NCBI RefSeq assembly: GCF_004118975.1
Contig: NZ_CP035376.1
Span: forward strand, 310,001-374,000
DNA: 64,000 nucleotides
DNA from: Luteimonas sp. YGD11-2
GTDB taxonomy: Bacteria > Pseudomonadota > Gammaproteobacteria > Xanthomonadales > Xanthomonadaceae
Reading direction: 5' to 3'
Part shown: positions 1 through 64,000 of the stretch, in pieces
How the letters are laid out: each line of letters opens with the position of its first letter
Position numbering within the stretch: the first letter of the stretch is position 1
Notes under the pieces: model-generated
Databases searched by the model: none
Told to the model about the DNA's origin: nothing
The model's input: only the letters and a program-made list of their open reading frames with translations
Translations under genes and position numbers: made by a program

Positions 1-368
1 TGGCGCAGCACCCGCGCCTCGAGGTCGCGCGCGCCGCCGAACGGATCCACCAGGCGGCCGTCGGCATCCTCGGCGATCGCGTTGATGGTGAAGTCGCGGC
101 GTTCGAGGTCCTGCTCCAGCGTCACCGATGCGTCGGCCTGCACCACGAAGCCGCGATAGCCGCGCCCGGACTTGCGCTCGGTGCGCGCCAGCGCATGTTC
201 CTCAGCGGTATCGGGATGCAGGAACACCGGGAAATCACGCCCCACCGGGCGGAAGCCCGCGGCCTCCATGGCTTCGGGCGTGCTGCCGACGACGACGAAG
301 TCGCGGTCGCCCGGCGGCAACCCCAGCAGGCGGTCGCGCACCGCGCCGCCGACGAGATAGGTCTTCAT
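1..368 (-). CDS. cca: CCA-adding enzyme / tRNA nucleotidyltransferase (N-terminal part)
   Basis: Adds or repairs the 3' CCA end of tRNAs in the cytoplasm. The 122 visible residues begin [12 protein letters not shown], the nucleotidyltransferase signature with the GGAVRD helix. They continue with a DRDFVVVG strand carrying the metal-binding acidic pair, and [12 protein letters not shown], typical of the class II poly(A) polymerase/CCA head domain. The gene runs off the left edge, so the C-terminal part (an HD domain in some relatives) cannot be judged. It lies downstream of the lytic transglycosylase on the same strand, about 190 bases away; that gap shows no convincing gene. Confidence 0.93.
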
Positions 369-557
369 CGACTGATGTCCCGGTCGTTCAACGGGTCGAC
401 AGCTTAGGCGATGGCCCCGACCGGGGCGATCGGGTCATGGCCCGCAGGGCGCCTGCGCGCAGCCTGTGCGAGCAGCACTGGGTGCGGGCCTCTCGCAGCG
501 ACGTCGCTCTCCGGCAGGCTCCTTCGCGCGCAAGCGCGCTACCGCCGATCGCATGGC

Positions 558-2501
558 TCAGGCCGGGCACGCGAACGGCTTGCGCGGTGCGTCCACGCGA
601 CCCTGCATGCGCTCGCTGACCGGCACCGCCGCGCCATGCAGCCGCCAGTCGTAGATCACGCTGAAGGCCAGCACGCGCGCCACGTACTCGCGCGTCTCGC
701 GGTAGCTGATGGTCTCGATCCACAGGTCGGGGTCCATGCCCGGGCGCTGTTCCATCCAGCGTCGCGTCGGCGCGGGGCCGGCGTTGTAGGCGGCGATGGC
801 GACATAGGGCAGGCCATAGCGCTCCTTCATCTCGCGCAGGTAGGCGGTGCCCAGGCGGATCGACACTGCCGCGTCGTAGAGGCTCTCCGCGCCGCCCCAG
901 GGCTCGCCCAGGCGCCGCGCCACCGCCTGCCCGGTGGCGGGGATCACCTGCATCAGCCCGCGTGCATCGGCGGGCGAACGCGCGCGCGGGTTGAAGGTGC
1001 TCTCGGCGCGGATCTCGGCCGCGATCCACGCCGGGTCGAGGTTGTGGCGGCGCGCCTCTGCGCGGATCAGGTCGTCATGGTGCAGCGGGAAGCGCAGCGT
1101 GTAATAGCGGGTCTCCTCGGGCTGCCGGCCGAGCGAGAACACCGCGCGGTCGAACCAGCCGTGGTCCTGCGCCACCGCCACCGCGATGCGACGCTCGGCA
1201 TCGCTGAAGGTCTCCAGCGCGGCGTTCCATTCGCGCGTCGCCCAGCCGGGGCGGTCGGCGCCGAACAGCGCCATCGCGCGCACCATCTCCGGGCGGTTGG
1301 CGACGCGCGCGCGCGCGGCAGCGTCGGCAGGCAGTTCCAGGGGACACAGCGCATACGGTTGCCCCAGGCGGTCGGCGGCCAGGAAACCGTGGAAGGTGGC
1401 CTCGCCCGCGGCGCGCGTAAGCTGCGTGCGCGCGGCCTGCGCCTCGCCCAGCAATTCGTGCATGCGCCCGGCGAAATAGGTCCAGCGCGAATCATTGCGC
1501 TGCGTCGGCGGCATGCGCTGGATCGCGGCGAGCGCGGTCTTCCAGTCGGAGCGGGTGATCGCCTCGCGCACCTGCCATTCGTGCAGGCGCTCGTCGTAGG
1601 CGGCCATGGGTACTGCCGCGAGCCGTTCGGCCGAGCGCGGCAGGTAGGACGCGACCGTCCACAGCGCGATCTGGTGCAGCACGCGCCCGCGTTCGCTGTC
1701 GTCGAAACCCAGCGCCTGGGCGAGTGCGGGCAGTCGCGCTTCGGCGGCGTCCGGGTCCTCGCGCCCCAGCTTCGCCAGTCCGTGCGAAGCCACCAACCGG
1801 CTGCGTGGTGTCTTCGGCCACAGCAGCGCACGGTTGTGTGGCGCCTGTACGAAGGCGGCATAGTCCTCGGCCAGCGCACGTTCGCCCCCGGACAGCCCGG
1901 CTGCGGCGCTGCGCATCACCGCCGGGTTCCATTCCGCTGCGGCCAGTTCCAGCCGCTGCCAGCGCAGCGCGGGGGTCAGGCTGCCGCGCGTGGTGGCGGC
2001 CGCGAACGGCGCATCGCACTCGTCGGGCAGCGAGTTGCCGCTGCTGGTCCAGATCGCCGCCACCTCCTGGTCCCAGCGGGCATCCGCCGCGCCCAGGCGC
2101 TGGCGGGCATCGAGTTCGATGCAACGCAGCGCGGTGTTGTCGATGGTGGGCGCCCACGCCGCGCGGATCCCGGCCCAGTCCTGGCGACGGTGCAGCGCAC
2201 GCAGCCACTCCTCGCGGAACACCTCGGCCACCGCCTGCCCGCGGTAGCGCTGCATGAAGGCGTCGGCCTGGGACGCCGGCAGCGTGGCGAGATTGCGGCG
2301 CAGGGCGGTGAACTCCACCCAGCCGTAGGCCGGATGGCCGCTCATGTGCGCCGGTACGGTCTGGCCACGCGCGGCGGCTGCGAACGCGCCCCGCAGCCCG
2401 GCATCGGCGGCCGGTTGCGCATGCGTTGCGGTGACGGACAGTGCCAGCAGGACGAACGCGAGCACACGGGACGGATGACGTAAACATGGGATGCGCGACA
2501 T
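558..2501 (-). CDS. slt: Soluble lytic murein transglycosylase (Slt70-like)
   Basis: A periplasmic enzyme that cleaves the MurNAc-GlcNAc bond of peptidoglycan to give 1,6-anhydro ends. The 647-residue protein starts with a signal peptide (RVLAFVLLALSVTATHAQ). It continues with a long alpha-helical superhelical region of the Slt70 type and ends in an SLT domain. The catalytic Glu is near residue 500 in AEIRAESTFNP, followed by ARGLMQVIPATG and the AAYNAGP motif. The start at 2501 was chosen because the signal peptide begins there; the frame stays open 18 codons upstream with no better start. No strong ribosome binding site is seen. Length matches the family. Confidence 0.93.
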   Translation of the reverse strand: MSRIPCLRHPSRVLAFVLLALSVTATHAQPAADAGLRGAFAAAARGQTVPAHMSGHPAYGWVEFTALRRNLATLPASQADAFMQRYRGQAVAEVFREEWLRALHRRQDWAGIRAAWAPTIDNTALRCIELDARQRLGAADARWDQEVAAIWTSSGNSLPDECDAPFAAATTRGSLTPALRWQRLELAAAEWNPAVMRSAAAGLSGGERALAEDYAAFVQAPHNRALLWPKTPRSRLVASHGLAKLGREDPDAAEARLPALAQALGFDDSERGRVLHQIALWTVASYLPRSAERLAAVPMAAYDERLHEWQVREAITRSDWKTALAAIQRMPPTQRNDSRWTYFAGRMHELLGEAQAARTQLTRAAGEATFHGFLAADRLGQPYALCPLELPADAAARARVANRPEMVRAMALFGADRPGWATREWNAALETFSDAERRIAVAVAQDHGWFDRAVFSLGRQPEETRYYTLRFPLHHDDLIRAEARRHNLDPAWIAAEIRAESTFNPRARSPADARGLMQVIPATGQAVARRLGEPWGGAESLYDAAVSIRLGTAYLREMKERYGLPYVAIAAYNAGPAPTRRWMEQRPGMDPDLWIETISYRETREYVARVLAFSVIYDWRLHGAAVPVSERMQGRVDAPRKPFACPA

Positions 2502-2610
2502 CCGCCGGACTATAGCCAAGCCGCGATGAAGCGCGTTGATGCCGCGCACACGCACCGTCGCGTGCGCGCTGGGCTAACCTCCTGCGCACCGCCGCTGCCA
2601 CGAGTGCCAC

Positions 2611-3408
2611 ATGCTGACGATGCTGCTGTTCTTCCTCGCGCTCGGCGCCGTGGCCGGGGTGCTTGCCGGGCTGCTCGGCATCGGTGGTGGGCTGGTGCTG
2701 GTGGCGGCGCTGGCGTGGTTCCTGCCGTTGCATGGCGTGCCCAGGGAGGTGGCCATGCATGCGGCACTCGCCAGTTCGATGGCCAGCATCATCCTCACCG
2801 CGACGTCGTCGGCGTGGTCGCACCACCGCCGCGGCGGCGTGCTGTGGTCGACCGTGGCGTGGCTGGTGCCCGGCATCCTGGTGGGTGCGTGGTTCGGCAG
2901 CCGCTTCGCGATCGGCCTGGATGGCGAGGTGCTGAAGTGGTGCGTGGCCGGCTACTGCTTCGTGGTCGGCACGCAGATGGCGCTGTCGCGCGCGCGCAAG
3001 GGAAGTGGCCGCGGCGACATCGCGCCGCGCGGTGCGCCGATGGTGGCCGCCGGCGGCGGCATCGGCGCGGTATCGGCGGTGGTCGGCATCGGCGGCGGCA
3101 GCATGACCGTGCCACTGCTGGTGTGGCTGGGCGTCGCCCCGGTACGCGCGGTGGGCACGTCGTCGGCCTGCGGCGTGTTCATCGGCCTGTCGGCGGCCGC
3201 GGGCTACGCCCTGCAGGCGCCCGCCGGCGCCCTGCCTGCGCACGCGGTCGGCTACGTCTATCTGCCTGCGGCGATCGGCGTCGCGGTGGCCTCGGTCCTG
3301 GCCGCGCCGCTGGGCACGCGGCTGGCGCATGCCATCAGCGGCGCCGCGCTCAAGCGCGTGTTCGCGGGCTTCCTGTTCCTGGTCGGCCTGAGCCTGGTGC
3401 TCTGGTAG
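2611..3408 (+). CDS. TauE/SafE family sulfite/anion exporter
   Basis: A 265-residue integral membrane protein with about eight hydrophobic segments and two internally similar halves. Each half has a glycine-rich motif (GLLGIGGGLVLV near residue 20, AVVGIGGGSMTV near 155), the hallmark of the TauE/SafE (DUF81) family. Members export sulfite, sulfoacetate or related anions, but the substrate cannot be read from sequence. It is divergent from slt and ends 9 bases before the aminoglycoside nucleotidyltransferase-like gene, so the two may be co-transcribed. Confidence 0.88.
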   Translation: MLTMLLFFLALGAVAGVLAGLLGIGGGLVLVAALAWFLPLHGVPREVAMHAALASSMASIILTATSSAWSHHRRGGVLWSTVAWLVPGILVGAWFGSRFAIGLDGEVLKWCVAGYCFVVGTQMALSRARKGSGRGDIAPRGAPMVAAGGGIGAVSAVVGIGGGSMTVPLLVWLGVAPVRAVGTSSACGVFIGLSAAAGYALQAPAGALPAHAVGYVYLPAAIGVAVASVLAAPLGTRLAHAISGAALKRVFAGFLFLVGLSLVLW

Positions 3409-3417
3409 CCGGCGGTG

Positions 3418-3990
3418 ATGCAGGTCGGCGAACACTCCGGCAACCAGGCGCAGCTCGACCTGCTGGCGCGGCTGCTGGAGGCCGCCGCGCGGCGTGAACT
3501 GCCGGTCTGGCTGGGCGGCGGCTGGGCCATCGACGCGCGGCTGGGCCGCATCACCCGCGCGCATGACGATCTCGACCTGACGTATCCGGCCGCGCGCCAT
3601 GACGAGTTCGTCGAACTGATCGGAAGCCTTGGCGCGAAGGTCACCGAGATCACCGGTTACGGCTTTCTTGCCGACTGCGGCGGGGTGCTGCTCGACTGCG
3701 AGCCCGCGCACTGGACCGGCACCGCCTGGGAGGTGGAGGGCACGCCGCCCGGCTCCTGTCCGGATGCAACCGAAGGCTCGCTGGCCGGCCTGCGCATGCG
3801 CTGCAACAGCTGGGCGGCGATCCTGTGGGACTACTTCCATTACGCCGATGAGTCGCCGCAGGCGCAGTGGCCGGCCAGGCACGTGCACTCGTACGGGCTC
3901 GCCTGCGCGGCAGTCGGGGCTGCGGAGGTGGCGCGGTTGCGCGCGCACTTCGACGCCGGGCGGAACAGCCCATCGCGGCAGGACCACTGA
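3418..3990 (+). CDS. ANT(2'')-Ia-like aminoglycoside nucleotidyltransferase
   Basis: A 190-residue protein closely resembling the integron-borne aminoglycoside 2''-O-adenylyltransferase AadB/ANT(2'')-Ia, as I recall that sequence. Shared blocks in the same order are GGGWAIDARLGR, HDDLDLTYP, YGFLA, LLDCEPAHW, RCNSWAAILWDYF and YADE. The metal/catalytic aspartates known in ANT(2'')-Ia (44, 46, 86) align with Asp51, Asp53 and Asp93. The enzyme family transfers AMP to gentamicin, tobramycin and kanamycin. ATG 3418 directly follows a GTG and lies 9 bases after the tauE-like stop. Composition matches its neighbours and I see no attC site or integrase, so this looks like a resident chromosomal gene. 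Activity on drugs is inference. Confidence 0.85.
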   Translation: MQVGEHSGNQAQLDLLARLLEAAARRELPVWLGGGWAIDARLGRITRAHDDLDLTYPAARHDEFVELIGSLGAKVTEITGYGFLADCGGVLLDCEPAHWTGTAWEVEGTPPGSCPDATEGSLAGLRMRCNSWAAILWDYFHYADESPQAQWPARHVHSYGLACAAVGAAEVARLRAHFDAGRNSPSRQDH

Positions 3991-4137
3991 CGTACAGCGG
4001 CGGAAACCGGCCGCGCACGACCATTGCGGCGGCCGATCAGTGACGCAAGTCACAGTTCAGTTTTAACGCTTTGGTTACAACGGGTCGCCGCGGATGGACA
4101 GGGGCATCGGCGGCAACCTTCGTCCATGGAGAGAACG

Positions 4138-7017
4138 ATGATGTTGCCGACCCCCTCACGGCTGGCCCGCGCGGTCCAGCTCAGCCTGCTGCTCGCCCTG
4201 CCCGCCACCGCCGCCGCGCAGGATGCGCGCCCGGCGTCCACCACCCCCGACACCCGCACCCTCGACGCCGTCCAGGTCACCGGCACGCGCATCCGACGCG
4301 CCGAACTCGAGGGTGAGGTGCCGGTGCACACGGTCACCCGTGCCGACATCGAGCGTAGCGGCCTCACCTCGATCGGCGACGTGGTGCAGCAGCTCACCGG
4401 CTCCGGTTCGGCGCTCAATACCAAGTTCAACTCGTCGGGCAACTTCGGCTTCCCGCCGGATGGCAGCGGCGTGGGCGCCGGTTCGGCGCAGGTCGACCTG
4501 CGGCACCTGGGCTCCAAGCGGGTGCTGGTGCTGGTCGACGGCATCCGCTGGGTCAACGAATCCTCGGCGTCCGGCGTGGGCGCGGCCACCGACCTCAACA
4601 CCATTCCGCTGGCGATCGTCGACCGCATCGAGGTGCTGGAGGACGGGGCCTCATCGCTGTACGGCTCGGATGCGATCGCCGGCGTGGTCAATATCATCAC
4701 CCGCCGCGATTTCGACGGCGCCCAGGTGACGCTGAACTACGGCGAGTTCGACGAGGGCGACGGCGCCAGCAAGGGCGTGGACCTCGCCTGGGGCCGCACC
4801 ACCGAGCGCAGCAGCCTGTTCCTGTCGCTCAGCCACACCGACCAGGACGTGGTCTACGCGCGCGACCGCGAGCAGTCGCGCTTCCCGGTGCCGGGCACCG
4901 GCGTGGCGCTGGGCAGTTCGGGCATTCCCGCCGGCCGCTTCTGGTTACGTGACCCGAACACCGGGGTCTCACTGGACCTGGTGCCCAACGCCGGCGTCAC
5001 CGATCCGCTCTACAACCCCGCGCAGACCGGCTGCACGCGCACCGACGGCTTCCACTGTTTCGGCCTCGCCGACCGCTTCAACTTCGCCGAATACAACCTG
5101 CTGCTCACGCCGTCGAAGCGCAGCGGCGCCTTCGGCCAGTTCCGTTTCGACATCAGCCCGGAACTGCAGTGGTATGCGAAGGCGCTGATCAACCGCCGCG
5201 AGTCCACCAACCAGGCGGCACCGGAGCCGATCTTCCTCGGTCCCGAAGGCGCCACCGGCAATCCGCTGGCCGACAACATCACCATCTCCGCGCGCAACCC
5301 GTACAACCCGTTCGGGTTCGACCTGGTGTCCGGTGAAAACCTGTTTCTGGTCGGGCGCCGGCCGCTGGAAGGCGGGGCGCGCGTGTTCGAGCAGAAGGTC
5401 GACACCCAGTATGTGGGCACCGGCCTGGTCGGCAGCTTCGAGGCCGGCAACTCGCTGTGGTTCTGGGACGTCAACGCCGCCTGGTCGCGCAACAAGGCGC
5501 GCCAGACCAACCGCGGCAGCTACAACATCTTCAATATCGCGCTCGCGCTGGGCGATCCCGACGCCTGCGCGGCAGTGGCCGGTTGCGTGCCGCTCGACAT
5601 CTTCGGCGCCGGCACCATCACCCCGCAGATGCTCGGCTGGATCCAGCCGCTGGTGCGCGACGAAAGCCAGAACGAACTGCGCCTGGCCTCGGCCAACATC
5701 TCCGGCGAGCTGTTCGAGCTGCCGGCAGGCCGCATCGGCATGGCCGCCGGTTACGAGTTCCGCGAGTACAAGGGCTGGTACCAGCCCGATCCGCTCACCG
5801 TGCGCGGCCACTACAACGGCGTGCCGTCGCTGCCGACCGCGGGCAGCTACGACGTCAACGAGGTGTTCGTCGAGCTCGACGTGCCGATCTTCGGCGAGGG
5901 CGTGCTCGGCCAGAGCCTCAACCTCAACGTCGCCGGCCGCTACTCCGACTACTCGACCTTCGGCGGCGAGTTCACGCCGAAGTACGGCCTGCGCTGGCAG
6001 GTGAGCGAGGACTTCCTGCTGCGCGCGACCTATGCCGAAGGCTTCCGTGCGCCGTCGATCGGCGAGCTGTTCGGTTCCGACAGCCGCTTCGATGCGCAGC
6101 TGATCGATCCCTGTTCCGAGCCGTTCCTGGATGCATCGGTGGAATCCAACTGCCGCGCGCTGGGGGTGCCGGCCGGGTTCGCGCAGGTCAACCCGCAGAT
6201 CTCGATCACCACCGGCGGCAACCGCGAACTCGAGCCGGAGCGTGCGCGCAGCTTCACCACCGGCTTCGTCTGGAGTCCGTGGTTCGCGGCGAATTCGTCA
6301 TGGGCGGACCGTTTCGATGTCGAGGTGACCTTCTACCGCCACGACATCCAGGGCCCGATCCAGGCGCTGTCGGCGCAGACCCAGCTCGACCTCTGCGTGC
6401 GCACGCTCGACGAGGCCTATTGCGATGGCATCGGCCGTGCCGCCACCGGCGGCATCAACGCCTTCAACAACCGCCTGACCAACCTCGGCTCTATCAAGAC
6501 CGACGGCTGGGACGTGGACTTCTACTGGACGCTGCCCGAAACCGCCGCCGGGCGCTTCGCCTTCGGCTGGCAGAACACCTTCGTCGGCCGCTACGAGGCG
6601 GTGGGTGGCGCCGGCCAGCTGCAGCCGCGGCGCCCGGGCATCGAGGTCGAGGACAGTGCGATCCCGGAATGGGCCAGCACCGCGTCGCTGGACTGGACCC
6701 GCGAAGCGTGGAATGCATCGTGGACGCTGCGCCACGTGTCGGACCTGGTCGAGGACTGCGGCAATGCGGTGACGTTCCCGGTGTGCAGCGATCCGGCCAG
6801 CGGCACCAACCGGCTCGGCTCGACCACCTTCCACGACCTGCAGGCCGGCTACCGCTTCGACTGGCAGCAGGGCCTGACGCTCACCGCGGGCCTCAACAAC
6901 GTGTTCGCCAAGGATCCGCCGATCTGCCTGTCGTGCTCGCTCAACGGCTACGACGCCTCGACCTACGACATGCCCGGCAGCCGGTTCTGGTACCTGCGTG
7001 CGGACCTGAGGTTCTGA
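4138..7017 (+). CDS. TonB-dependent outer-membrane receptor
   Basis: A 959-residue outer-membrane transporter. It has a signal peptide ([19 protein letters not shown]), then a [12 protein letters not shown] region preceding the plug. The plug domain (about residues 45-210) includes [28 protein letters not shown] and [15 protein letters not shown] motifs. A long beta-barrel ends in the terminal phenylalanine (YLRADLRF) needed for Bam-dependent assembly. Paired cysteines in extracellular loops (for example CTRTDGFHC) suggest disulfides. The start is set by GGAGAG at 4128-4133; ATG 4138 and ATG 4141 are both possible. The cognate substrate is unknown; no siderophore, vitamin or glycan-use genes flank it. 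Confidence 0.92.
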
Positions 7018-7030
7018 CGGTCGGCTGCAT

Positions 7031-7114
7031 CCCTTTCCCCGCGCGCGGGAGAGGCGCATGCCTTGACCCTTCTCCCGTTCGCGGGAGAAGGGCCCCGCAG
7101 GGGCGGATGAGGGT
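7031..7114. repeat. Interspersed inverted-repeat element, copy A (also likely bidirectional terminator)
   Basis: Between two convergent genes lies an 11-bp perfect stem (CCCTTCTCCCG at 7067-7077 with CGGGAGAAGGG at 7082-7092, loop TTCG). An imperfect smaller copy precedes it (7031-7053), and GGATGAGGG follows at 7105-7113. Related units occur at 22787, 49476 and 57927, always between genes. Repeats of this general form (CCTTCTCCCG...CGGGAGAAGG near a CCCTCA/TGAGGG box) are familiar from xanthomonad genomes. Confidence 0.75.
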
Positions 7115-7117
7115 GCT

Positions 7118-8020
7118 CTACGCGGCGTCGCGCGTCGACTGCAGGGCCGCGACCGGCACGTCCATCGCCACCGACACCGCGAGGTGGTCGGACAGCGCCG
7201 CCGGCATCGCCTGCATGTCGTTGCAGACCAGCGAGCCGGTGGCCAGCACGTGGTCGATGGCCTTGGCCGGGCGCCAGCTCGGGAAGGTCTGGATCGCGCA
7301 CGACGGCGGCTGCAGCGAGGTGTTGCGATAGAGGATGTCCATCTCCGGGGTGTCGGCGGTGCAGTTGAAGTCGCCCATCAGCACCGCGTTGGGATGGTCG
7401 TGCAGCAGCTCGGCGATGAACGACAGCTGCGAGCGGCGCGACTGCGCGCCCAGCGACAGGTGCGCCACCGCGATGCTCAGGCCCTCGGCACCGTCGCCGA
7501 AGCGTGCCAGCAGCATGCCGCGGCCCGATATGCGCCCGGGCAGCGGATGCGACTGCACCTCGACCGGCTCGATACGCGCCAGCAGCCCGTTGGCGCTGGA
7601 GGCGAGGTTGGCGACATTGCGGTTGGGCTGGTGGGTCCACCAGTCGAAACCGCCACGCTCGGCGAGGTAATGGGTCTGGTTGGTGAAGCCCGAGCGCCAG
7701 CTGCCGGGGTCGGCCTCCTGCAGGCCGACGATGTCGTGGGTGCCGGCGAGCTGGGCGATCTGGTCGAGCGCCCAGCGCTTGTTGCCCGCCGGCAGCACGT
7801 GCGACCAGCTGCGGGTGGCGTAGTCGCTGTAGCGGCGCGTGCTGGAACCGGCCTGGATGTTGGCGCTGAGCAGGCGCAGGCGGCGGGTGGAGGGGTCGAT
7901 CGCCATCACCGGTGCGTCGGGAGAGACGCCCGCACCGTAGCCACTGGCGGGTGACGGCGGCGCAGCGTGCGCGGAACCGGCGCCGGGCGGCGCGGTGCGA
8001 TGCACGACCAGTGGCGACAT
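7118..8020 (-). CDS. Endonuclease/exonuclease/phosphatase (EEP) family protein
   Basis: A protein of about 300 residues with the EEP (DNase I-like) fold. Visible motifs are RLLSANIQAG at the first strand, IVGLQEADPGS carrying the metal-binding Glu, VAVAHLSL, VLMGDFNCTADTPE with the catalytic Asp/Asn, AIDHVLATG, and ALSDHLAVSV with the final Asp-His. Its substrate (nucleic acid, phospholipid or other phosphodiester) is not evident. The start is uncertain: ATG 8020 lies 15 bases after the DsbA-like stop and would add about 38 low-complexity residues; the conserved domain begins near 7906. It is the last gene of the cytochrome c4-dsbA-dsbA operon. Confidence 0.85.
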   Translation of the reverse strand: MSPLVVHRTAPPGAGSAHAAPPSPASGYGAGVSPDAPVMAIDPSTRRLRLLSANIQAGSSTRRYSDYATRSWSHVLPAGNKRWALDQIAQLAGTHDIVGLQEADPGSWRSGFTNQTHYLAERGGFDWWTHQPNRNVANLASSANGLLARIEPVEVQSHPLPGRISGRGMLLARFGDGAEGLSIAVAHLSLGAQSRRSQLSFIAELLHDHPNAVLMGDFNCTADTPEMDILYRNTSLQPPSCAIQTFPSWRPAKAIDHVLATGSLVCNDMQAMPAALSDHLAVSVAMDVPVAALQSTRDAA

Positions 8021-8035
8021 CACCGCCAGGACACC

Positions 8036-8875
8036 TCAGCGCGCGTCACGTTCCCGCGCGACCAGGTGCTCGACGGTGTTGAGCTGCTCCTCGAACGCGC
8101 GGCCGCCCAGCACGCGGTACCTGCCATTGACCACCAGCGTCGGGGTGGCGTCGACGCCGGCGCGCGCAAGGAACTGCTCGGCACGCTTGAGCTTGGCGTT
8201 GACGGTGAAGCTCTGCATGGTGCTGGCGAACTGCGCGGCGTCGGCACCGTGGTCGGCGTAGAAGCCCGCGATCTGCTGGTCGCTGGCGTTCTGCGGCGAC
8301 AGGCGGCGCTGCACGTGGATGGCCTCGAACATCGCGTCGTGGGTCCGGTCGACCAGGCCCATCGATTCGGCGGTGTAGAAGGCACGTGCGTAGGGCATCC
8401 AGGACCCGCCGAACGGCGCGGCCAGCGGGGTCACGCGGACGTCGGCGGGCTGGCGCTTCTTCCATGCCGAGAATACCGGCTCGAACGCGGCGCAGGCCGG
8501 GCAGGTGTAGCCGAACACCTCGACCACCTCGATCTGGCCGTTGAGCGGCTGGAACGGCTGGCCATTGGCGATGGTGACGAAGTCGGTGCCCTCGACCGGT
8601 GCCGGGCCCTGCGGCGGCGTGGCAGCCGGTGCCGGGGTGGCGGCGTCGGCGTCGGCTGCCGGATCGACAGCAGCGTCGGCGTCCGCGGACGGCTGCGCAC
8701 CGGTATCGGCGGTTGCGGCGTCCTGCGCGGGTGCGGGGTTGGCGCTGGCGGCGTCGGTGGCGTCGGTGGCGGTCGTGGCGCTGTCGGTGGTCGCGGTTGC
8801 GGCCTGGTCGCGATCGCCACAGGCGGCCAGGGCGGCGGCCAGCAGCAGGGAAACAAGGATGCGTGACGTGCTCAT
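8036..8875 (-). CDS. dsbA: DsbA-like thiol:disulfide interchange lipoprotein
   Basis: A 279-residue protein with a lipoprotein signal (SLLLAAALAAC, lipobox Cys19). A roughly 70-residue Ala/Asp/Thr/Pro-rich linker follows, then a thioredoxin-fold DsbA domain. The active site is CPAC (Cys125-Cys128) in FGYTCPACAAFEP, and the cis-Pro loop reads ATPTLVVNG. Family members oxidise or shuttle disulfides in the periplasm. The lipid anchor and long flexible linker suggest a membrane-tethered enzyme. The start at 8875 is fixed by the signal peptide. It is third in an operon behind cytochrome c4 and a second DsbA, 40 bases downstream of the latter. Confidence 0.92.
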   Translation of the reverse strand: MSTSRILVSLLLAAALAACGDRDQAATATTDSATTATDATDAASANPAPAQDAATADTGAQPSADADAAVDPAADADAATPAPAATPPQGPAPVEGTDFVTIANGQPFQPLNGQIEVVEVFGYTCPACAAFEPVFSAWKKRQPADVRVTPLAAPFGGSWMPYARAFYTAESMGLVDRTHDAMFEAIHVQRRLSPQNASDQQIAGFYADHGADAAQFASTMQSFTVNAKLKRAEQFLARAGVDATPTLVVNGRYRVLGGRAFEEQLNTVEHLVARERDAR

Positions 8876-8915
8876 AAGCGTGAAGGACCTCGGCTCGAGA
8901 AGAAGGGGGAAGGGC

Positions 8916-9563
8916 TCAGCCGCCGGCCTGGCGCTCGGCGGCAATCAGCTGCTCGGCCGTGTGCAGCAGCTCGCGCAGGCTGCGCGCCTGCACCCGGTAA
9001 CGGCCGTTGATGATGAGGGTGGGCGTGCCCTGCGCGCCACTGCGCAGCAGGAAATCGCGCGCATCGTTCAGCTTCTGCCGGGTCTGCGCGCTGGTCATCG
9101 CGGCGTCCAGGCGGGCGCGGTCCACGCCCAGCTGCTCGTAGAACCAGGCCAGTTCGGCGGTGGTGGCGTTGCGCGGCAGGCGACGCGCGCGGTGCATGGC
9201 GTCGAAGGTCGCGGCGTGCGTCTGCTCCAGCGCGCCGATCTCCTCGGCGGCGAAATAGGCCGTGGCGAAGGCATCGTCGGGCCGGTACACCACCGGCAGG
9301 TAGCTGAAACGCACGTCGTCGGGGAGCGCGCGCTGCCACGGTTCGATCAGCGGATGCAGGTCGGCGCAGTGGCCGCAGGCATAGGAAAAGATCTCCACCA
9401 CCTCGATCCTGCCGTCGGGCGACGCCAGCGGGCGGCCGTCGGCGATGCGCACGTAGTCGACGCCCTCCACCGGCGCGTGGCCCTCGTGGGCGGACGCGAG
9501 CGGTGCGGCAAGCACCAGGCAGAGCGCGGCGAGACGGATCAGCAGCCGGCGGGACAGGTGCAT
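8916..9563 (-). CDS. dsbA: Periplasmic thiol:disulfide interchange protein DsbA/DsbL-like
   Basis: A 215-residue protein with a cleavable signal (RLAALCLVLAAPLASA) and a DsbA fold. The active site is CGHC (Cys63-Cys66) in FSYACGHCADLHP, followed by the helical insertion and the cis-Pro strand GTPTLIINGRYR. It probably serves as a soluble periplasmic disulfide oxidase. It is a paralogue of the next gene downstream but has a different active-site dipeptide (Gly-His against Pro-Ala) and no lipid anchor or linker. It lies 117 bases downstream of the cytochrome c4 gene on the same strand. Confidence 0.92.
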   Translation of the reverse strand: MHLSRRLLIRLAALCLVLAAPLASAHEGHAPVEGVDYVRIADGRPLASPDGRIEVVEIFSYACGHCADLHPLIEPWQRALPDDVRFSYLPVVYRPDDAFATAYFAAEEIGALEQTHAATFDAMHRARRLPRNATTAELAWFYEQLGVDRARLDAAMTSAQTRQKLNDARDFLLRSGAQGTPTLIINGRYRVQARSLRELLHTAEQLIAAERQAGG

Positions 9564-9680
9564 CGGGAGACTCCGTGGAAGACGGGACGGGCCGCAACGA
9601 AAACGCCGGCGCGTGTGGCACGGCCGGCGCGCTTCGGGGTGCAGACGGGGCGATCACGCGCCAGGCAGCGACGGCGCCAC

Positions 9681-10622
9681 TCACTGCTGCTGGACGGGCT
9701 CCGCCGACTGCTCGGGGTCGATGCCGCTGGCTTCCGGCGAACCCGGCGCGCCGGCCGGCGGGTTGCCGGCTTCTGCGGGGTCGAGGTAGCGCGTATCGGC
9801 CGCAGGCGCGCGCGTTTCGGCCGGTGCCTCGGCCTGCAGCTGCGCCATCTGCGCGCGGGTGGCGGCATCCGGGCGTGGGTGCAGGCCTTCCATGTAGCTG
9901 GCCAGTGCCTGGATTTCCTCGTCGCTCAGCGGCTGCGCGATCGTGTGCATGATCTGGAACATGCGGGTATCGCGCTCGCCGGTGGTGCCGTCGCGGAATT
10001 CCTGCAGGCGGCGCGCGGTGTACCACGCCGGCTGCCCCGCCACGTGCGGATACGACGGCCCGGGCATGCCGGCGCCGGTCGGGCCATGGCAGGCCATGCA
10101 GGCCGGAATCTGCCGCCCGGTATCGCCGCGCCGGTAGATCTGCTGACCGACCTCGTAGAACTTCATGCCTTCGTAGTCACCGGCCGCGACCACGCCATCG
10201 TCGGCGATGCCGGCCTGCGCCGACTGCATCGAGTAATAGGCGCCGACGTCGCGCATTTCCTGCGCGGAGAGCATCTGCGCGAACGGCTGCATGATCGGGC
10301 TCGGCCGCTCGCCGCTCTTGAACAGCGCCAGCTGGTGGGCCATGTAGGGCTCGTTCTGGCCGGCGATGCTGGGATAGATCTCGCGCACCACGCTGTTGCC
10401 GTCGAGGCCGTGGCAGGCGGCGCAGGTGCCGGCGATGGTGGCACCGCGCTGGGCATCGCCCCACTGGGTGTCGGCGAGTTCCGCCACCGCGTTGTCTTCC
10501 AGCGGCGCAGCCTGGACGGGCGCGTCCTCCGGCAACGGCAGCGCGGTGGACTGTGCAAAGGCCACGGCACCCATGACGAGGGCGGCGAGGCCGGCGATTC
10601 CGTAAACGCGGGCTTGGCGCAT
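9681..10622 (-). CDS. Di-heme cytochrome c4
   Basis: A 313-residue periplasmic electron carrier with a signal peptide (YGIAGLAALVMGAVAFAQ) and two class I cytochrome c domains. Heme motifs are CAACH (residues 67-71) and CMACH (175-179), each with a later axial Met candidate. The C-terminal 60 residues are a Pro/Ala/Glu-rich extension ending in QQQ. The start at 10622 has GGAG seven bases upstream; the frame extends further without signal-peptide logic. It heads a minus-strand operon with two DsbA-like proteins and is divergent from engB, an arrangement recalled from other xanthomonads. Role: electron delivery to terminal oxidases or periplasmic redox partners. Confidence 0.93.
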   Translation of the reverse strand: MRQARVYGIAGLAALVMGAVAFAQSTALPLPEDAPVQAAPLEDNAVAELADTQWGDAQRGATIAGTCAACHGLDGNSVVREIYPSIAGQNEPYMAHQLALFKSGERPSPIMQPFAQMLSAQEMRDVGAYYSMQSAQAGIADDGVVAAGDYEGMKFYEVGQQIYRRGDTGRQIPACMACHGPTGAGMPGPSYPHVAGQPAWYTARRLQEFRDGTTGERDTRMFQIMHTIAQPLSDEEIQALASYMEGLHPRPDAATRAQMAQLQAEAPAETRAPAADTRYLDPAEAGNPPAGAPGSPEASGIDPEQSAEPVQQQ

Positions 10623-10782
10623 TGCTGGGCTCCGACAACATGAATCGAACGCGAACGCGCCCGGGATCGCCGAATTATCGACGCGTGCCGCAACCGGGGT
10701 CAAACGGCGCCGGCAGCCACCGGGCCTGCGCACCGGCGGGAAAAACGGGCGGCACACCGGCGCCCATGCGATCCTATCGCCC

Positions 10783-11400
10783 ATGACCAACTTTCTTGCC
10801 CGCTCCCGTTACCGGCTGGCGGCGCACACCCCCGCCCAGCTTCCGCCCGACATCGGTTACGAGGTCGCCTTCGCCGGCCGCTCCAACGCCGGCAAGTCCA
10901 GCGCCCTCAACGCGATGTGCCAGCAGAATGCGCTGGCGCGGGTCTCCAAGACCCCCGGCCGCACCCAGCAGCTGGTGTTCTTCCAGGTCGAGCCCTACGA
11001 GGACCGTCACCTCGTCGACCTCCCGGGTTATGGCTACGCCAAGGTGCCCAAGGACCTGCAGGCGCACTGGCAGGCCTTCATCGCCGGCTACTTTGCGCGC
11101 CGCGAGGCGCTGCGCGGGCTGGTGGTGGTGATGGACATCCGCCATCCGTTGCGCGACTACGACCGGCAGATGCTCGGCTACGCGGTGGAACGCGGGCTGC
11201 CCGCGCACGTGCTGCTGACCAAGGCCGACAAGCTGGGACGCGGTGGTTCCGGCAACGTGCTGCTGCAGGTGCGCCGCGACCTCCAGCAGGCCTATGGCGA
11301 CTCGGTCTCGGTGCAGACCTTCTCGGCGCTGCACAAGCTCGGCATCGACGAGGCCTGCGGCGTGGTCAACGCCTGGCTGGAACTGCCTCCGCCGCGCTGA
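10783..11400 (+). CDS. engB: Ribosome biogenesis GTPase EngB/YihA/YsxC
   Basis: A 205-residue TrmE-Era-like GTPase required for 50S ribosome assembly. Complete G motifs are visible: G1 GRSNAGKSS (residues 32-40), G2 Thr in KTPGRTQ, G3 DLPGYG, G4 TKADK and G5 SALHK. Length and motif spacing fit the family. It is divergent from cytochrome c4 with 160 bases between them, which must hold both promoters. Confidence 0.96.
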   Translation: MTNFLARSRYRLAAHTPAQLPPDIGYEVAFAGRSNAGKSSALNAMCQQNALARVSKTPGRTQQLVFFQVEPYEDRHLVDLPGYGYAKVPKDLQAHWQAFIAGYFARREALRGLVVVMDIRHPLRDYDRQMLGYAVERGLPAHVLLTKADKLGRGGSGNVLLQVRRDLQQAYGDSVSVQTFSALHKLGIDEACGVVNAWLELPPPR

Positions 11401-11628
11401 TCCGCGCCGCACGGCGAAGCACGCCCGCTGCGCGGTGACGGGCCGCGCCCGCAGGCGACGCCGCGGCCCGAACTCGACATGCATGGCCGATGCATCGGCG
11501 ATTGTGACGTTGCCGGTGACGCAGCGGGCCATGCGCGTGCGCCGTGCCGTCGATGCCGCGGGATATAGTGGCGCCCCCGCGACGTGCCGCCAGCGCGCGT
11601 CCTGCAAGCGTCGACGAGCCTCCGCCAC

Positions 11629-13008
11629 GTGCCCACCTCAAGCCCTTCCCCCGATGCCCCGATCCTCGACCCGCGCGAACTGACCGCGGAAATCGCCTCC
11701 GGCGAGAAGCCGCGATCGGACTGGCGCATCGGCACCGAGCACGAGAAGTTCGGTTTCCGTCTCGACGACCTGCGCCCGCCGACCTTCGACGGCGAGCGTG
11801 GCATCGAGGCGCTGCTGGACGGCCTGACCCGCTTCGGCTGGGACCGCGTGCGCGAGAACGGGCGCACGGTCGCACTGCTGCGCGATGGCGCATCGGTGAC
11901 CCTCGAGCCGGCCGGCCAGCTGGAACTGTCGGGCGCGCCGGTGGTGGACATCCACGAAACCTGCCAGGAGGTCGGCAACCACCTCTACGAGGTCAAGGCG
12001 GTCGCCGACGAGCTGCGGCTGGGATTCCTCGGCATGGGCTTCCAGCCGAAGTGGCGTCGCGACGAGATGCCGTGGATGCCCAAGGGCCGCTACAGGATCA
12101 TGCGCGACTACATGCCCAGGGTCGGCAGCCTCGGTCTCGACATGATGACCCGCACCTGCACCGTGCAGGTCAACCTGGACTACATCACCGAAGCGGACAT
12201 GGTGAAGAAGTTCCGCGTGGCGCTGGCCCTGCAGCCGATCGCCACCGCGCTGTTCGCCGATTCGCCGTTCACCGAAGGCCGGCCCAACGGCTATCTGAGC
12301 TACCGCTCGCATATCTGGACCGATACCGACGCCGACCGCACCGGCATGCTCGACTTCGTGTTCGAGGACGGCTTCGGCTATGAGCGCTACGTCGACTACA
12401 TCCTCGACGTGCCGATGTACTTCGTCTACCGCAACGGTGCGGATGGCAAGGGGCATTACCACGACGCCAGCGGGCAGAGCTTCCGCGCGTTCCTGCGTGG
12501 GGAACTGCCGGGCCTGGAAGGCGAGCTGCCGACGATGCGCGACTGGACCGACCACATGACCACCGCGTTCCCCGAGGTGCGGCTGAAGAAGTACCTCGAG
12601 ATGCGCGGTGCCGATGGCGGCCCGTGGAACCGGCTGTGCGCGTTGCCGGCGTTCTGGGTGGGGCTGCTGTACGACGATGCCGCGCTCGACGCGGCCTGGG
12701 ACCTGGTGCGCGACTTCACCCGTGCCGAGCGGCATGCACTGCGCGACCACGTGCCGCGCACCGCGCTGGCCACCCCGTTCCGTGGCCACAGCGTGCGCGA
12801 GCTGGCCATCGAGGCGCTGAAGATCAGTGCGGCCGGGCTGCGTCGCCGCGACCGCCGCAACGCACAGGACATCGACGAAGTGCGTTTCCTCGAGCCGCTG
12901 ATCGAGCTGGCCGAAGCCGGGCAGACGCCTGCCGAGAGCAAGCTGGAACTGTTCCACGGGGAATGGCACGGCGACATCGATCGCGTGTTCCGCGAGTTCG
13001 CGTACTGA
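11629..13008 (+). CDS. gshA: Glutamate-cysteine ligase, plant/alphaproteobacterial type (GCS2 family)
   Basis: Catalyses the first step of glutathione synthesis. The 459-residue protein carries [12 protein letters not shown] near the start, which supplies the acidic metal-binding pocket. Other blocks are [14 protein letters not shown], the helical segment around [21 protein letters not shown] and SYRSHIW. This architecture matches the class III ligases of plants, alphaproteobacteria and Xanthomonas, not E. coli GshA. The start is ambiguous: GTG 11629 gives the expected N-terminus; an in-frame GTG at 11584 would add 15 residues. Glutathione made here would serve the FrmA/FghA pathway encoded about 9 kb downstream. 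Confidence 0.9.
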
Positions 13009-13053
13009 CCTGCATCGCCCGCCGCGGATGCACGCGCGGCGCGCGATCGATGT

Positions 13054-14976
13054 TCAGTCGTCGCCGCGCAGCCAGCGCGACAGCCGGCGGTGATAGTCGA
13101 CGCGATGACTGGGCTTGCCGGTGCCGGCCAGCAGGTGCGTTCCGCCGGGATAGACCACCATGCGCACCGGCGCCTTCGAGCGCCGGGCCAGCCGCGCAAG
13201 CAGCTCTTCCGACTGCCCGAGCGGACAACGCTGGTCGTCGTCGCCCTGCAACAGCAGGGTGGGCGTGCGGATGTCATCGGCATAGGACAGCGGCGACAGC
13301 CGGCGATAGCGTTCGTGGGCGTCATCGACTTCGCCATCCATGCTGTACGGGTCGACGTAGTAACCCGAGTCGGATGTGCCGCTGTGCGATTCCATGTTGA
13401 TCACCGGTGCGCTGATGCCGGCGCGCGCGAAGCGGCCGTCGTGGCCGATCGCCCATGCGGTGAGATAGCCGCCGTAGGACTTCCCGGTGCAGGCCAGCTG
13501 CTCCCCCGCAATGCCTTCGGCCTGCAGCGCCTCCACGACGGCGAGATGCTGCGGCAGGTCGAGCTCGCCCCAGTGGCCGTTGAGCCGCTCGGCGAACCGC
13601 GCACCGTAACTGCCGGAGCCGACCGTGTTCGCGGCGACGATGGCCCAGCCATGCGACAGCAGGTCATACCCGTACACGTGGCTGGCGAAGTCGATCAGCA
13701 CATGGCTCTGCGGGCCGCCGTGGAAGTCCACCAGCAACGGGAACGGGCCTTCGCCCTCTGCCGGCAGCAGGACCCAGGCGTCGATCTCCTCGCTGCCGCC
13801 GTTGCCGTCGGGCACCTGGAAGCTGCGCTTGTCCACGCGCGGAGCCGCGCGGTCTTCCTCCCAGTCGCGGTTGAAACGGGTCAGCACGCGTTCGGTGCCC
13901 GGCGACCAGGTGGTCGCGTGCAGTTCGTCCGGGCGCTCCACGCGCGCAGCCACGAACACCAGGCCATCGCCGGCCGCGCACAGTGCGGCCGCGTGTTGCA
14001 GGCCGTCGTCCACCCGGGTGACGACGCCGCTGGAGATGTCCACGACCACCACTTCCTGCAGACCACGCCGCGCGGCGATGGTGGCGACGCGATCGCCGTC
14101 CGGGTGCCAGACGATGGTCGAACCCTCGAGCTGCAATTCGTCCGCGGGCCTGCGCAGCGAGCCGTCGGCGATATCGACCAGCCACAGCAGGCTCAGCGAG
14201 TCGCCTTCGGTGACGGTTCCGCCGAGCGCCAGCGTGCGGCCGTCAGGCGACCAGGTGATGCCGGCGATGCTGGCCAGCCCGTCGGTCAGCAGGCGTGCGT
14301 TGCCGCCATCACCGTCGGCCAGCCACAGGTCCATCCGGTGACGCTGGCTGCCATCGCGCGTACGCACGTAGGCGAGCGACTTTCCATCCGGCGACCACGC
14401 GGCTTCCACGACGTCGAAATCACCGCAGACCAGGATCTGTTCGTCGCCACTGTCGACATCCATCGCGAGCAGTACGGTGCGGTGGCCCACCTGTGGGCCG
14501 CTGCCATCGAGCTTCCATGGAAGATGGGTCACCACCCACGGCCGGTTGCTGCCGTCGGTGGCGTCGTCCGCGTCCTCGGACCAGGGCGTGCGTGCGGAGA
14601 GCAGCACCCGCCGTCCGTCCGGCGACCACTGCATGAGCGCCTGCAGTTCGCGCTGCGACCCACCGACCTGGCGCGCTTCGCCGCCGTCCAGCGGCAGCAA
14701 CTGCACCTGCTTCGCTTCACCGGCGCGCGCGGAAAGAAACGCGACGTTGCGGCCGTCCGGCGCCAGCGCCGGGGATGACGCGCTGAAGACGTCGGTCGTG
14801 AGCTGCCGCGGCGCGGTCTCGGACGCGGTGTCGAGCTGCCACAGCACGGTGCGGTAGCTGTCGGAATCGCGCATCGCCTGTGAACTGGAGAACACCACCC
14901 GCGGATTGCCGGGGCACCCCTGGAGTTCGGACAGTGTGATGTGGTTGAAGAGGTCATCGATGCAGAACGCTTGCAT
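13054..14976 (-). CDS. S9 family (prolyl oligopeptidase / acylaminoacyl-peptidase-like) serine peptidase
   Basis: A 640-residue alpha/beta-hydrolase peptidase with an N-terminal beta-propeller. WSPDG/APDG repeats occur through roughly residues 60-330. The C-terminal peptidase domain has nucleophile Ser500 in GKSYGGY, an acid in GDDDQRCP (about 580) and His614 in GGTHLL. No signal peptide is visible, so it is probably cytoplasmic and acts on peptides. It is transcribed toward glutamate-cysteine ligase, whose stop is 46 bases away. The UUCG hairpin at 15005-15024 separates it from the Asn/Gln-rich gene upstream. Confidence 0.9.
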   Translation of the reverse strand: MQAFCIDDLFNHITLSELQGCPGNPRVVFSSSQAMRDSDSYRTVLWQLDTASETAPRQLTTDVFSASSPALAPDGRNVAFLSARAGEAKQVQLLPLDGGEARQVGGSQRELQALMQWSPDGRRVLLSARTPWSEDADDATDGSNRPWVVTHLPWKLDGSGPQVGHRTVLLAMDVDSGDEQILVCGDFDVVEAAWSPDGKSLAYVRTRDGSQRHRMDLWLADGDGGNARLLTDGLASIAGITWSPDGRTLALGGTVTEGDSLSLLWLVDIADGSLRRPADELQLEGSTIVWHPDGDRVATIAARRGLQEVVVVDISSGVVTRVDDGLQHAAALCAAGDGLVFVAARVERPDELHATTWSPGTERVLTRFNRDWEEDRAAPRVDKRSFQVPDGNGGSEEIDAWVLLPAEGEGPFPLLVDFHGGPQSHVLIDFASHVYGYDLLSHGWAIVAANTVGSGSYGARFAERLNGHWGELDLPQHLAVVEALQAEGIAGEQLACTGKSYGGYLTAWAIGHDGRFARAGISAPVINMESHSGTSDSGYYVDPYSMDGEVDDAHERYRRLSPLSYADDIRTPTLLLQGDDDQRCPLGQSEELLARLARRSKAPVRMVVYPGGTHLLAGTGKPSHRVDYHRRLSRWLRGDD

Positions 14977-14994
14977 GCATGCTTCCTGTCGGAT

Positions 14995-15024
14995 CCCAAA
15001 AGAAGACGCCCCCGAAGGGGCGTC
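14995..15024 (-). terminator. Rho-independent terminator after the Asn/Gln-rich gene
   Basis: On the minus strand a perfect 8-bp stem GACGCCCC/GGGGCGTC with a UUCG tetraloop (15005-15024) is followed by TTCTTTT. It lies 28 bases past the stop of the Asn/Gln-rich gene and just before the S9 peptidase start, so the small gene should be an independent transcript. Confidence 0.8.
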
Positions 15025-15051
15025 GTATGCCAGCAGTAGAGCCTTCGGTGC

Positions 15052-15234
15052 TCAGCGGCGCTGTTCGCGCTCGTTCTGGCGGTTCTGCTGGTTCTGCTGG
15101 TTCTCGCGGTTCTGCTCGTTCTCGCGGTTCTGCTGGTTCTGCTGGTTCTGTTCGTTCTGGCGGTTCTGATCGTTGTTCTGGTTGTTCTGGTTCTGCTGAT
15201 TGTTCTGGTTCTGCTGGTTGTTCTGGTTGTTCAC
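15052..15234 (-). CDS. 60-residue Asn/Gln-rich low-complexity protein
   Basis: I do not recognise this protein. It starts at GTG 15234, preceded by GGAG at the ideal 7-base spacing. After the first Met it contains only Asn, Gln, Arg, Glu and a single Asp, in short QNQQN, QNNQ and REN units. The N-terminal half is almost pure Asn/Gln; Arg and Glu accumulate toward the C-terminus, which ends EREQRR. The DNA shows 9-base quasi-repeats in frame. There is no signal peptide, hydrophobic segment or cysteine. The composition resembles prion-like or intrinsically disordered sequences and is very unlike the Ala/Leu/Arg-rich neighbours. It has its own UUCG-loop terminator. A longer frame from TTG 15297 is less likely. 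Confidence 0.6.
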   Translation of the reverse strand: MNNQNNQQNQNNQQNQNNQNNDQNRQNEQNQQNQQNRENEQNRENQQNQQNRQNEREQRR

Positions 15235-15518
15235 GTCGAATCTCCAGTCGTTGGGGGTTGCCTTGCGGCAGCAGCAGATCACCACCGCCAACTTCAAAAG
15301 TGCGTGGAACGCGCGAGGCCATAACTGAAAGGTTCAGTGGCCCGTAGCGAACGCCGAAAAAGCCTTGTTTTCAAGCGCAGTCATGGACGTGTTTTCACTG
15401 TGAGTGGCCAAGGGAACGCATCCCGTAGGATCGGCCCGACCCGCTTGCGCGTCGGATAGGGGTTCAGTTTCCCGTGACGCCCCACGTCATCAGCGATGGT
15501 CTGCAGAGGAGTTTCCCC

Positions 15519-16691
15519 GTGGCACTCGATCTCACCAACATCAAAGGCTGTCCACTCGAACAGCAGCGCTTCACATGGCGCGAACTCGTCCAGCAACCGA
15601 TCAGCAAGCTGGACGATGACACCTTCACCCGCGTGCGCATCATCCTGCTCAACGGCCTCGAGCATGAGGCGTTGCGCTTTTCGCATGCGTTCGCGCGGAT
15701 GAATCGCGACATGCGTGCGCCGCTGGCGCGCGTGCGCCGGGTCGAGCAGCACCAGCACACGATGATCAACTGGCTGATCGGTGCCGACCACTCGCCGCTG
15801 GAGACCACCATCGCCTACGAGCAGGTGGCCATCGAGATCACCGCCGCGGTTGCGCAGGCGGAGCCGGATCCGTACCTGGCGCAGACCTACCGCTTCGGCC
15901 TGCTCGAGGACTTCGACCACATGTACCGCTACTCGGCGATGCTCGACCGGCTGGAAGGCAAGGATGCGAACAACATCCTGCAGTGCTACACCGACATCCT
16001 TCCGGGCCGACCGACGGTGGTCGAACACCGCCACCCCGACGACGACCTGCGCAATCCGTTCGATGCCAAGACCGCGCATCCGCTGTCGAAGCTGCACGCG
16101 CTCACGATCATGGCGGCCGAGCAGCAGACGCACAATTACTACATGAACATCGGTCCGCTGTTCACCGATCCGGTGGCGCGCCTGCTGTATGCGGAAATCG
16201 CCTCGATCGAAGAGCAGCACACCACCCAGTACGAGTCGATCATCGATCCCGACCAGACCTGGATGGAACAGTGGCTGATGCACGAGTTCAACGAGGTCTA
16301 CAACTACTACGGCGCCGTGCAGCAGGAGGTCAACCCGCGCATCAAGGCGATCTGGGAGCGCTTCCTCGATTACGAGCTGGGCCATCTGCAGTACGTCATG
16401 GAGCTGTTCAAGCAGGTCGAGCGCCGCGACCCGATGGAGATCATCCCGGCGACGATGCCCGAGCCGATCGCCTTCGCCAGCCAGCGCGACTTCGTGCGCC
16501 AGGTGCTGCTGCAGGAAGTGGACCTGCGTGCCGACGGCCCGGATTTCGTGCCGATGGAGCAGGAGGCCGATGGCTCGCGCGCCTACCGCAGGCAGCTCAA
16601 TTCGGAAGGGTCGCCGACCGAAGCGGTGCCAGCGGGCTATGTGTGGAACCCCGGAACCGAGCTCGCCCTGCCGGCCGAGCAGCAGAAGTAA
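15519..16691 (+). CDS. Ferritin-like four-helix-bundle protein (two bundle regions)
   Basis: A 390-residue protein rich in acidic/His helices. Repeated di-iron-type ligand motifs include NGLEHEALRFSH, AYEQVAIEI, EDFDHMYRYS, AEQQTHNYYM, EIASIEEQHTTQYE and DYELGHLQYVME. This suggests two ferritin-like bundles in tandem. No signal peptide or specific enzyme signature (such as ribonucleotide reductase R2 or a rubrerythrin FeS domain) is visible. GTG 15519 was chosen because AGAGGAG sits 7 bases upstream; earlier codons in the frame lack this. The gene is followed after 18 bases by another ferritin-like gene. Possible roles are iron or peroxide handling or an oxygenase; function is unknown. Confidence 0.75.
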   Translation: MALDLTNIKGCPLEQQRFTWRELVQQPISKLDDDTFTRVRIILLNGLEHEALRFSHAFARMNRDMRAPLARVRRVEQHQHTMINWLIGADHSPLETTIAYEQVAIEITAAVAQAEPDPYLAQTYRFGLLEDFDHMYRYSAMLDRLEGKDANNILQCYTDILPGRPTVVEHRHPDDDLRNPFDAKTAHPLSKLHALTIMAAEQQTHNYYMNIGPLFTDPVARLLYAEIASIEEQHTTQYESIIDPDQTWMEQWLMHEFNEVYNYYGAVQQEVNPRIKAIWERFLDYELGHLQYVMELFKQVERRDPMEIIPATMPEPIAFASQRDFVRQVLLQEVDLRADGPDFVPMEQEADGSRAYRRQLNSEGSPTEAVPAGYVWNPGTELALPAEQQK

Positions 16692-16709
16692 GCGTCGAGG
16701 AGACGAATC

Positions 16710-17435
16710 ATGGAAAACGACATCCGTACCGGCACCAACCGCACCGGCATGAAGGCGTCCCCGGTGGACGCGCGCAAGCTGCTGGAAGTGCGCGAGCTGC
16801 AGACGACCGTGCCCGACCCCGAAATCGATGCGGTGGCGCTGCGTGCCTCCTATCTCCTCGAAGCCGAGCCGGTGGGTTCGATGCCGCCGCCGCCGACGCT
16901 GCGCGGCATGGCGGGCACCGCGATGAAGGCGCTGACCGGCAAGAAGATGCACGTGCTGCTCGACAAGATCGCCGAGCGCGCCGCGTTCGAACGCACCGGC
17001 ACCCGCCTCTACGACATGATGCTGCAGAAGGTGGCCGTGGCCCCCGGCCTGCCGGCCGGCATGACCATCGAAGGCGTGCGCGAGATCCGCGACGAGGAGC
17101 ACTCGCACTACCTGCTGCTGGCCGCGGCGATCGAGACCCTCGGCGGCGATCCGACCGCGATGACGCCGTGCGCTGATGTGACCGGCGTGCAGGGCATGGG
17201 CCTGGTGCAGGCGATGGGCGAGCCGCGGCTGACCATCGCCCAGGCGCTGTCGACATTGCTCGCTGCCGAAGTCATCGACAACGCGTCGTGGGAGCTGCTG
17301 ATCGACCTGGCCACGCAGTTCGGTCAGGACGAGCTCGCCGCGCAGTTCACCGAGGCGCTTGCCGCGGAGCAGCGCCATGAAGTCACGGTGCGCCAGTGGA
17401 TGGCCACGGCACTGACGGAGGAAGCGGGGGTCTGA
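16710..17435 (+). CDS. Ferritin-like domain protein, second gene of the pair
   Basis: A 241-residue soluble helical protein with ExxH-type motifs: ERAAFERTGTRLYD, REIRDEEHSHYLLL, AAEVIDNASWELL and AAEQRHEVTVRQWM. These place four helices with carboxylate/His ligands, as in ferritin-like and rubrerythrin-like di-iron proteins. ATG 16710 is preceded by GAGGAG. It overlaps nothing and follows the larger ferritin-like gene by 18 bases, so they almost certainly form an operon. The first 40 residues look disordered. No iron-sulfur ligands are seen. Confidence 0.75.
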   Translation: MENDIRTGTNRTGMKASPVDARKLLEVRELQTTVPDPEIDAVALRASYLLEAEPVGSMPPPPTLRGMAGTAMKALTGKKMHVLLDKIAERAAFERTGTRLYDMMLQKVAVAPGLPAGMTIEGVREIRDEEHSHYLLLAAAIETLGGDPTAMTPCADVTGVQGMGLVQAMGEPRLTIAQALSTLLAAEVIDNASWELLIDLATQFGQDELAAQFTEALAAEQRHEVTVRQWMATALTEEAGV

Positions 17436-17500
17436 TACGACCGCGCCGGATCCACCGATGTGCACGTCGTGGAGGCGTGCCGACCGTGTAGCCTTCGGGC

Positions 17501-20245
17501 ATGCACGCCTCCACGACCGCCGCGCCGCCGCGCGCTTCCGAAGACGACACCCTGCGCGAACCGATCGGGTTCGCCGACACCGACACCCTGCTGCGCGATG
17601 ATGTGCGCCGCCTCGGCGCGCTGGTGGGCGACATGCTCGCCGAGCAGGGGTCGCCCGAACTGCTGGAAGAAGTCGAGGCGGTACGCCGCGCCGCGATCGC
17701 GCGGCGCGAGGCCGCGCTGCCGGTCGACGAACTGGCCGACCAGCTGTCGCGCATTCCGCTCGAGGATGCCGAGGCCATGGTCCGCGCCTTCGCCGCGTAC
17801 TTCGGCGCGATCAACCTCGCCGAGCGCGTGCACCGCATCCGCCGCCGCCGCGACTACCAGCGCGAAGCCGCGGCGCCGCAGCCCGGGGGGCTGCATGCGG
17901 TACTGGCCGAGCTGCGCGACGAAGGCGTCGGCGCCGAGGACGTGGCGGCGCTGCTGCCGCGGCTGCGCATCGAGCCGGTGTTCACCGCCCACCCCACCGA
18001 GGCCATGCGCCGCGCGCTGCTGGAGAAGGAGCGCGAGATCGTCGCCCGGCTGGTGGCCGACATCGACCGCGGCCGTACCCCGGGCGAGCGTGCGGTCGAC
18101 ATGGAACGCATCCGCCAGGCGTTGACCGCGGCGTGGCAGACCTCCGAGGCACCGCCGACCCGGCCAACCGTGCTCGACGAGATGGAACACGTCGGCTACT
18201 ACCTCGGCGACGTGCTGTACCGCGTGCTGCCGACCTATTACCGGGAGTTCGCCGAAGCGTTGGATGCCGTCTACGGGGAGCGCCCGCAACTGCCGGTGGT
18301 GCTGCAGTTCGGCACCTGGGTCGGCGGCGACATGGACGGCAACCCGAACGTCGGTGCCGACACCATCCTCGCCACGCTGGAAGCGCAGCGCGCCCAGGTG
18401 CTCGGCAACTACGCCGCCGATCTCGGCAAGCTGATGCGCATCCTCACCCAGACCACCGAGCGCGCCGGCATCGATGCCGCCGTTGCGCGGCGGCTGGACG
18501 AGTACCGCGCACTGCTGCCCGACGCCGCAGGGCGGCTGAAGCCGCGCCAGGTGGACATGGTCTATCGCCAGCTGCTGGACCTGATGCGCGCGCGCCTCGA
18601 GGCGACCGCCCAGGGCGCGGAGTGCGGCTACCGCAGTGCCGGCTGCCTGCTGGCGGATCTCGACCTGATCGCCGACAGCCTGCGCGTCCACCGCGGCGAC
18701 CATGCCGGCCTGCACGCGCTGGAGCGCGTGCGCCTGCGGGTGCGCAGTTTCGGCTTCCATCTCGCGCGCCTGGACCTGCGACAGGATTCCGCCGTGCACG
18801 ATGCCGCCATCGCGCAGCTTTCCGGCGACGCCGACTGGTCCGCGCGTCCGCTCGACGCACGCATCGCGGACCTGCACCGCTGGCTCGGCGGTGCCCTGCC
18901 GGACACGACACCCAACGACACCACCGCGCGCAGCCTCGCGGTGTTCCGCGCCGTGCGCGAAGCCCGCGCACGTTATGGCGAACACGCGTTCGGCCCCTAC
19001 ATCGTCAGCATGAGCCGCACTGCCGCCGATGCGCTGGCGGTGCTTGCACTGGCACGGATGGCCGGCTGCGTCGAGGACGACGCCGTGCCGCTGGACGTGG
19101 CGCCGCTGTTCGAGACCGTCGACGACCTGCAGGCCGCCCCGGCGGTGATGCGCGCGCTGTTCGCCGACCCGGTGTACCGGGCGCACCTCGCGGCGCGCGG
19201 CCACCGGCAGACGGTGATGCTGGGGTATTCCGACAGCACCAAGGATGGTGGCGTGCTGGCGTCGCGCTGGGCACTGCAGCGCACCCAGGCCGAACTGGTG
19301 GCGCTGGCCCGCGAGGCCGGCGTTGCGATCGTGTTCTTCCACGGCCGCGGCGGCTCGGTGAGCCGCGGTGGCGGCAAGACCGGACGCGCGATCATCGCCG
19401 CGCCGCGCGGCTCGATCGACGGCCACCTGCGCGTGACCGAGCAGGGCGAGGTGATCCACCGCAAGTACGGCATCCGTGCGCTGGCGCTGCGCAACCTCGA
19501 GCAGACCACCGCCGCGGTGCTGCGCGCGACCCTGCGTCCGCGCGCGGCCGATGCGCGCGAGGACCCCTGGCGCACGCGGATGGCGGAGCTGGCGCAGTGC
19601 TCGCGCACGCACTACCGCGCGCTGGTGCACGAGCACCGCGACTTCGTGCCGTACTTCCGCGCGGCCACGCCGATCGACGTGATCGAGCGGCTGCAGATCG
19701 GTTCGCGCCCCTCGCGGCGGCGCGATGGCGGGGTCGGCAACCTGCGGGCGATCCCGTGGGTGTTCGCCTGGTCGCAGAACCGCTCCGGGCTGACCGGCTG
19801 GTATGGCGTGGGCACCGCGCTGTCGCGCGGCATTGCGCAGTGGGGGATCGAGCCCCTGCAGGAGATGGCGCGCGACTGGCCGTTCTTCGCCGCGACGCTG
19901 GACGACATCGAGATGCTGCTGGCGAAATCCGACCTCGACATCTTCGAGCGCTACTCGCGCCTGGCCGGCGAGCTGCACGCACCGATGTTCGAGGACATCG
20001 CCAGCGAGTTCCGCCGCACCCGCGACGCGATCCTGGCGATCAAGGGCCGCGACGAGCTGCTGGGCGACGACTACCGGCTCGGCCTGTCGATCCGTCTGCG
20101 CAACCCCTATGTCGACCCGATCAGCCTGCTGCAGGTCGAGCTGCTGCAGCGCTGGCGCGCCGACGGCAGCCACGACGACGCCACCCTGCGTGCGCTGATC
20201 GCCACCGTCAACGGTATCGCCGCCGGCATCCAGAACACCGGCTGA
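17501..20245 (+). CDS. ppc: Phosphoenolpyruvate carboxylase
   Basis: Carboxylates PEP to oxaloacetate with bicarbonate, replenishing the TCA cycle. The 914-residue protein has the expected length and signatures: VFTAHPTEAMRR with the catalytic His near residue 168, GGDMDGNPNVGADT, the lysine motif GYSDSTKDGGVLAS, the glycine-rich FFHGRGGSVSRGGG loop, and a C-terminal NTG. The N-terminal 40 residues are variable. No paralogue or obvious partner is adjacent. Confidence 0.97.
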   Translation: MHASTTAAPPRASEDDTLREPIGFADTDTLLRDDVRRLGALVGDMLAEQGSPELLEEVEAVRRAAIARREAALPVDELADQLSRIPLEDAEAMVRAFAAYFGAINLAERVHRIRRRRDYQREAAAPQPGGLHAVLAELRDEGVGAEDVAALLPRLRIEPVFTAHPTEAMRRALLEKEREIVARLVADIDRGRTPGERAVDMERIRQALTAAWQTSEAPPTRPTVLDEMEHVGYYLGDVLYRVLPTYYREFAEALDAVYGERPQLPVVLQFGTWVGGDMDGNPNVGADTILATLEAQRAQVLGNYAADLGKLMRILTQTTERAGIDAAVARRLDEYRALLPDAAGRLKPRQVDMVYRQLLDLMRARLEATAQGAECGYRSAGCLLADLDLIADSLRVHRGDHAGLHALERVRLRVRSFGFHLARLDLRQDSAVHDAAIAQLSGDADWSARPLDARIADLHRWLGGALPDTTPNDTTARSLAVFRAVREARARYGEHAFGPYIVSMSRTAADALAVLALARMAGCVEDDAVPLDVAPLFETVDDLQAAPAVMRALFADPVYRAHLAARGHRQTVMLGYSDSTKDGGVLASRWALQRTQAELVALAREAGVAIVFFHGRGGSVSRGGGKTGRAIIAAPRGSIDGHLRVTEQGEVIHRKYGIRALALRNLEQTTAAVLRATLRPRAADAREDPWRTRMAELAQCSRTHYRALVHEHRDFVPYFRAATPIDVIERLQIGSRPSRRRDGGVGNLRAIPWVFAWSQNRSGLTGWYGVGTALSRGIAQWGIEPLQEMARDWPFFAATLDDIEMLLAKSDLDIFERYSRLAGELHAPMFEDIASEFRRTRDAILAIKGRDELLGDDYRLGLSIRLRNPYVDPISLLQVELLQRWRADGSHDDATLRALIATVNGIAAGIQNTG

Positions 20246-20292
20246 TCGATCCCGGAGTAACGTAGCGGCGACACCCGAACCGGACCGCCGCC

Positions 20293-20925
20293 ATGGCCGA
20301 TCACGAACTGGTCTTCCACACCAACCCGATGTCGCGCGGCCGGATCGTGCGCTGGATGCTCGAGGAAACGGGTGCCACCTACCGCACCGTCGTGCACGAC
20401 TACGGTGCGGCGATGAAATCGCCGGAGTACCTGACGATCAACCCGATGGGCAAGGTGCCGGCCATTGAGCACCGCGGCGTCGTGGTCACCGAGGCCGCGG
20501 CGATCTGCGCCTACCTGGCCGATGCGTTCCCGCAGGCGGGGCTGGCGCCGGCCATTGACGACGCGCAACGCGGCCCGTACCTGCGCTGGCTGTTCTTTGC
20601 CGCCGGGCCGGTGGAAGCGGCGGTGACCGCGCGGGCGCTCGGCAGCCTGCCACCGCCGGAGAAGGCCGGCTTCGTCGGCTATGGCAGCTACGAGCAGGCC
20701 ATCGACGTGCTTGAACAGACGGCCGCGTCGGCCTCGCCGTGGCTCCTGGGCGAGCGTTTCAGCGCCGCCGACGTCTATGTCGGCAGCCAGGTCGATTTCG
20801 GCCTTGCATTCAGGTCGATCCCCGAACGCCCGGCGTTCGTCGCCTGGGCCGAGCGCCTGCGTGGGCGCGAGGCGTACCGCCGTGCGAAGGCCGCCGATGA
20901 CGCGGCGATCCCGGCCGCCGGCTGA
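20293..20925 (+). CDS. Glutathione S-transferase family protein
   Basis: A 210-residue cytosolic GST. The N-terminal thioredoxin-fold domain has the Ser-type region TNPMSRGRIVRWMLEE, the cis-Pro segment NPMGKVPAIEH and the glutathione gamma-Glu-binding TEAAAICAYLAD. A helical C-terminal domain follows with the FSAADVYVGSQVD motif. The substrate is unknown. It begins 47 bases after ppc and is followed 4 bases after its stop by the DUF4326 gene. Confidence 0.92.
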   Translation: MADHELVFHTNPMSRGRIVRWMLEETGATYRTVVHDYGAAMKSPEYLTINPMGKVPAIEHRGVVVTEAAAICAYLADAFPQAGLAPAIDDAQRGPYLRWLFFAAGPVEAAVTARALGSLPPPEKAGFVGYGSYEQAIDVLEQTAASASPWLLGERFSAADVYVGSQVDFGLAFRSIPERPAFVAWAERLRGREAYRRAKAADDAAIPAAG

Positions 20926-20929
20926 GCAC

Positions 20930-21205
20930 ATGCCGGTCCGCGTGCAACTGAGCCGCCGGCGCGGGTGGCGGCTACCCGAGGGCGCCATCAGCGTCGCCCG
21001 GCCGACGCGCTGGGGGAACCCGTTCCGTATCGGCGTCGACGGCGACGCCGCCACGTGCGTGGCGCTGTTCCGCGCCTGGATGCTCGCCGATCCGGCACGG
21101 CTCGATGGCGCGCGCGCGGCGTTGCGCGGCCATGACCTCGCCTGCTGGTGCGCGGCGGATGCCCCCTGCCATGCCGACGTGCTGCTGGAGCTGGCCAACC
21201 GCTGA
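20930..21205 (+). CDS. DUF4326 domain protein
   Basis: A 91-residue protein matching the DUF4326 family in its two signatures: SVARPTRWGNPFRIG in the first half and LACWCAADAPCHADVLLELAN at the end, the latter cysteine/His-rich and possibly metal-binding. The ATG lies 4 bases after the GST stop, implying translational coupling. The function of the family is not established. Confidence 0.82.
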   Translation: MPVRVQLSRRRGWRLPEGAISVARPTRWGNPFRIGVDGDAATCVALFRAWMLADPARLDGARAALRGHDLACWCAADAPCHADVLLELANR

Positions 21206-21297
21206 GGCGGATGGAGTGTCACGCGTGCCGGGAGCTGCAGCGTCCCCCGTCGCGGCAGGGCGCGTCGCTGGCAGCAGGCCCATGATCCGCCGGTGAG

Positions 21298-21316
21298 CTA
21301 TACTGCCCCCCACTAT
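21298..21316 (+). promoter_or_regulatory. FrmR/RcnR-type operator upstream of frmR
   Basis: TACTGCCCCCCACTAT at 21301-21316 fits the family pattern of an A/T-rich inverted repeat (ATACTG against ATAGTG on the other strand, 5 of 6) around a C/G tract. CsoR/RcnR/FrmR repressors recognise this kind of site. It sits about 20 bases before the frmR ATG, where binding would block transcription of frmR-frmA-fghA. Assignment is by analogy with RcnR and FrmR sites. Confidence 0.6.
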
Positions 21317-21336
21317 CCATCATCGTCTTTTTTGCC

Positions 21337-22765
<1,429 letters not shown>

Positions 22766-22786
22766 CCAGGCATCTCCCAGCTTTCC

Positions 22787-22819
22787 CACCCTCACCTTTT
22801 CCCGCACGCGGGAGAGGGG
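22787..22819. repeat. Interspersed inverted-repeat element, copy B
   Basis: Between frmA and fghA: CCCTCACC followed by a TTTTCCCG-CACG-CGGGAGAGG stem. It belongs to the same family as the unit at 7067 but in the opposite orientation, with the CCCTCA box on the left. Lying within an apparent operon, it would form a hairpin in the mRNA between the two coding regions. Confidence 0.65.
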
Positions 22820-22843
22820 TTCAAGACACGTTGGAGGAATCCC

Positions 22844-23674
22844 ATGGAACGTATCGAACATCGTGCGAGTTTCGGCGGCTGGCAGGACGTCTACCGCCAT
22901 CGCTCGCAGGTGCTGGGCTGCGACATGACCGTCGGCGTGTACTTCCCGCCGCAGGCGGCCGAGGGCCCGTGCCCGGTGCTGTACTGGCTCTCCGGGCTGA
23001 CCTGCAACGAACAGAACTTCATCACCAAGGCCGGCGCGCAGCGCTATGCCGCCGAGCACGGGATCATCCTGGTCGCTCCCGATACCAGCCCGCGTGGTGA
23101 CGACGTCGCCGATGCCGAAGGCTACGACCTCGGCAAGGGCGCCGGTTTCTACGTCAACGCCACGCGGGAGCCGTGGGCCAAGCACTACCGGATGTACGAC
23201 TACATCGTCCACGAGCTGCCGGAGTGGGTGGAGTCCGACCCTGCTGCCAGCGATGCGCGTGCAATCAGTGGACATTCGATGGGTGGCCACGGTGCGCTCA
23301 CCATCGCGCTGAAGAACCCCGGCCGCTACCGCAGCGTGTCGGCGTTCTCGCCGATCGTGGCGCCGTCACAGGTGCCCTGGGGCGAGAAGGCGTTCGGCGC
23401 TTACCTCGGCGACGACCGCGCGGCGTGGAGGCAGTACGACGCCGTCGAGCTGGTGAAGTCGGCGCACGAGCGGCTGCCGCTGCTGGTCGACCAGGGCGAT
23501 GCCGACGAATTCCTCCATGGCCAGCTGAAGCCGCAGTTGCTGCAGGCCGCCTGCGAAGCTGCCGGGCATCCGCTCGAACTGCGCATGCAGCCGGGCTACG
23601 ACCACAGCTACTACTTCATCGCCAGCTTCATCGGCGACCACGTCGCCCACCATGCGGCAGCACTGAAGGGCTGA
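22844..23674 (+). CDS. fghA: S-formylglutathione hydrolase
   Basis: Hydrolyses S-formylglutathione to formate and glutathione, completing formaldehyde detoxification. The 276-residue esterase-D family protein has the nucleophile Ser145 in GHSMGGHG, an acid in DQGDADEFL and a His in [18 protein letters not shown] oxyanion-region motif is also present. A strong GGAGGA ribosome binding site precedes it. It is third gene of the frmR-frmA-fghA unit, separated from frmA by a 79-base gap with repeat copy B. Confidence 0.96.
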
Positions 23675-23690
23675 AGTCCTGCCTGCCGCG

Positions 23691-23715
23691 GACCAACGTG
23701 GACCAACGTGGACCA
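23691..23715. repeat. Short tandem repeat, 2.5 copies of a 10-mer
   Basis: GACCAACGTG is repeated directly at 23691-23700 and 23701-23710, and GACCA follows. It lies in the 112-base gap between the convergent fghA and PP-loop genes. No function is evident. Confidence 0.6.
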
Positions 23716-23786
23716 GCACGCACGGGTGCTCCGGTCCGCGCCTGCCCACGCCATCGGTGGCAACGCACACGGTTCCTGCCGCGTCC

Positions 23787-24458
23787 TCACAGCAGGAAAC
23801 CGGTGCGCTGGAAGCGGTCCTGGTCCAGCGTGCCGTCACCACGGCGCAGCGCGATCGCCGTGGCGAACATCGGCCCGGCATGCACGACGGTGTGGAACTC
23901 CCCGTTCTCGCCGCAGTGGTCGATGCCCGACGGCAGCGCGTCCAGCAACGCGGCGTCGTAGTCGCGGCCGGCGAAGCCCGCGTCCAGTTGCGCGGTATCC
24001 ACGCAGCACAGCGTCGCACGCAGCCCGCCGGCGAGCATCGTGCGCGCCAGCGTGGTGGTGTCGGCACCGAACAACGGAAACAGCGCCTGCCAGCCGTGGC
24101 GCGCGCACAGCGCCTCGCGCCATGCGCGCAGATCATCCAGTGCGAGGTCGCCGAAGGCGATAAGGCGGATGCCTGGCCAGCGCAGGCGCGCCGCATCCAG
24201 CGCCCGCGCGAACGCGGCCTCGTAGGCGCGGTTGTCGGCGTCCGCCGGCATCGGCACTTCGATCAGCGGCAGCTGCGCCGCGGCTGCCTGCGCACGCAGC
24301 ACGTCACCGGCGACGCCCTGCATCGACGCCTGCCCGCCATCGGCGTCCACGGTGGTCAACAGGCCGACGACATCGACGTCGCCCGCCGCGCGCAGCACAT
24401 GCAGCGCCCACGCCGCGTCCTTGCCGCCGCTCCACGACAGCAGTGCCGGCGTGGCCAC
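23787..24458 (-). CDS. PP-loop ATPase, diphthine-ammonia ligase (Dph6)-like
   Basis: A 223-residue adenine nucleotide alpha-hydrolase superfamily protein. It has the PP-loop LLSWSGGKDAAWAL at the N-terminus and the family motif CGENGEFHT near residue 187. Archaeal and eukaryotic Dph6 amidates diphthine on EF-2, but bacteria lack diphthamide, so the bacterial substrate is unknown. The start is GTG 24458, one base after the stop of the 110-residue gene upstream, implying coupled translation. Confidence 0.85.
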   Translation of the reverse strand: MATPALLSWSGGKDAAWALHVLRAAGDVDVVGLLTTVDADGGQASMQGVAGDVLRAQAAAAQLPLIEVPMPADADNRAYEAAFARALDAARLRWPGIRLIAFGDLALDDLRAWREALCARHGWQALFPLFGADTTTLARTMLAGGLRATLCCVDTAQLDAGFAGRDYDAALLDALPSGIDHCGENGEFHTVVHAGPMFATAIALRRGDGTLDQDRFQRTGFLL

Positions 24459-24459
24459 C

Positions 24460-24792
24460 TCAGTAGCGGACGTCGCGCAGTTCCCAGGCCTTGCCGGCCA
24501 GCAGCCGCAGGCGGTGGCGCAGGATGTCGCCCGACAGGCTGGTATGCGCCACCAGGTCGAAGGTGATGTCGCCCTCGCCGGTCACCCGTGCCGCCGGATC
24601 CACCGGGCCGAGCTCGGGATCGACCAGCTCCGGATCGTCCTGGCTGTCGCGCCAGCGCTCGAACAGCCCGGGCCCGGCCAGCGCGTCCTGCAGCTCTTCG
24701 GCCATGCCGGGCGCACTCTGCGAGCGGAATGCGAACGTACCGCTGGCTCTGGCCTGGTCGGGGTCGGGAATGCGGATGTAGTAGGTGGCCAT
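24460..24792 (-). CDS. Conserved hypothetical protein, 110 residues
   Basis: I do not recognise a named family. The protein starts MATYYIRIPDPDQA and has an acidic middle (DDPELVDPELGPVDP). It ends in a basic stretch (HRLRLLAGKAWELRDVRY). There is no signal peptide or membrane segment. It is translationally coupled to the Dph6-like gene (stop and next start one base apart), which suggests a linked function. Codon use matches real genes of this genome. Confidence 0.7.
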   Translation of the reverse strand: MATYYIRIPDPDQARASGTFAFRSQSAPGMAEELQDALAGPGLFERWRDSQDDPELVDPELGPVDPAARVTGEGDITFDLVAHTSLSGDILRHRLRLLAGKAWELRDVRY

Positions 24793-24861
24793 GGATGCGC
24801 AAGGGTTGCGGAGATGCGGTGGAGCCTAGCAGCGGGCCACGTGAGGGTGCCGTCCGTGCGC

Positions 24862-25800
24862 TCAGGTGAACGCGTGCGGCGGCGCCGCGAAGCCGATCGT
24901 GAGCGCGCCGGGGCCGACGTTGACCAGCCCGGTCAGGCTCATCACCGTCTCGAAGACCTCGATGCCATGTTCGCGGCAGCTGGCGATCAGGCGGTCGTAG
25001 CCCGGCAATGCCCGCATCGCGTCGAGCTCGCCGCCGTAGCTCAGGCACAGCGTGGGCGTCAGCAGGCCTTCGTGCACACGCTCGCAGGTGAAGTCGAACA
25101 GCCTGCGCGCCGCGGGTTCGAAGCCGCGCACCCTGTCCACCGGCCCGGTCTCGCCCTGGTGGCAGTGCAGGATCGGCCGGATGTCGAGCGCGGCCCCGAG
25201 CGTGGCGGCGAGCAGGCTGACGCTGCGATCGCCGCGACGGCGGGTGCGCTCGCGCAGGTAGCCGAGGTCGCGCGGCACCATGTAGCTGTAGCTGCGGCCG
25301 GCAAGGAACTCCAGCCGTGAGTGGATCTCCAGCGCGCTCGCCTTGGCATCGCGCAGGCGTACCGCTTCCACAGGCAGGATGCCCTGGCCTGCGAACACCT
25401 GCTGCGAATCCAGCACCTGCAGCGCGAAGGGCGTCGCATGCCCGGCGGCGGTGCGCGGCTGCCGGTACTCGTTGAGGACGGCGTAGCTGGCGTGCCTTGC
25501 GTTGTCGTGGATCCGGCTGCGGCTGCGCGCGACGGTCAGGCAGAACACGTGGTCGTAATCGATCACCAGCCGATCCAGGAACAGCGAGCGGATGCGGTCG
25601 GCGGGGAAGGCGGCGGTCTGCGCACTGTGGCCACGCCTGCCATGCGTACGGATGAATGCAAGCGTGGCCTGCGGGTCGCGCAGGTCCACGACGCTGGTAC
25701 CGCCGATGTGCACCGTGGCCGGCAGCAGCACGATGCCCGCCGCGTCCAGCCACTCCGGAGGCAGGTCGCAGGCTGCGTCGACGACGATTCCGATGCGCAT
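24862..25800 (-). CDS. DegV family fatty-acid-binding protein
   Basis: A 312-residue protein with the DegV N-terminal signature IGIVVDAACDLPPEW and the TVHIGGTSVVDL strand. It also carries AQTAAFPADRI where relatives bind the fatty acyl carboxylate, and a C-terminal lobe ending NVGPGALTIGFA. In Firmicutes, FakB proteins of this family present fatty acids to the kinase FakA; no FakA is nearby. ATG 25800 was chosen because the only upstream in-frame start is a TTG (25824) without a ribosome binding site. Confidence 0.88.
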   Translation of the reverse strand: MRIGIVVDAACDLPPEWLDAAGIVLLPATVHIGGTSVVDLRDPQATLAFIRTHGRRGHSAQTAAFPADRIRSLFLDRLVIDYDHVFCLTVARSRSRIHDNARHASYAVLNEYRQPRTAAGHATPFALQVLDSQQVFAGQGILPVEAVRLRDAKASALEIHSRLEFLAGRSYSYMVPRDLGYLRERTRRRGDRSVSLLAATLGAALDIRPILHCHQGETGPVDRVRGFEPAARRLFDFTCERVHEGLLTPTLCLSYGGELDAMRALPGYDRLIASCREHGIEVFETVMSLTGLVNVGPGALTIGFAAPPHAFT

Positions 25801-26029
25801 GGGCTTGACAGGCGCAGCGTGCAACGGTCGCCGCCGTGCGCGCTTGCGATGCAGGTGTATGGAGGCACGACTCTACGTGATCGGGGAGACAGCCCGCAGT
25901 GCCATCGGACCCTGTTGCGATGGCGGGGCGGCCCTTGCATCGCACCGCGTGCATCGGTCGCGCCTCCACGCCGCGGCCCGCGGGCGCCGCTGCACGTAGA
26001 CTGCGGCCAACCCCTGCTGGAGCATTCCG

Positions 26030-26794
26030 ATGGCCGACGCCGAACTGCGGCTGGCATTGCTGATCGACGCCGACAACGCGCCCGCCTCGAAGATCGAGCC
26101 GATCCTCACCGAACTCGCGCGCCACGGCGTGGCCAACGTGCGCCGCGCCTACGGCAACTGGAAGAGCCCGCACCTCAAGGGCTGGGAAGCCGCGCTGCAT
26201 GCCCATGCGATCCGGCCGATCCAGCAGTTCGCCTACACCAGCGGCAAGAACGCCTCCGACATGGCGATGGTCATCGACGCCATGGACCTGCTGTACGGAC
26301 GCACGCTCGACGGCGTGGCGATCGTGTCCAGCGATGCCGACTTCACCCCGCTGGTGATGCGCCTGCGCCACGACAACCTACGGGTGTTCGGCTTCGGCGA
26401 GGAGAAGACGCCGGAACCCTTCGTCAAGGCGTGTTCGACGTTCCTGTACCTCGAGAAGCTCGGCGTGCTCGACAACGGCGACAGCGGCGCTGCCCGGCCC
26501 AGGACCGCCGCGCAGCTGCGTGGCGATGCCACGCTCATGCAGCTGCTGCGCAGCGCGGTGCAGGCCAGCGCCGACGAATCCGGCTGGACGCATCTCGGTG
26601 CGGTCGGCAGCCACGTCGCCAACCAGGGCTCGTTCGACTCGCGCAACTACGGCTACCGCAAGCTCAGCGACCTGATCGAGGCGACCGGGCTGTTCGAGGT
26701 GCGCCGCACCGGGCAGGCGGTGGAACTGCGCGAGCTGCCGAAGACGCCGGCGCGGCGCTCGCGCAGGGGCGGCGGCGGTGGCGGCGCCACGTAG
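26030..26794 (+). CDS. NYN-domain (PIN-like) protein with C-terminal OST-HTH/LOTUS-like domain
   Basis: A 254-residue protein. Residues 5-150 form a NYN/LabA-like nuclease fold: LALLIDADNAP carries the first catalytic Asp, KNASDMAMVIDAMDLL the second acidic set and VAIVSSDADFTPLV the third. Residues 165-240 (LMQLLRSAVQ...GWTHLGAVGSHV...YGYRKLSDLIEATGLFEV) match the OST-HTH/LOTUS RNA-binding winged helix. The tail is Arg/Gly-rich. It is probably an RNA-directed nuclease or RNA-binding protein; targets are unknown. GGAG precedes the ATG. It converges on priA. Confidence 0.85.
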   Translation: MADAELRLALLIDADNAPASKIEPILTELARHGVANVRRAYGNWKSPHLKGWEAALHAHAIRPIQQFAYTSGKNASDMAMVIDAMDLLYGRTLDGVAIVSSDADFTPLVMRLRHDNLRVFGFGEEKTPEPFVKACSTFLYLEKLGVLDNGDSGAARPRTAAQLRGDATLMQLLRSAVQASADESGWTHLGAVGSHVANQGSFDSRNYGYRKLSDLIEATGLFEVRRTGQAVELRELPKTPARRSRRGGGGGGAT

Positions 26795-26804
26795 CGCGGG
26801 CTCG

Positions 26805-29021
26805 TCAGTACAGGTCCACCGGGTCGACGTCGAGCGACCAGCGCACCCGGCGTGCCGCCGGCAATGCGTGCAGTTCCGGCATCGCGCGGTCGAGCAGCGC
26901 GTGCAGCGGGCGGCGGCCGGGGCATGACAGCACCAGCTGCGCGCGGTGGAAGCCCGCGCGTCGCGGCATCGGTGCCGGCAGCGGGCCCTGCAGTTCGACC
27001 GTGCGCTGGGTGTCGATGGCCGCCATCAGGCTGGCGGCCTCGCGCAGGAATTCGCGCGGCAACTCGACGTGGGCGGCCTCGGCACGCAGCAGCGCCAGAT
27101 GCGCGAATGGCGGGAAGCCGGCGACCTCGCGCTGCAGCAGCTCCGCCTCGGCGAAGGCCGCGTAGCCGCCCTGCAGCAGGGTGGCCAGCAGCGGATGGCC
27201 GGGGTGGTGGGTCTGCAGCAGCACCTCGCCACTGCGCGCGCCGCGGCCGGCGCGCCCTGCGACCTGGATCAGCAGCTGTGCGAGCTTTTCCGGTGCGCGG
27301 AAATCGGCGGAGAACAGCCCTTCGTCGATGCCGACCACCGCCACCAGCGCCAGCCCGGCCAGGTCGTGGCCCTTGGCCAGCATCTGCGTGCCGATCAGGA
27401 TGCCGGCACGCTCGCCGAACGTCGCAAGCGCGCGTTCGATGCCGTCGCGCCGCCGCGTGCTGCCGCGGTCGATGCGCACCACCGGCACCCCCGGAAACGC
27501 CTGCACCAGGTGTTCCTCGAGCCGCTCCGTGCCCACGCCCTGCGGCTGCAGCCCGAGGCTGGCGCAGGCCGGGCAGGCCATCGGCGATGGTTGGCGATGA
27601 CCGCAGTGGTGGCACTGCAGGCGGCGGCCCCCGGCGTGCACGGTCATCGGCCGGCCCTGTTCCGGGATGCTGCAGCGCGTGCACTGCGCACTCCAGCCGC
27701 AGTCGTGGCACAGCAGCACCGGCGCATAGCCGCGGCGGTTGCGGAACACCAGCACCTGGCCCCCGGCCGCCAGGGTGGCGCCGATGGCCTCCAGCACCTC
27801 GCCCGACAGCCCCGCCTGCAGCGGCCGCTTGCGCACGTCGAGCACGCGCACCGGCGGCGGGCGCGCGACGCCGGCGCGCTGCGGCAGGCGCAGCGCCGTA
27901 TAGCGGCCGCTGCGGGCGTTGTGCAGGGTCTCCAGCGATGGCGTCGCGCTGCCCAGCACCACCGGCACGCCGAGCGCCCGCGCCCGCACCAGCGCGAAGT
28001 CCCGGGCGTGGTAGCGGATGCCGTCCTGCTGCTTGTAGCTGCCGTCGTGCTCCTCGTCGACGACGATCAGGCCCGGCTCCGGCAGCGGCACGAACACCGC
28101 CGAACGGGTGCCGACGATCACCCGCGCCTCGCCGCGGGCCGCGGCCGCCCACACCTGGGCGCGCTCGGTGTCGTTGAGACCGGAATGCAGCGCGTGCACC
28201 GGCACCCCGAGGCGCTCGCGGAAGCGCGCCAGCGTCTGCGGGGTCAGCCCGATCTCGGGCACCAGCGCCAGCGCCTGCCGGCCCTGCGCGAGTGCGTGCG
28301 CGATCGCCTGCAGGTAGACCTCGGTCTTGCCGCTGCCGGTCACGCCGTCGAGCAGGAACGCATGGAAGCCGCGGGCGGCACGGATGGCGTCGATGGCCGC
28401 CTGCTGCGCCGGGTTCGGTGGAGGGCCGGCAATCGGGGTCGGGCCCGGGCAGCCGGCGGTGCCGACCCGCCCGGCATGGCCGCGGGCGGCGAGGGTGCGG
28501 GCCGCGGCGCGCCAGCCGGGCAGGCGGTCGTCCAGCGCGGCCTCGTCGACGACCACGCCGTCCAGCAGCATGGCCAGCACGCGCGGCCTGCCGTCGCGCA
28601 TGACGGCCAGCGCGGCGCTGCCGGCGGTGGTGAGCGTCCAGCCCCAGGTGCGGGTGTCGGGCAGCGGCTCGCCGCGCCGCAACGTCGCCGGCAGCGCGGT
28701 CGCCAGCACCTCGCCCAGCGGCGCATGCAGATAGCGGCTCAGCCAGCGCAGCGACGCCAGCAGTTCGCCGGCCAGCAGCGGCGCGTCGTCCAGCCACGCC
28801 AGCGCGTCGCGCAGGCCGTCGGCGCAATGTTCCGGGCGCCCGACCGCGGCCACCACGCCGACCAGCTCGCGCGGGCCGAACGGCACCCGCACCCGGCAGC
28901 CGACCGGCTGCCCCGGGAGGGCCGTGCCCGGGGGCGGGAGGTAGTCGAACAGCCGCGGCAGCGGCACCGGGAGCGCCACGCTCAGGTAGGGGGCGTCGGG
29001 GGTGCCGTCGGCTGCAGTCAT
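26805..29021 (-). CDS. priA: Primosomal replication protein N' (replication restart helicase PriA)
   Basis: A 3'-to-5' helicase that recognises stalled forks and loads the replisome. The 738-residue protein has an N-terminal DNA 3'-end-binding region (VALPVPLPRLFDYLPP), Walker A GVTGSGKTEVYL, a DEEHD box, QQDGIRYHARD, and zinc-binding cysteines in CHDCGWSAQCTRC and CHHCGHRQ...CPAC. Helicase motifs V-VI are GTQMLAKGHD and QVAGRAGRG. ATG 29021 gives the conserved N-terminus; the frame extends 40 codons further without support. Confidence 0.96.
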   Translation of the reverse strand: MTAADGTPDAPYLSVALPVPLPRLFDYLPPPGTALPGQPVGCRVRVPFGPRELVGVVAAVGRPEHCADGLRDALAWLDDAPLLAGELLASLRWLSRYLHAPLGEVLATALPATLRRGEPLPDTRTWGWTLTTAGSAALAVMRDGRPRVLAMLLDGVVVDEAALDDRLPGWRAAARTLAARGHAGRVGTAGCPGPTPIAGPPPNPAQQAAIDAIRAARGFHAFLLDGVTGSGKTEVYLQAIAHALAQGRQALALVPEIGLTPQTLARFRERLGVPVHALHSGLNDTERAQVWAAAARGEARVIVGTRSAVFVPLPEPGLIVVDEEHDGSYKQQDGIRYHARDFALVRARALGVPVVLGSATPSLETLHNARSGRYTALRLPQRAGVARPPPVRVLDVRKRPLQAGLSGEVLEAIGATLAAGGQVLVFRNRRGYAPVLLCHDCGWSAQCTRCSIPEQGRPMTVHAGGRRLQCHHCGHRQPSPMACPACASLGLQPQGVGTERLEEHLVQAFPGVPVVRIDRGSTRRRDGIERALATFGERAGILIGTQMLAKGHDLAGLALVAVVGIDEGLFSADFRAPEKLAQLLIQVAGRAGRGARSGEVLLQTHHPGHPLLATLLQGGYAAFAEAELLQREVAGFPPFAHLALLRAEAAHVELPREFLREAASLMAAIDTQRTVELQGPLPAPMPRRAGFHRAQLVLSCPGRRPLHALLDRAMPELHALPAARRVRWSLDVDPVDLY

Positions 29022-29133
29022 CGGCCGGGCAGTGTACGCGGCGGCCGCCGCGGCGGACCCGGACTTGCGGGCCAAAGCTGCGCCCACGGGCACGAGGTCG
29101 AGGTAAACCGCGGTCACACAACGGGTTTCGGCG

Positions 29134-29168
29134 TTATCCACACCGCCTGTGGATAAACCTGTGCATCA
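29134..29168. promoter_or_regulatory. Palindromic pair of consensus DnaA boxes plus a weaker third
   Basis: TTATCCACA (29134-29142) and its exact reverse complement TGTGGATAA (29148-29156) flank a 5-base CCGCC spacer. TGTGCATCA (29160-29168) is one base off a DnaA box in the second orientation. Consensus 9-mers are rare by chance in such GC-rich DNA, and the head-to-head arrangement makes chance less likely. The site is 113 bases upstream of priA. Binding by DnaA is inferred. Confidence 0.6.
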
Positions 29169-29220
29169 GCTGTCCGTGAAGGCGCGGAAGGGGCACTGCC
29201 ATCGGCCGCAGGCAAGGTTG

Positions 29221-29280
29221 GTGAAAAATTAGCCAAAAGCTGTTTTTTCAGCAAAAACAGCGACTTATCCGTGAAACATG
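29221..29280. other. AT-rich island with a perfect 9-bp hairpin
   Basis: A 60-base patch far richer in A/T than the surroundings. It contains an inverted repeat: GCTGTTTTT at 29239-29247 pairs with AAAAACAGC at 29253-29261, with a 5-base loop. It is about 65 bases from the DnaA boxes. It could be a helix-destabilising element, a terminator for a short transcript or a protein site. Confidence 0.5.
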
Positions 29281-29463
29281 GCTGAACACCGCGACTTCAG
29301 CGTTGTGCAGCCTGTGTGTACGGCGGCATCCGGGGCCTGTGGGCAACATCCGTGGCGCGGCGACGCCACCGCCGCGCGTTCGCGCTGTTGTCAAGTCGCG
29401 ACGCAACGCACCGGCTGGCTATCATGTGGCGATGCAATCGCGCCCCCCAGAGCAGCGCCGACC

Positions 29464-30441
29464 GTGAGCGACGGCCCCAACGCCTCCACCGCGCTGAGTG
29501 CGTTCCTGCGCGGCGTCGAGCGACGGGCCGCGCTGTTCGCGCAGTTGCAGGTGGGCAGCGCCGAGTCCGGCGACGCCGCGCTGACCACCGCCATGGTGGG
29601 GTTCCGCGATACCGCCGCGCGCACCCCGTTCGGCGACTGGCCGCGCCGCTTCTGGTCGCTGCTGCTGGCCGCCCCGCAGCTGCGCGAACCACCGCGCCGC
29701 GAGCACTGGGACGGCGATTTCGGCGTGCTTGGCGAGATCGGCACCGGTCCGCGCGCGGCGCTGCTGCTGCGGCTGGTGGCCAATGTGTCCGAGGGCGACG
29801 CCGCCGGGGTCCTCGGGGTGTCGCGCGAGACCTACCGGCTGGCCCTGCGCCGCGCCCTGCCGCGACTGCCGGACGGCACCCCGGACGAGACCCGTTTCCG
29901 GGTGCTGGCCGACACCGTGCAGCTGGCGCTGCGCGACACCCCGCCGGAGCGCCTGGCGGAGCTGGCCCGGCTGCGCGACGCCGCCCTGCGCGGGCGCATC
30001 TACACCCCGCGCCGGGAACCGCCGCCACGCGTCGTACGCCCGGCCGGCCCGCGCGCGCGCTGGCTGTGGCCGGCGCTGATCGCGGTGGCGCTGGCCACCC
30101 TGGCGGCATTTGCGATGACCTTCACCGACGCCGCCGGCGGCGTGGACCTCGACGCCGAGCCACACGGCATCCGCATCGACGCGCTGCCGGGCGATGGCGC
30201 GCGTGGGCCGGGGCTCGACGGCGACGTCGCGCTGCTGATCCATCCCGATTTCGAGCTGCTGGCCAGCGACGAGGGCGAGGGCGTGGCCCGCGATCCTGCC
30301 TTCATGGCCTGGCTGACGGTGGAGCTGGAACGCGGCGGCGTGGAGCCGGATATCGCCCGCCCGCAGCGCGACGAGGATGCCGGCGACACCGACGAACGCG
30401 CACTGGACGCGGGCGCAACGGAGGCGGCCGATGCGCCGTAG
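29464..30441 (+). CDS. Degenerate sigma-70-like protein fused to a membrane-anchored DUF3619-like domain
   Basis: A 325-residue protein. Residues 1-150 resemble an ECF-type sigma factor: a helical part with DWPRRFWSLLL, then a region-4-like helix-turn-helix (DAAGVLGVSRETYRLALRRAL). Around residues 195-217 is one transmembrane segment (ALIAVALATLAAFAMTF). The C-terminal part has DFELLASDEG...DPAFMAWL, reminiscent of DUF3619. In betaproteobacteria I recall separate sigma, DUF3619 and DUF3106 genes in this order; here the first two appear joined. Start GTG 29464 follows the conserved region. It overlaps the DUF3106 gene by 11 bases. Confidence 0.65.
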   Translation: MSDGPNASTALSAFLRGVERRAALFAQLQVGSAESGDAALTTAMVGFRDTAARTPFGDWPRRFWSLLLAAPQLREPPRREHWDGDFGVLGEIGTGPRAALLLRLVANVSEGDAAGVLGVSRETYRLALRRALPRLPDGTPDETRFRVLADTVQLALRDTPPERLAELARLRDAALRGRIYTPRREPPPRVVRPAGPRARWLWPALIAVALATLAAFAMTFTDAAGGVDLDAEPHGIRIDALPGDGARGPGLDGDVALLIHPDFELLASDEGEGVARDPAFMAWLTVELERGGVEPDIARPQRDEDAGDTDERALDAGATEAADAP

Positions 30442-31057
30442 CGCCGTGCTGCTGCTGGCCGCCGCCCTGCTGGCGTTGCCGGCCCGGGCGCTGCCTCCGC
30501 AACTGCTGAAGCAACTGGACGCGCTGCCGCCGGCCGAACGGGCCCGCGTGCAGCAGCAGGTCCGGCAGTGGCGGCAGATGCCCGCCGACCGCCAGCAGGC
30601 GTTGCGCCAGCGCGTGGTGGAGTGGGATGCGCTGGATCCCGCGGTCAAGCAGGCGCGGCGTGCCGCCTGGGAGACCTGGCAGGCGCTGCCGGAAGCCGAC
30701 CGCGCACGCCTGCGCGCCACCGCCGCCGTCTATGCACGGATGCCGGAAACCCAGCGCCGTGCGCTGGGGGAGCGCTATGCGGCGCTGGATGCCTTCGAGC
30801 GCGACGGGTGGCGCCTGGGGCCGGTGCTCGGTGCCGACTGGCCGCAGCTGCACGGCCTGTTCGCACTGGTGCCGGACGACCAGCGGCTGGCGTTGCTGGC
30901 GATGCTGCGCAGCCTCGACGACTCCGCACGCGCCGACCTGGCGATGATCGCGCAGCGCACCCCGCCGGAGGAACGCGACGCGCTGCGCCGCAGGCTGCTG
31001 TCGATGCCGGAGGCCGCGCGCGCCGACTGGCTGCGCGTGCAGGCCTCGCCGAACTAG
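30431..31057 (+). CDS. DUF3106 domain protein, periplasmic
   Basis: A 208-residue protein with a signal peptide (RRSAVLLLAAALLALPARA) followed by helical repeats. These have the pattern LPPAERARVQQQVRQWRQMP, a DUF3106 trait: several roughly 30-residue units each with an L/MP and RxxLRxR helix. Its start lies inside the end of the sigma-like gene (11-base overlap), so the two are translationally coupled. Probably an envelope protein of unknown function, perhaps sensing for the sigma-like partner. Confidence 0.8.
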   Translation: MRRSAVLLLAAALLALPARALPPQLLKQLDALPPAERARVQQQVRQWRQMPADRQQALRQRVVEWDALDPAVKQARRAAWETWQALPEADRARLRATAAVYARMPETQRRALGERYAALDAFERDGWRLGPVLGADWPQLHGLFALVPDDQRLALLAMLRSLDDSARADLAMIAQRTPPEERDALRRRLLSMPEAARADWLRVQASPN

Positions 31058-31067
31058 TGGCCCGCGG

Positions 31068-32264
31068 CTACATCGTGAACAGCGAGAAGCCGATCACGCC
31101 CACCGCGACGGTACCGAACAGCATCGCGTAGACGTAGCCGATCGCCAGGTACTTGAGCACGGTCAGCCACCAGGCCTGGCGGTACACGCGGCGCTGCATC
31201 CACAGCAGGTACAGCGGCATCCAGCAGACCAACGCGAAGACCAGCGCCGACAGTACGGTGCCGATGACGGGCACCCGCGCCCCGGCCCAGTCGCCCAGGG
31301 CACTGGTGCAGAACACCAGCAACAGCGCCAGCATCAGCCAGGCGTGGCTGTAGAGCGCGATCACCACGTGCTCGAGGTAGGGCCTGCGGGTGAAGAAGTA
31401 GGCGATCCGCAGCAGCACCGCGAACAGCGGCACCAGCACGAACAGCGTGGCCGGGGCGGCGCCGAACAGGAACTGCGCGATGGCGCGGGGGTCGCGGGCC
31501 AGCCGCTCCCAGTTGCGCATCGTGCGGTCGACGAAGGCATTGCCGCTGGCGACGGTCTCCGCAGTGCCGGTATCGGCACCGTCGGGATCCGCCGCCGTTG
31601 CCGCGGGACGGGCCGCCACCGCGTCGGATCCATCTGCGGGCTCCGGTGACGGCGTCGCGCGCGGGGTGGGTTCGGCGCCGAGTTCGAGGATGCGGGCATC
31701 GGCGGCGGCGTCGATCCGGCGCTGTGCCTCGGCGAATACGAAGCCCAGTGCACGCGGGGCATCGTCGCGTGCGAGGTCGCGCAGCAGGTGCGCGCGTTCG
31801 CGTTCGACCGCGGCGACCGAGTCCAGCGCGGCGAACGATTCCTCCAGACCTTCCGGCGCCGCGCGCGGCGGCGCCGCCGGACCTGCCCCCTCGGCAAGGC
31901 TGGCCGCGTCCTGCGGCAGCGGGTCGGTATCGACGCTGATGACCGGGGTCATCACCAGCTTGGCGGTGAAGAAGGTCAGTGCCGTCAGCACCACGAACAG
32001 CCGCAGCGGCGCGATGTAGCGCACCCGGTGGCCGGCGAGGTAGGCATTGGCCACGCGCCCGGGCACGAACAGGTCGCGCAGGGTGCGGAACACCCGGCCA
32101 TCGAGGTGCCAGAACGACTCGAAGATCTCCTCCACCGCATGGCCGAAGTGGCGGGTGGGGTTGTGCGCCGACTGCCCGCACAGGTGGCAGTAGCCGCCCT
32201 GCAGCCAGGTGCCGCAGTTCTCGCAGGTGGACCGGTGGTGCCCGGTCGCGGCCGCGGTGTTCAT
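31068..32264 (-). CDS. DUF3667 family membrane protein with N-terminal zinc ribbon
   Basis: A 398-residue protein. It begins with CENCGTWLQGGYCHLCGQ, a CxxC...CxxC zinc ribbon. RHFGHAVEEIFESFWHLDGRVFRTLRDLFVPGR-type sequence follows, then a first membrane helix (LFVVLTALTFFTAKLV). A long Ala/Glu/Asp-rich loop is predicted outside or cytoplasmic, and four hydrophobic helices close the protein. This matches DUF3667/YckC-like proteins of unknown function. It converges on the DUF3106 gene 11 bases away. Confidence 0.85.
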   Translation of the reverse strand: MNTAAATGHHRSTCENCGTWLQGGYCHLCGQSAHNPTRHFGHAVEEIFESFWHLDGRVFRTLRDLFVPGRVANAYLAGHRVRYIAPLRLFVVLTALTFFTAKLVMTPVISVDTDPLPQDAASLAEGAGPAAPPRAAPEGLEESFAALDSVAAVERERAHLLRDLARDDAPRALGFVFAEAQRRIDAAADARILELGAEPTPRATPSPEPADGSDAVAARPAATAADPDGADTGTAETVASGNAFVDRTMRNWERLARDPRAIAQFLFGAAPATLFVLVPLFAVLLRIAYFFTRRPYLEHVVIALYSHAWLMLALLLVFCTSALGDWAGARVPVIGTVLSALVFALVCWMPLYLLWMQRRVYRQAWWLTVLKYLAIGYVYAMLFGTVAVGVIGFSLFTM

Positions 32265-32380
32265 CGTGGTGGTCCCCGGTGCCGCGGCGCGATGTCGCGG
32301 TGGGCGGTTAAGATACCGGCCCGCCGCGACCCGGTGCCAGCGCCTTTCCGGCGCGGCCGCAGCCGTGGTCCGAGCCGTCC

Positions 32381-33784
32381 ATGCCTTCCCCTTCCCCCCG
32401 GGCGCCCTTCCGCAGCGAAGTGCGCACCACAGCCGTGCTGGCCGCGCCGCTGGTCGCAGGCCACGTGGCCACCGGCCTGATCGGCCTCGTCGACAGCGTG
32501 ATCGCCGGCCGCCACGGCACCGCCACGCTGGCCGCGGTGTCGGTGGGCACGGCGATGTTCTGGCTGCCGATCATGATCCCGATGGGCACGCTGATGGCGC
32601 TACCGCCGTCGGTGTCGCAGCTCCAGGGCGCCGGCCGCCGCGCCGAGATCGGCCCGCTGTTCCGGCAGTCGCTGTGGCTGGCGACGGCGCTGGGCCTGCT
32701 GCTGTTCGCGTTCATGACCCTGTCGGTGCACGCGCTGGCGCCGATGGGCATCGATGCCAGCCTGGTGCCGGGGGCGAGCGCGTTCCTGCATGGCATCCGC
32801 TGGGGGGTGCCGGCGCTGACCGCGTACTACTGCATGCGCTATCTCAGCGACGGCCTGCACTGGACGCTGCCGACGATGCTGTTCGGCTTCGGCGGGCTGC
32901 TGGTGCTGCTGCCGCTGGGCACGGTGATGACCTTCGGCCTGTTCGGGCTGCCGGAGATGGGGGCGGCCGGGCTCGGCTACGCCTCGTCGGCGATGCTGTG
33001 GGCGCAGGCGCTGGGCTTCGCCCTCTACCTGTCGCGCGCGAAGCGTTTTGCCGACCTCGGGCTGTTCGCGCGCTTCGACCCACCGCGCTGGCCGGAGATC
33101 CGCGCCCTGCTGAAGGTGGGCCTGCCGATCGGCGTCACCGTGGCGATGGAGGGCGGCCTGTTCGTGGTCACCGCGCTGCTGATCGGCCGCCTCGGCGAAT
33201 TGCCGGCGGCCGCGCACCAGATCGCGATCAACGTCTCCGCGCTGTGCTTCATGATCCCGTTCGGCCTGGCCGAGGCGACCACCGTGCGCGTGGGCCATGC
33301 GCTGGGCCGCGGCGGTGCGCGCGAGGGCGTGCGCCGCGCCGCGCTGGCCGGCCTGGTGCTGGTGCTGGCGACGCAGAGCCTGACCGCGCTGCTGCTGTTG
33401 ACCGGCAACACGCTGGTGGTCGGCCTGTACACCACCGATGCCGCAGTCGCCGCGCTTGCGGCATCGCTGCTGCTGTATGCGGCGCTGTTCCAGTTCCCCG
33501 ATGGCCTGCAGGTGCTCGCCGCCGGCGCGCTGCGCGGGCTCAAGGACACCCGGGTGCCGATGTTCCTGGCGGCGTTCGCCTACTGGGGCGTGGGCATGAG
33601 CCTGGGCGCCGGGCTGGGGCTCGGCCTGGGCTGGGGGCCGCGCGGCATGTGGACCGGGCTGATCGCCGGGCTGGTGGTGGCCTCGGTGCTGATGGCGGCG
33701 CGCTTCGCGTGGTCGCTGTCGCGGCTGCCGTCTGCCGACGCACTGCCCGCCGCACCCGTCGCCACCCCGACTTCCGGCGCATGA
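32381..33784 (+). CDS. norM: MATE family multidrug efflux transporter (NorM-like)
   Basis: A 467-residue inner-membrane protein with about twelve helices in two homologous halves. It has the MATE N-terminal pattern LVAGHVATGLIGLVDSVIAGRHGTATLAA, a central PIGVTVAMEGGLFVVTALLIGRLG repeat, and AAHQIAINVSALCFMIPFGLAEATTVRVGHALG. Family members extrude cationic drugs in exchange for Na+ or H+. The subfamily is inferred from the NorM-like motifs. Confidence 0.92.
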   Translation: MPSPSPRAPFRSEVRTTAVLAAPLVAGHVATGLIGLVDSVIAGRHGTATLAAVSVGTAMFWLPIMIPMGTLMALPPSVSQLQGAGRRAEIGPLFRQSLWLATALGLLLFAFMTLSVHALAPMGIDASLVPGASAFLHGIRWGVPALTAYYCMRYLSDGLHWTLPTMLFGFGGLLVLLPLGTVMTFGLFGLPEMGAAGLGYASSAMLWAQALGFALYLSRAKRFADLGLFARFDPPRWPEIRALLKVGLPIGVTVAMEGGLFVVTALLIGRLGELPAAAHQIAINVSALCFMIPFGLAEATTVRVGHALGRGGAREGVRRAALAGLVLVLATQSLTALLLLTGNTLVVGLYTTDAAVAALAASLLLYAALFQFPDGLQVLAAGALRGLKDTRVPMFLAAFAYWGVGMSLGAGLGLGLGWGPRGMWTGLIAGLVVASVLMAARFAWSLSRLPSADALPAAPVATPTSGA

Positions 33785-33853
33785 AACCGTTCACCGCGTC
33801 CCGCTAAGCTGTCCGCAGCATCCGATGCATATCCTTTTTCCGGAGTTGATCCA

Positions 33854-35746
33854 ATGAACGAAGCGCGCCGCCGCGGCCCGATCGCCCGCGTCCTGGTGGG
33901 AATCTGGGACGCCGTGAACTTCAGCCGACGGCTGGTGCTGAACCTGCTGTTCCTGCTGCTGGTGGTGCTGTTCGTCGCCATCCTCGCCAGCCGCGAAGCC
34001 GCCGCGCCGCTGCTGGAGCGCACCACACTGGTGATCGCGCCGGAAGGCCGCATCGTCGAGCAGTACTCGTCGGATCCCACCTCGCGGGTGCTGTCGCGCG
34101 CAATGGGTCAGGACAGCCCCGGCGAGGTGCAGCTGCGCGACCTGCTGCGCGCGATGGACGCCGCCGCGAAGGACGACCGCATCGAGCGCGTGTACCTGCG
34201 CGTGGACGGCCTACTGCCTTCGGGCATGGCGACGATGCGCGAAGTTGCGGCCGGCCTGCGCGCGCTGCGCGAGGCCGGCAAGCAGGTGATCGCCTACGGG
34301 CAGGGCATGCCGCAGACCAGCTACCTGCTGGCCGCGCAGGCCGACGAGGTCTATGTCGACCCGATGGGGTCGGGCGTGGTGCTCGAGGGCCTGGCCAGCT
34401 ACGGCCTGTACTTCGGCGAGGCGCTGCGCGAGAAGCTCGACGTCGACGTGCACGTGTTCAAGGTCGGCGAGTTCAAGTCTGCGGTCGAGCCCTACATCCT
34501 CGACGCCGCGTCCGAGGAGGCCAAGCAGGCCGACTTCTACTGGCTCAACGACATCTGGCAGCGCTACCTCGCCGACATCGCGCAGGCGCGCGGGCTGGAC
34601 GTCGCGCGCATCCAGGCCGACATCGACGGCATGGCCGACGGCATCACCGCGGTCGGCGGCGACATGGCGCAGTACGCGCTGCAGGGTGGCCTGGTCGACG
34701 GGCTGATGACCGAACAGCAGGTGGAGGCGCTGCTGGCCGAACGTGGCGTGGCGGATGCCGATGCCGAGCATGGCGTGCGCAGCATCGACCTCGACGGCTA
34801 CCTCGCGCATGTCGACAACGGCGCGGGCAGCGGGCTGGCGCGCCAGCCGCAGGTGGCGGTGGTGGTGGCCGAAGGCATGATCGTCGACGGCGAGCGTGGA
34901 CCGGGCGGCGTCGGTGGCGTCTCCACCGCCGCACTGCTGCGCGAGGCCCGCGAGGACGACGACGTGCGCGCGGTGGTGCTGCGGGTCAACTCGCCCGGCG
35001 GCTCGGCATACGCGTCGGAACAGATCAACCGCGAGGTCGAGCTGCTGAAGGAGGCCGGCAAGCCGGTGGTGGTGTCGATGGGCTACGTGGCCGCGTCGGG
35101 CGGCTACTGGATCAGCATGAACTCCGACCGCATCTATGCCGATCCCTCGACGATCACCGGCTCGATCGGGGTGTTCGGCATGGTGCCCAACTTCACCCGC
35201 ACCCTCGACCGCTTCGGCGTGCATTCCGATGGCGTGGGCACGACGCGCTATGCCGGCGCGTTCGATCTCACCCGCCCGATGGAAGCCGACGTCGGCCGCG
35301 TGATCCAGGCAAGCGTCGAGCACATCTACCGCAACTTCGTCGGCAAGGTCGCACAGGGCCGTGGCCGCACGCCGGAGGCCATCGACGCGGTCGCCCGCGG
35401 ACGGGTGTGGAGCGGTGCGCAGGCGCGCGACCGCGGCCTGGTCGACGAGCTCGGCGGCCTGCGCGATGCGATCGCCGATGCCGCGCGCCGCGCGGAACTG
35501 GCCGACGACGGCTTCCGCGTGCGCTACATCGAACAGCCGCTGAGCCCGTTCGCGCAGTTCCTGGCCGGCATGGGCCGCTCGGGCGCGCTGGCGACGCTGT
35601 TCGGCGACACCGCGCTGGCGCAGCGGCTGGCGGTACGCGCGATGCCGGAAATGGAGCGGCACCTCGCCGCGTTCGAAGTGGCGATGGACCGCCCGGTGGC
35701 CGGCCCGGTGCGCGCGATGACCTACTGCTTCTGCCCGACGTTCTGA
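33854..35746 (+). CDS. sppA: Signal peptide peptidase SppA, 67-kDa type
   Basis: Membrane-bound Ser/Lys protease that degrades released signal peptides. The 630-residue protein has one N-terminal anchor (LNLLFLLLVVLFVAILA) and two tandem S49 domains. The catalytic Lys208 lies in GEFKSAVEPY of the first repeat and Ser415 in AASGGYWIS of the second, the same split active site as E. coli SppA. VNSPGGSAYASEQI forms the oxyanion region. GGAG lies 9 bases before the ATG. Confidence 0.95.
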   Translation: MNEARRRGPIARVLVGIWDAVNFSRRLVLNLLFLLLVVLFVAILASREAAAPLLERTTLVIAPEGRIVEQYSSDPTSRVLSRAMGQDSPGEVQLRDLLRAMDAAAKDDRIERVYLRVDGLLPSGMATMREVAAGLRALREAGKQVIAYGQGMPQTSYLLAAQADEVYVDPMGSGVVLEGLASYGLYFGEALREKLDVDVHVFKVGEFKSAVEPYILDAASEEAKQADFYWLNDIWQRYLADIAQARGLDVARIQADIDGMADGITAVGGDMAQYALQGGLVDGLMTEQQVEALLAERGVADADAEHGVRSIDLDGYLAHVDNGAGSGLARQPQVAVVVAEGMIVDGERGPGGVGGVSTAALLREAREDDDVRAVVLRVNSPGGSAYASEQINREVELLKEAGKPVVVSMGYVAASGGYWISMNSDRIYADPSTITGSIGVFGMVPNFTRTLDRFGVHSDGVGTTRYAGAFDLTRPMEADVGRVIQASVEHIYRNFVGKVAQGRGRTPEAIDAVARGRVWSGAQARDRGLVDELGGLRDAIADAARRAELADDGFRVRYIEQPLSPFAQFLAGMGRSGALATLFGDTALAQRLAVRAMPEMERHLAAFEVAMDRPVAGPVRAMTYCFCPTF

Positions 35747-35796
35747 GCCGGGCGCTGGACGCCGCCGCCCGGTGACGCGCGGGGCATGGCGTCGAG

Positions 35797-36825
35797 CTAG
35801 CGGCGCACGTCCAGCCGCTCGTGGCGCAGCAGCGCGCCCACGGCGGCGGCGTCGACCAGGTTGAAGTCGCCGGGCACGGTGTGCTTCAGGCAGGCCGCGG
35901 CATGGCCGAAGGCCAGCGCGTCGCCATCCGCCATACCGACCAGGAGGCCGTGCAGCACGCCGGCGGCGAAGGCATCGCCGGCACCGATGCGGTCGACGAT
36001 GCCCTCCACCGCCTGCGGGGCGACGCGGTGCACGTCGCCGCCGCGGGTGACCAGCAGTGCGCCGAGGCTGTGCGCGTCGACGCTGTTCTGTCCGCGCAGC
36101 GTGGTGGCGATGCGACGCAGCTGCGGGAACGCCGCGAACGCGCGCGCGGCGGCGGCGAGGATGCGTGCCTCGTGGGTATCGGCGTGCGCGTCCGCATCGG
36201 GCCCCAGGACCACCTCGATGTCGCGATGGTCGGCGAACGCGATCGTGGCCTCGGCAAGCACCGCGCGCAGCACCGTGGCCGGATCCGCCTGCCAGGCCGC
36301 CCACAGCTTGGGGCGGAAGTTGCCGTCGAACGAAACCTCCAGCCCGGCGGCGCGCGCGCTGCGCATTGCCGTGACCGTGGCATCCGCGCAGCGCTGGCCG
36401 AGCGCCGGGGTGATGCCGGAGACGTGCAGGCAATCGAACTCCGCCACCAGCGCGGGCCAGTCGTAGGCGTCGCTGCCGGCGCGCGCGAACGCGGAATCGG
36501 CGCGGTCGTAGACCACCTCGCTGGGTCGCAGCCCGGCACCGGTGGCCAGGAAGTACAGGCCCATGCGCGCGCCGGGATCGCGGCGTACGCGGCCGACATC
36601 CACGCCATGCCCGCGCAGGGCGGCCAGCGCGGCATCGCCCAGCGCATTGCCGGCCACCGTGCCGACCATCGCCGCGTGGTGGCCGAAGCGCGCCAGCGAC
36701 ACCGCCACGTTGGCTTCGGCACCACCGATCTGCACCTGCAGCAGCGGCGACTGCAGCAGCAGTTCGCGGCCGGGAGCGCCCAGGCGCAGCAGCAGTTCGC
36801 CGAAACAGAGCACGCGTCGGGTCAT
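35797..36825 (-). CDS. kdgK: 2-dehydro-3-deoxygluconate (KDG) kinase, PfkB family
   Basis: Phosphorylates KDG to KDPG for the Entner-Doudoroff branch. The 342-residue sugar kinase has the PfkB N-terminal motif [27 protein letters not shown] substrate-site sequence, and the C-terminal [16 protein letters not shown] with the catalytic Asp near residue 293. The KDG assignment over other PfkB sugars rests on overall motif resemblance. The ATGA overlap couples it to a small lipoprotein gene upstream. No eda or dehydratase gene is next to it. Confidence 0.85.
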
Positions 36826-37058
36826 GGAAGCTGCGTCGCTTCGCGCCGGCGCTCATCCGCCTCGCGCACGGCCCCCTCGACGGCCTGCGCCTTGTCGAGC
36901 GGGTCCTGAATGGCGTCGCGCAGCTGGGTGGCCTGTGGCTCGGGTGGCGTGCCCGGCGGTTCGTGCTCGGGCGCGCGGCAACCGGCGAGTGCCAGCAGGG
37001 CGGCGCAGGCGAACGCGCCGCGGCGGGCAAGGGATGCGATGGAGGGGGGTGTCGCCAT
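36822..37058 (-). CDS. Small putative lipoprotein, 78 residues
   Basis: Starts with a lipoprotein signal ([12 protein letters not shown], Cys27 as lipidation site), then a Pro/Glu-rich linker and a charged amphipathic stretch ([26 protein letters not shown]). No named family is recognised. Its stop overlaps the KDG kinase start by four bases (ATGA), so the two are co-translated. The start at 37058 fits the signal peptide. Confidence 0.75.
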
Positions 37059-37121
37059 GTCGGACCTCGGTCGGGCTGCGGGCTTGGCTTATCCTACGTG
37101 CCGTCATTCGCGGGAGCACCC

Positions 37122-37898
37122 ATGGACCCCCATCGCTGGCGGCTCGACGGCCAACGCGCGCTGGTGACCGGCGGCAGCGCCGGCATCGGGCGCGCGATCG
37201 CGCGCGAACTGCTGGGCTTCGGCGCCGAGGTGATGATCGTGGCCCGCGACGGCGATGCGCTGGATGCCGCGCGCGACGAACTGCTGGAAGAATTCCCGAC
37301 CGCGCAGCTGCGCGCGATGATCGGCGACGTCGCCGATGAAGAGCAGCGGCGCGAGATCCTCGACTGGGTCGAGGACCAGGGCGAAGGCCTCGACATCCTG
37401 GTCAACAACGCCGGCGGCAACCTGGTGCGCGCGGCCACCGAGTACGCCGAGGAGGAGTGGCGGGAGATCTTCGAGATCAACCTGTTCAGTGCCTTCGAGA
37501 TGTCGCGCTACGCACATCCCATGCTGGCGCAGCACCCGGGCGCGCGCATCGTCAATGTCGGCAGCGTGTCGGGCATCGCCCATGTGCGCACCGGCGCACC
37601 GTACGGCATGAGCAAGGCGGCGCTGCACCAGATGACGCGCAACCTCGCGGTGGAGTGGGCCGAGGACGGCATCCGCGTCAATGCGGTGGCGCCCTGGTAC
37701 ATCCGCACGCGGCGCACCTCGACGGCACTGGCCGATCCCGACTATCTCGACGAGGTGCTCGCACGCACGCCGCTGGGCCGCATCGGCGAGCCGGAGGAGG
37801 TGGCCGCGGCGGTAGCGTTCCTGTGCCTGCCGGCCTCGGCCTACATCACCGGCGAGTGCATCGCCATCGACGGTGGCTTCCTGCGCTACGGCTTCTGA
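37122..37898 (+). CDS. Short-chain dehydrogenase/reductase (tropinone-reductase-like)
   Basis: A 258-residue NAD(P)-dependent oxidoreductase. It has [12 protein letters not shown] (cofactor loop), NNAGGN, the catalytic Ser in [10 protein letters not shown], the YGMSK active-site Tyr/Lys, and [12 protein letters not shown] at the C-terminus. The AxDxD region ([12 protein letters not shown]) with a basic residue suggests NADP preference. GGGAG precedes the ATG. It is divergent from the lipoprotein-kdgK pair, so a sugar-acid substrate is possible but unproven. Confidence 0.93.
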
Positions 37899-37910
37899 GC
37901 GGGCTGCCGA

Positions 37911-38543
37911 TCAGCGGACGCAGGTGGACGCCGCGTAGGTCGCGGCCAGCGCCGCATATTCCTGCTGGTGTTCACGCGCCGCGGGCGACTGCGCCGGCGT
38001 CACCTTGAAGCGGAATTCGGCCTCGTCGACGCGGCTTTTCCAGGCGCGGCAGAGGTTCTCCTCCGGCACCGCGGTGCAGCTGTCCTCGACCTGCTCGCAG
38101 GCCTGCCCGGCGCCCAGCGTCGGCAGCCCGCCGATGCCGACGGTGTTCAGCGGCCGGCAGCGCGTGGCCGGCACCGCGTCGCCGGTGAGGTAGCGCTCGT
38201 TGTCCCAGCGCGTGCACTGGTACAGCGGCGGTGGCGGCACGGGTTCGGCAATCGTGATCGCAGCGGGCCCGGTCGCGGTGTCGGCCGGGGGCGCCACCGC
38301 GGTGACCGGCAGCACGCGCAGCCCGGGGGGTGGCTGTGCCGGCACGAATGCCGGCAGCGGCGGCGCCACGTCGACCTCGATGACCTGCTGGCGCTGGCCT
38401 GCGGGGCAGGCCTCGGCATTCTGCAGGGTCACCGTGCCATCGGCGGCGGTACAGCGATAGACCACGTTGCCGGCGACGGCGGGGGCCAGTGCCATGATCG
38501 CCAGCAGGCCGAACAGGCCTGCGGCGTGCAGGTTGCCGGTCAT
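37911..38543 (-). CDS. DUF4124 domain protein, exported
   Basis: A 210-residue protein with a signal peptide (LFGLLAIMALAPAVAG). A DUF4124 motif follows (VVYRCTAADGTVTLQNAEACPAG, with paired cysteines), then a Pro-rich linker and a cysteine-containing C-terminal part with a charged helix. ATG 38543 was chosen for the signal peptide. It is a paralogue of the next gene upstream, 67 bases away on the same strand. Probably periplasmic or envelope-associated; function unknown. Confidence 0.8.
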   Translation of the reverse strand: MTGNLHAAGLFGLLAIMALAPAVAGNVVYRCTAADGTVTLQNAEACPAGQRQQVIEVDVAPPLPAFVPAQPPPGLRVLPVTAVAPPADTATGPAAITIAEPVPPPPLYQCTRWDNERYLTGDAVPATRCRPLNTVGIGGLPTLGAGQACEQVEDSCTAVPEENLCRAWKSRVDEAEFRFKVTPAQSPAAREHQQEYAALAATYAASTCVR

Positions 38544-38610
38544 CGGGATACGTCCATCAAAGCCCCACATCCAAGAGCGCCCATCAGGATCAGCCCACCG
38601 GACCCGCCGC

Positions 38611-39402
38611 TCAAAGCCCGCAATCCTCGGCCAGCCGTGCGTTGAGCGTGCGTTCCTCGGTGCGCAACGTGCGGCGCTCGCTTTCCTGCGCGTTGAACGT
38701 CCGCCGGCGGATGGTCTCGCGGCGGTCGCGCAGTCGGGAGCAGACCTCGGCCGCCGGCAATGCGGTGCAGCTGTCGCGGATCCAGATACCACCGCCGCCG
38801 TAACCGTAGCCGTGCCCGCGATCATGCCCGTGGCGTGGGGGCGGACGCCGCGGTGGTGGTGGCGGCTGCGGAACGTTGCGCGCCGAGGGAATGCTGATGT
38901 TGTTGACCGGCGCGGTGCTGAGCCCGCCGCGCGGCGGGCTGGCCACCGTGCGATCACGTACCGGCGGCGGCCGGACCGGCCCGGGGCCGTGACCATGGTG
39001 ATACGGCACGCCCAGCGTCCACAGCGGCACGAAGCGCGGATTGCCGTCGCCGTTGTCGCTGGTGTAGCGCTCGCCATCGGGGGTCACGCATTCGTACATC
39101 GGTTGCGGCGCGCGCATGACGATGGTCTGCACGCGCTGCGTGGTGGGCGCCGGGGGTGGCGCGGGGGCGGCTTCCGCCGCCGGCGGCGTGCGGGTGCCCG
39201 GGGGCGGATCCTGCGGGCGCTGCATCGTGCGTACGTCCTGGTGCATCCCGGCCGCGCACGGGGTGTCCTGCATGGTGACGGCGCCACGCGCATCGGTGCA
39301 GCGGTACAGCGTCACCTCGCCCTGCGCCGGGATCACCGGGACGGCAGCGATGGCGAATGCGAGCAGTGCAGCGGCGAGGGCTCGGGGCGGGTCGCGGTCC
39401 AT
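38611..39402 (-). CDS. DUF4124 domain protein with Pro/His/Gly-rich linker, exported
   Basis: A 263-residue protein with a signal peptide (ALAAALLAFAIAAVPVIPAQG). The DUF4124 signature is VTLYRCTDARGAVTMQDTPCAAG, with a second YECVTPDGERYTSD unit near residue 104. Long Pro-rich and His/Gly-rich linkers (PPPRHGHDRGHGYGYGGGG) follow. The C-terminal helix has alternating Arg/Glu and two cysteines, shared in outline with the neighbouring paralogue. The start at 39402 fits the signal peptide. Confidence 0.8.
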   Translation of the reverse strand: MDRDPPRALAAALLAFAIAAVPVIPAQGEVTLYRCTDARGAVTMQDTPCAAGMHQDVRTMQRPQDPPPGTRTPPAAEAAPAPPPAPTTQRVQTIVMRAPQPMYECVTPDGERYTSDNGDGNPRFVPLWTLGVPYHHGHGPGPVRPPPVRDRTVASPPRGGLSTAPVNNISIPSARNVPQPPPPPRRPPPRHGHDRGHGYGYGGGGIWIRDSCTALPAAEVCSRLRDRRETIRRRTFNAQESERRTLRTEERTLNARLAEDCGL

Positions 39403-39495
39403 GCCCGCATGATGCGTGAGGCGGGCGATGCGCGAAACCCGCCACTGTCGACAGGTGGCTACGCGCGCGGGCGGCATTCAGGCCGCGACCGATGC

Positions 39496-40068
39496 TCAGT
39501 CGCGCAGCACCTGGCCGCTGCGCGCGTCGCAGATCGGGGTCGGGCGTTCCAGGCCGCCGGTGTCACCGCCGACGATGACGTCCACCGCGGCACGCAGGTG
39601 CGGATCGAATGTCTCGAGCGTGCGCGGCGGCGGGGCGCCGGCCGGATTGGCGCTGGTGGACACCAGTGGCCCTCCGAACGCGCGGCACAGTGCCGACACC
39701 ACGGGATGCGCGCTGCAGCGCACCGCGACGCCGGCATGCGCGCCACGTACCCACGGCGGCACCCGGCCGGTGGCCGGTACGATCCAGGTATGCGGCCCTG
39801 GCCAGCCGGCGACCACCGTTGCGCGTGCCGCCGGACCCAGCGCGTCCCAGTCCACCAGGCCGTCGAGCTGGCCGACGTCGGCGGCCACCAGGATCACGCC
39901 CTTGTCGACGGGCCGCGCCTTGAGCGCCAGCAGGCGTCGCACCGCCGCCTCGTTGAACGGATCGCAGCCCAGCCCCCAGACCGCTTCGGTGGGATAGGCG
40001 ATGACCGCGCCGGCACGCAACCGCGCGGCGGCGGCATCGATCGACAGCGCGGCGGGCTGCGCGGTCAT
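39496..40068 (-). CDS. tsaC: Threonylcarbamoyl-AMP synthase (TsaC/YrdC/Sua5 family)
   Basis: Makes threonylcarbamoyl-AMP from Thr, bicarbonate and ATP for the t6A37 modification of ANN-decoding tRNAs. The 190-residue YrdC-domain protein has AYPTEAVWGLGCDP, LKARPVDKGVILVA with the nucleotide-binding lysines, and a STSANPAG motif. It is the short TsaC form without the Sua5 C-terminal domain. It lies 8 bases downstream of topA, the order smg-topA-tsaC known from gammaproteobacteria. Confidence 0.94.
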   Translation of the reverse strand: MTAQPAALSIDAAAARLRAGAVIAYPTEAVWGLGCDPFNEAAVRRLLALKARPVDKGVILVAADVGQLDGLVDWDALGPAARATVVAGWPGPHTWIVPATGRVPPWVRGAHAGVAVRCSAHPVVSALCRAFGGPLVSTSANPAGAPPPRTLETFDPHLRAAVDVIVGGDTGGLERPTPICDARSGQVLRD

Positions 40069-40076
40069 GGCGTGGC

Positions 40077-42617
40077 TCAGAAGGGTGCGTCGTCGATGTT
40101 CGACGGGGCAACGCCCGCGCCTGCCGTGCGCGCGGCGGACTTCTTCGCCACCGCAGGCTTCGCAACCTTGCCGGCAGCCTTCTTCGCGGTCTTCTTCGTG
40201 GTCTTCTTCGCCACCTTCCTGGTGGCCTTCTTCGCCGTCTTCTTCGCCGCGGTGGCCGGCGCCTTGGGCGCGGCCTTCTTCGCCACCTTCTTCGCCGCGG
40301 CCTTCTTGCCGAAGCGCCCGCGTGCCGGCTTGCCGGTCTCCTCGAGCAGCGTCGTCACTTCCTCCAGCGTCAGCGAAGCCGGCTCACGGTCCTTGGGGAT
40401 CTTGCCGTTGAGCTTGCCGTCGCTGATGTAAGGCCCGAAGCGGCCGTTGAGCACCTGGATGTCGCTGCCGTCGAACTCCTTGATGATGCGGTTGCGGGCG
40501 ATCTCTTCCTTCTCGTCGATCAGAAACACCGCGCGCGCGAGGTCGATGGTGTAGGGATCGTCCTCCTTCTTGAGCGAGGCGTACACGCTGCCGCGTTTGG
40601 CGAACGGGCCGAACCGGCCGATGCCGACGCTGACCTCCTCGCCATTGCTCTCGCCCAGGATGCGCGGCATCAGGAACAGCTCCAGCGCGTCGTCGAGCGA
40701 GATCGTGTGCATGCTCTGGCCGGGCTTGAGCGATGCGAACTTCGGCTTGTCCTCGGCGTCCTCGGCGGTGCTGCCGATCGCCACGTACGGCCCGTAACGG
40801 CCCAGCCGCACGCTCACCGGCTTGCCGGTCTTGGGGTCGGTGCCGAGCTCGCGTGCGCCGGTGGCCTCGTTGCGGTCGACCGACTCGGTCTTCTCCGCCA
40901 CCAGTTCCTTGAACGGACCCCAGAAGGTCTCCATCAGCGGCACCCAGTCCTTCTCGCCGCGGCTCACCGCATCGAGCTCGTCCTCGAGCCTGGCGGTGAA
41001 GTCGTAGTCGACATAGCGGGTGAAGTGGCTGGACAGGAATTTCGACACCGCCCGGCCGACGTCGCTCGGACGGAAGGCACGGCCATCCATCTCCACGTAC
41101 TTGCGGAACTGCAGGGTCTGGATGATGGAGGCATAGGTCGACGGACGGCCGATGCCGTACTCCTCGAGCGTCTTCACCAGCGAGGCCTCGGTGAAGCGCG
41201 GCGGCGGCTGGGTGAAATGCTGGTCGGCCTGGATACGGTCGAGCGGCACGCGGTCGCCCGGCTTCATCGCCGGCAGCTTGCGCCCTTCGTCCTCGTCGTC
41301 CTTGCTCCTGCTGTCCTTGCCTTCCTCGTACACGGCCAGGAAGCCGGGGTCGACCACGGTGGTGCCGCTGGCACGGAAGCTGTGCTCGTTGCCGGCGGCG
41401 AGGTCGACCGAGACGGTGTTGAGCGTGGCCGGGACCATCTGCGAGGCGACCGCGCGCTTCCAGATCAGCTCGTACAGGCGGCGCTCGTCATCGGACAGGT
41501 GTCGACCGACCTGGGCCGGAGTGCGCAGCGCCGAACTCGGGCGCACGGCCTCGTGGGCCTCCTGCGCGTTCTTGGACTTGGTCTGGTAGAAATTCGGCTT
41601 GTCGGGCAATGCGCCGGTGCCGAAGTCGCGCGCGATCACGTCGCGGATCTCGCCCAGTGCGTCCTGCGACAGGCTCACCGAGTCGGTACGCATATAGGTG
41701 ATGAGCCCGACGGTGCCCTCCTCGCCGATGGCCACGCCCTCGTAGAGCTTCTGTGCCACCTGCATGGTGCGGCGGGTGGTGAAGCCGAGCTTGCGCGAGG
41801 CTTCCTGCTGCAGGGTGGAGGTGGTGAACGGCGGCGCCGGGCGGCGCTTGCGCTCCTTGCTGATGACGTCGGTGACCTGCAGGACACCCTGTGCAGCGGC
41901 CGCGATGCGGCTGCGGGCCTCTTCGGCGGTGTCGCCATCGGTGACGGTGAACTGTTCGAACTTCCTGCCGTCGAGCTTCGTCAGCTTGGCGGAGAACGGC
42001 TGCGAGGCATGCGCGCAGGCGGCCTCGATGGTCCAGTACTCGCGGGCGATGAAGGCTTCGATCTCCTCCTCGCGCTCGACGATCATGCGCAGCGCCGGCG
42101 ACTGCACGCGTCCGGCCGACAGCCCGCGCTGCACCTTGCGCCACAGCACCGGCGACAGGTTGAAGCCGACCAGGTAGTCGAGCGCGCGGCGCGCCTGCTG
42201 GGCATCGACGAGGTCCCCGGCGATCGCGCGCGGCTTCAGCATCGCTTCCTTGATCGCGCGCGGGGTGATCTCGGTGAACACCACCCGGTGCAGGTCCTTG
42301 TCCTTGAGCAGGCCGCGCTCGCGCAGGATCTCCACGATGTGCCAGCTGATCGCCTCGCCCTCGCGGTCCGGGTCGGTCGCGAGATAGATGCCGTCGGCGG
42401 CCCTGGCAGCCTTGGCGATGGCGTCGACGTGCTTCTCGTTCTTCTCGATCAGGTCGTAGCGCATGCGGAAGCCGTCGTCAGGATCCACCGCACCCTCCTT
42501 CGGCACCAGATCACGGACATGGCCGTAGGACGCCAGGACCTGGAAGTCCTTGCCGAGGTACTTGTTGATCGTCTTGGCCTTGGCGGGCGACTCGACGATG
42601 AGGAGGTTCTTGGCCAT
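40077..42617 (-). CDS. topA: DNA topoisomerase I
   Basis: Relaxes negative supercoils. The 846-residue type IA enzyme has the Toprim domain (LIVESPAKAKTI at residues 6-17, TDPDREGEAISWH at 81-93), the catalytic Tyr308 in TYMRTDSVSLS, and the FTTSTLQQEASRKLGF motif. C-terminally it has Toprim_C repeats (GRYGPYV, GRFGPFA, GRFGPYIS) in place of zinc ribbons. A roughly 90-residue Lys/Ala-rich tail (KKVAKKAAPKAPATAAKK type) follows and ends in a short unique segment; it likely binds DNA. Start ATG 42617 is fixed by MAKNLLIVES. Confidence 0.97.
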   Translation of the reverse strand: MAKNLLIVESPAKAKTINKYLGKDFQVLASYGHVRDLVPKEGAVDPDDGFRMRYDLIEKNEKHVDAIAKAARAADGIYLATDPDREGEAISWHIVEILRERGLLKDKDLHRVVFTEITPRAIKEAMLKPRAIAGDLVDAQQARRALDYLVGFNLSPVLWRKVQRGLSAGRVQSPALRMIVEREEEIEAFIAREYWTIEAACAHASQPFSAKLTKLDGRKFEQFTVTDGDTAEEARSRIAAAAQGVLQVTDVISKERKRRPAPPFTTSTLQQEASRKLGFTTRRTMQVAQKLYEGVAIGEEGTVGLITYMRTDSVSLSQDALGEIRDVIARDFGTGALPDKPNFYQTKSKNAQEAHEAVRPSSALRTPAQVGRHLSDDERRLYELIWKRAVASQMVPATLNTVSVDLAAGNEHSFRASGTTVVDPGFLAVYEEGKDSRSKDDEDEGRKLPAMKPGDRVPLDRIQADQHFTQPPPRFTEASLVKTLEEYGIGRPSTYASIIQTLQFRKYVEMDGRAFRPSDVGRAVSKFLSSHFTRYVDYDFTARLEDELDAVSRGEKDWVPLMETFWGPFKELVAEKTESVDRNEATGARELGTDPKTGKPVSVRLGRYGPYVAIGSTAEDAEDKPKFASLKPGQSMHTISLDDALELFLMPRILGESNGEEVSVGIGRFGPFAKRGSVYASLKKEDDPYTIDLARAVFLIDEKEEIARNRIIKEFDGSDIQVLNGRFGPYISDGKLNGKIPKDREPASLTLEEVTTLLEETGKPARGRFGKKAAAKKVAKKAAPKAPATAAKKTAKKATRKVAKKTTKKTAKKAAGKVAKPAVAKKSAARTAGAGVAPSNIDDAPF

Positions 42618-42682
42618 GTGGCTTGGGGGTTCCGGGTGCGCGGGCAACGGACGGGCCGGCCGGCAGGATCTTGCAGAAAGGG

Positions 42683-42709
42683 ACGCCCGGGGCGAGGGAC
42701 CCCGGGCGT
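42683..42709. terminator. Strong hairpin between the GYF-like gene and topA
   Basis: A perfect 10-bp stem (ACGCCCGGGG at 42683-42692, CCCCGGGCGT at 42700-42709) with a 7-base loop. On the plus strand TCTTTTCT follows; on the minus strand only CCCTTTC follows. It lies 66 bases upstream of topA. It can end read-through from the gene upstream, or act as a leader structure of topA. Confidence 0.6.
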
Positions 42710-42793
42710 GCGTCTTTTCTAGTGGAATCATGGCGGGGCGGCCGGTGTCAAGCCGGTCGACCCCACGGGGCCGCGATTGTCGCCGCTTCGCCG

Positions 42794-43285
42794 TCAGGAA
42801 GCGAGTCGTGCCGCCAGCATTGTCAATCCCAGCGCCAGCAGGACCGCCGCGGCCCGGATCCGGGCGCGGCGGCGCCTGGCAGGGTCCGCTCCGGATGCCG
42901 TGACCGGGTAGTCGGGGGCTGGCGATGCGGCGCCAGGCGCGCTGGCGGGTGCGGCGCGCGCCACGGCCATGACGGGCCGTGCATCAGGCGGGGGCGGGGC
43001 CGCCGGTGTGAGCGCGGGTGCCGATATCGGCGCGCCTGCGGCAGGCGGTTGCGCCGCGGGCAGCGCCTCCAGGCGCCCGTCCCCATGCAGCCGGAACGCG
43101 TCGCGGCGGCTGCGCAGCGGCGCGGGCGGGGTTGCATCGGCATCGCGCCAGACCTCGGAGTCCGCACGCAGGTGGCCGAAGCGGTAGAGCCGCGCCATCG
43201 CGCCGGTGTCGTATGGCCCGCAGGCGCGGCCGCGGGCATCGCGGTAATGCCAGCAGGCGGGGTCGGGTCGGGGGTTCGGGTCCAT
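42794..43285 (-). CDS. GYF_2-like domain protein with C-terminal membrane anchor
   Basis: A 163-residue protein. The first 70 residues (CWHYRDARGRACGPYDTGAMARLYRFGHL...DSEVWRDAD) match the GYF_2/DUF4339 pattern, in which W-Y, GP and V-W residues form a peptide-binding fold. A Pro/Ala-rich linker follows. The C-terminus is a basic patch (RRRRARIRA) plus a hydrophobic helix (AAVLLALGLTMLAARL), suggesting a tail-anchored membrane protein. The start is uncertain between ATG 43285 and ATG 43294. It lies between smg and topA on the same strand. Confidence 0.7.
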   Translation of the reverse strand: MDPNPRPDPACWHYRDARGRACGPYDTGAMARLYRFGHLRADSEVWRDADATPPAPLRSRRDAFRLHGDGRLEALPAAQPPAAGAPISAPALTPAAPPPPDARPVMAVARAAPASAPGAASPAPDYPVTASGADPARRRRARIRAAAVLLALGLTMLAARLAS

Positions 43286-43357
43286 GCGTTCCATGCGGGG
43301 CGCGCGCTGCATCCGGCAGCGCCAGGAAGCCGGGGCGCGACACGCCCCGGCGCCGGG

Positions 43358-43831
43358 TCAATGCACCGGCTCGGGCTCGTCGGCGAAGATCTGGGTTTCC
43401 ATCCAGGCGTAGGCGGCCTCGCTGCCGGGCTGGTTGAACAGCACCATCAGCACTACCCACTTGAGGTCGTCGAGGTCGAGGTCGTCCTGGTCCAGCGCCA
43501 TCGCGCGGTCGACCACCAGTTCGCGTTGGTGGGCGTCCAGCACGCCGTGCTGCTCGAGGAACAGCAGGAAGCCGCGGCATTCCTGGTCGAGTTTGTCGAG
43601 CTCGGGACCGGCGAACAGGCGCACCGGCCCGTGCGGGCGCGGCGTGGCCGGGCCAGGCCGCTGTTCGGCCAGGGCGTCGAGCCAGTCGAAGGCCTTGCTG
43701 ATCTCGGCCGGGCTGAAACCGGCCTGCAGCAGACCGGTCTGCAGCGACTCGCGGTCGCGCAGGAGGTCGGCTTCGTCGGTGAAATAGTGCTCGAACAGGT
43801 AGAGCAGGACGTCGAGAATGCTCTCTTTCAT
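43358..43831 (-). CDS. smg: DUF494 family protein Smg
   Basis: A 157-residue acidic protein matching Smg: [17 protein letters not shown] at the N-terminus, [16 protein letters not shown], and [19 protein letters not shown] near the C-terminus. The molecular function is not established, but it is conserved beside dprA. Its ATG overlaps the dprA stop (ATGA), so it is translated from the dprA transcript. Confidence 0.92.
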
Positions 43832-45021
43832 TTCCCCCGGCCTGCGCCCCGCGGACGCGTCGTTGCGGATGTACGGGAGTACCGGCCGTGCTCGACCAGA
43901 ACGCGACCTTCGAGCTCCATGAGCAGCAGCATGGAGGACACCTCGGCCGTCGTCAATCCAGTGCGCGCCACCAGCCGATCCATATCCGTTGGGTCGTGCC
44001 CGAGGGCTTCCCACAACCGGTTGTAGTCGGGGTTGTCGCGTTCAGGATCCACGCCCGGGGCCGCCCGTGGCGGCTCCGCACACGATGTGGGGCCGTGCAG
44101 GCGTCCGTGCAAGGCGTGCGCCAGCACCTGGGCCACCGGCTTCAGGGCGGCGATCACCTCGTCGGGGGATTCCACCAGCGCGGCGCCCTCGCGGATCAGC
44201 CGGTGGCAGCCGCGCGCCATCGGGTTGTGCAACGACCCGGGAATCGCGAACACCTCGCGGCCGGCATCCGCGGCGAGCCGCGCGGTGATCAGCGCACCCG
44301 AGCGCAGCGCCGCCTCCACCACCAGCGTGCCGAGCGACAGCGCGGCGACGATCCGGTTGCGCGCCGGGAAGTACTCACGCAGTGGCCGGGTGCCGGGCGG
44401 GAACTCGCTGACCACCGCGCCACGCCCGGCGATCCGCGCCAGCAACGCGGCGTTCGCCGCCGGATAGGCGATATCCGGTCCGCAGCCCAGCACCGCGACG
44501 GTCGGCGCATCGGCATCGAGCGCGGCCGCGTGCGCACAGGCATCGATGCCCAGCGCCAGGCCGCTGGCGATCCCGAACCCGGCGCGTGCGAACGCCCGGC
44601 TGAAGGCGGTCGCGTGCTCGCGGCCGGCGGCACTGGGATTGCGGCTGCCGACCACCGCGACCATCGGATGCCACAGCAGCGCCGGATCGCCGGCGATGAA
44701 CAGGCCCAGCGGCGCACCGGGCGAATCGCGCAGCAGCGGCGGATAGTCGGGGTCGGTGCAGGCGATCACGTGGTGACCCGGCCGCGCCAGCCAGTCCATG
44801 GCGGTGGCAAGCGCGCGGCTGTTGTCGCCTCCACGCAGCGCGGCGCGCTGGCCGGCGTCGAGCCCTGCGGCATGCCAGGCCTCGCTTCCAGCGGCCAGCG
44901 CCGCGGCGGCGCTGCCGTGTGCCTGCAGCAGCTGGCGTCGGCTGGACGCCGGTCCTCCGGCAAGCAGCAGGCGGGTCAGCGCTTCGGGGTCGTCGTGGGT
45001 TGGCGTGGCGGTTGTCGGCAT
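43828..45021 (-). CDS. dprA: DNA-processing protein DprA (Smf)
   Basis: Binds incoming single-stranded DNA and loads RecA during natural transformation. The 397-residue protein has an N-terminal helical extension and the Rossmann-type core with [50 protein letters not shown] and [25 protein letters not shown]-terminal winged-helix region ([29 protein letters not shown]) completes it. ATG 45021 is preferred over GTG 45027. It implies DNA uptake or recombination capacity. Confidence 0.95.
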
Positions 45022-45095
45022 CGCCACACTGTCGTGGCGACCCGCACCGCGTCACAGTCGGGGATGTCCATTTCCCGCTGTAGGACTTGCCCGCG

Positions 45096-45212
45096 TCAGT
45101 GCGGGGGCAACGCCAGCGAACGGCGGACCAGGTCCCGCAGGGCGCCCTGCTCGAGGGCCGACAACGGCGGCAGGTACACGCAACCCTTGCGCCACCTCGT
45201 CGGCGGAGGCAT
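45096..45212 (-). CDS. Possible 38-residue small protein between LysM and dprA genes
   Basis: A short frame (MPPPTRWRKG...RSLALPPH) whose codons almost all end in G or C, as in real genes of this genome. It has an amphipathic stretch LSALEQGALRDLVRRSLAL. There is no good ribosome binding site for ATG 45212. The ATG at 45222 has GGAGA at the right distance but opens a different, less gene-like frame. It may be a genuine small protein, a leader-coupled frame or chance. Confidence 0.25.
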   Translation of the reverse strand: MPPPTRWRKGCVYLPPLSALEQGALRDLVRRSLALPPH

Positions 45213-45248
45213 GCGCGGTCATCGGTCGTCTCCGGCTCTTCGGATCCC

Positions 45249-45279
45249 ATAACGGCAAACGGCGCCCGAAGGCGCCGTT
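45249..45279 (-). terminator. Hairpin terminator after the LysM gene
   Basis: A perfect 9-bp stem (AACGGCGCC 45258-45266 with GGCGCCGTT 45271-45279), with UUCG as loop on the minus strand, followed by TTTGCCGTT. It is 29 bases past the LysM stop. The U-tract is weak but position and UUCG loop support a terminator. Confidence 0.65.
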
Positions 45280-45307
45280 CGTCCGTACCGGCAAGCAGCC
45301 GTCCCAC

Positions 45308-46489
45308 TCAGTAGGGCGCGTCCGGATGCTTGAGGTGGTAACCCACGCGGGTCGGCTTGATGCTGTCCATCACCAGCGCGTAGCTGACGCGGTCGTAGGT
45401 GCGGAACACCATCGCGTGGCCGGCGAACTCGTCGGGCAGGCGCACCTTGTTCTCGACGAACACCGTCTGCGGATCGCGGTCCGGGCCCTTCTCGACGCGG
45501 TCGATCGCCGACTGGCCCTCGCGCCACAGCGAGAACACGGTGCCGTTGTCGATGCCCTCGCGACGGCCGACCGAGATCGCGATGACGTCGCGCGGGCCGC
45601 CGGAGGTCAGCATGTCGGCCACCGCCAGCACGCGGGCGCGGCCGTACTCGGTCTGCACGCGCGGGGCATGCGGGAAGAACTGCAGGTCGTAGGGCTGCGG
45701 GTTGACCGGCACCAGGCGGTCGCCGGTGCGCACTTCGAGGCCCTCGTCGTCGAGCAGCAGGGTGCTGACCTGGATGCCACCGACCTCGCCACGGGTGACC
45801 GTGCCGGCGCCGACGCGGACCATCTCGTAGCCCAGCACTTCCTGCCCCTTGTCGGGGAAGGTCACGTTGGTCCAGTACTGCTGGAAGTCGAGCGTGCGGC
45901 GGCCGCGGAAATCGAGGTCGTCGGAATGGAACAGGTCGCAGCACAGGCCGGCACGCTCGAGATGCGTGTAGCGGGTGGTCGGGCGCACGACGGTGTAGCG
46001 CTCGCCGGGCTGGGCCTGCGGCAGGCCGCGCACATAGGCGACCTGACCGTCGACCGCGCGCAGGCGATCGTCTTCCATGCCGACCACGTAGGGCAGGTGC
46101 TCGAATTCGTCGACGACCTGCAGGTCGCGCAGGAACGGCTCGATGTCCGACAGCGGCAGCGCGTCGACCGGCGCGGCATCCAGGCGCGGGCCCGGCTGCA
46201 CCGTGGCACCGGCGACGCGGTCCAGGTACGCGAGGCTGATCACGTCACCCGGATAGATCAGGTGCGGATTCTGGATCTGCGGATTCGCCTGCCAGATTTC
46301 CGGCCACAGCCAGGGCCTTTGCAGGAACCGGCCTGCGATGTCCCACAGCGTGTCACCACGCTTGACGACATACGTATCCGGGTGATCACCGCGCACCCCC
46401 TGCGCAGCAGCAATTGTTGCGACGGTCAGCAGCGAAACGGCAAACGCCGTCCGCAGCGACCGGGAAAGGCGCTCAAACTTGCCGGCCAT
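45308..46489 (-). CDS. LysM domain peptidoglycan-binding protein
   Basis: A 393-residue secreted protein. A signal peptide ([16 protein letters not shown]) is followed by one LysM domain at residues 38-85 ([29 protein letters not shown]...[13 protein letters not shown]). The remaining 300 residues form a conserved beta-rich region of unknown function seen in LysM proteins next to dprA. It probably binds the cell wall in the periplasm. It is divergent from def. Confidence 0.92.
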
Positions 46490-46516
46490 CTACCTGCTCC
46501 CCTTGGAGATTTCCCC

Positions 46517-46544
46517 TTGCAGCGGCCGCACTATAGCCTACAAA
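46517..46544 (+). promoter_or_regulatory. Candidate sigma-70 promoter for def-fmt-rsmB
   Basis: TTGCAG (46517-46522) and TACAAA (46539-46544) are separated by 16 bases, in an AT-enriched patch between the divergent LysM and def genes. No other equally good pair was seen in this gap. Weak evidence. Confidence 0.35.
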
Positions 46545-46617
46545 TCCCGGCCGCACGCAAGAGCCGCGGTTACACTGTGGAGCCTGTTTTCCCGTTGTGA
46601 CCCAGGCCCCCTTTTTC

Positions 46618-47130
46618 ATGTCACTGCTGCCGATCATCGAGTACCCCGACCCGCACCTGCGCGAGCGCGCAGTGGATGTCGACCCCGCGCTGCTGGCGCA
46701 ACCCGCGTTCCAGAAGCGGCTCGACGACATGTTCGAGACGATGTACGAAGCGCCGGGCATCGGCCTCGCGGCGCCGCAGATCGACGTGCTCGAGCGCTTC
46801 ATGATCGTCGATGTCAGCGAAGAACGCGGGCAGCCGCTGGTGTTCGTCAATCCGGTCATCCGCAACCGTTCCGAGGCGTTGCGCGCGCACCAGGAAGGCT
46901 GCCTGTCGATCCCCGGCATCTATGCCGAGGTCACCCGTGCCGACGGCATCGAGGTCGAGGCGCTCGACCGCCACGGCAAGCCGTTCACGATGCGCGTCGA
47001 TGGCCTGCTGGCGACCTGCATCCAGCACGAGGTCGACCACCTCGACGGCAAGCTGTTCATCGACTACCTGTCGCCGCTCAAGCGCTCGATGGCGCTGAAG
47101 AAGCTCACCAAGCTGCGCAAGCGCGGCTGA
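46618..47130 (+). CDS. def: Peptide deformylase
   Basis: Removes the formyl group from nascent N-terminal Met. The 170-residue protein has all three motifs: GIGLAAPQ (residues 46-53), EGCLSIPG with the metal-binding Cys, and QHEVDHLDG with the HExxH-type pair. ATG 46618 was chosen over GTG 46597 because [11 protein letters not shown] is the usual start. It is first of def-fmt-rsmB, all on the plus strand. Confidence 0.96.
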
Positions 47131-47223
47131 CCCGCGGCGCTGCCGGCGCGCATCGCCTGGCCGGTGGCGGCGCGCGATGGAGCCGTTACCGGCGCCCTTC
47201 CAGTTTCCTGACGGACCCTCCGC

Positions 47224-48156
47224 ATGAAAATCGTGTTTGCCGGCACCCCCGAATTCGCCGTACCCGCATTGTGCGCGGCGGCGGGCAAGGCCGAGGTCGT
47301 CGCGGTGTACACCCAGCCCGATCGACCGTCCGGCCGCGGCCGCGTGCTCACGCCGTCGCCGGTGAAGCGTGCCGCGCAGGACATGGGCTTCCCGGTCCTG
47401 CAGCCGGACACGCTGCGTGCGGCCGAGGTGCAGGAGGCGCTGCGCGCACTGAAGCCGGACCTGATGGTGGTGGTCGCCTACGGGCTGCTGCTGCCGCAGG
47501 CGGTGCTCGATATCCCGGTGGATGGCTGCTGGAACGTGCATGCGTCGCTGCTGCCGCGCTGGCGCGGCGCCGCACCGATCCAGCGTGCGATCGAGGCCGG
47601 CGATACCGAGACCGGCGTGTGCCTGATGCGGATGGAGAAGGGCCTCGACACCGGTCCGGTACTGCTGGAACAGCGCACGCCGATCGGCGAACAGGAGACC
47701 GGCGGCGAGCTGCACGACCGGCTCGCCGCGCTCGGCGCCCAGGTGCTGGCCGACGGCCTCGGCCTGCTGCGCGTGGGGATCCAGCCGGTCGCACGTGCGC
47801 AGCCGGCCGAAGGCGTGACCTACGCACGCAAGCTCGACAAGGCCGAGGCACGGCTGGACTGGCGCGAAGCGGCGCCGGTGCTGGCCAACCGCGTGCGTGC
47901 CTTCAATCCGTGGCCGATGGCGGAAGCCGACGTCGCCGGCGAACGCCTGCGCCTGCATGCGGCGGTCGCGCTGCCGCTGGCGCACGACGCCGCTCCCGGC
48001 ACGCTGCTGGCTGCCGGCCGCCAGGGCATCGACATCGCCTGCGGCGAGGGTGTGCTGCGCATCCGCACGCTGCAGCGCGCGGGCGGCAAGGCGATCACCG
48101 CCGCCGACTGGCTCAACGCGCGGCGCGATCCCGCCGTGCCGTCCGCGCAGGGCTGA
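47224..48156 (+). CDS. fmt: Methionyl-tRNA formyltransferase
   Basis: Formylates initiator Met-tRNA, the substrate later processed by Def. The 310-residue protein starts [16 protein letters not shown] and has the N10-formyl-THF site [18 protein letters not shown] with the catalytic Asn/His/Asp set. The C-terminal beta-barrel binds tRNA. Its TGA overlaps the rsmB ATG by one base. Confidence 0.97.
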
Positions 48157-49457
48157 TGGCCGCGCCCGTCGCCGGCGCCCAGGTGCGGGCGACCGCTGCG
48201 CGCGTACTGGATGCGGTGATGCGCGGCCGCTCGCTGCGCACCGAACTCGCCACTGCATTGCCGGCCCTGCGCGACCCGCGCGATCGCGCGCTGCTGGAGG
48301 CGATCTGCTTCGCCGCGCTGCGCCAGCGCACCCGTGCCGACGCCGCCCTTGCTGCATGGACGCCGCGGCCGCTCGGCGCGCGCGACAGCCTGCTGCGCGC
48401 GCTGCTGCATGCGGGCTTCGCGCAGCTCGATCCGCTCGGCCTGCCGCCGCATGCCGCGGTGGCCGCCACCGTGGAGGCCGCGCGCACGCTCGGGCGCAGC
48501 CACCAGGCCGGGATGGTCAACGCGCTGCTGCGCCGTGCGATCCGCGACGGCCTGCCGGCGGGCGATCCGGCGGATGCCTGGCCCCCGTGGTTGCGCGAGT
48601 GCATCCACGCCGACTGGCCGGACGAGGCCGCGCACATCTTCGCCGCCAGCGCGACCGCGGCACCGGCGTGGTTGCGCGTCAATGCACGGCACGGCGACCG
48701 CGAGGCCTACCGCGCGCGCCTCGCCACGCAGGAGGTGCAGGCGGAACTGCCGGCGTGGCCGGTCGACGCCCTGCTGCTGCGCACGCCGGTGCCGGTCGCG
48801 CAGCTGCCGGGGTTCGACGACGGCGACGTGTCGATCCAGGACCTTTCCGCCCAGCTGGTTGCCGATGCGCTGGCGGCACCGGCCGGGGCGCGCGTGCTCG
48901 ACGCCTGCGCGGCACCGGGCGGCAAGGCCGCGCACCTGCTCGAGCGCGACCCGGCGCTGCGGCTGACCGCGCTGGATGTCGATCCACACCGGCTGCAGCG
49001 CGTGGCCGACACCCTTGCGCGTCTGCGCCTGCCCGCGGCGTCGCTGCAGGCGGCCGACGCCCGCGCCGCGGACGGCTGGTGGGATGGCACCCCGTTCGAC
49101 GCCGTGCTGCTGGACGCGCCGTGCTCGGCCACCGGGGTCGTGCGCCGGCAGCCCGACATCCTGCTGCATCGCCGCCCGCAGGACCTCGATGCGCTGCTTG
49201 CATTGCAGTCGACCCTGCTCGACGCCTGCTGGCGGCTGCTCGCGCCCGGCGGCGTGCTGCTGTATGCGACCTGCTCGATCCTTGCCGCCGAGAACGCGCA
49301 GCAGGTCGACGCCTTCCTCGCCCGCACGCCGGATGCCCGCGCCGAACCACTCGACGAACGCTTCGGCCGCGCGGCCGGTGCCGGGCGCCAGCGGTTGCAG
49401 GGCGATGCCGATGGCGATGGCTTCTTCTACGCACGGCTGCGGCGTACGGCGGCTTGA
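48156..49457 (+). CDS. rsmB: 16S rRNA (cytosine-967-C5)-methyltransferase RsmB
   Basis: Methylates C967 of 16S rRNA. The 433-residue protein has an N-terminal NusB-like helical domain (residues 1-140). The SAM-dependent RNA m5C methyltransferase domain follows, with SAM motif [17 protein letters not shown], motif [20 protein letters not shown] with a conserved Cys, and the catalytic Cys in [13 protein letters not shown]. The ATG overlaps the fmt stop (TGATG). Confidence 0.95.
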
Positions 49458-49475
49458 GCGGGTGAGGCTGGCATG

Positions 49476-49512
49476 CCCTCACCCCATTCCGTCTCCCGTG
49501 ACGGGAGAGGGG
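49476..49512. repeat. Interspersed inverted-repeat element, copy C
   Basis: CCCTCACCCC followed by TCTCCCG-TGA-CGGGAGA (49492-49508) lies 19 bases after the rsmB stop. Same family and orientation as copy B. Its position suggests it also serves as the terminator hairpin for def-fmt-rsmB. Confidence 0.65.
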
Positions 49513-49669
49513 CGATCGTGCCGGGCGGCAGTCGATTCGACGGGCACACCGTGATCGCCGGGAACGAGGGTCCCCGTGCGTCGGTTGTGTCCGGGGCCGG
49601 CTAACCAAACCCTAGCGTTTCGCTGTGTAGACTGCGCCGCGTCCACCACCGGCGCCGACCGCACCCCAC

Positions 49670-50665
49670 ATGTCGCCCCCGCATCCCTGGCTGAGCGTGC
49701 TCGTGCCGTTCTATCGCGTCGAGCCCTACCTGCGCGAATGCGTGGAGTCGGTGCTCGCGCAGGTCGACGGCGGCGTGGAGATCGTGCTTCTCGACGACGC
49801 CTCGCCCGACAACTGCGCCACCATCGCGCGCGACCTGCGCAAGGCGCATGGCGATGTCATCCGCCTGCTCGGCCACGACCGCAACCGCGGCCTGTCGGCG
49901 GCACGCAACACGCTGATGGCGGATGCGCGTGGCGATTACCTGTGGTTCCTGGATTCCGACGACGTGCTGCTGCCGGGCGCGATCGCCGCGGTGCGCGACG
50001 CGGTGTCCATGCATGCGCCGGACCTGGTGCTGTGCGACTTCCGCGTGCTGCGCGAGAAGTTCACCCTCAAGCACCGCCTGCGCGGCGAGCTGCACCGGCG
50101 CACCTGGGCCGGCGCATCGCAACAGCTGCAATCGGATCCGCGCGTGCTGCTGAGCGGCCTGCTGGGCGCACGCCAGCTGCATGCGTGGTCGAAGATCGCC
50201 CGTGTCGACGTGTGGCGGCAGGCAAGGTTTCCCGAAGGGCGCACGTTCGAGGACATCGCGGTGGTTCCGGCGCTGGTCGGCAATGCGCACAGCTTCGTGC
50301 ACCTGGACCGCCCGATGGTCGGCTACCGGCAGCGCGCCGACAGCATCATGGCGACGCTGGCACCGGACAAGATCCACCACCTGATGGCGGCGCTGCGCGA
50401 ACTGCACGCGGGCCTGGTGCCGATCGCCGGCGAGAGCGGCGACGCGCGGTTCGCACTCGACTACTTCTGCCTGCGCAGTCTGGCGACCACCGCGCAGAAG
50501 GCGATGGGGCAGGACGCGGCGATCGTCGACGACTTCCGCCGCACCCTGGCACAGCTGTTCCCGGACGGCCCCCTGCAGGTGCTGGCGCATTGCCGCCATC
50601 GCGGCTGGCGGATGCGTGGCTGGCGGGTGAGGCGCGGCCTGCGCCGGCTGGAGGCGCTTGCGTGA
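49670..50665 (+). CDS. Glycosyltransferase family 2
   Basis: A 331-residue GT-A fold transferase. It has LSVLVPFYRVEPYLRECVESVLAQ, EIVLLDDASPDN, NRGLSAARNTLMADARGDYLWFLDSDDVL with the DxD metal site, then a variable acceptor domain. A basic C-terminus (RHRGWRMRGWRVRRGLRRL) may sit on the membrane. No transmembrane helix is clear. The GTG of the next glycosyltransferase overlaps its stop (GTGA). It probably modifies LPS or another surface glycan. Confidence 0.92.
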   Translation: MSPPHPWLSVLVPFYRVEPYLRECVESVLAQVDGGVEIVLLDDASPDNCATIARDLRKAHGDVIRLLGHDRNRGLSAARNTLMADARGDYLWFLDSDDVLLPGAIAAVRDAVSMHAPDLVLCDFRVLREKFTLKHRLRGELHRRTWAGASQQLQSDPRVLLSGLLGARQLHAWSKIARVDVWRQARFPEGRTFEDIAVVPALVGNAHSFVHLDRPMVGYRQRADSIMATLAPDKIHHLMAALRELHAGLVPIAGESGDARFALDYFCLRSLATTAQKAMGQDAAIVDDFRRTLAQLFPDGPLQVLAHCRHRGWRMRGWRVRRGLRRLEALA

Positions 50666-51864
50666 CCGATGCCGTGGCGCGGGCGCCGGGCGTCATGCCT
50701 GTGGCGCCGCCGCCGAGCACCCTGCCCGCGGCGCCGAAGCCGCGCATTCTGCATTTCGTGACCGGCGGGTTTTCCGGCGGCGCCACCCAGGTGGCGATCC
50801 AGCTGGTCAATGCCGCGCGCGACAGCGGCCGGGTCGAGCCGTTGCTGGTCCTGCGTCGCAAGCGCCGTACCGACCCGGCGCGCATCGCCGAACTGGAGGC
50901 CGCCGGCGTGCCGTTGCGGGTGGTGCCGGGCTGGTCGCATGCGGCGACGATCCTCGCGCTGGTGCGCGTGTGCCGGGAGTTCCGGCCCGACGTGCTGGTC
51001 GCACACGGCTTCAGCGAACACCTCTGGGGGCGCTACGCCGGGCTGCTGGCCGGCGTGCCGCACCTGGTGCACGTGGAGCACAACACCCGCGAGCGCTACA
51101 CCCGCTGGCGGCTGGCGCAGACGCGCTGGCTGGGCGCGCGCAGCAGCCGCATCGTCGGCTGTTCGGAAGGCGTGCGGCAGGTGCTGGTGGACATGGGCAT
51201 GCCGCCCGGACGCACCATCGCGATCCCCAATGGCATCCGCCTGGCGCCGTTCGCGGATGCCGATGCGGTGCCTGCGCCGGCGCGCACCGCGGGCATCGTG
51301 ATGGTGTCGCGGCTGTCGAAGCAGAAGGACCATCCGACCCTGCTGCGCGCGGTGGCGCTGCTGCGCGATCGCGGGCTGAGCCCGCCGGTGCTGCTGGCGG
51401 GCGCCGGCAAGGCACGCCACCGCCGGCCGCTGGAAAGGCTGGCGGCGGAACTCGGCCTGCAGCAGCAGGTGCGCTTCCTCGGTCTGTGCCGCAACGTGCC
51501 GGAGCTGCTCATGACGCACCGCATCGCCGTGCTCAGCACCCGTTACGAGGGCATGCCGCTGGCGCTGATCGAGGGCATGGCCGCCGGCTGTGCGGTGGCG
51601 GCGAGCGCGGTGCCCGGCGTGCGCGAGGTGATCGAGGACGGCATCGACGGCCTGCTGGTGCCCGGGGCCGATCCGGCGGCGCTGGCCGACGCGCTCGAGC
51701 GCCTGCTGCGAGACGACGCCCTGGCGGCACGGCTGGGCGCGCGTGCGCGCGAGGTCGCGGTCACGGAATACGCGCGCGAGCGGATGAATGCGCGCTACGA
51801 GGCGCTGTTTCTGGAACTCGCTTCCCAGCCGCCGTTGCGCTCGCAGCAGACGCAGACGCCCTGA
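50662..51864 (+). CDS. Glycosyltransferase family 4 (GT1/WbaP-independent, RfaG-like)
   Basis: A 400-residue GT-B fold transferase. The N-terminal acceptor domain starts at residue 27 (RILHFVTGGFSGGATQVAI). The C-terminal donor domain has IAIPNGIRLAPF, IVMVSRLSKQKDHPTLLRAV, and the nucleotide-sugar ExxxxxE-type motif in STRYEGMPLALIEGMAAGCAV. Start GTG 50662 overlaps the upstream stop. With the preceding GT2 gene it forms a two-gene surface-glycan unit; sugar and acceptor are unknown. Confidence 0.92.
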   Translation: MTDAVARAPGVMPVAPPPSTLPAAPKPRILHFVTGGFSGGATQVAIQLVNAARDSGRVEPLLVLRRKRRTDPARIAELEAAGVPLRVVPGWSHAATILALVRVCREFRPDVLVAHGFSEHLWGRYAGLLAGVPHLVHVEHNTRERYTRWRLAQTRWLGARSSRIVGCSEGVRQVLVDMGMPPGRTIAIPNGIRLAPFADADAVPAPARTAGIVMVSRLSKQKDHPTLLRAVALLRDRGLSPPVLLAGAGKARHRRPLERLAAELGLQQQVRFLGLCRNVPELLMTHRIAVLSTRYEGMPLALIEGMAAGCAVAASAVPGVREVIEDGIDGLLVPGADPAALADALERLLRDDALAARLGARAREVAVTEYARERMNARYEALFLELASQPPLRSQQTQTP

Positions 51865-52097
51865 CCCGGAGAAGGCCGGCCGTATCCGCGGATGTGCGGT
51901 AGCCGTGGCGGACGCGGCCGGGGCGCATCCGCGACGCGGAGCCCGGATGGATGTGGATCCCGGGTGCAGTGGGCCGGTTTCTCCCGGCTACGCGGCGAGG
52001 GTGCAGTCGATTGCGCGATGCCGCTGGACGACGTGGTCATCGGGCGTGGCCACCGGACGCATGTGTCGCCGACACCGCAGCCAGGTGGCACCGGTCG

Positions 52098-53810
52098 CTA
52101 CCAGCGCAGCGGCCGCCGTGCGACCTCGCGGGTGAGGCGGTCGAGCAGGGCGCGCGCCTCCGCATGCGGCAGGAAGCGGATCCGCAGCGCGGGCGCCATC
52201 GAACCGGCGCCCGCGGTATCCAGCCACAGCGATGCCATCCCGGTGCAGCGGTCGAGCAGCGAGCGACGCAACCGCAGCGCCTGCAGCTTGTCGATCTCGG
52301 CGAAGCGCCAGTGCCGCGACCACCAGCCCTCGCGCACCGCGAGCAGCCGGCCGTCCACGGCGTAACCGGCGCGGCGGGCGTGCTGAGCGGCGGCGAAGAT
52401 CGCCCACGGCAGCCACAGCAGACCCAGCAGGCCCCAGGCCCCGAACCACCAGCCCAGGCCGGCGCCCAGCAGCAGCGCGAAGCCCACGCCCGGCAGCAGC
52501 AGCCGCAACCATGCGCGCGGGTGCAGCGGGCGCCACTGCACGGGCGGCCAGTCGCCGGCGTCGAGCAGGTGGCGGACCAGCGTGTCGCAGGCCGCCGCCG
52601 GCGCGATCGGTGCGAGTTCCGACAGGCCGCGCTGGTCCTGGCCGCTGCTGACCACCGCGGTATCCACATGCAGGCTGCGCCGGCGCAGCAGGCGGTGCAT
52701 CAGGCTCTCGTGCAGTGTCCAGGCCTGGATGCGCCGGCGTGGCACGCTGTTGCGCAGGCGGGTCAGCAGGCCGCGTTCGACACCGAGCCGGCGCCCGTCC
52801 TCGACCAGCCGGAAACCGTGGTACTGCACCAGCGCCAGCACCACCGACAGCAACCGCAGCGCGAGTATCGCCAGCACCAGCAGCAGCGCTGCTGCCAGCA
52901 GCTGCGCCTCCCAGGCACCGCCGGCCACGCTCACGCGGCCGAAGGCCTCGCGCGCGACGCGGGTCAGCAGGTCCCCGGCCATGTTGTCGGGCAGCACCTG
53001 CATCGCCAGCGCCACCGCGCCGGCCACCACGACCATGCCGCGGTTGGAGACCAGGCCCAGGCGGATCACCTCGCCGGTGGACAGTGCAAGCAGGGCGCGG
53101 GGCTGCGCGGCGGGCGCGGCAGCGGCGTGCAGCGGTCCGTCGGGCGCGGTTGCCGCCGGTGCACGCCTGCGCACGACCTCCTCCAGCGCCATCGCCTCGG
53201 CCAGCGTGAGCACCTGCATCCGCGCTTCGGGCTTGCTGCCGCCGGCCGATTCCAGCCGCACCTCGGCCACGCCGAACAGGCGATGCAGCAGGGTCTGGTG
53301 CAGGGCGACGTCGTGGATGCGCGAGAACGGGATCTGCCGCAGGCTGCGTTCGAACAGCCCGCTGCGCACGAATACGCTGTCGGCGCCGATGCGGTAGCGG
53401 AAGGTGAGGTAACGCCACACCGCCGCCACCAGCAGCGCGACCAGCGCGATCGCGACCACGCCCAGCCGCATGCCGTCATCGCCGCGGGCGCCGAAGATCG
53501 CGATCGCCACCAGTGGCACCACCATCTGCCCGATCTGCGACAGCAGCACGAACAGCCAGGACAGCGGATGCAGCCGGCGCTCGTCGTCCGTGGGCAGCAG
53601 GGTTTCGGCCGTGGATGCCGTGGCGAGGGCGGCGGTGCCGGTCGGCGGCGGCGTGCCGGTGTCATCGGCCGCGTCCGCGCCACCGGCGATCGGCGCCATG
53701 CCCGGCGCAGGCCCGGCGCCCGGACCAGGCGTGCTGTCGCTGACAGGCGCGCCGTTGTCCGCCGCCCCCGGTGGGCCGCCGCTGCCGCCGGTCTCAGGCG
53801 TCGTCGTCAT
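52098..53810 (-). CDS. Bacterial PH-domain (YdbT-like) membrane protein
   Basis: A 570-residue protein. The first 75 residues are disordered Pro/Gly/Ala/Thr. Pairs of membrane helices (WLFVLLSQIGQMVVPLVAIAIF and the next) and three bPH2/DUF304 domains follow, with typical starts such as FRYRIGADSVFVRSGLFERSLRQIPFSRIHDV. This is the YdbT architecture of unknown function. It starts at ATG 53810, overlapping the end of the single-PH gene by 17 bases, so both are made together. Confidence 0.87.
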   Translation of the reverse strand: MTTTPETGGSGGPPGAADNGAPVSDSTPGPGAGPAPGMAPIAGGADAADDTGTPPPTGTAALATASTAETLLPTDDERRLHPLSWLFVLLSQIGQMVVPLVAIAIFGARGDDGMRLGVVAIALVALLVAAVWRYLTFRYRIGADSVFVRSGLFERSLRQIPFSRIHDVALHQTLLHRLFGVAEVRLESAGGSKPEARMQVLTLAEAMALEEVVRRRAPAATAPDGPLHAAAAPAAQPRALLALSTGEVIRLGLVSNRGMVVVAGAVALAMQVLPDNMAGDLLTRVAREAFGRVSVAGGAWEAQLLAAALLLVLAILALRLLSVVLALVQYHGFRLVEDGRRLGVERGLLTRLRNSVPRRRIQAWTLHESLMHRLLRRRSLHVDTAVVSSGQDQRGLSELAPIAPAAACDTLVRHLLDAGDWPPVQWRPLHPRAWLRLLLPGVGFALLLGAGLGWWFGAWGLLGLLWLPWAIFAAAQHARRAGYAVDGRLLAVREGWWSRHWRFAEIDKLQALRLRRSLLDRCTGMASLWLDTAGAGSMAPALRIRFLPHAEARALLDRLTREVARRPLRW

Positions 53811-54312
53811 CGTGCCCGGTCCAGGCCGCGAGGCGGTCGCGCAGGCGTTCCGCATCGCCGGCATCGAGGCAGGGCACCGCCACGGCGCTGTCGCGGGTGC
53901 CGGCGGTGTGGACGATCAGCGTCGACAGGTTGGCCTGGCGTTCCAGTGGCCCGCGACGCAGGTCGATGTGCTGCACCCGCGTGCCCGGGACCCGTGTCTC
54001 GGTGAACCACAGGCGCCCGCGCTGCAGGCCGAAGCCGTCGTCGTCCAGCCGCCAGCGCGTCCAGCGGTAGCGGCGCAGGCCCATCCAGCCGCCCAGCAGC
54101 ACCAGCCCCAGCCAGGCGGCCAGTGCGCCCAGGCGCGCGGCGTCGCCACCGATCCACACGCCCAGCGCAACCAGCGCCACCGCGGCCGGAATCGCAATGC
54201 CGATCGCCCCGGACAGCGCGAACAGCCAGCGCGCGCGCGGTGGCAGTGCGTTCCAGCCGTCGTCGTCGCCGGCATCGCGCGCAGCCGGGCCGAGGTCGTC
54301 GAGATCGATCAT
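53794..54312 (-). CDS. Bacterial PH-domain (YdbS-like) membrane protein
   Basis: A 172-residue protein with two membrane helices ([25 protein letters not shown] and the next hydrophobic run). One bPH2 domain follows ([41 protein letters not shown]). It is the partner of the YdbT-like protein, as in other bacteria. It starts within the acyltransferase stop (ATGA overlap at 54309-54312). Confidence 0.87.
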
Positions 54313-55235
54313 CGGGCGGCTTCCTCGTGCGCCTTGGGGTAGGGATAAGGCTCGCCGCTGCCCGGCGGGCGGATCGAGTAGCGCTTGTAGGTCCACTGGT
54401 ACTGCGCCGGATCGCGCCGGGCGATGCGTTCCACCGCCAGGTTGAGCGCGGCCACCGCGGTACGCGGGTCGGCATCGGCAAGGCCGGGCGGCGCCGGTTC
54501 GATGCGCAGCGCGAAGTCCGGGCCGTCGCCGATACGCTCGCAGTAAGCGAACAGCACGGTCGCGCCGGTCTTTGCCGCCAACCGGCCGAGCAGGGTCATG
54601 GTCAGCGCGCCGGTGCCGAAGAACGGCGCGTACTCGCCCTCGCCCGCCTTGGGCTGCTGGTCGGGGAGGATCCCGGTGACGCCGCCGCCGCGCAGCAGCC
54701 GCACCAGCTGGCGCACCGCGGCGCCATCGGCGCGGATCTGGGTGACCCGCTCGCCGGCATTGGCGCGCACCCGTCGCAGGAAGGCCTCGCCCACCGGCGA
54801 CTCGGGCGCGCGATAGAGCACCGAGATCGGCGTGCGCGTGGCCAGCCACTGGTTGAGCAGCTCCCAGTTCCCGTAGTGCGGTGCGGCCACGATCAGCCCG
54901 CGGCCCGAGGCGAGCGCGGCGTCGAACAGCTGCACGCCGTGCGTCTCGCGGATCAACGCGAGGTTGGCGGCCGCCGGCCGGGTCCAGAAGCGCAGGGTCT
55001 CGACGAACTGCAGCGCGGTGGTGCGCAGGACCGCCGCGTGCCAGATCTCGCGTTCGGCCGGCAGCGCGTCGGGGTAGGCGATGGCGAGGTTCTGCCGTGC
55101 CACCCGGCTTTCGCGTGCATCCAGCCGGTTCCACGCCGTCGCCAGCGCGTGCGCGACCGCGCGCTGCCAGCGCCACGGCAGGCGGGAAAACAGGGCGGCA
55201 AGCGCGTACAGCAGGCGGGCGGCGAACTCGTGCAT
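54309..55235 (-). CDS. Lipid A / lysophospholipid acyltransferase (LpxL/HtrB family)
   Basis: A 308-residue inner-membrane-associated acyltransferase. The HX4E catalytic motif is in [13 protein letters not shown], and [18 protein letters not shown] is the second conserved block. An N-terminal hydrophobic helix ([16 protein letters not shown]) anchors it. Members add secondary acyl chains to lipid A or acylate related lipids. It heads an overlapping three-gene unit with the two PH-domain proteins and diverges from dtd. Confidence 0.9.
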
Positions 55236-55328
55236 GCGCCGAGTGTAGAGGGCCCCGCAAGCCTGCAGGCCGCCGGGCGGGCACGGCGACGCGCTAACCT
55301 TCCGCGGTCGCCACTGCCCACGTCCCGG

Positions 55329-55766
55329 ATGCTCTGCCTGATCCAGCGCGTCACCCGCGCCAGCGTCACCGTCGACGGCGACACCATCGGCGCGATCGGC
55401 CCCGGCCTGCTGGCCCTGGTCGGCGTGGAGCCGGGCGACGACACCCCGCAGGTCGAACGCATGGCCACGCGGCTGCTCGGCTACCGCGTGTTCGCCGACG
55501 ACGCCGGGCGCATGAACCGCGCGCTGTCCGATACCGGCGGCGGGCTGCTGCTGGTCAGCCAGTTCACCCTGGCCGCCGACACCCGTTCCGGCATGCGCCC
55601 CGGCTTCAGCACCGCAGCCGCGCCGGCCGAGGCGGAGGTGGTGTTCGACCGCCTGGTGGCGATGTGCCGCGAACGTCATCCGGTGGTGGAAACCGGCCGC
55701 TTCGGTGCCCATATGGAGATCAGCCTGGTCAACGATGGCCCGGTGACGTTCCTGCTGAGGGCGTGA
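55329..55766 (+). CDS. dtd: D-aminoacyl-tRNA deacylase
   Basis: Hydrolyses D-amino acids mis-attached to tRNA. The 145-residue protein has the family signatures [17 protein letters not shown] with the Thr-rich active site, the cross-subunit [11 protein letters not shown] with the Gly-Pro motif, and the start [17 protein letters not shown]. Length is typical. Confidence 0.95.
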
Positions 55767-55870
55767 GCACGCTGGAAATCCCGGCGGGCGGACCCATATC
55801 CATCTCCGGGGCCGGTTCGACGGGCCCTCCGGGCGTCCCGCCGCGTACCTGAACCGCGCGGCATCCGTGT

Positions 55871-55909
55871 CCCGTTCGCGAACGGGAAATGGGCCGCTGC
55901 TGGTATAAT
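55871..55909 (+). promoter_or_regulatory. rpoD promoter with overlapping 16-bp palindrome
   Basis: TATAAT at 55904-55909 is an exact -10 hexamer preceded by TGG (extended -10, TGnTATAAT). A perfect palindrome CCCGTTCGCGAACGGG (55871-55886) covers the position of the -35 box (17 bases upstream of the -10), which itself is poor. The 5' leader to the rpoD ATG would be about 35 bases. A regulator binding the palindrome could block or replace -35 recognition. Confidence 0.65.
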
Positions 55910-55950
55910 TACGGGTTCACTTTTTTCCAATCTTCTGGTAGCGCGATTCT

Positions 55951-57831
<1,881 letters not shown>

Positions 57832-57857
57832 AGCCGCGTCACCGCTTCACCCGGAGA

Positions 57858-57881
57858 AGCCCGCCTCGCGCGGGCTTTTTC
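57858..57881 (+). terminator. Rho-independent terminator of rpoD
   Basis: Stem AGCCCGC (57858-57864) with GCGGGCT (57870-57876), 5-base loop, then TTTTTC. It lies 27 bases after the rpoD stop on the same strand. Confidence 0.9.
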
Positions 57882-57926
57882 GTGTCTGCCGGCTGAGTGC
57901 CCGTGCGCTACCTGCGTAGCTGCAAT

Positions 57927-57972
57927 CCTTCTCCCGCGTGCGGGAGAAGGTGGCGCGAAGCACGGGATGAGG
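57927..57972. repeat. Interspersed inverted-repeat element, copy D
   Basis: Stem CCTTCTCCCG (57927-57936) with CGGGAGAAGG (57941-57950), loop CGTG, followed by GGATGAGGG (57964-57972). Same orientation and layout as copy A at 7067. It lies between the rpoD terminator and the flavoprotein gene. Confidence 0.75.
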
Positions 57973-58043
57973 GCGACCGCGCCAACCCCACGCGCCGATC
58001 ACCCTGTCCCGCGCATCCTCCCGCCACGGCGCAGGAGACCGGC

Positions 58044-58934
58044 ATGGCAGACCAGGTGGACGTGGCGATCATCGGTGGCGGCCCCGCGGGGCTGACCGCG
58101 GCGACCTATCTGCGGCGTTTCCTGCGCAGCTGCGTGGTCATCGACGCCGGCCACAGCCGTGCGCGCTACATCCCTGAAAGCCACAACTGCCCGGGCTTTC
58201 CGCAGGGCGTCTCCGGGCGCGAGCTGCTGGCGCGGATGCGTGCGCAGGCCGAAACGTTCGAGGCCCGGATCGTCGAGGCCCGTGTCGAGCGCATCGAGAA
58301 CAGCGGGGAAGGCTTCACCGTCAGCGCCGGTGAGCGCCGCTGGCATGCGCGCAACGTCATCCTCGCCACCGGCGTGGCCGACCGCCTGCCTGAGGTGCCC
58401 TGGTGCGAGGACGCGATCGCCCGCGGTGCGCTGCGGCTGTGCGCGGTCTGCGATGCCTACGAGGCGCGCGACCAGCGCATCGGCATCCACGGCCCGGCCG
58501 ATGGACTGATCGGCCACGCGCGCTTCCTGCGCGCCTATTCGCCCGACGTGGCGCTGCTGCCCACCGACCACGCGCTCGCCGGGGCCGATGCAGCCACCGC
58601 CCGCGAACTGGGCGTGCGCGTGCTGCCACCGGGAGGCACGCTCGACTTCGACGGCGAGCGCTGCCACTACCGCACGCCGGAGGGCGACGAGACCTTCGAC
58701 ACCATCTACCCCTACCTCGGCCACCACGGCTATGCCGACCTGCTGCGCGGCCTCGGCCTGCCCGGCGACGAAGGCGAACTCAAGGTCGACCTCCACCAGC
58801 AGACCCGCATCCCCGGCCTCTACGCCATCGGTGACGTGGTCAGCGGCCTCAACCAGATCTCCGTGGCCTTCGGGCAGGCCGCCATCGCCGCCACCCATGC
58901 GCACAACTCGTTGCCGCACGTGCCACGCGGGTAG
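58044..58934 (+). CDS. Thioredoxin-reductase-like FAD flavoprotein
   Basis: A 296-residue pyridine nucleotide-disulfide oxidoreductase with the FAD motif IIGGGPAGLTAATYLRR, ILATGVADRLPEVPW and the C-terminal IPGLYAIGDVVSGLNQISVAFGQAA. A redox pair is at Cys133-Cys136 (CAVCDAYE), as in thioredoxin reductase. The NADPH-binding site is atypical: the usual GGGxSA loop reads GIHGPADGL, and the His-Arg-Arg phosphate clamp is absent (ALLPTDHA). It may use another electron donor. AGGAG lies 6 bases before ATG 58044. Confidence 0.85.
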   Translation: MADQVDVAIIGGGPAGLTAATYLRRFLRSCVVIDAGHSRARYIPESHNCPGFPQGVSGRELLARMRAQAETFEARIVEARVERIENSGEGFTVSAGERRWHARNVILATGVADRLPEVPWCEDAIARGALRLCAVCDAYEARDQRIGIHGPADGLIGHARFLRAYSPDVALLPTDHALAGADAATARELGVRVLPPGGTLDFDGERCHYRTPEGDETFDTIYPYLGHHGYADLLRGLGLPGDEGELKVDLHQQTRIPGLYAIGDVVSGLNQISVAFGQAAIAATHAHNSLPHVPRG

Positions 58935-58976
58935 GCGCGGCGCCACGCGCGATTGGGTAACATCGCGGGCTTCAAC

Positions 58977-59299
58977 GGGCCTATAGCTCAACGGTTAGAG
59001 CAGAGGACTCATCGAAAGGTGACCCCGGCATCGGAAGGGCCGGCGGAAAAACGGGATGAATTCAGGGAAACCGCAGCGGCGGCCGCATTGGCCGGACGGT
59101 GGCAATCCTGAGCCAAGCCGGCGGTACACCGCCGGAAGGTGCAGAGACTACCTGGGGGCTGCAGTGCCCTTGATGACAGGCTAGAGCGTCCCGCACCCCA
59201 CCAGCGCAGGCTGCGGGTGATGAGATAGTCCGCGCCGGGCGGAAACGCCCGGGAAAGCGAATCCTTTGGTTCCAGGTTCGAATCCTGGTGGGCCCACCA
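58977..59299 (+). tRNA. ileX: tRNA with CAU anticodon, probably tRNA-Ile2, split by a group I intron
   Basis: Exons 58977-59012 (nucleotides 1-36) and 59260-59299 (37-76, CCA encoded) join into a full cloverleaf. The acceptor stem is GGGCCTA/TGGGCCC, D-stem GCTC/GAGC, anticodon stem GAGGA/TCCTT with loop CTCATAA, T-stem CCAGG/CCTGG with TTCGAAT, discriminator A73. The anticodon is CAU. Pairs C4-G69 and C5-G68 are those reported to let TilS distinguish tRNA-Ile2 from elongator tRNA-Met. With lysidine at C34 it would read AUA. The intron sits between 36 and 37, so the tRNA needs splicing before it can act. The assignment as Ile and not Met is strong but inferred. Confidence 0.9.
59013..59259 (+). 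ncRNA. Group I self-splicing intron (IC3-like, 247 nt) in the anticodon loop
   Basis: Begins after U36 and ends in the expected 3' terminal G (59259). P1 forms between exon UCAU and intron GUGA (59019-59022), with the diagnostic U-G pair at the 5' splice site. P4 is TCAGG (59062-59066) with CCTGA (59107-59111). A strong P6a-type hairpin is CCGGCGGT/ACCGCCGG (59118-59135). The conserved R element GTGCAGAGACTA (59139-59150) pairs through ACTA (P7) with TAGT of the S element GATAGTCC (59225-59232). P9 is CCGGGCG-GAAA-CGCCCGG (59235-59252). These elements match those recalled from the Azoarcus tRNA-Ile intron. No homing endonuclease frame is present. Confidence 0.92.
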
Positions 59300-59475
59300 T
59301 CCGTGCATCGCGATCGCGTCGACCGCCGCATCGATACGCTGTGCCGCCCGGCTGCGCATCGTTGGCCGCAGCGGTGGAGGCGTGGGGCCCGTACCGCATT
59401 CACGTTTGCATATACGCGCACGATGTATCACTGCCGGTACCCCGGCATGCGGCCGGCTCAGGAAACCGCGAACAT

Positions 59476-60645
59476 ATGCGCCTGGCGGACTTCATCGAAA
59501 GCAACGCAACAGCCATCGTCGACCAGGCGGAGGTCTTCGCACGCTCGCTGACCGACGGCAAGCTGAAGCTCGACTCCGAGACGCTGCGCGACCACCTGCC
59601 GCAGATCCTCGAGGTGGTGGTGGCGGACCTGCGCAGCGCGCAGACGCAGGAGCGGGAGCAGGAGCGTGCGGAAGGCCTGCACGACACCCCGGAGTCGGAC
59701 CCGCTTTCGCCCGCGCAATGGCATGGCCAGCTGCGCGCGCGATCGGGTTTCAGCATCGAACAGCTCGTCGCCGAATTCCGCGTGCTGCGCGCCTCGGTAC
59801 TGCGCCTGTGGAGTGGGGAACATCCAGGGGCCGACGATTCGCTGGAAGACATGCTGCGCTTCAACCAGGCCATCGACCAGGCGATCGCGGAGTCCGTCGC
59901 CCACCACGCGGCCGAGGCACGCACCTGGCACAACATCTTCCTCGGCGTTCTCGGCCACGACCTGCGCGGCCCGCTCACCGCGATCCTGCTCACCTCCAAC
60001 CTGATGACGCAGATGACCAACGACGCGCCGATGTCGCGCCTGGCCCGACGGCTGGTGATGAGCGGCGAGCGCATGTCGACGCTGCTCGACGACCTGCTCG
60101 ACTTCAGCCGCAGCTCGCTGGGCGTGGGCCTGCGCATCACCCGCCGCAACGCCGACCTCGCGCAGGAGCTGCACGAGGAGATCGACATGCTGCGCATGGC
60201 CTGGCCGGATACCCGCATCCACTACACCAGCCATGGCGCCATCCACGGTGCCTACGATGCCTCCCGCGTGCGCGAAGCGATGGCCAACCTGGTCAACAAC
60301 GCCGTCAAACACGGCGAGGCCGGCGGCGACGTCCGCGTCCACCTCGACAGCGACGAGGAAGGCATCGTGCTCACGGTCGAAAACACCGGCGCCGCCATCT
60401 CCGACGACACCCTGGCGCGGATGTTCGACCCGCTGCAGCGCGGCGCCTCCGCGGCCGCCCCCGACGACGGCACCAGCCTCGGTCTCGGCCTGTTCGTGGT
60501 GCGCGAGATCGCCCGCGCGCATGACGGCGAGGTGGCGGTGACCTGCGCCGGTGACCGCACCGTGTTCACCATGCAGCTGCCCGCTCACGCGCCGGGAGAG
60601 CTTCCGGCCGCGCCCCCGCGCACGTTCGCGGCGGATCCCCGTTGA
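59476..60645 (+). CDS. Soluble sensor histidine kinase
   Basis: A 389-residue protein without membrane segments. Residues 1-150 form a helical sensor region resembling RsbR/globin-type N-termini of cytoplasmic kinases (LADFIESNATAIVDQAEVFA). The dimerisation/phosphoacceptor domain has the H-box FLGVLGHDLRGPLTAIL, and the ATPase has an N-box NLVNNAVKHG and G-box TSLGLGLFVVREIARAH. No response regulator gene is adjacent (orphan kinase). AGGAAA precedes ATG 59476. The 176 bases upstream follow the tRNA. Confidence 0.9.
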   Translation: MRLADFIESNATAIVDQAEVFARSLTDGKLKLDSETLRDHLPQILEVVVADLRSAQTQEREQERAEGLHDTPESDPLSPAQWHGQLRARSGFSIEQLVAEFRVLRASVLRLWSGEHPGADDSLEDMLRFNQAIDQAIAESVAHHAAEARTWHNIFLGVLGHDLRGPLTAILLTSNLMTQMTNDAPMSRLARRLVMSGERMSTLLDDLLDFSRSSLGVGLRITRRNADLAQELHEEIDMLRMAWPDTRIHYTSHGAIHGAYDASRVREAMANLVNNAVKHGEAGGDVRVHLDSDEEGIVLTVENTGAAISDDTLARMFDPLQRGASAAAPDDGTSLGLGLFVVREIARAHDGEVAVTCAGDRTVFTMQLPAHAPGELPAAPPRTFAADPR

Positions 60646-60788
60646 TCGCGCCGCGGTTGCATACCACTCACGAAGCCGGTGCGCGCGGCGAGGGCCCCGG
60701 TCGACTTCCACGCGGTGTCCTGACACGTGACCGGGCGCGAGGTCTGCGGTGATCCGACTGCAGCGGTCGGCGCAGGCGAGGAAGTGTA

Positions 60789-61622
60789 ATGGTCAGTCTT
60801 GGTCCGGTGCCGATGACACTGGTGATCCTGCTGCTCGCGCTGGGGGTGGCCGCGCTGGTGGCGCGCCGCCTGGCCAGGCGGCCCGGCGCGCCGCCTCTCG
60901 CGGCCGGGGGTGCGCTCGTCGACATGTTGCTGGTCGGGCTGGTCGTCGGCCGTCTGGTATTCGTGGTGCAGTGGTGGCCGCAGTACGCGGCCGATCCGTG
61001 GTCGCTGCTGCGCATCGGCGATGGCGGCTACGCGATCTGGGGCGCGGTGCCGGCCGCCCTCGTGTTCGGTGCCTGGCGCATGCGCCGCACGCCGGCGCTG
61101 CGGCGGCCCCTGCTGTGGGGCACCGGCGCCGGGGTTGCGACATGGGCCGCGCTGGCCGGCGCGCTGGTGCTGATGCAGCAGGCGGTGGTGCAGCTGCCGG
61201 ATGTCGAGCTCACCCGCATCGAGGGCGGGCCGGTCCGGCTGTCGGGCATGGACGGCCAGCCGAAGGTGGTGAACCTGTGGGCGACCTGGTGCCCGCCGTG
61301 CCGGCGCGAGATGCCGGTGCTTGCCGCCGGCCAGGCCGCGAACCCGCACATCACCTTCGTGTTCGCCAACCAGGGCGAGGGCGGCGACCTGATCCGTGAA
61401 TACCTCGACGGGTCCGGCCTGCAGCTGGACAACGTCGTACTCGACCCGTTCTCCAGCGTGTCGCAGGCCACCGGCGCACGCGGCCTGCCCACCACGTTGT
61501 TCTTCGCCGCCGACGGACGCCTGGCCGACGTCCACATGGGCGAACTCACCAGCGCCGGCCTGGCCCGCAAGCTCGAGCGCTTCGGCCCCGCCCCCTCCCT
61601 GCCGGACGGGACAACTCCATGA
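60789..61622 (+). CDS. Lgt-like membrane domain fused to a TlpA-type thioredoxin
   Basis: A 277-residue protein. The N-terminal half has four hydrophobic segments. The segment LVDMLLVGLVVGRLVFVVQWW...IGDGGYAIWGAVPAALVFG resembles the core of prolipoprotein diacylglyceryl transferase, but is much shorter and lacks an obvious catalytic set. The C-terminal half (about 145-270) is a periplasmic TlpA/ResA-like thioredoxin with CPPC (Cys168-Cys171) in NLWATWCPPCRREMP and the cis-Pro GLPTTLFFA. It likely reduces disulfides in the periplasm, perhaps with the membrane domain relaying electrons or positioning it. Confidence 0.82.
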   Translation: MVSLGPVPMTLVILLLALGVAALVARRLARRPGAPPLAAGGALVDMLLVGLVVGRLVFVVQWWPQYAADPWSLLRIGDGGYAIWGAVPAALVFGAWRMRRTPALRRPLLWGTGAGVATWAALAGALVLMQQAVVQLPDVELTRIEGGPVRLSGMDGQPKVVNLWATWCPPCRREMPVLAAGQAANPHITFVFANQGEGGDLIREYLDGSGLQLDNVVLDPFSSVSQATGARGLPTTLFFAADGRLADVHMGELTSAGLARKLERFGPAPSLPDGTTP

Positions 61623-61860
61623 AACAGTTCCACCTCATTGCCTGCCGGGTGAACTGCGCAACGTACCCGGGCCGCGCTGAACCCGGCGGGTGACCCGCGA
61701 ACCCGTGTCGTATCCTGCCCCGCATCGCACGGGCCGGGGCCCATCCGGGAAACCGGTCATCAGGGGCGTGAAGACGGCCGGCTGACACGTTCGGCCCGCA
61801 GACGTGGTGCGGTCCGCGCATGAGTGGCCATGCCTTTCGCGCGCCTGCAGGAGGCCGATG

Positions 61861-62076
61861 ATGACCGAGCACGATCCTGCGCTGCTCGACCACGAGGCGC
61901 TCGAGCGCCTGCAGCTGCCGCAGTGGGCCGCGCTGGATGCCTCCGAGAAGATCGATTTCTTCGAGGAGACGGTGGAGCTGGCGTATCCCGGCGGCGCGCT
62001 GGCGCCGGAGCGGCTGGCGATGCGCGACGCGTGGACGACGACCGGGCGCCGCGTGCGACGCCAGACGACCACGGCG
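61861..62076 (+). pseudogene. Possible 5' fragment of an unknown gene running into the EAL gene
   Basis: ATG 61861 has a textbook AGGAGG (61849-61854) six bases upstream. The first 70 or so codons look coding (MTEHDPALLDHEALERLQLPQWAALDASEKIDFFEE..., acidic and helical). The frame then stays open to 62910, but from 62077 it is exactly antisense to the EAL gene and reads like an antisense shadow. It may be a truncated gene that lost its own stop, or a gene with a long antisense overlap. No family is recognised. Confidence 0.4.
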
Positions 62077-63717
62077 CTATTCCGCCGGCCTGACAGGTCC
62101 GCCGGCGTCTCCGGCGTTGCCTTCGCCGATCGCGGGGCTGTCGAGCGCGCCCTCTGCCGCGGCCGCCTCCAGCGCGGCCAGCAGCGCCGGCATCGGCATC
62201 GACTTCGCGTACAGCCAGCCCTGGCCGTAGCGCACGCCGCGTTCGTGCAGGAAGCGGGCCTGCTCCGCGGTCTCGATGCCTTCGGCCACCACGTCCAGGC
62301 CGAGCGTGCTGGCCATGCCGATGATGTGCACGGCGACATCGCTGGTGGGTGCATCGGTGCCCACGGTGTCGACGAACGACTTGTCGATCTTGAGCGTGTC
62401 GATGTCGAACGTGCCCAGGTACGAGAGCCCGGAATAGCCGGTGCCGAAGTCGTCGATGGCGGCGCGCAGGCCGAGCGCGCGGATCCCGGCGAGCACGTGC
62501 CGGGTGGCTTCGACGGTCAGCAGGCCGCGCTCGGTGGCCTCCACCGCGAGGTTGTGCGGCGCGATGTCGGGCAGGCGGGTGAGCGCGTGCAGCTGCTGGA
62601 CGATGGCATCCGACGCAAGGTCGGACGCCGACAGGTTGATGCTCAGGCGGAAGTCCGGGTGCTTGCGGAACAGTGCCGGGGTTTCCGCGGCGATGATCGC
62701 CAGCACGCGCCCGGTGATGCGCTCGATCAGGCCGCTGTCCTCGGCCGCGGGGATGAACATGTCGGGCCGGATCAGCATGCCGTCGGCGCGCCGCCAGCGG
62801 ATCAGCGCCTCCGCGCCCACCCAGCGCCCGCTGGCCAGCTCGACGATCGGCTGGTATTCGAGGAAGAACTCGTCGGCATCGAGCGCGGCGCGCATCACTG
62901 CCGGCAGTGAGCGCTGCACGCGCAGGTGCCAAAGCAGGGCCAGCCACAGCAGCAGCCCGACCAGCGCACCCACCGGCACCAGCGTCCACGCAAGGGTGCG
63001 AGTGCGCGCCTCGATCCGCGCCACCGGCGCGGCGGCGAATGCCAGCAGCTGCCAGTCCGCGGAGTGGTACAGGGTGACCATCTGCCCGCCGTCGAGGAAC
63101 CGCGCGGTCCCGTCGGGGCCGGGGGTGCGTTCGAGCCATTCCGGCTGGAAGCGGCCGCGCACCGCCAGCGGCACGTGCCCGGGCAGGCTCAGCAGGCCCA
63201 CCGAAGGGTCGTCGGCGCTCTGCACCAGGTTGGTGAACATCTCCGGGTGCACCAGCGTTGCGGTGCCGCTGTGCTCGGCCATCAGCAGGTCGGTGTCCGG
63301 GATCATCGGCAGGCGCACGCGCGGGCGCATGCGGTCGCCCTGCACGCTGGTGAACGCGGCAGGCCCGAGCGGGATGCCGTCGCCGTGGTCACCCAGCGAC
63401 GAGCACACCAGGCGGTCGTTCTCCACATAGCCCACCGCCTGCAGGTAGGTGGAGCCGAGGTCGATCGACCACATCAGCGCCAGCTTGTCCGGCGTGCACG
63501 GGTGGTCGGGCGGGAGCGCGGCCAGCCGCTCGGTGGCTTCCTGCGACTGTCTTGCGATCACCGCGGTGCGCGCCAGCACCGCCCGTGCCAGCTGTTCGAC
63601 GCGCTCGAACTCGGTGTTGCGCGCCAGGTGCTGGGCCAGATACAGGGACCCTGCAAGCGGAACGCCGAACACCAGCGCCGCGGCCCCGATGAGCCTGATC
63701 ATCCTTGCCAGCTGCAT
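62077..63717 (-). CDS. CSS-motif EAL-domain cyclic-di-GMP phosphodiesterase
   Basis: A 546-residue membrane protein. The first helix is IRLIGAAALVFGVPLAGSLYL. A periplasmic CSS domain (about residues 30-235) has Cys74 in HPCTPDKLA and the CSS motif at 105-107. A second helix follows, then a cytoplasmic EAL domain with EALIRW, INLSASD, EATERG, DDFGTGYSGLSYL, LKIDKSFV and VVAEGIET, all expected catalytic and metal residues. In E. coli such enzymes hydrolyse c-di-GMP when the CSS cysteines are reduced. ATG 63717 has GGAGA upstream. It faces the TlpA fusion. Confidence 0.93.
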   Translation of the reverse strand: MQLARMIRLIGAAALVFGVPLAGSLYLAQHLARNTEFERVEQLARAVLARTAVIARQSQEATERLAALPPDHPCTPDKLALMWSIDLGSTYLQAVGYVENDRLVCSSLGDHGDGIPLGPAAFTSVQGDRMRPRVRLPMIPDTDLLMAEHSGTATLVHPEMFTNLVQSADDPSVGLLSLPGHVPLAVRGRFQPEWLERTPGPDGTARFLDGGQMVTLYHSADWQLLAFAAAPVARIEARTRTLAWTLVPVGALVGLLLWLALLWHLRVQRSLPAVMRAALDADEFFLEYQPIVELASGRWVGAEALIRWRRADGMLIRPDMFIPAAEDSGLIERITGRVLAIIAAETPALFRKHPDFRLSINLSASDLASDAIVQQLHALTRLPDIAPHNLAVEATERGLLTVEATRHVLAGIRALGLRAAIDDFGTGYSGLSYLGTFDIDTLKIDKSFVDTVGTDAPTSDVAVHIIGMASTLGLDVVAEGIETAEQARFLHERGVRYGQGWLYAKSMPMPALLAALEAAAAEGALDSPAIGEGNAGDAGGPVRPAE

Positions 63718-64000
63718 GGTTCTCCGACCCGGGTGGATGCAGTTCGGCCGCCTACCATGGCATCCCCGGGGCCCGGGGTTAAGTGAACCGTGCAAAGCCG
63801 GCCGCTCACGGGTGGTCGGATGCTGACGCATTCATCCGGCACCGCTGCCGTCCGCGAACGGCGTGCCGCAGCTGCGATGGCGGTCACACACGGGCAGGTC
63901 CGTGCCGGGTGCGGGCCGGGCGGCGGCGCGGAGGCCGGCGCGCCGGCGGTTGATCGCCACGCCGCAGCCCCCATCCCTGTGGTATCGCGCCCCCCGGCGT
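63718..64000. other. Right edge of window, no supported gene
   Basis: These 283 bases upstream of the EAL gene hold GC-rich sequence with several short inverted runs (CCGGGGCCCGGGG near 63766). Short open frames exist on both strands, but none has a ribosome binding site plus recognisable protein. The EAL promoter should lie here; no clear -10/-35 pair was seen. Confidence 0.5.

What the first reader, a model, noticed from the sequence alone, without database searches (positions are those of the whole stretch)
59013..59259. Group I intron splitting a CAU tRNA at position 36/37
Two tRNA halves separated by 247 nt fold into a perfect 76-nt tRNA. The insert carries P1 with a U-G splice-site pair, P4, P6a, R/S elements pairing as P7, a GAAA-capped P9 and a terminal G. 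Azoarcus has a related intron at the same site of tRNA-Ile(CAU). A copy in what looks like a gammaproteobacterial xanthomonad suggests either ancient retention or transfer. Because tRNA-Ile2 is normally the sole reader of AUA, its supply would depend on ribozyme splicing. It has no homing endonuclease, so how it spreads is open.
Basis: partly seen in the sequence, partly recalled or inferred. Interest (0 to 1): 0.93.

Follow-up and report, generated by a model that had tools for sequence, protein, structure and literature searches.

The report
Self-splicing intron in an essential tRNA
The only gene for one transfer RNA in this bacterium is cut in two by a small RNA that should remove itself, and related bacteria appear to have gained, lost and swapped that insert many times at exactly the same spot.

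Summary
Confirmed. Window 59013-59259 is a 247-nt group I intron (RF00028, 58.5 bits, cut-off 50) between positions 36 and 37 of tRNA-Ile2(CAU). The joined exons fold as a tRNA and equal, over 73 nt, the uninterrupted gene beside rpoD in Luteimonas marina. In the complete genome the only other CAU tRNAs are two Met tRNAs; TilS is present. No endonuclease was found.

It is not rare: 40 of 395 family genomes have it, all 40 at this site. In the genus the gene is split in 12 and intact in 39 of 52 genomes. On an rpoD tree presence changes at least 13-16 times, and two intron types are scattered over hosts against the rpoD and gyrB trees. Transfer and loss, with some vertical descent, fit best.

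Its P7.1/P7.2 domain is absent from the tRNA-Leu/Arg introns compared, and its core groups with phage introns. Group I introns in tRNA-Ile2 were already reported (PMC8450103): a new member of a known kind, with unusually fast turnover. Splicing itself is untested.

The parts
58977..59012 (+). tRNA-Ile2(CAU) 5' exon (positions 1-36, ends with anticodon CAU)
   Evidence: joined exons give a 76-nt CAU tRNA; same letters as the uninterrupted L. marina tRNA
59013..59259 (+). group I intron, 247 nt, ends with G
   Evidence: RF00028 58.5 bits; 247-nt insert against intact orthologues
59260..59299 (+). tRNA-Ile2 3' exon (positions 37-76, CCA encoded)
59009..59022 (+). P1: U33-C34-A35-U36 with guide G59019-U-G-A59022; U36.G59019 at the splice site; C59013-G59018 closes a GAAA loop
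   Evidence: sequence; C-G, A-U, U-G and the closing C-G pair kept in 25 of 25; the U33-A59022 pair is not general
59023..59046 (+). P2 hairpin
   Evidence: helix 3: 8 of 8 pairs with changes on both sides
59052..59058 (+). P3 5' strand (pairs with 59187-59193)
   Evidence: helix 4: paired in all 25 but never varies
59062..59067 (+). P4 5' strand (pairs with 59106-59111)
   Evidence: helix 5, almost invariant
59118..59135 (+). P6a hairpin
   Evidence: helix 9: 4 of 7 pairs with changes on both sides
59146..59150 (+). P7 5' strand GACUA (pairs with UAGUC 59226-59230; guanosine site)
   Evidence: alignment; helix 10, paired in all 25 but never varies
59151..59180 (+). P7.1/P7.2 extra domain (CCUG/CAGG enclosing GGGC/GCCC)
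   Evidence: P7.2: helix 11, 2 of 7 pairs with changes on both sides; P7.1 strands invariant; domain absent from the tRNA-Leu and tRNA-Arg introns printed
59194..59219 (+). P8
   Evidence: helices 12 and 13
59235..59252 (+). P9 hairpin with GAAA loop
   Evidence: helix 15: 5 of 7 pairs with changes on both sides
55951..57831 (+). rpoD, upstream neighbour of tRNA-Ile2 in many relatives
   Evidence: 80 named loci kept, 60-86% RpoD identity; linkage

Best explanation
This is a working group I ribozyme that interrupts the only tRNA-Ile2(CAU) gene. After transcription the guide G-U-G pairs with the anticodon CAU (U.G at the junction), an external guanosine bound in P7 cuts after U36, the freed 3' OH attacks after G59259, and the exons join; TilS then modifies C34 so that AUA can be read (mechanism from general knowledge of group I introns and TilS). 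The element has no endonuclease. It persists because demand for the tRNA is tiny and because the exact site is re-colonised from other bacteria as well as lost; two intron types have replaced or re-entered the site several times in this family. Shown: anatomy, sole copy, conservation, patchiness, conflict of trees. Inferred: splicing in the cell, the reason for persistence, the vehicle and chemistry of transfer.
For: RF00028 full-length hit. Covariation above every shuffle (0 of 500) with splice-site U-G in 25 of 25. Sole tRNA-Ile2 with TilS present. In the genus 39 intact, 12 split, 1 neither, of 52, and none with both among the matches listed. Of 59 intron-bearing genomes only G083 (230 contigs, 4% contamination) also shows an intact copy, the search scoring at most 12 candidates a genome. 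Joined exons equal intact orthologues at the same rpoD-linked locus. AUA is rare: 4 of 16,621 codons in 38 window ORFs picked by GC3 bias. Turnover: 16 changes (13 forced by starred branches) on 72 rpoD rows, 0 of 500 shuffles as low (mean 23.3). Transfer: intron clade A is rejected as a host clade by rpoD (p-AU 2e-6) and by gyrB for 27 of 30 genomes asked; the intron data reject the rpoD topology (lnL 305 lower). L301 and L343, of two families, share 94.4% of the intron but 74.5% of rpoD, each intron lying on the contig of its rpoD.
Against: No splicing data exist here. Intron and rpoD identities still correlate (r 0.50), so part of the history is vertical, and on gyrB the window groups with two other clade A hosts. 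The intron alignment is short (245 columns, 9 of 39 inner branches starred). Flanks of 35 nt upstream and 30 nt downstream do not follow the intron once host distance is removed, so no donor tract was found. Clade A was named after seeing the intron tree, which the AU test does not allow for.
Confidence: 0.85

Rival explanations
1. Strict vertical inheritance of one ancient intron with many independent losses, no transfer.
For: Same site in 40 of 40 intron-bearing family genomes; intron and rpoD identity correlate, r 0.50; losses alone could give the patchy pattern, since change counts cannot tell gain from loss.
Against: rpoD and gyrB both reject clade A as a host clade, and the intron data reject the rpoD topology. 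Both types occur inside one supported host clade of 7 rows of one genus code (SH-aLRT 99).
Confidence: 0.1
2. The intron rides on integrative elements that use tRNA-Ile2 as attachment site and carry the 3' part of the interrupted tRNA.
For: Three viral contigs start inside a tRNA-Ile2 intron and have a tyrosine-recombinase integrase gene just behind the tRNA (Pfam match for the L374 one). Integrase relatives lie behind tRNA-Ile2 in some intron-bearing (L147, L153, L176, L396) and some intact loci (L058, L076, L281). A downstream match was seen in only 6 of 35 close pairs, 3 pairs having no downstream sequence.
Against: In 59 intron-bearing genomes (at most 12 candidates scored in each) no second copy of intron 3' end plus exon 2 was seen, except 127 nt at a contig start of G373 identical to the end of the contig holding the gene, most likely an assembly overlap. 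Integrases also sit behind intact genes.
Confidence: 0.12
3. Spread by reverse splicing of free intron RNA into tRNA, then reverse transcription and recombination.
For: Relatives sit at the same 36/37 position of other tRNAs with U36: Thr(UGU) in L196, L198, L201, L204 and Lys(CUU) in L207; the Thr guides contain GCAA, matching UUGU (tRNA type and pairing read by eye). Flanks do not travel with the intron.
Against: The 28:42 exon pair follows the intron type (A: 12 of 12 A-U; B: 26 of 30 G-C), which insertion into resident exons would not give unless the pair matters for splicing. No intermediate is visible in sequence.
Confidence: 0.3
4. Dead copy: a tRNA pseudogene with a degenerate intron.
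For: None found beyond the lack of expression data.
Against: Exons letter-identical to intact orthologues, invariant core, no other tRNA-Ile2 in a complete genome, TilS kept.
Confidence: 0.02

Closest known systems
Azoarcus pre-tRNA-Ile group I intron (IC3)
   Same: Small self-splicing intron in a pre-tRNA-Ile (titles of cited papers seen, which also give IC3); the CAU anticodon, the 36/37 site and the lack of an endonuclease are recalled.
   Different: As I recall its sequence, it has no P7.1/P7.2 domain; the window intron has one.
Group I introns in tRNA-Ile2 of Acidovorax and Burkholderia species
   Different: Other hosts; their insertion position and intron subtype were not in the passage and could not be compared here.
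tRNA-Leu(UAA) and tRNA-Arg group I introns of bacteria
   Same: Bacterial tRNA group I introns (PMC4033280 and PMC4853749, passages, the latter for Beggiatoaceae); examples here L043, L186, L230.
   Different: No P7.1/P7.2 in the four printed (L043, L186, L188, L230); separated from the Ile2/Thr/Lys/phage rows by a 100/97 branch in a core tree with long rows.
Phage group I introns, such as those in Synechococcus phage S-SRM01 and viral contig L377
   Same: Core with P7.1/P7.2; the L377 core is 84% identical to the window core and the best by score of 17 non-Ile2 rows.
   Different: Not in tRNA-Ile2; S-SRM01 has an annotated homing endonuclease nearby.

Membership tests
Group I catalytic intron (RF00028) | Matches the covariance model above the curated cut-off | tested here: met
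   58.5 bits against 50, model positions 1-253 of 253
[quoted passage not shown]
   UG in 25 of 25 (columns 38-50)
Group I catalytic intron (RF00028) | Core helices P3, P4, P6, P7, P8 and a final G | tested here: met
   P3 and P7 pair in all 25 but never vary, so they add no covariation
Group I catalytic intron (RF00028) | GTP-dependent self-splicing | not testable with these tools
   needs transcription in vitro
Azoarcus-type IC3 tRNA intron | Insertion at 36/37 of tRNA-Ile(CAU) | tested here: met
   the Azoarcus site is recalled
Azoarcus-type IC3 tRNA intron | No P7.1/P7.2 between P7 and P3 | tested here: not met
Homing (endonuclease-bearing) group I intron | Endonuclease ORF in the intron | tested here: not met
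   247 nt; the two antisense ORFs of at least 80 aa over it match no Pfam family at E 0.01
Attachment site carried by an integrative element | Second copy of intron end plus exon 2 in the genome | tested here: not met
   1 match in G000; none convincing in 59 genomes, at most 12 candidates scored in each

The most novel reading that the evidence does not exclude
A lineage of group I introns shared by phages and gammaproteobacteria that has specialised in the anticodon loop: its guide reads the anticodon itself, so it lives in tRNAs ending in U36, and it hops between species and now and then between tRNAs (Ile2, Thr, Lys) without any endonuclease, using rarely needed tRNA-Ile2 as its main refuge.
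Probability: 0.35. Interest if true: 0.75.

Novelty: new member of a known kind. Interest (0 to 1): 0.55.

Why it matters
A cell that cannot make its only AUA-reading tRNA without a ribozyme is a natural test of how a parasite RNA becomes indispensable. The mix of intact and interrupted alleles among close relatives at one syntenic locus makes gain, loss and cost directly measurable. It also gives a tractable case for a long-standing question, how group I introns without endonucleases spread, and warns that genomes annotated as lacking tRNA-Ile2 may simply hide it.

Tried and rejected
Dead-copy idea: rejected. Intron on plasmids: no match in 72,556 records. Phages: 8 records matched; 2 (one phage, two accessions) match 98 nt of the core, 6 match only exon 1. 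IMG/VR: the interrupted-junction pattern used gave 0 contigs, one core pattern 0, another 2, the first 11. Element-borne attachment copies: looked for in 59 genomes, not found.

Co-transfer of flanks: partial correlation with intron identity given rpoD was -0.09 (35 nt upstream, p 0.94), -0.02 (30 nt downstream, p 0.60) and 0.08 for all exon letters (p 0.19) over 40 of 42 rows; -0.03 for one D-loop letter (p 0.53) against 0.44 (p 0.0002) for the 28:42 pair over 42 rows. Independent host pairs, type against the 28:42 pair: 5 pairs, 4-5 the same way, none the other, median p 0.06, so not significant on its own.

Rows dropped before the counts: of 161 loci 20 had no rpoD and 38 no tRNA-Ile2 in reach; then three duplicates (L307, L336, L352), two with stops in RpoD (L319, L322), three with partial rpoD (L317, L312, L293), and 23 of the remaining 95 with RpoD identity at or under 66%. 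Searches read gyrB in wrong frames for some rows and are void; one search replaces them. G012, G232 and G373 had no full gyrB match. The core tree used 76 of 103 cores; L155 and L165 were missed by the anchor, and three cores (L032, L204, L372) were cut short.

A first pattern for interrupted tRNAs had wrong spacing and found nothing, replaced; an anchor-free core extraction failed for most rows, replaced. L032 was missed by the pattern and read by eye.

Full report
Observation. The window lies in a complete 3,216,429-base genome (G000) whose RpoD is closest, among the 80 named loci kept, to Luteimonas aestuarii at 86%. Between the exons 58977-59012 and 59260-59299 stand 247 bases. Rfam calls them a group I intron at 58.5 bits, above the cut-off of 50, covering the whole model. 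Joined, the exons give a 76-base CAU tRNA; unjoined, the default tRNA scan finds nothing in the whole window, and the intron-aware scan finds the gene with a 247-base intron but a misplaced boundary. ARAGORN labels the joined tRNA Met because it names it by anticodon. A counterpart lies in 5,140 of 5,426 E. coli genomes and is annotated tRNA-Ile in the three records listed (77.6% identity in the best, seen in its context; that E. coli reads AUA with it is recalled).

Anatomy. Read from the sequence and from 25 interrupted genes: P1 pairs U33-C34-A35-U36 with G59019-U-G-A59022, with U.G at the splice site; C59013-G59018 closes a GAAA loop. P2, P6a, P7.2, P8 and P9 are supported by changes on both sides; P1, P3, P7 and P7.1 do not vary among Ile2 introns and so are neither helped nor harmed by covariation. 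Over 78 pairs, 97.9% of cells pair, 29 pairs change on both sides, and each of the five measures beats all 500 shuffles; the structure was derived from these sequences, which favours it over the slid control. Between P7 and P3 there is an extra domain, P7.1 with P7.2 inside. The single-strand energy is 2.8 standard deviations better than shuffles, weak evidence alone.

Sole copy. The genome has 47 uninterrupted tRNA matches. ARAGORN on the fetched loci gives 45 distinct genes, two of them doubled; the only CAU ones are an elongator-like and an initiator-like Met (isotype by their sequences, my judgement), and none has anticodon UAU. In the genus search of 52 genomes, 39 hold an uninterrupted tRNA-Ile2, 12 a split one and 1 (89% complete) neither; none holds both among the matches listed, the list being cut at weak matches. 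Among 59 intron-bearing genomes, only G083, with 230 contigs and 4% contamination, also has an intact copy; at most 12 candidates a genome were scored. TilS, the enzyme that makes this tRNA read AUA, is present above cut-off. AUA is very rare in the window: 4 of 16,621 codons in 38 ORFs chosen by codon-position GC, a choice that itself disfavours AT-rich codons. So the cell needs little of the tRNA, but some, and it must come through splicing.

Distribution. With Rfam's model, 40 of 395 family genomes have a group I intron, one each, and all 40 are at tRNA-Ile2 36/37. In the order draw, 29 of 299 have a match; 21 of those are at this site (20 by pattern, L032 by eye); of the other eight, five are in tRNA-Leu(UAA), one in tmRNA, one in another tRNA, and one (L189) looks like tmRNA itself rather than an intron (by eye). 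In the class draw, 56 of 369 have a match and 24 of these, the window included, are at this site. These searches used strict filters and so are lower bounds. Named carriers include Luteimonas aestuarii B9, Lysobacter daejeonensis GH1-9 and Dyella mobilis DHON07. The 40 family introns are 234-287 bases long and the 23 class ones 232-280, too short for an endonuclease; the two antisense ORFs over the window's intron match no Pfam family.

Turnover and transfer. tRNA-Ile2 lies downstream of rpoD in many of these bacteria, with or without the intron, so one locus can be compared. On an rpoD tree of 72 rows (42 with, 30 without) presence changes at least 16 times, 13 of them forced by starred branches; no shuffle of 500 was as low as 16, so there is clustering too. 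The window's nearest row, L350, 97% identical in rpoD, is empty. L291 and L353 are alike on both sides and differ by the 245-base intron, about 48 bases of promoter region and one tRNA letter. Among the 42 introns a supported group of 12 (97/98), clade A with the window, stands against the rest, called B. rpoD rejects A as a host clade (p-AU 2e-6); the intron data reject the rpoD topology (lnL 305 lower), the 7-row host clade of one genus (p 0.004) and window plus L298 (p 8e-5). gyrB, over 300 kb away in G000, rejects A as a host clade too and needs 4 changes where 1 would do, for 27 of 30 genomes asked. Against this, gyrB places the window with two other A hosts, both types are clustered on hosts, and intron and rpoD identity correlate at 0.50: descent and transfer are mixed. 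Clade A was named after seeing the intron tree.

What travels. The anticodon-stem pair 28:42 follows the intron type: A-U in 12 of 12 A genes, G-C in 26 of 30 B genes (A-U in 4), A-U in 24 of 30 empty genes, partial correlation 0.44, p 0.0002. Letters farther out and the flanks do not follow it. This fits either a very short exchanged tract or a functional match between the intron and that pair; I cannot separate them.

Wider family. Introns with the same core sit at 36/37 of tRNA-Thr(UGU) in L196, L198, L201 and L204 and of tRNA-Lys(CUU) in L207 (read by eye). The Thr guides contain GCAA, matching UUGU; the Lys guide GUGAG still fits CUCAU and has one mismatch to CUCUU. All these tRNAs end their anticodon in U36. 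Eleven IMG/VR contigs hold a 19-base core of this type; three (L373, L374, L378) start inside a tRNA-Ile2 intron beside an integrase gene, and the other eight show no tRNA-Ile2 exon in the stretch I read. The core in contig L377 is 84% identical to the window's. In a core tree of 76 of 103 rows the Ile2, Thr, Lys and phage rows are separated from the tRNA-Leu and tRNA-Arg rows by a 100/97 branch, but several rows are long or cut short and most inner branches are weak. The tRNA-Leu and tRNA-Arg introns printed lack P7.1/P7.2. I therefore think it likely, not shown, that two lineages of group I intron share this site.

Literature. [quoted passage not shown] passages of PMC4033280 and PMC4853749 (putative group I introns in tRNA-Arg and tRNA-Leu of Beggiatoaceae); section 11 and passages of PMC3984707; passages of PMC11835236. 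The searches, for group I introns with tRNA, xanthomonads, gammaproteobacteria, Luteimonas and related words, listed no other paper that I recognised from title and abstract start as describing this intron; I did not read the other listed papers, and most subscription papers are not held.

Verdict. The finding is real and correctly placed. It is a new member of a known kind. Its interest lies in the fast turnover of an endonuclease-free intron in an indispensable gene, and in the link to phage introns; the mode of transfer stays open.

Noticed in passing
L377 9185-11250 (IMG/VR contig): Five group I introns above cut-off within about 2 kb of one viral contig, apparently in a capsid-type gene (gene read by eye only); one core is 84% identical to the window's intron.
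   Followed up: partly
L381 9587-9887 (minus strand), 146,793-bp viral contig: Group I intron splitting what looks by eye like a tRNA-Leu gene on a viral contig; a 2014 review (PMC3984707, section 11) stated that all phage introns observed by then lay in protein genes.
   Followed up: partly
L379 5907-6534 (minus strand) and L192 1501-1785: Group I introns inside tmRNA genes: on a viral contig (tmRNA and intron both matched by Rfam) and in a same-order genome (tmRNA end read by eye).
   Followed up: partly
L196, L198, L201, L204, L207: Group I introns at 36/37 of tRNA-Thr(UGU) and tRNA-Lys(CUU), same core as in tRNA-Ile2.
   Followed up: partly
L043, L186, L188, L190, L193: Group I introns in tRNA-Leu(UAA), read by eye, in genomes of the window's order.
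   Followed up: partly
L391 1125-1225 (G603): A lone 101-base fragment of the intron core, 86% identical, about 70 kb from the interrupted tRNA on the same contig; looks like a relic.
   Followed up: no
L373, L374, L378, L396, L153, L176, L076, L058, L281: tRNA-Ile2, interrupted or intact, has integrase genes directly downstream in several genomes and viral contigs.
   Followed up: partly
G005:C22:14748-14786: A 39-base copy of tRNA-Ile2 letters 32-70, 95% identical, in a genome that also has the intact gene; could be an attachment-site remnant.
   Followed up: no
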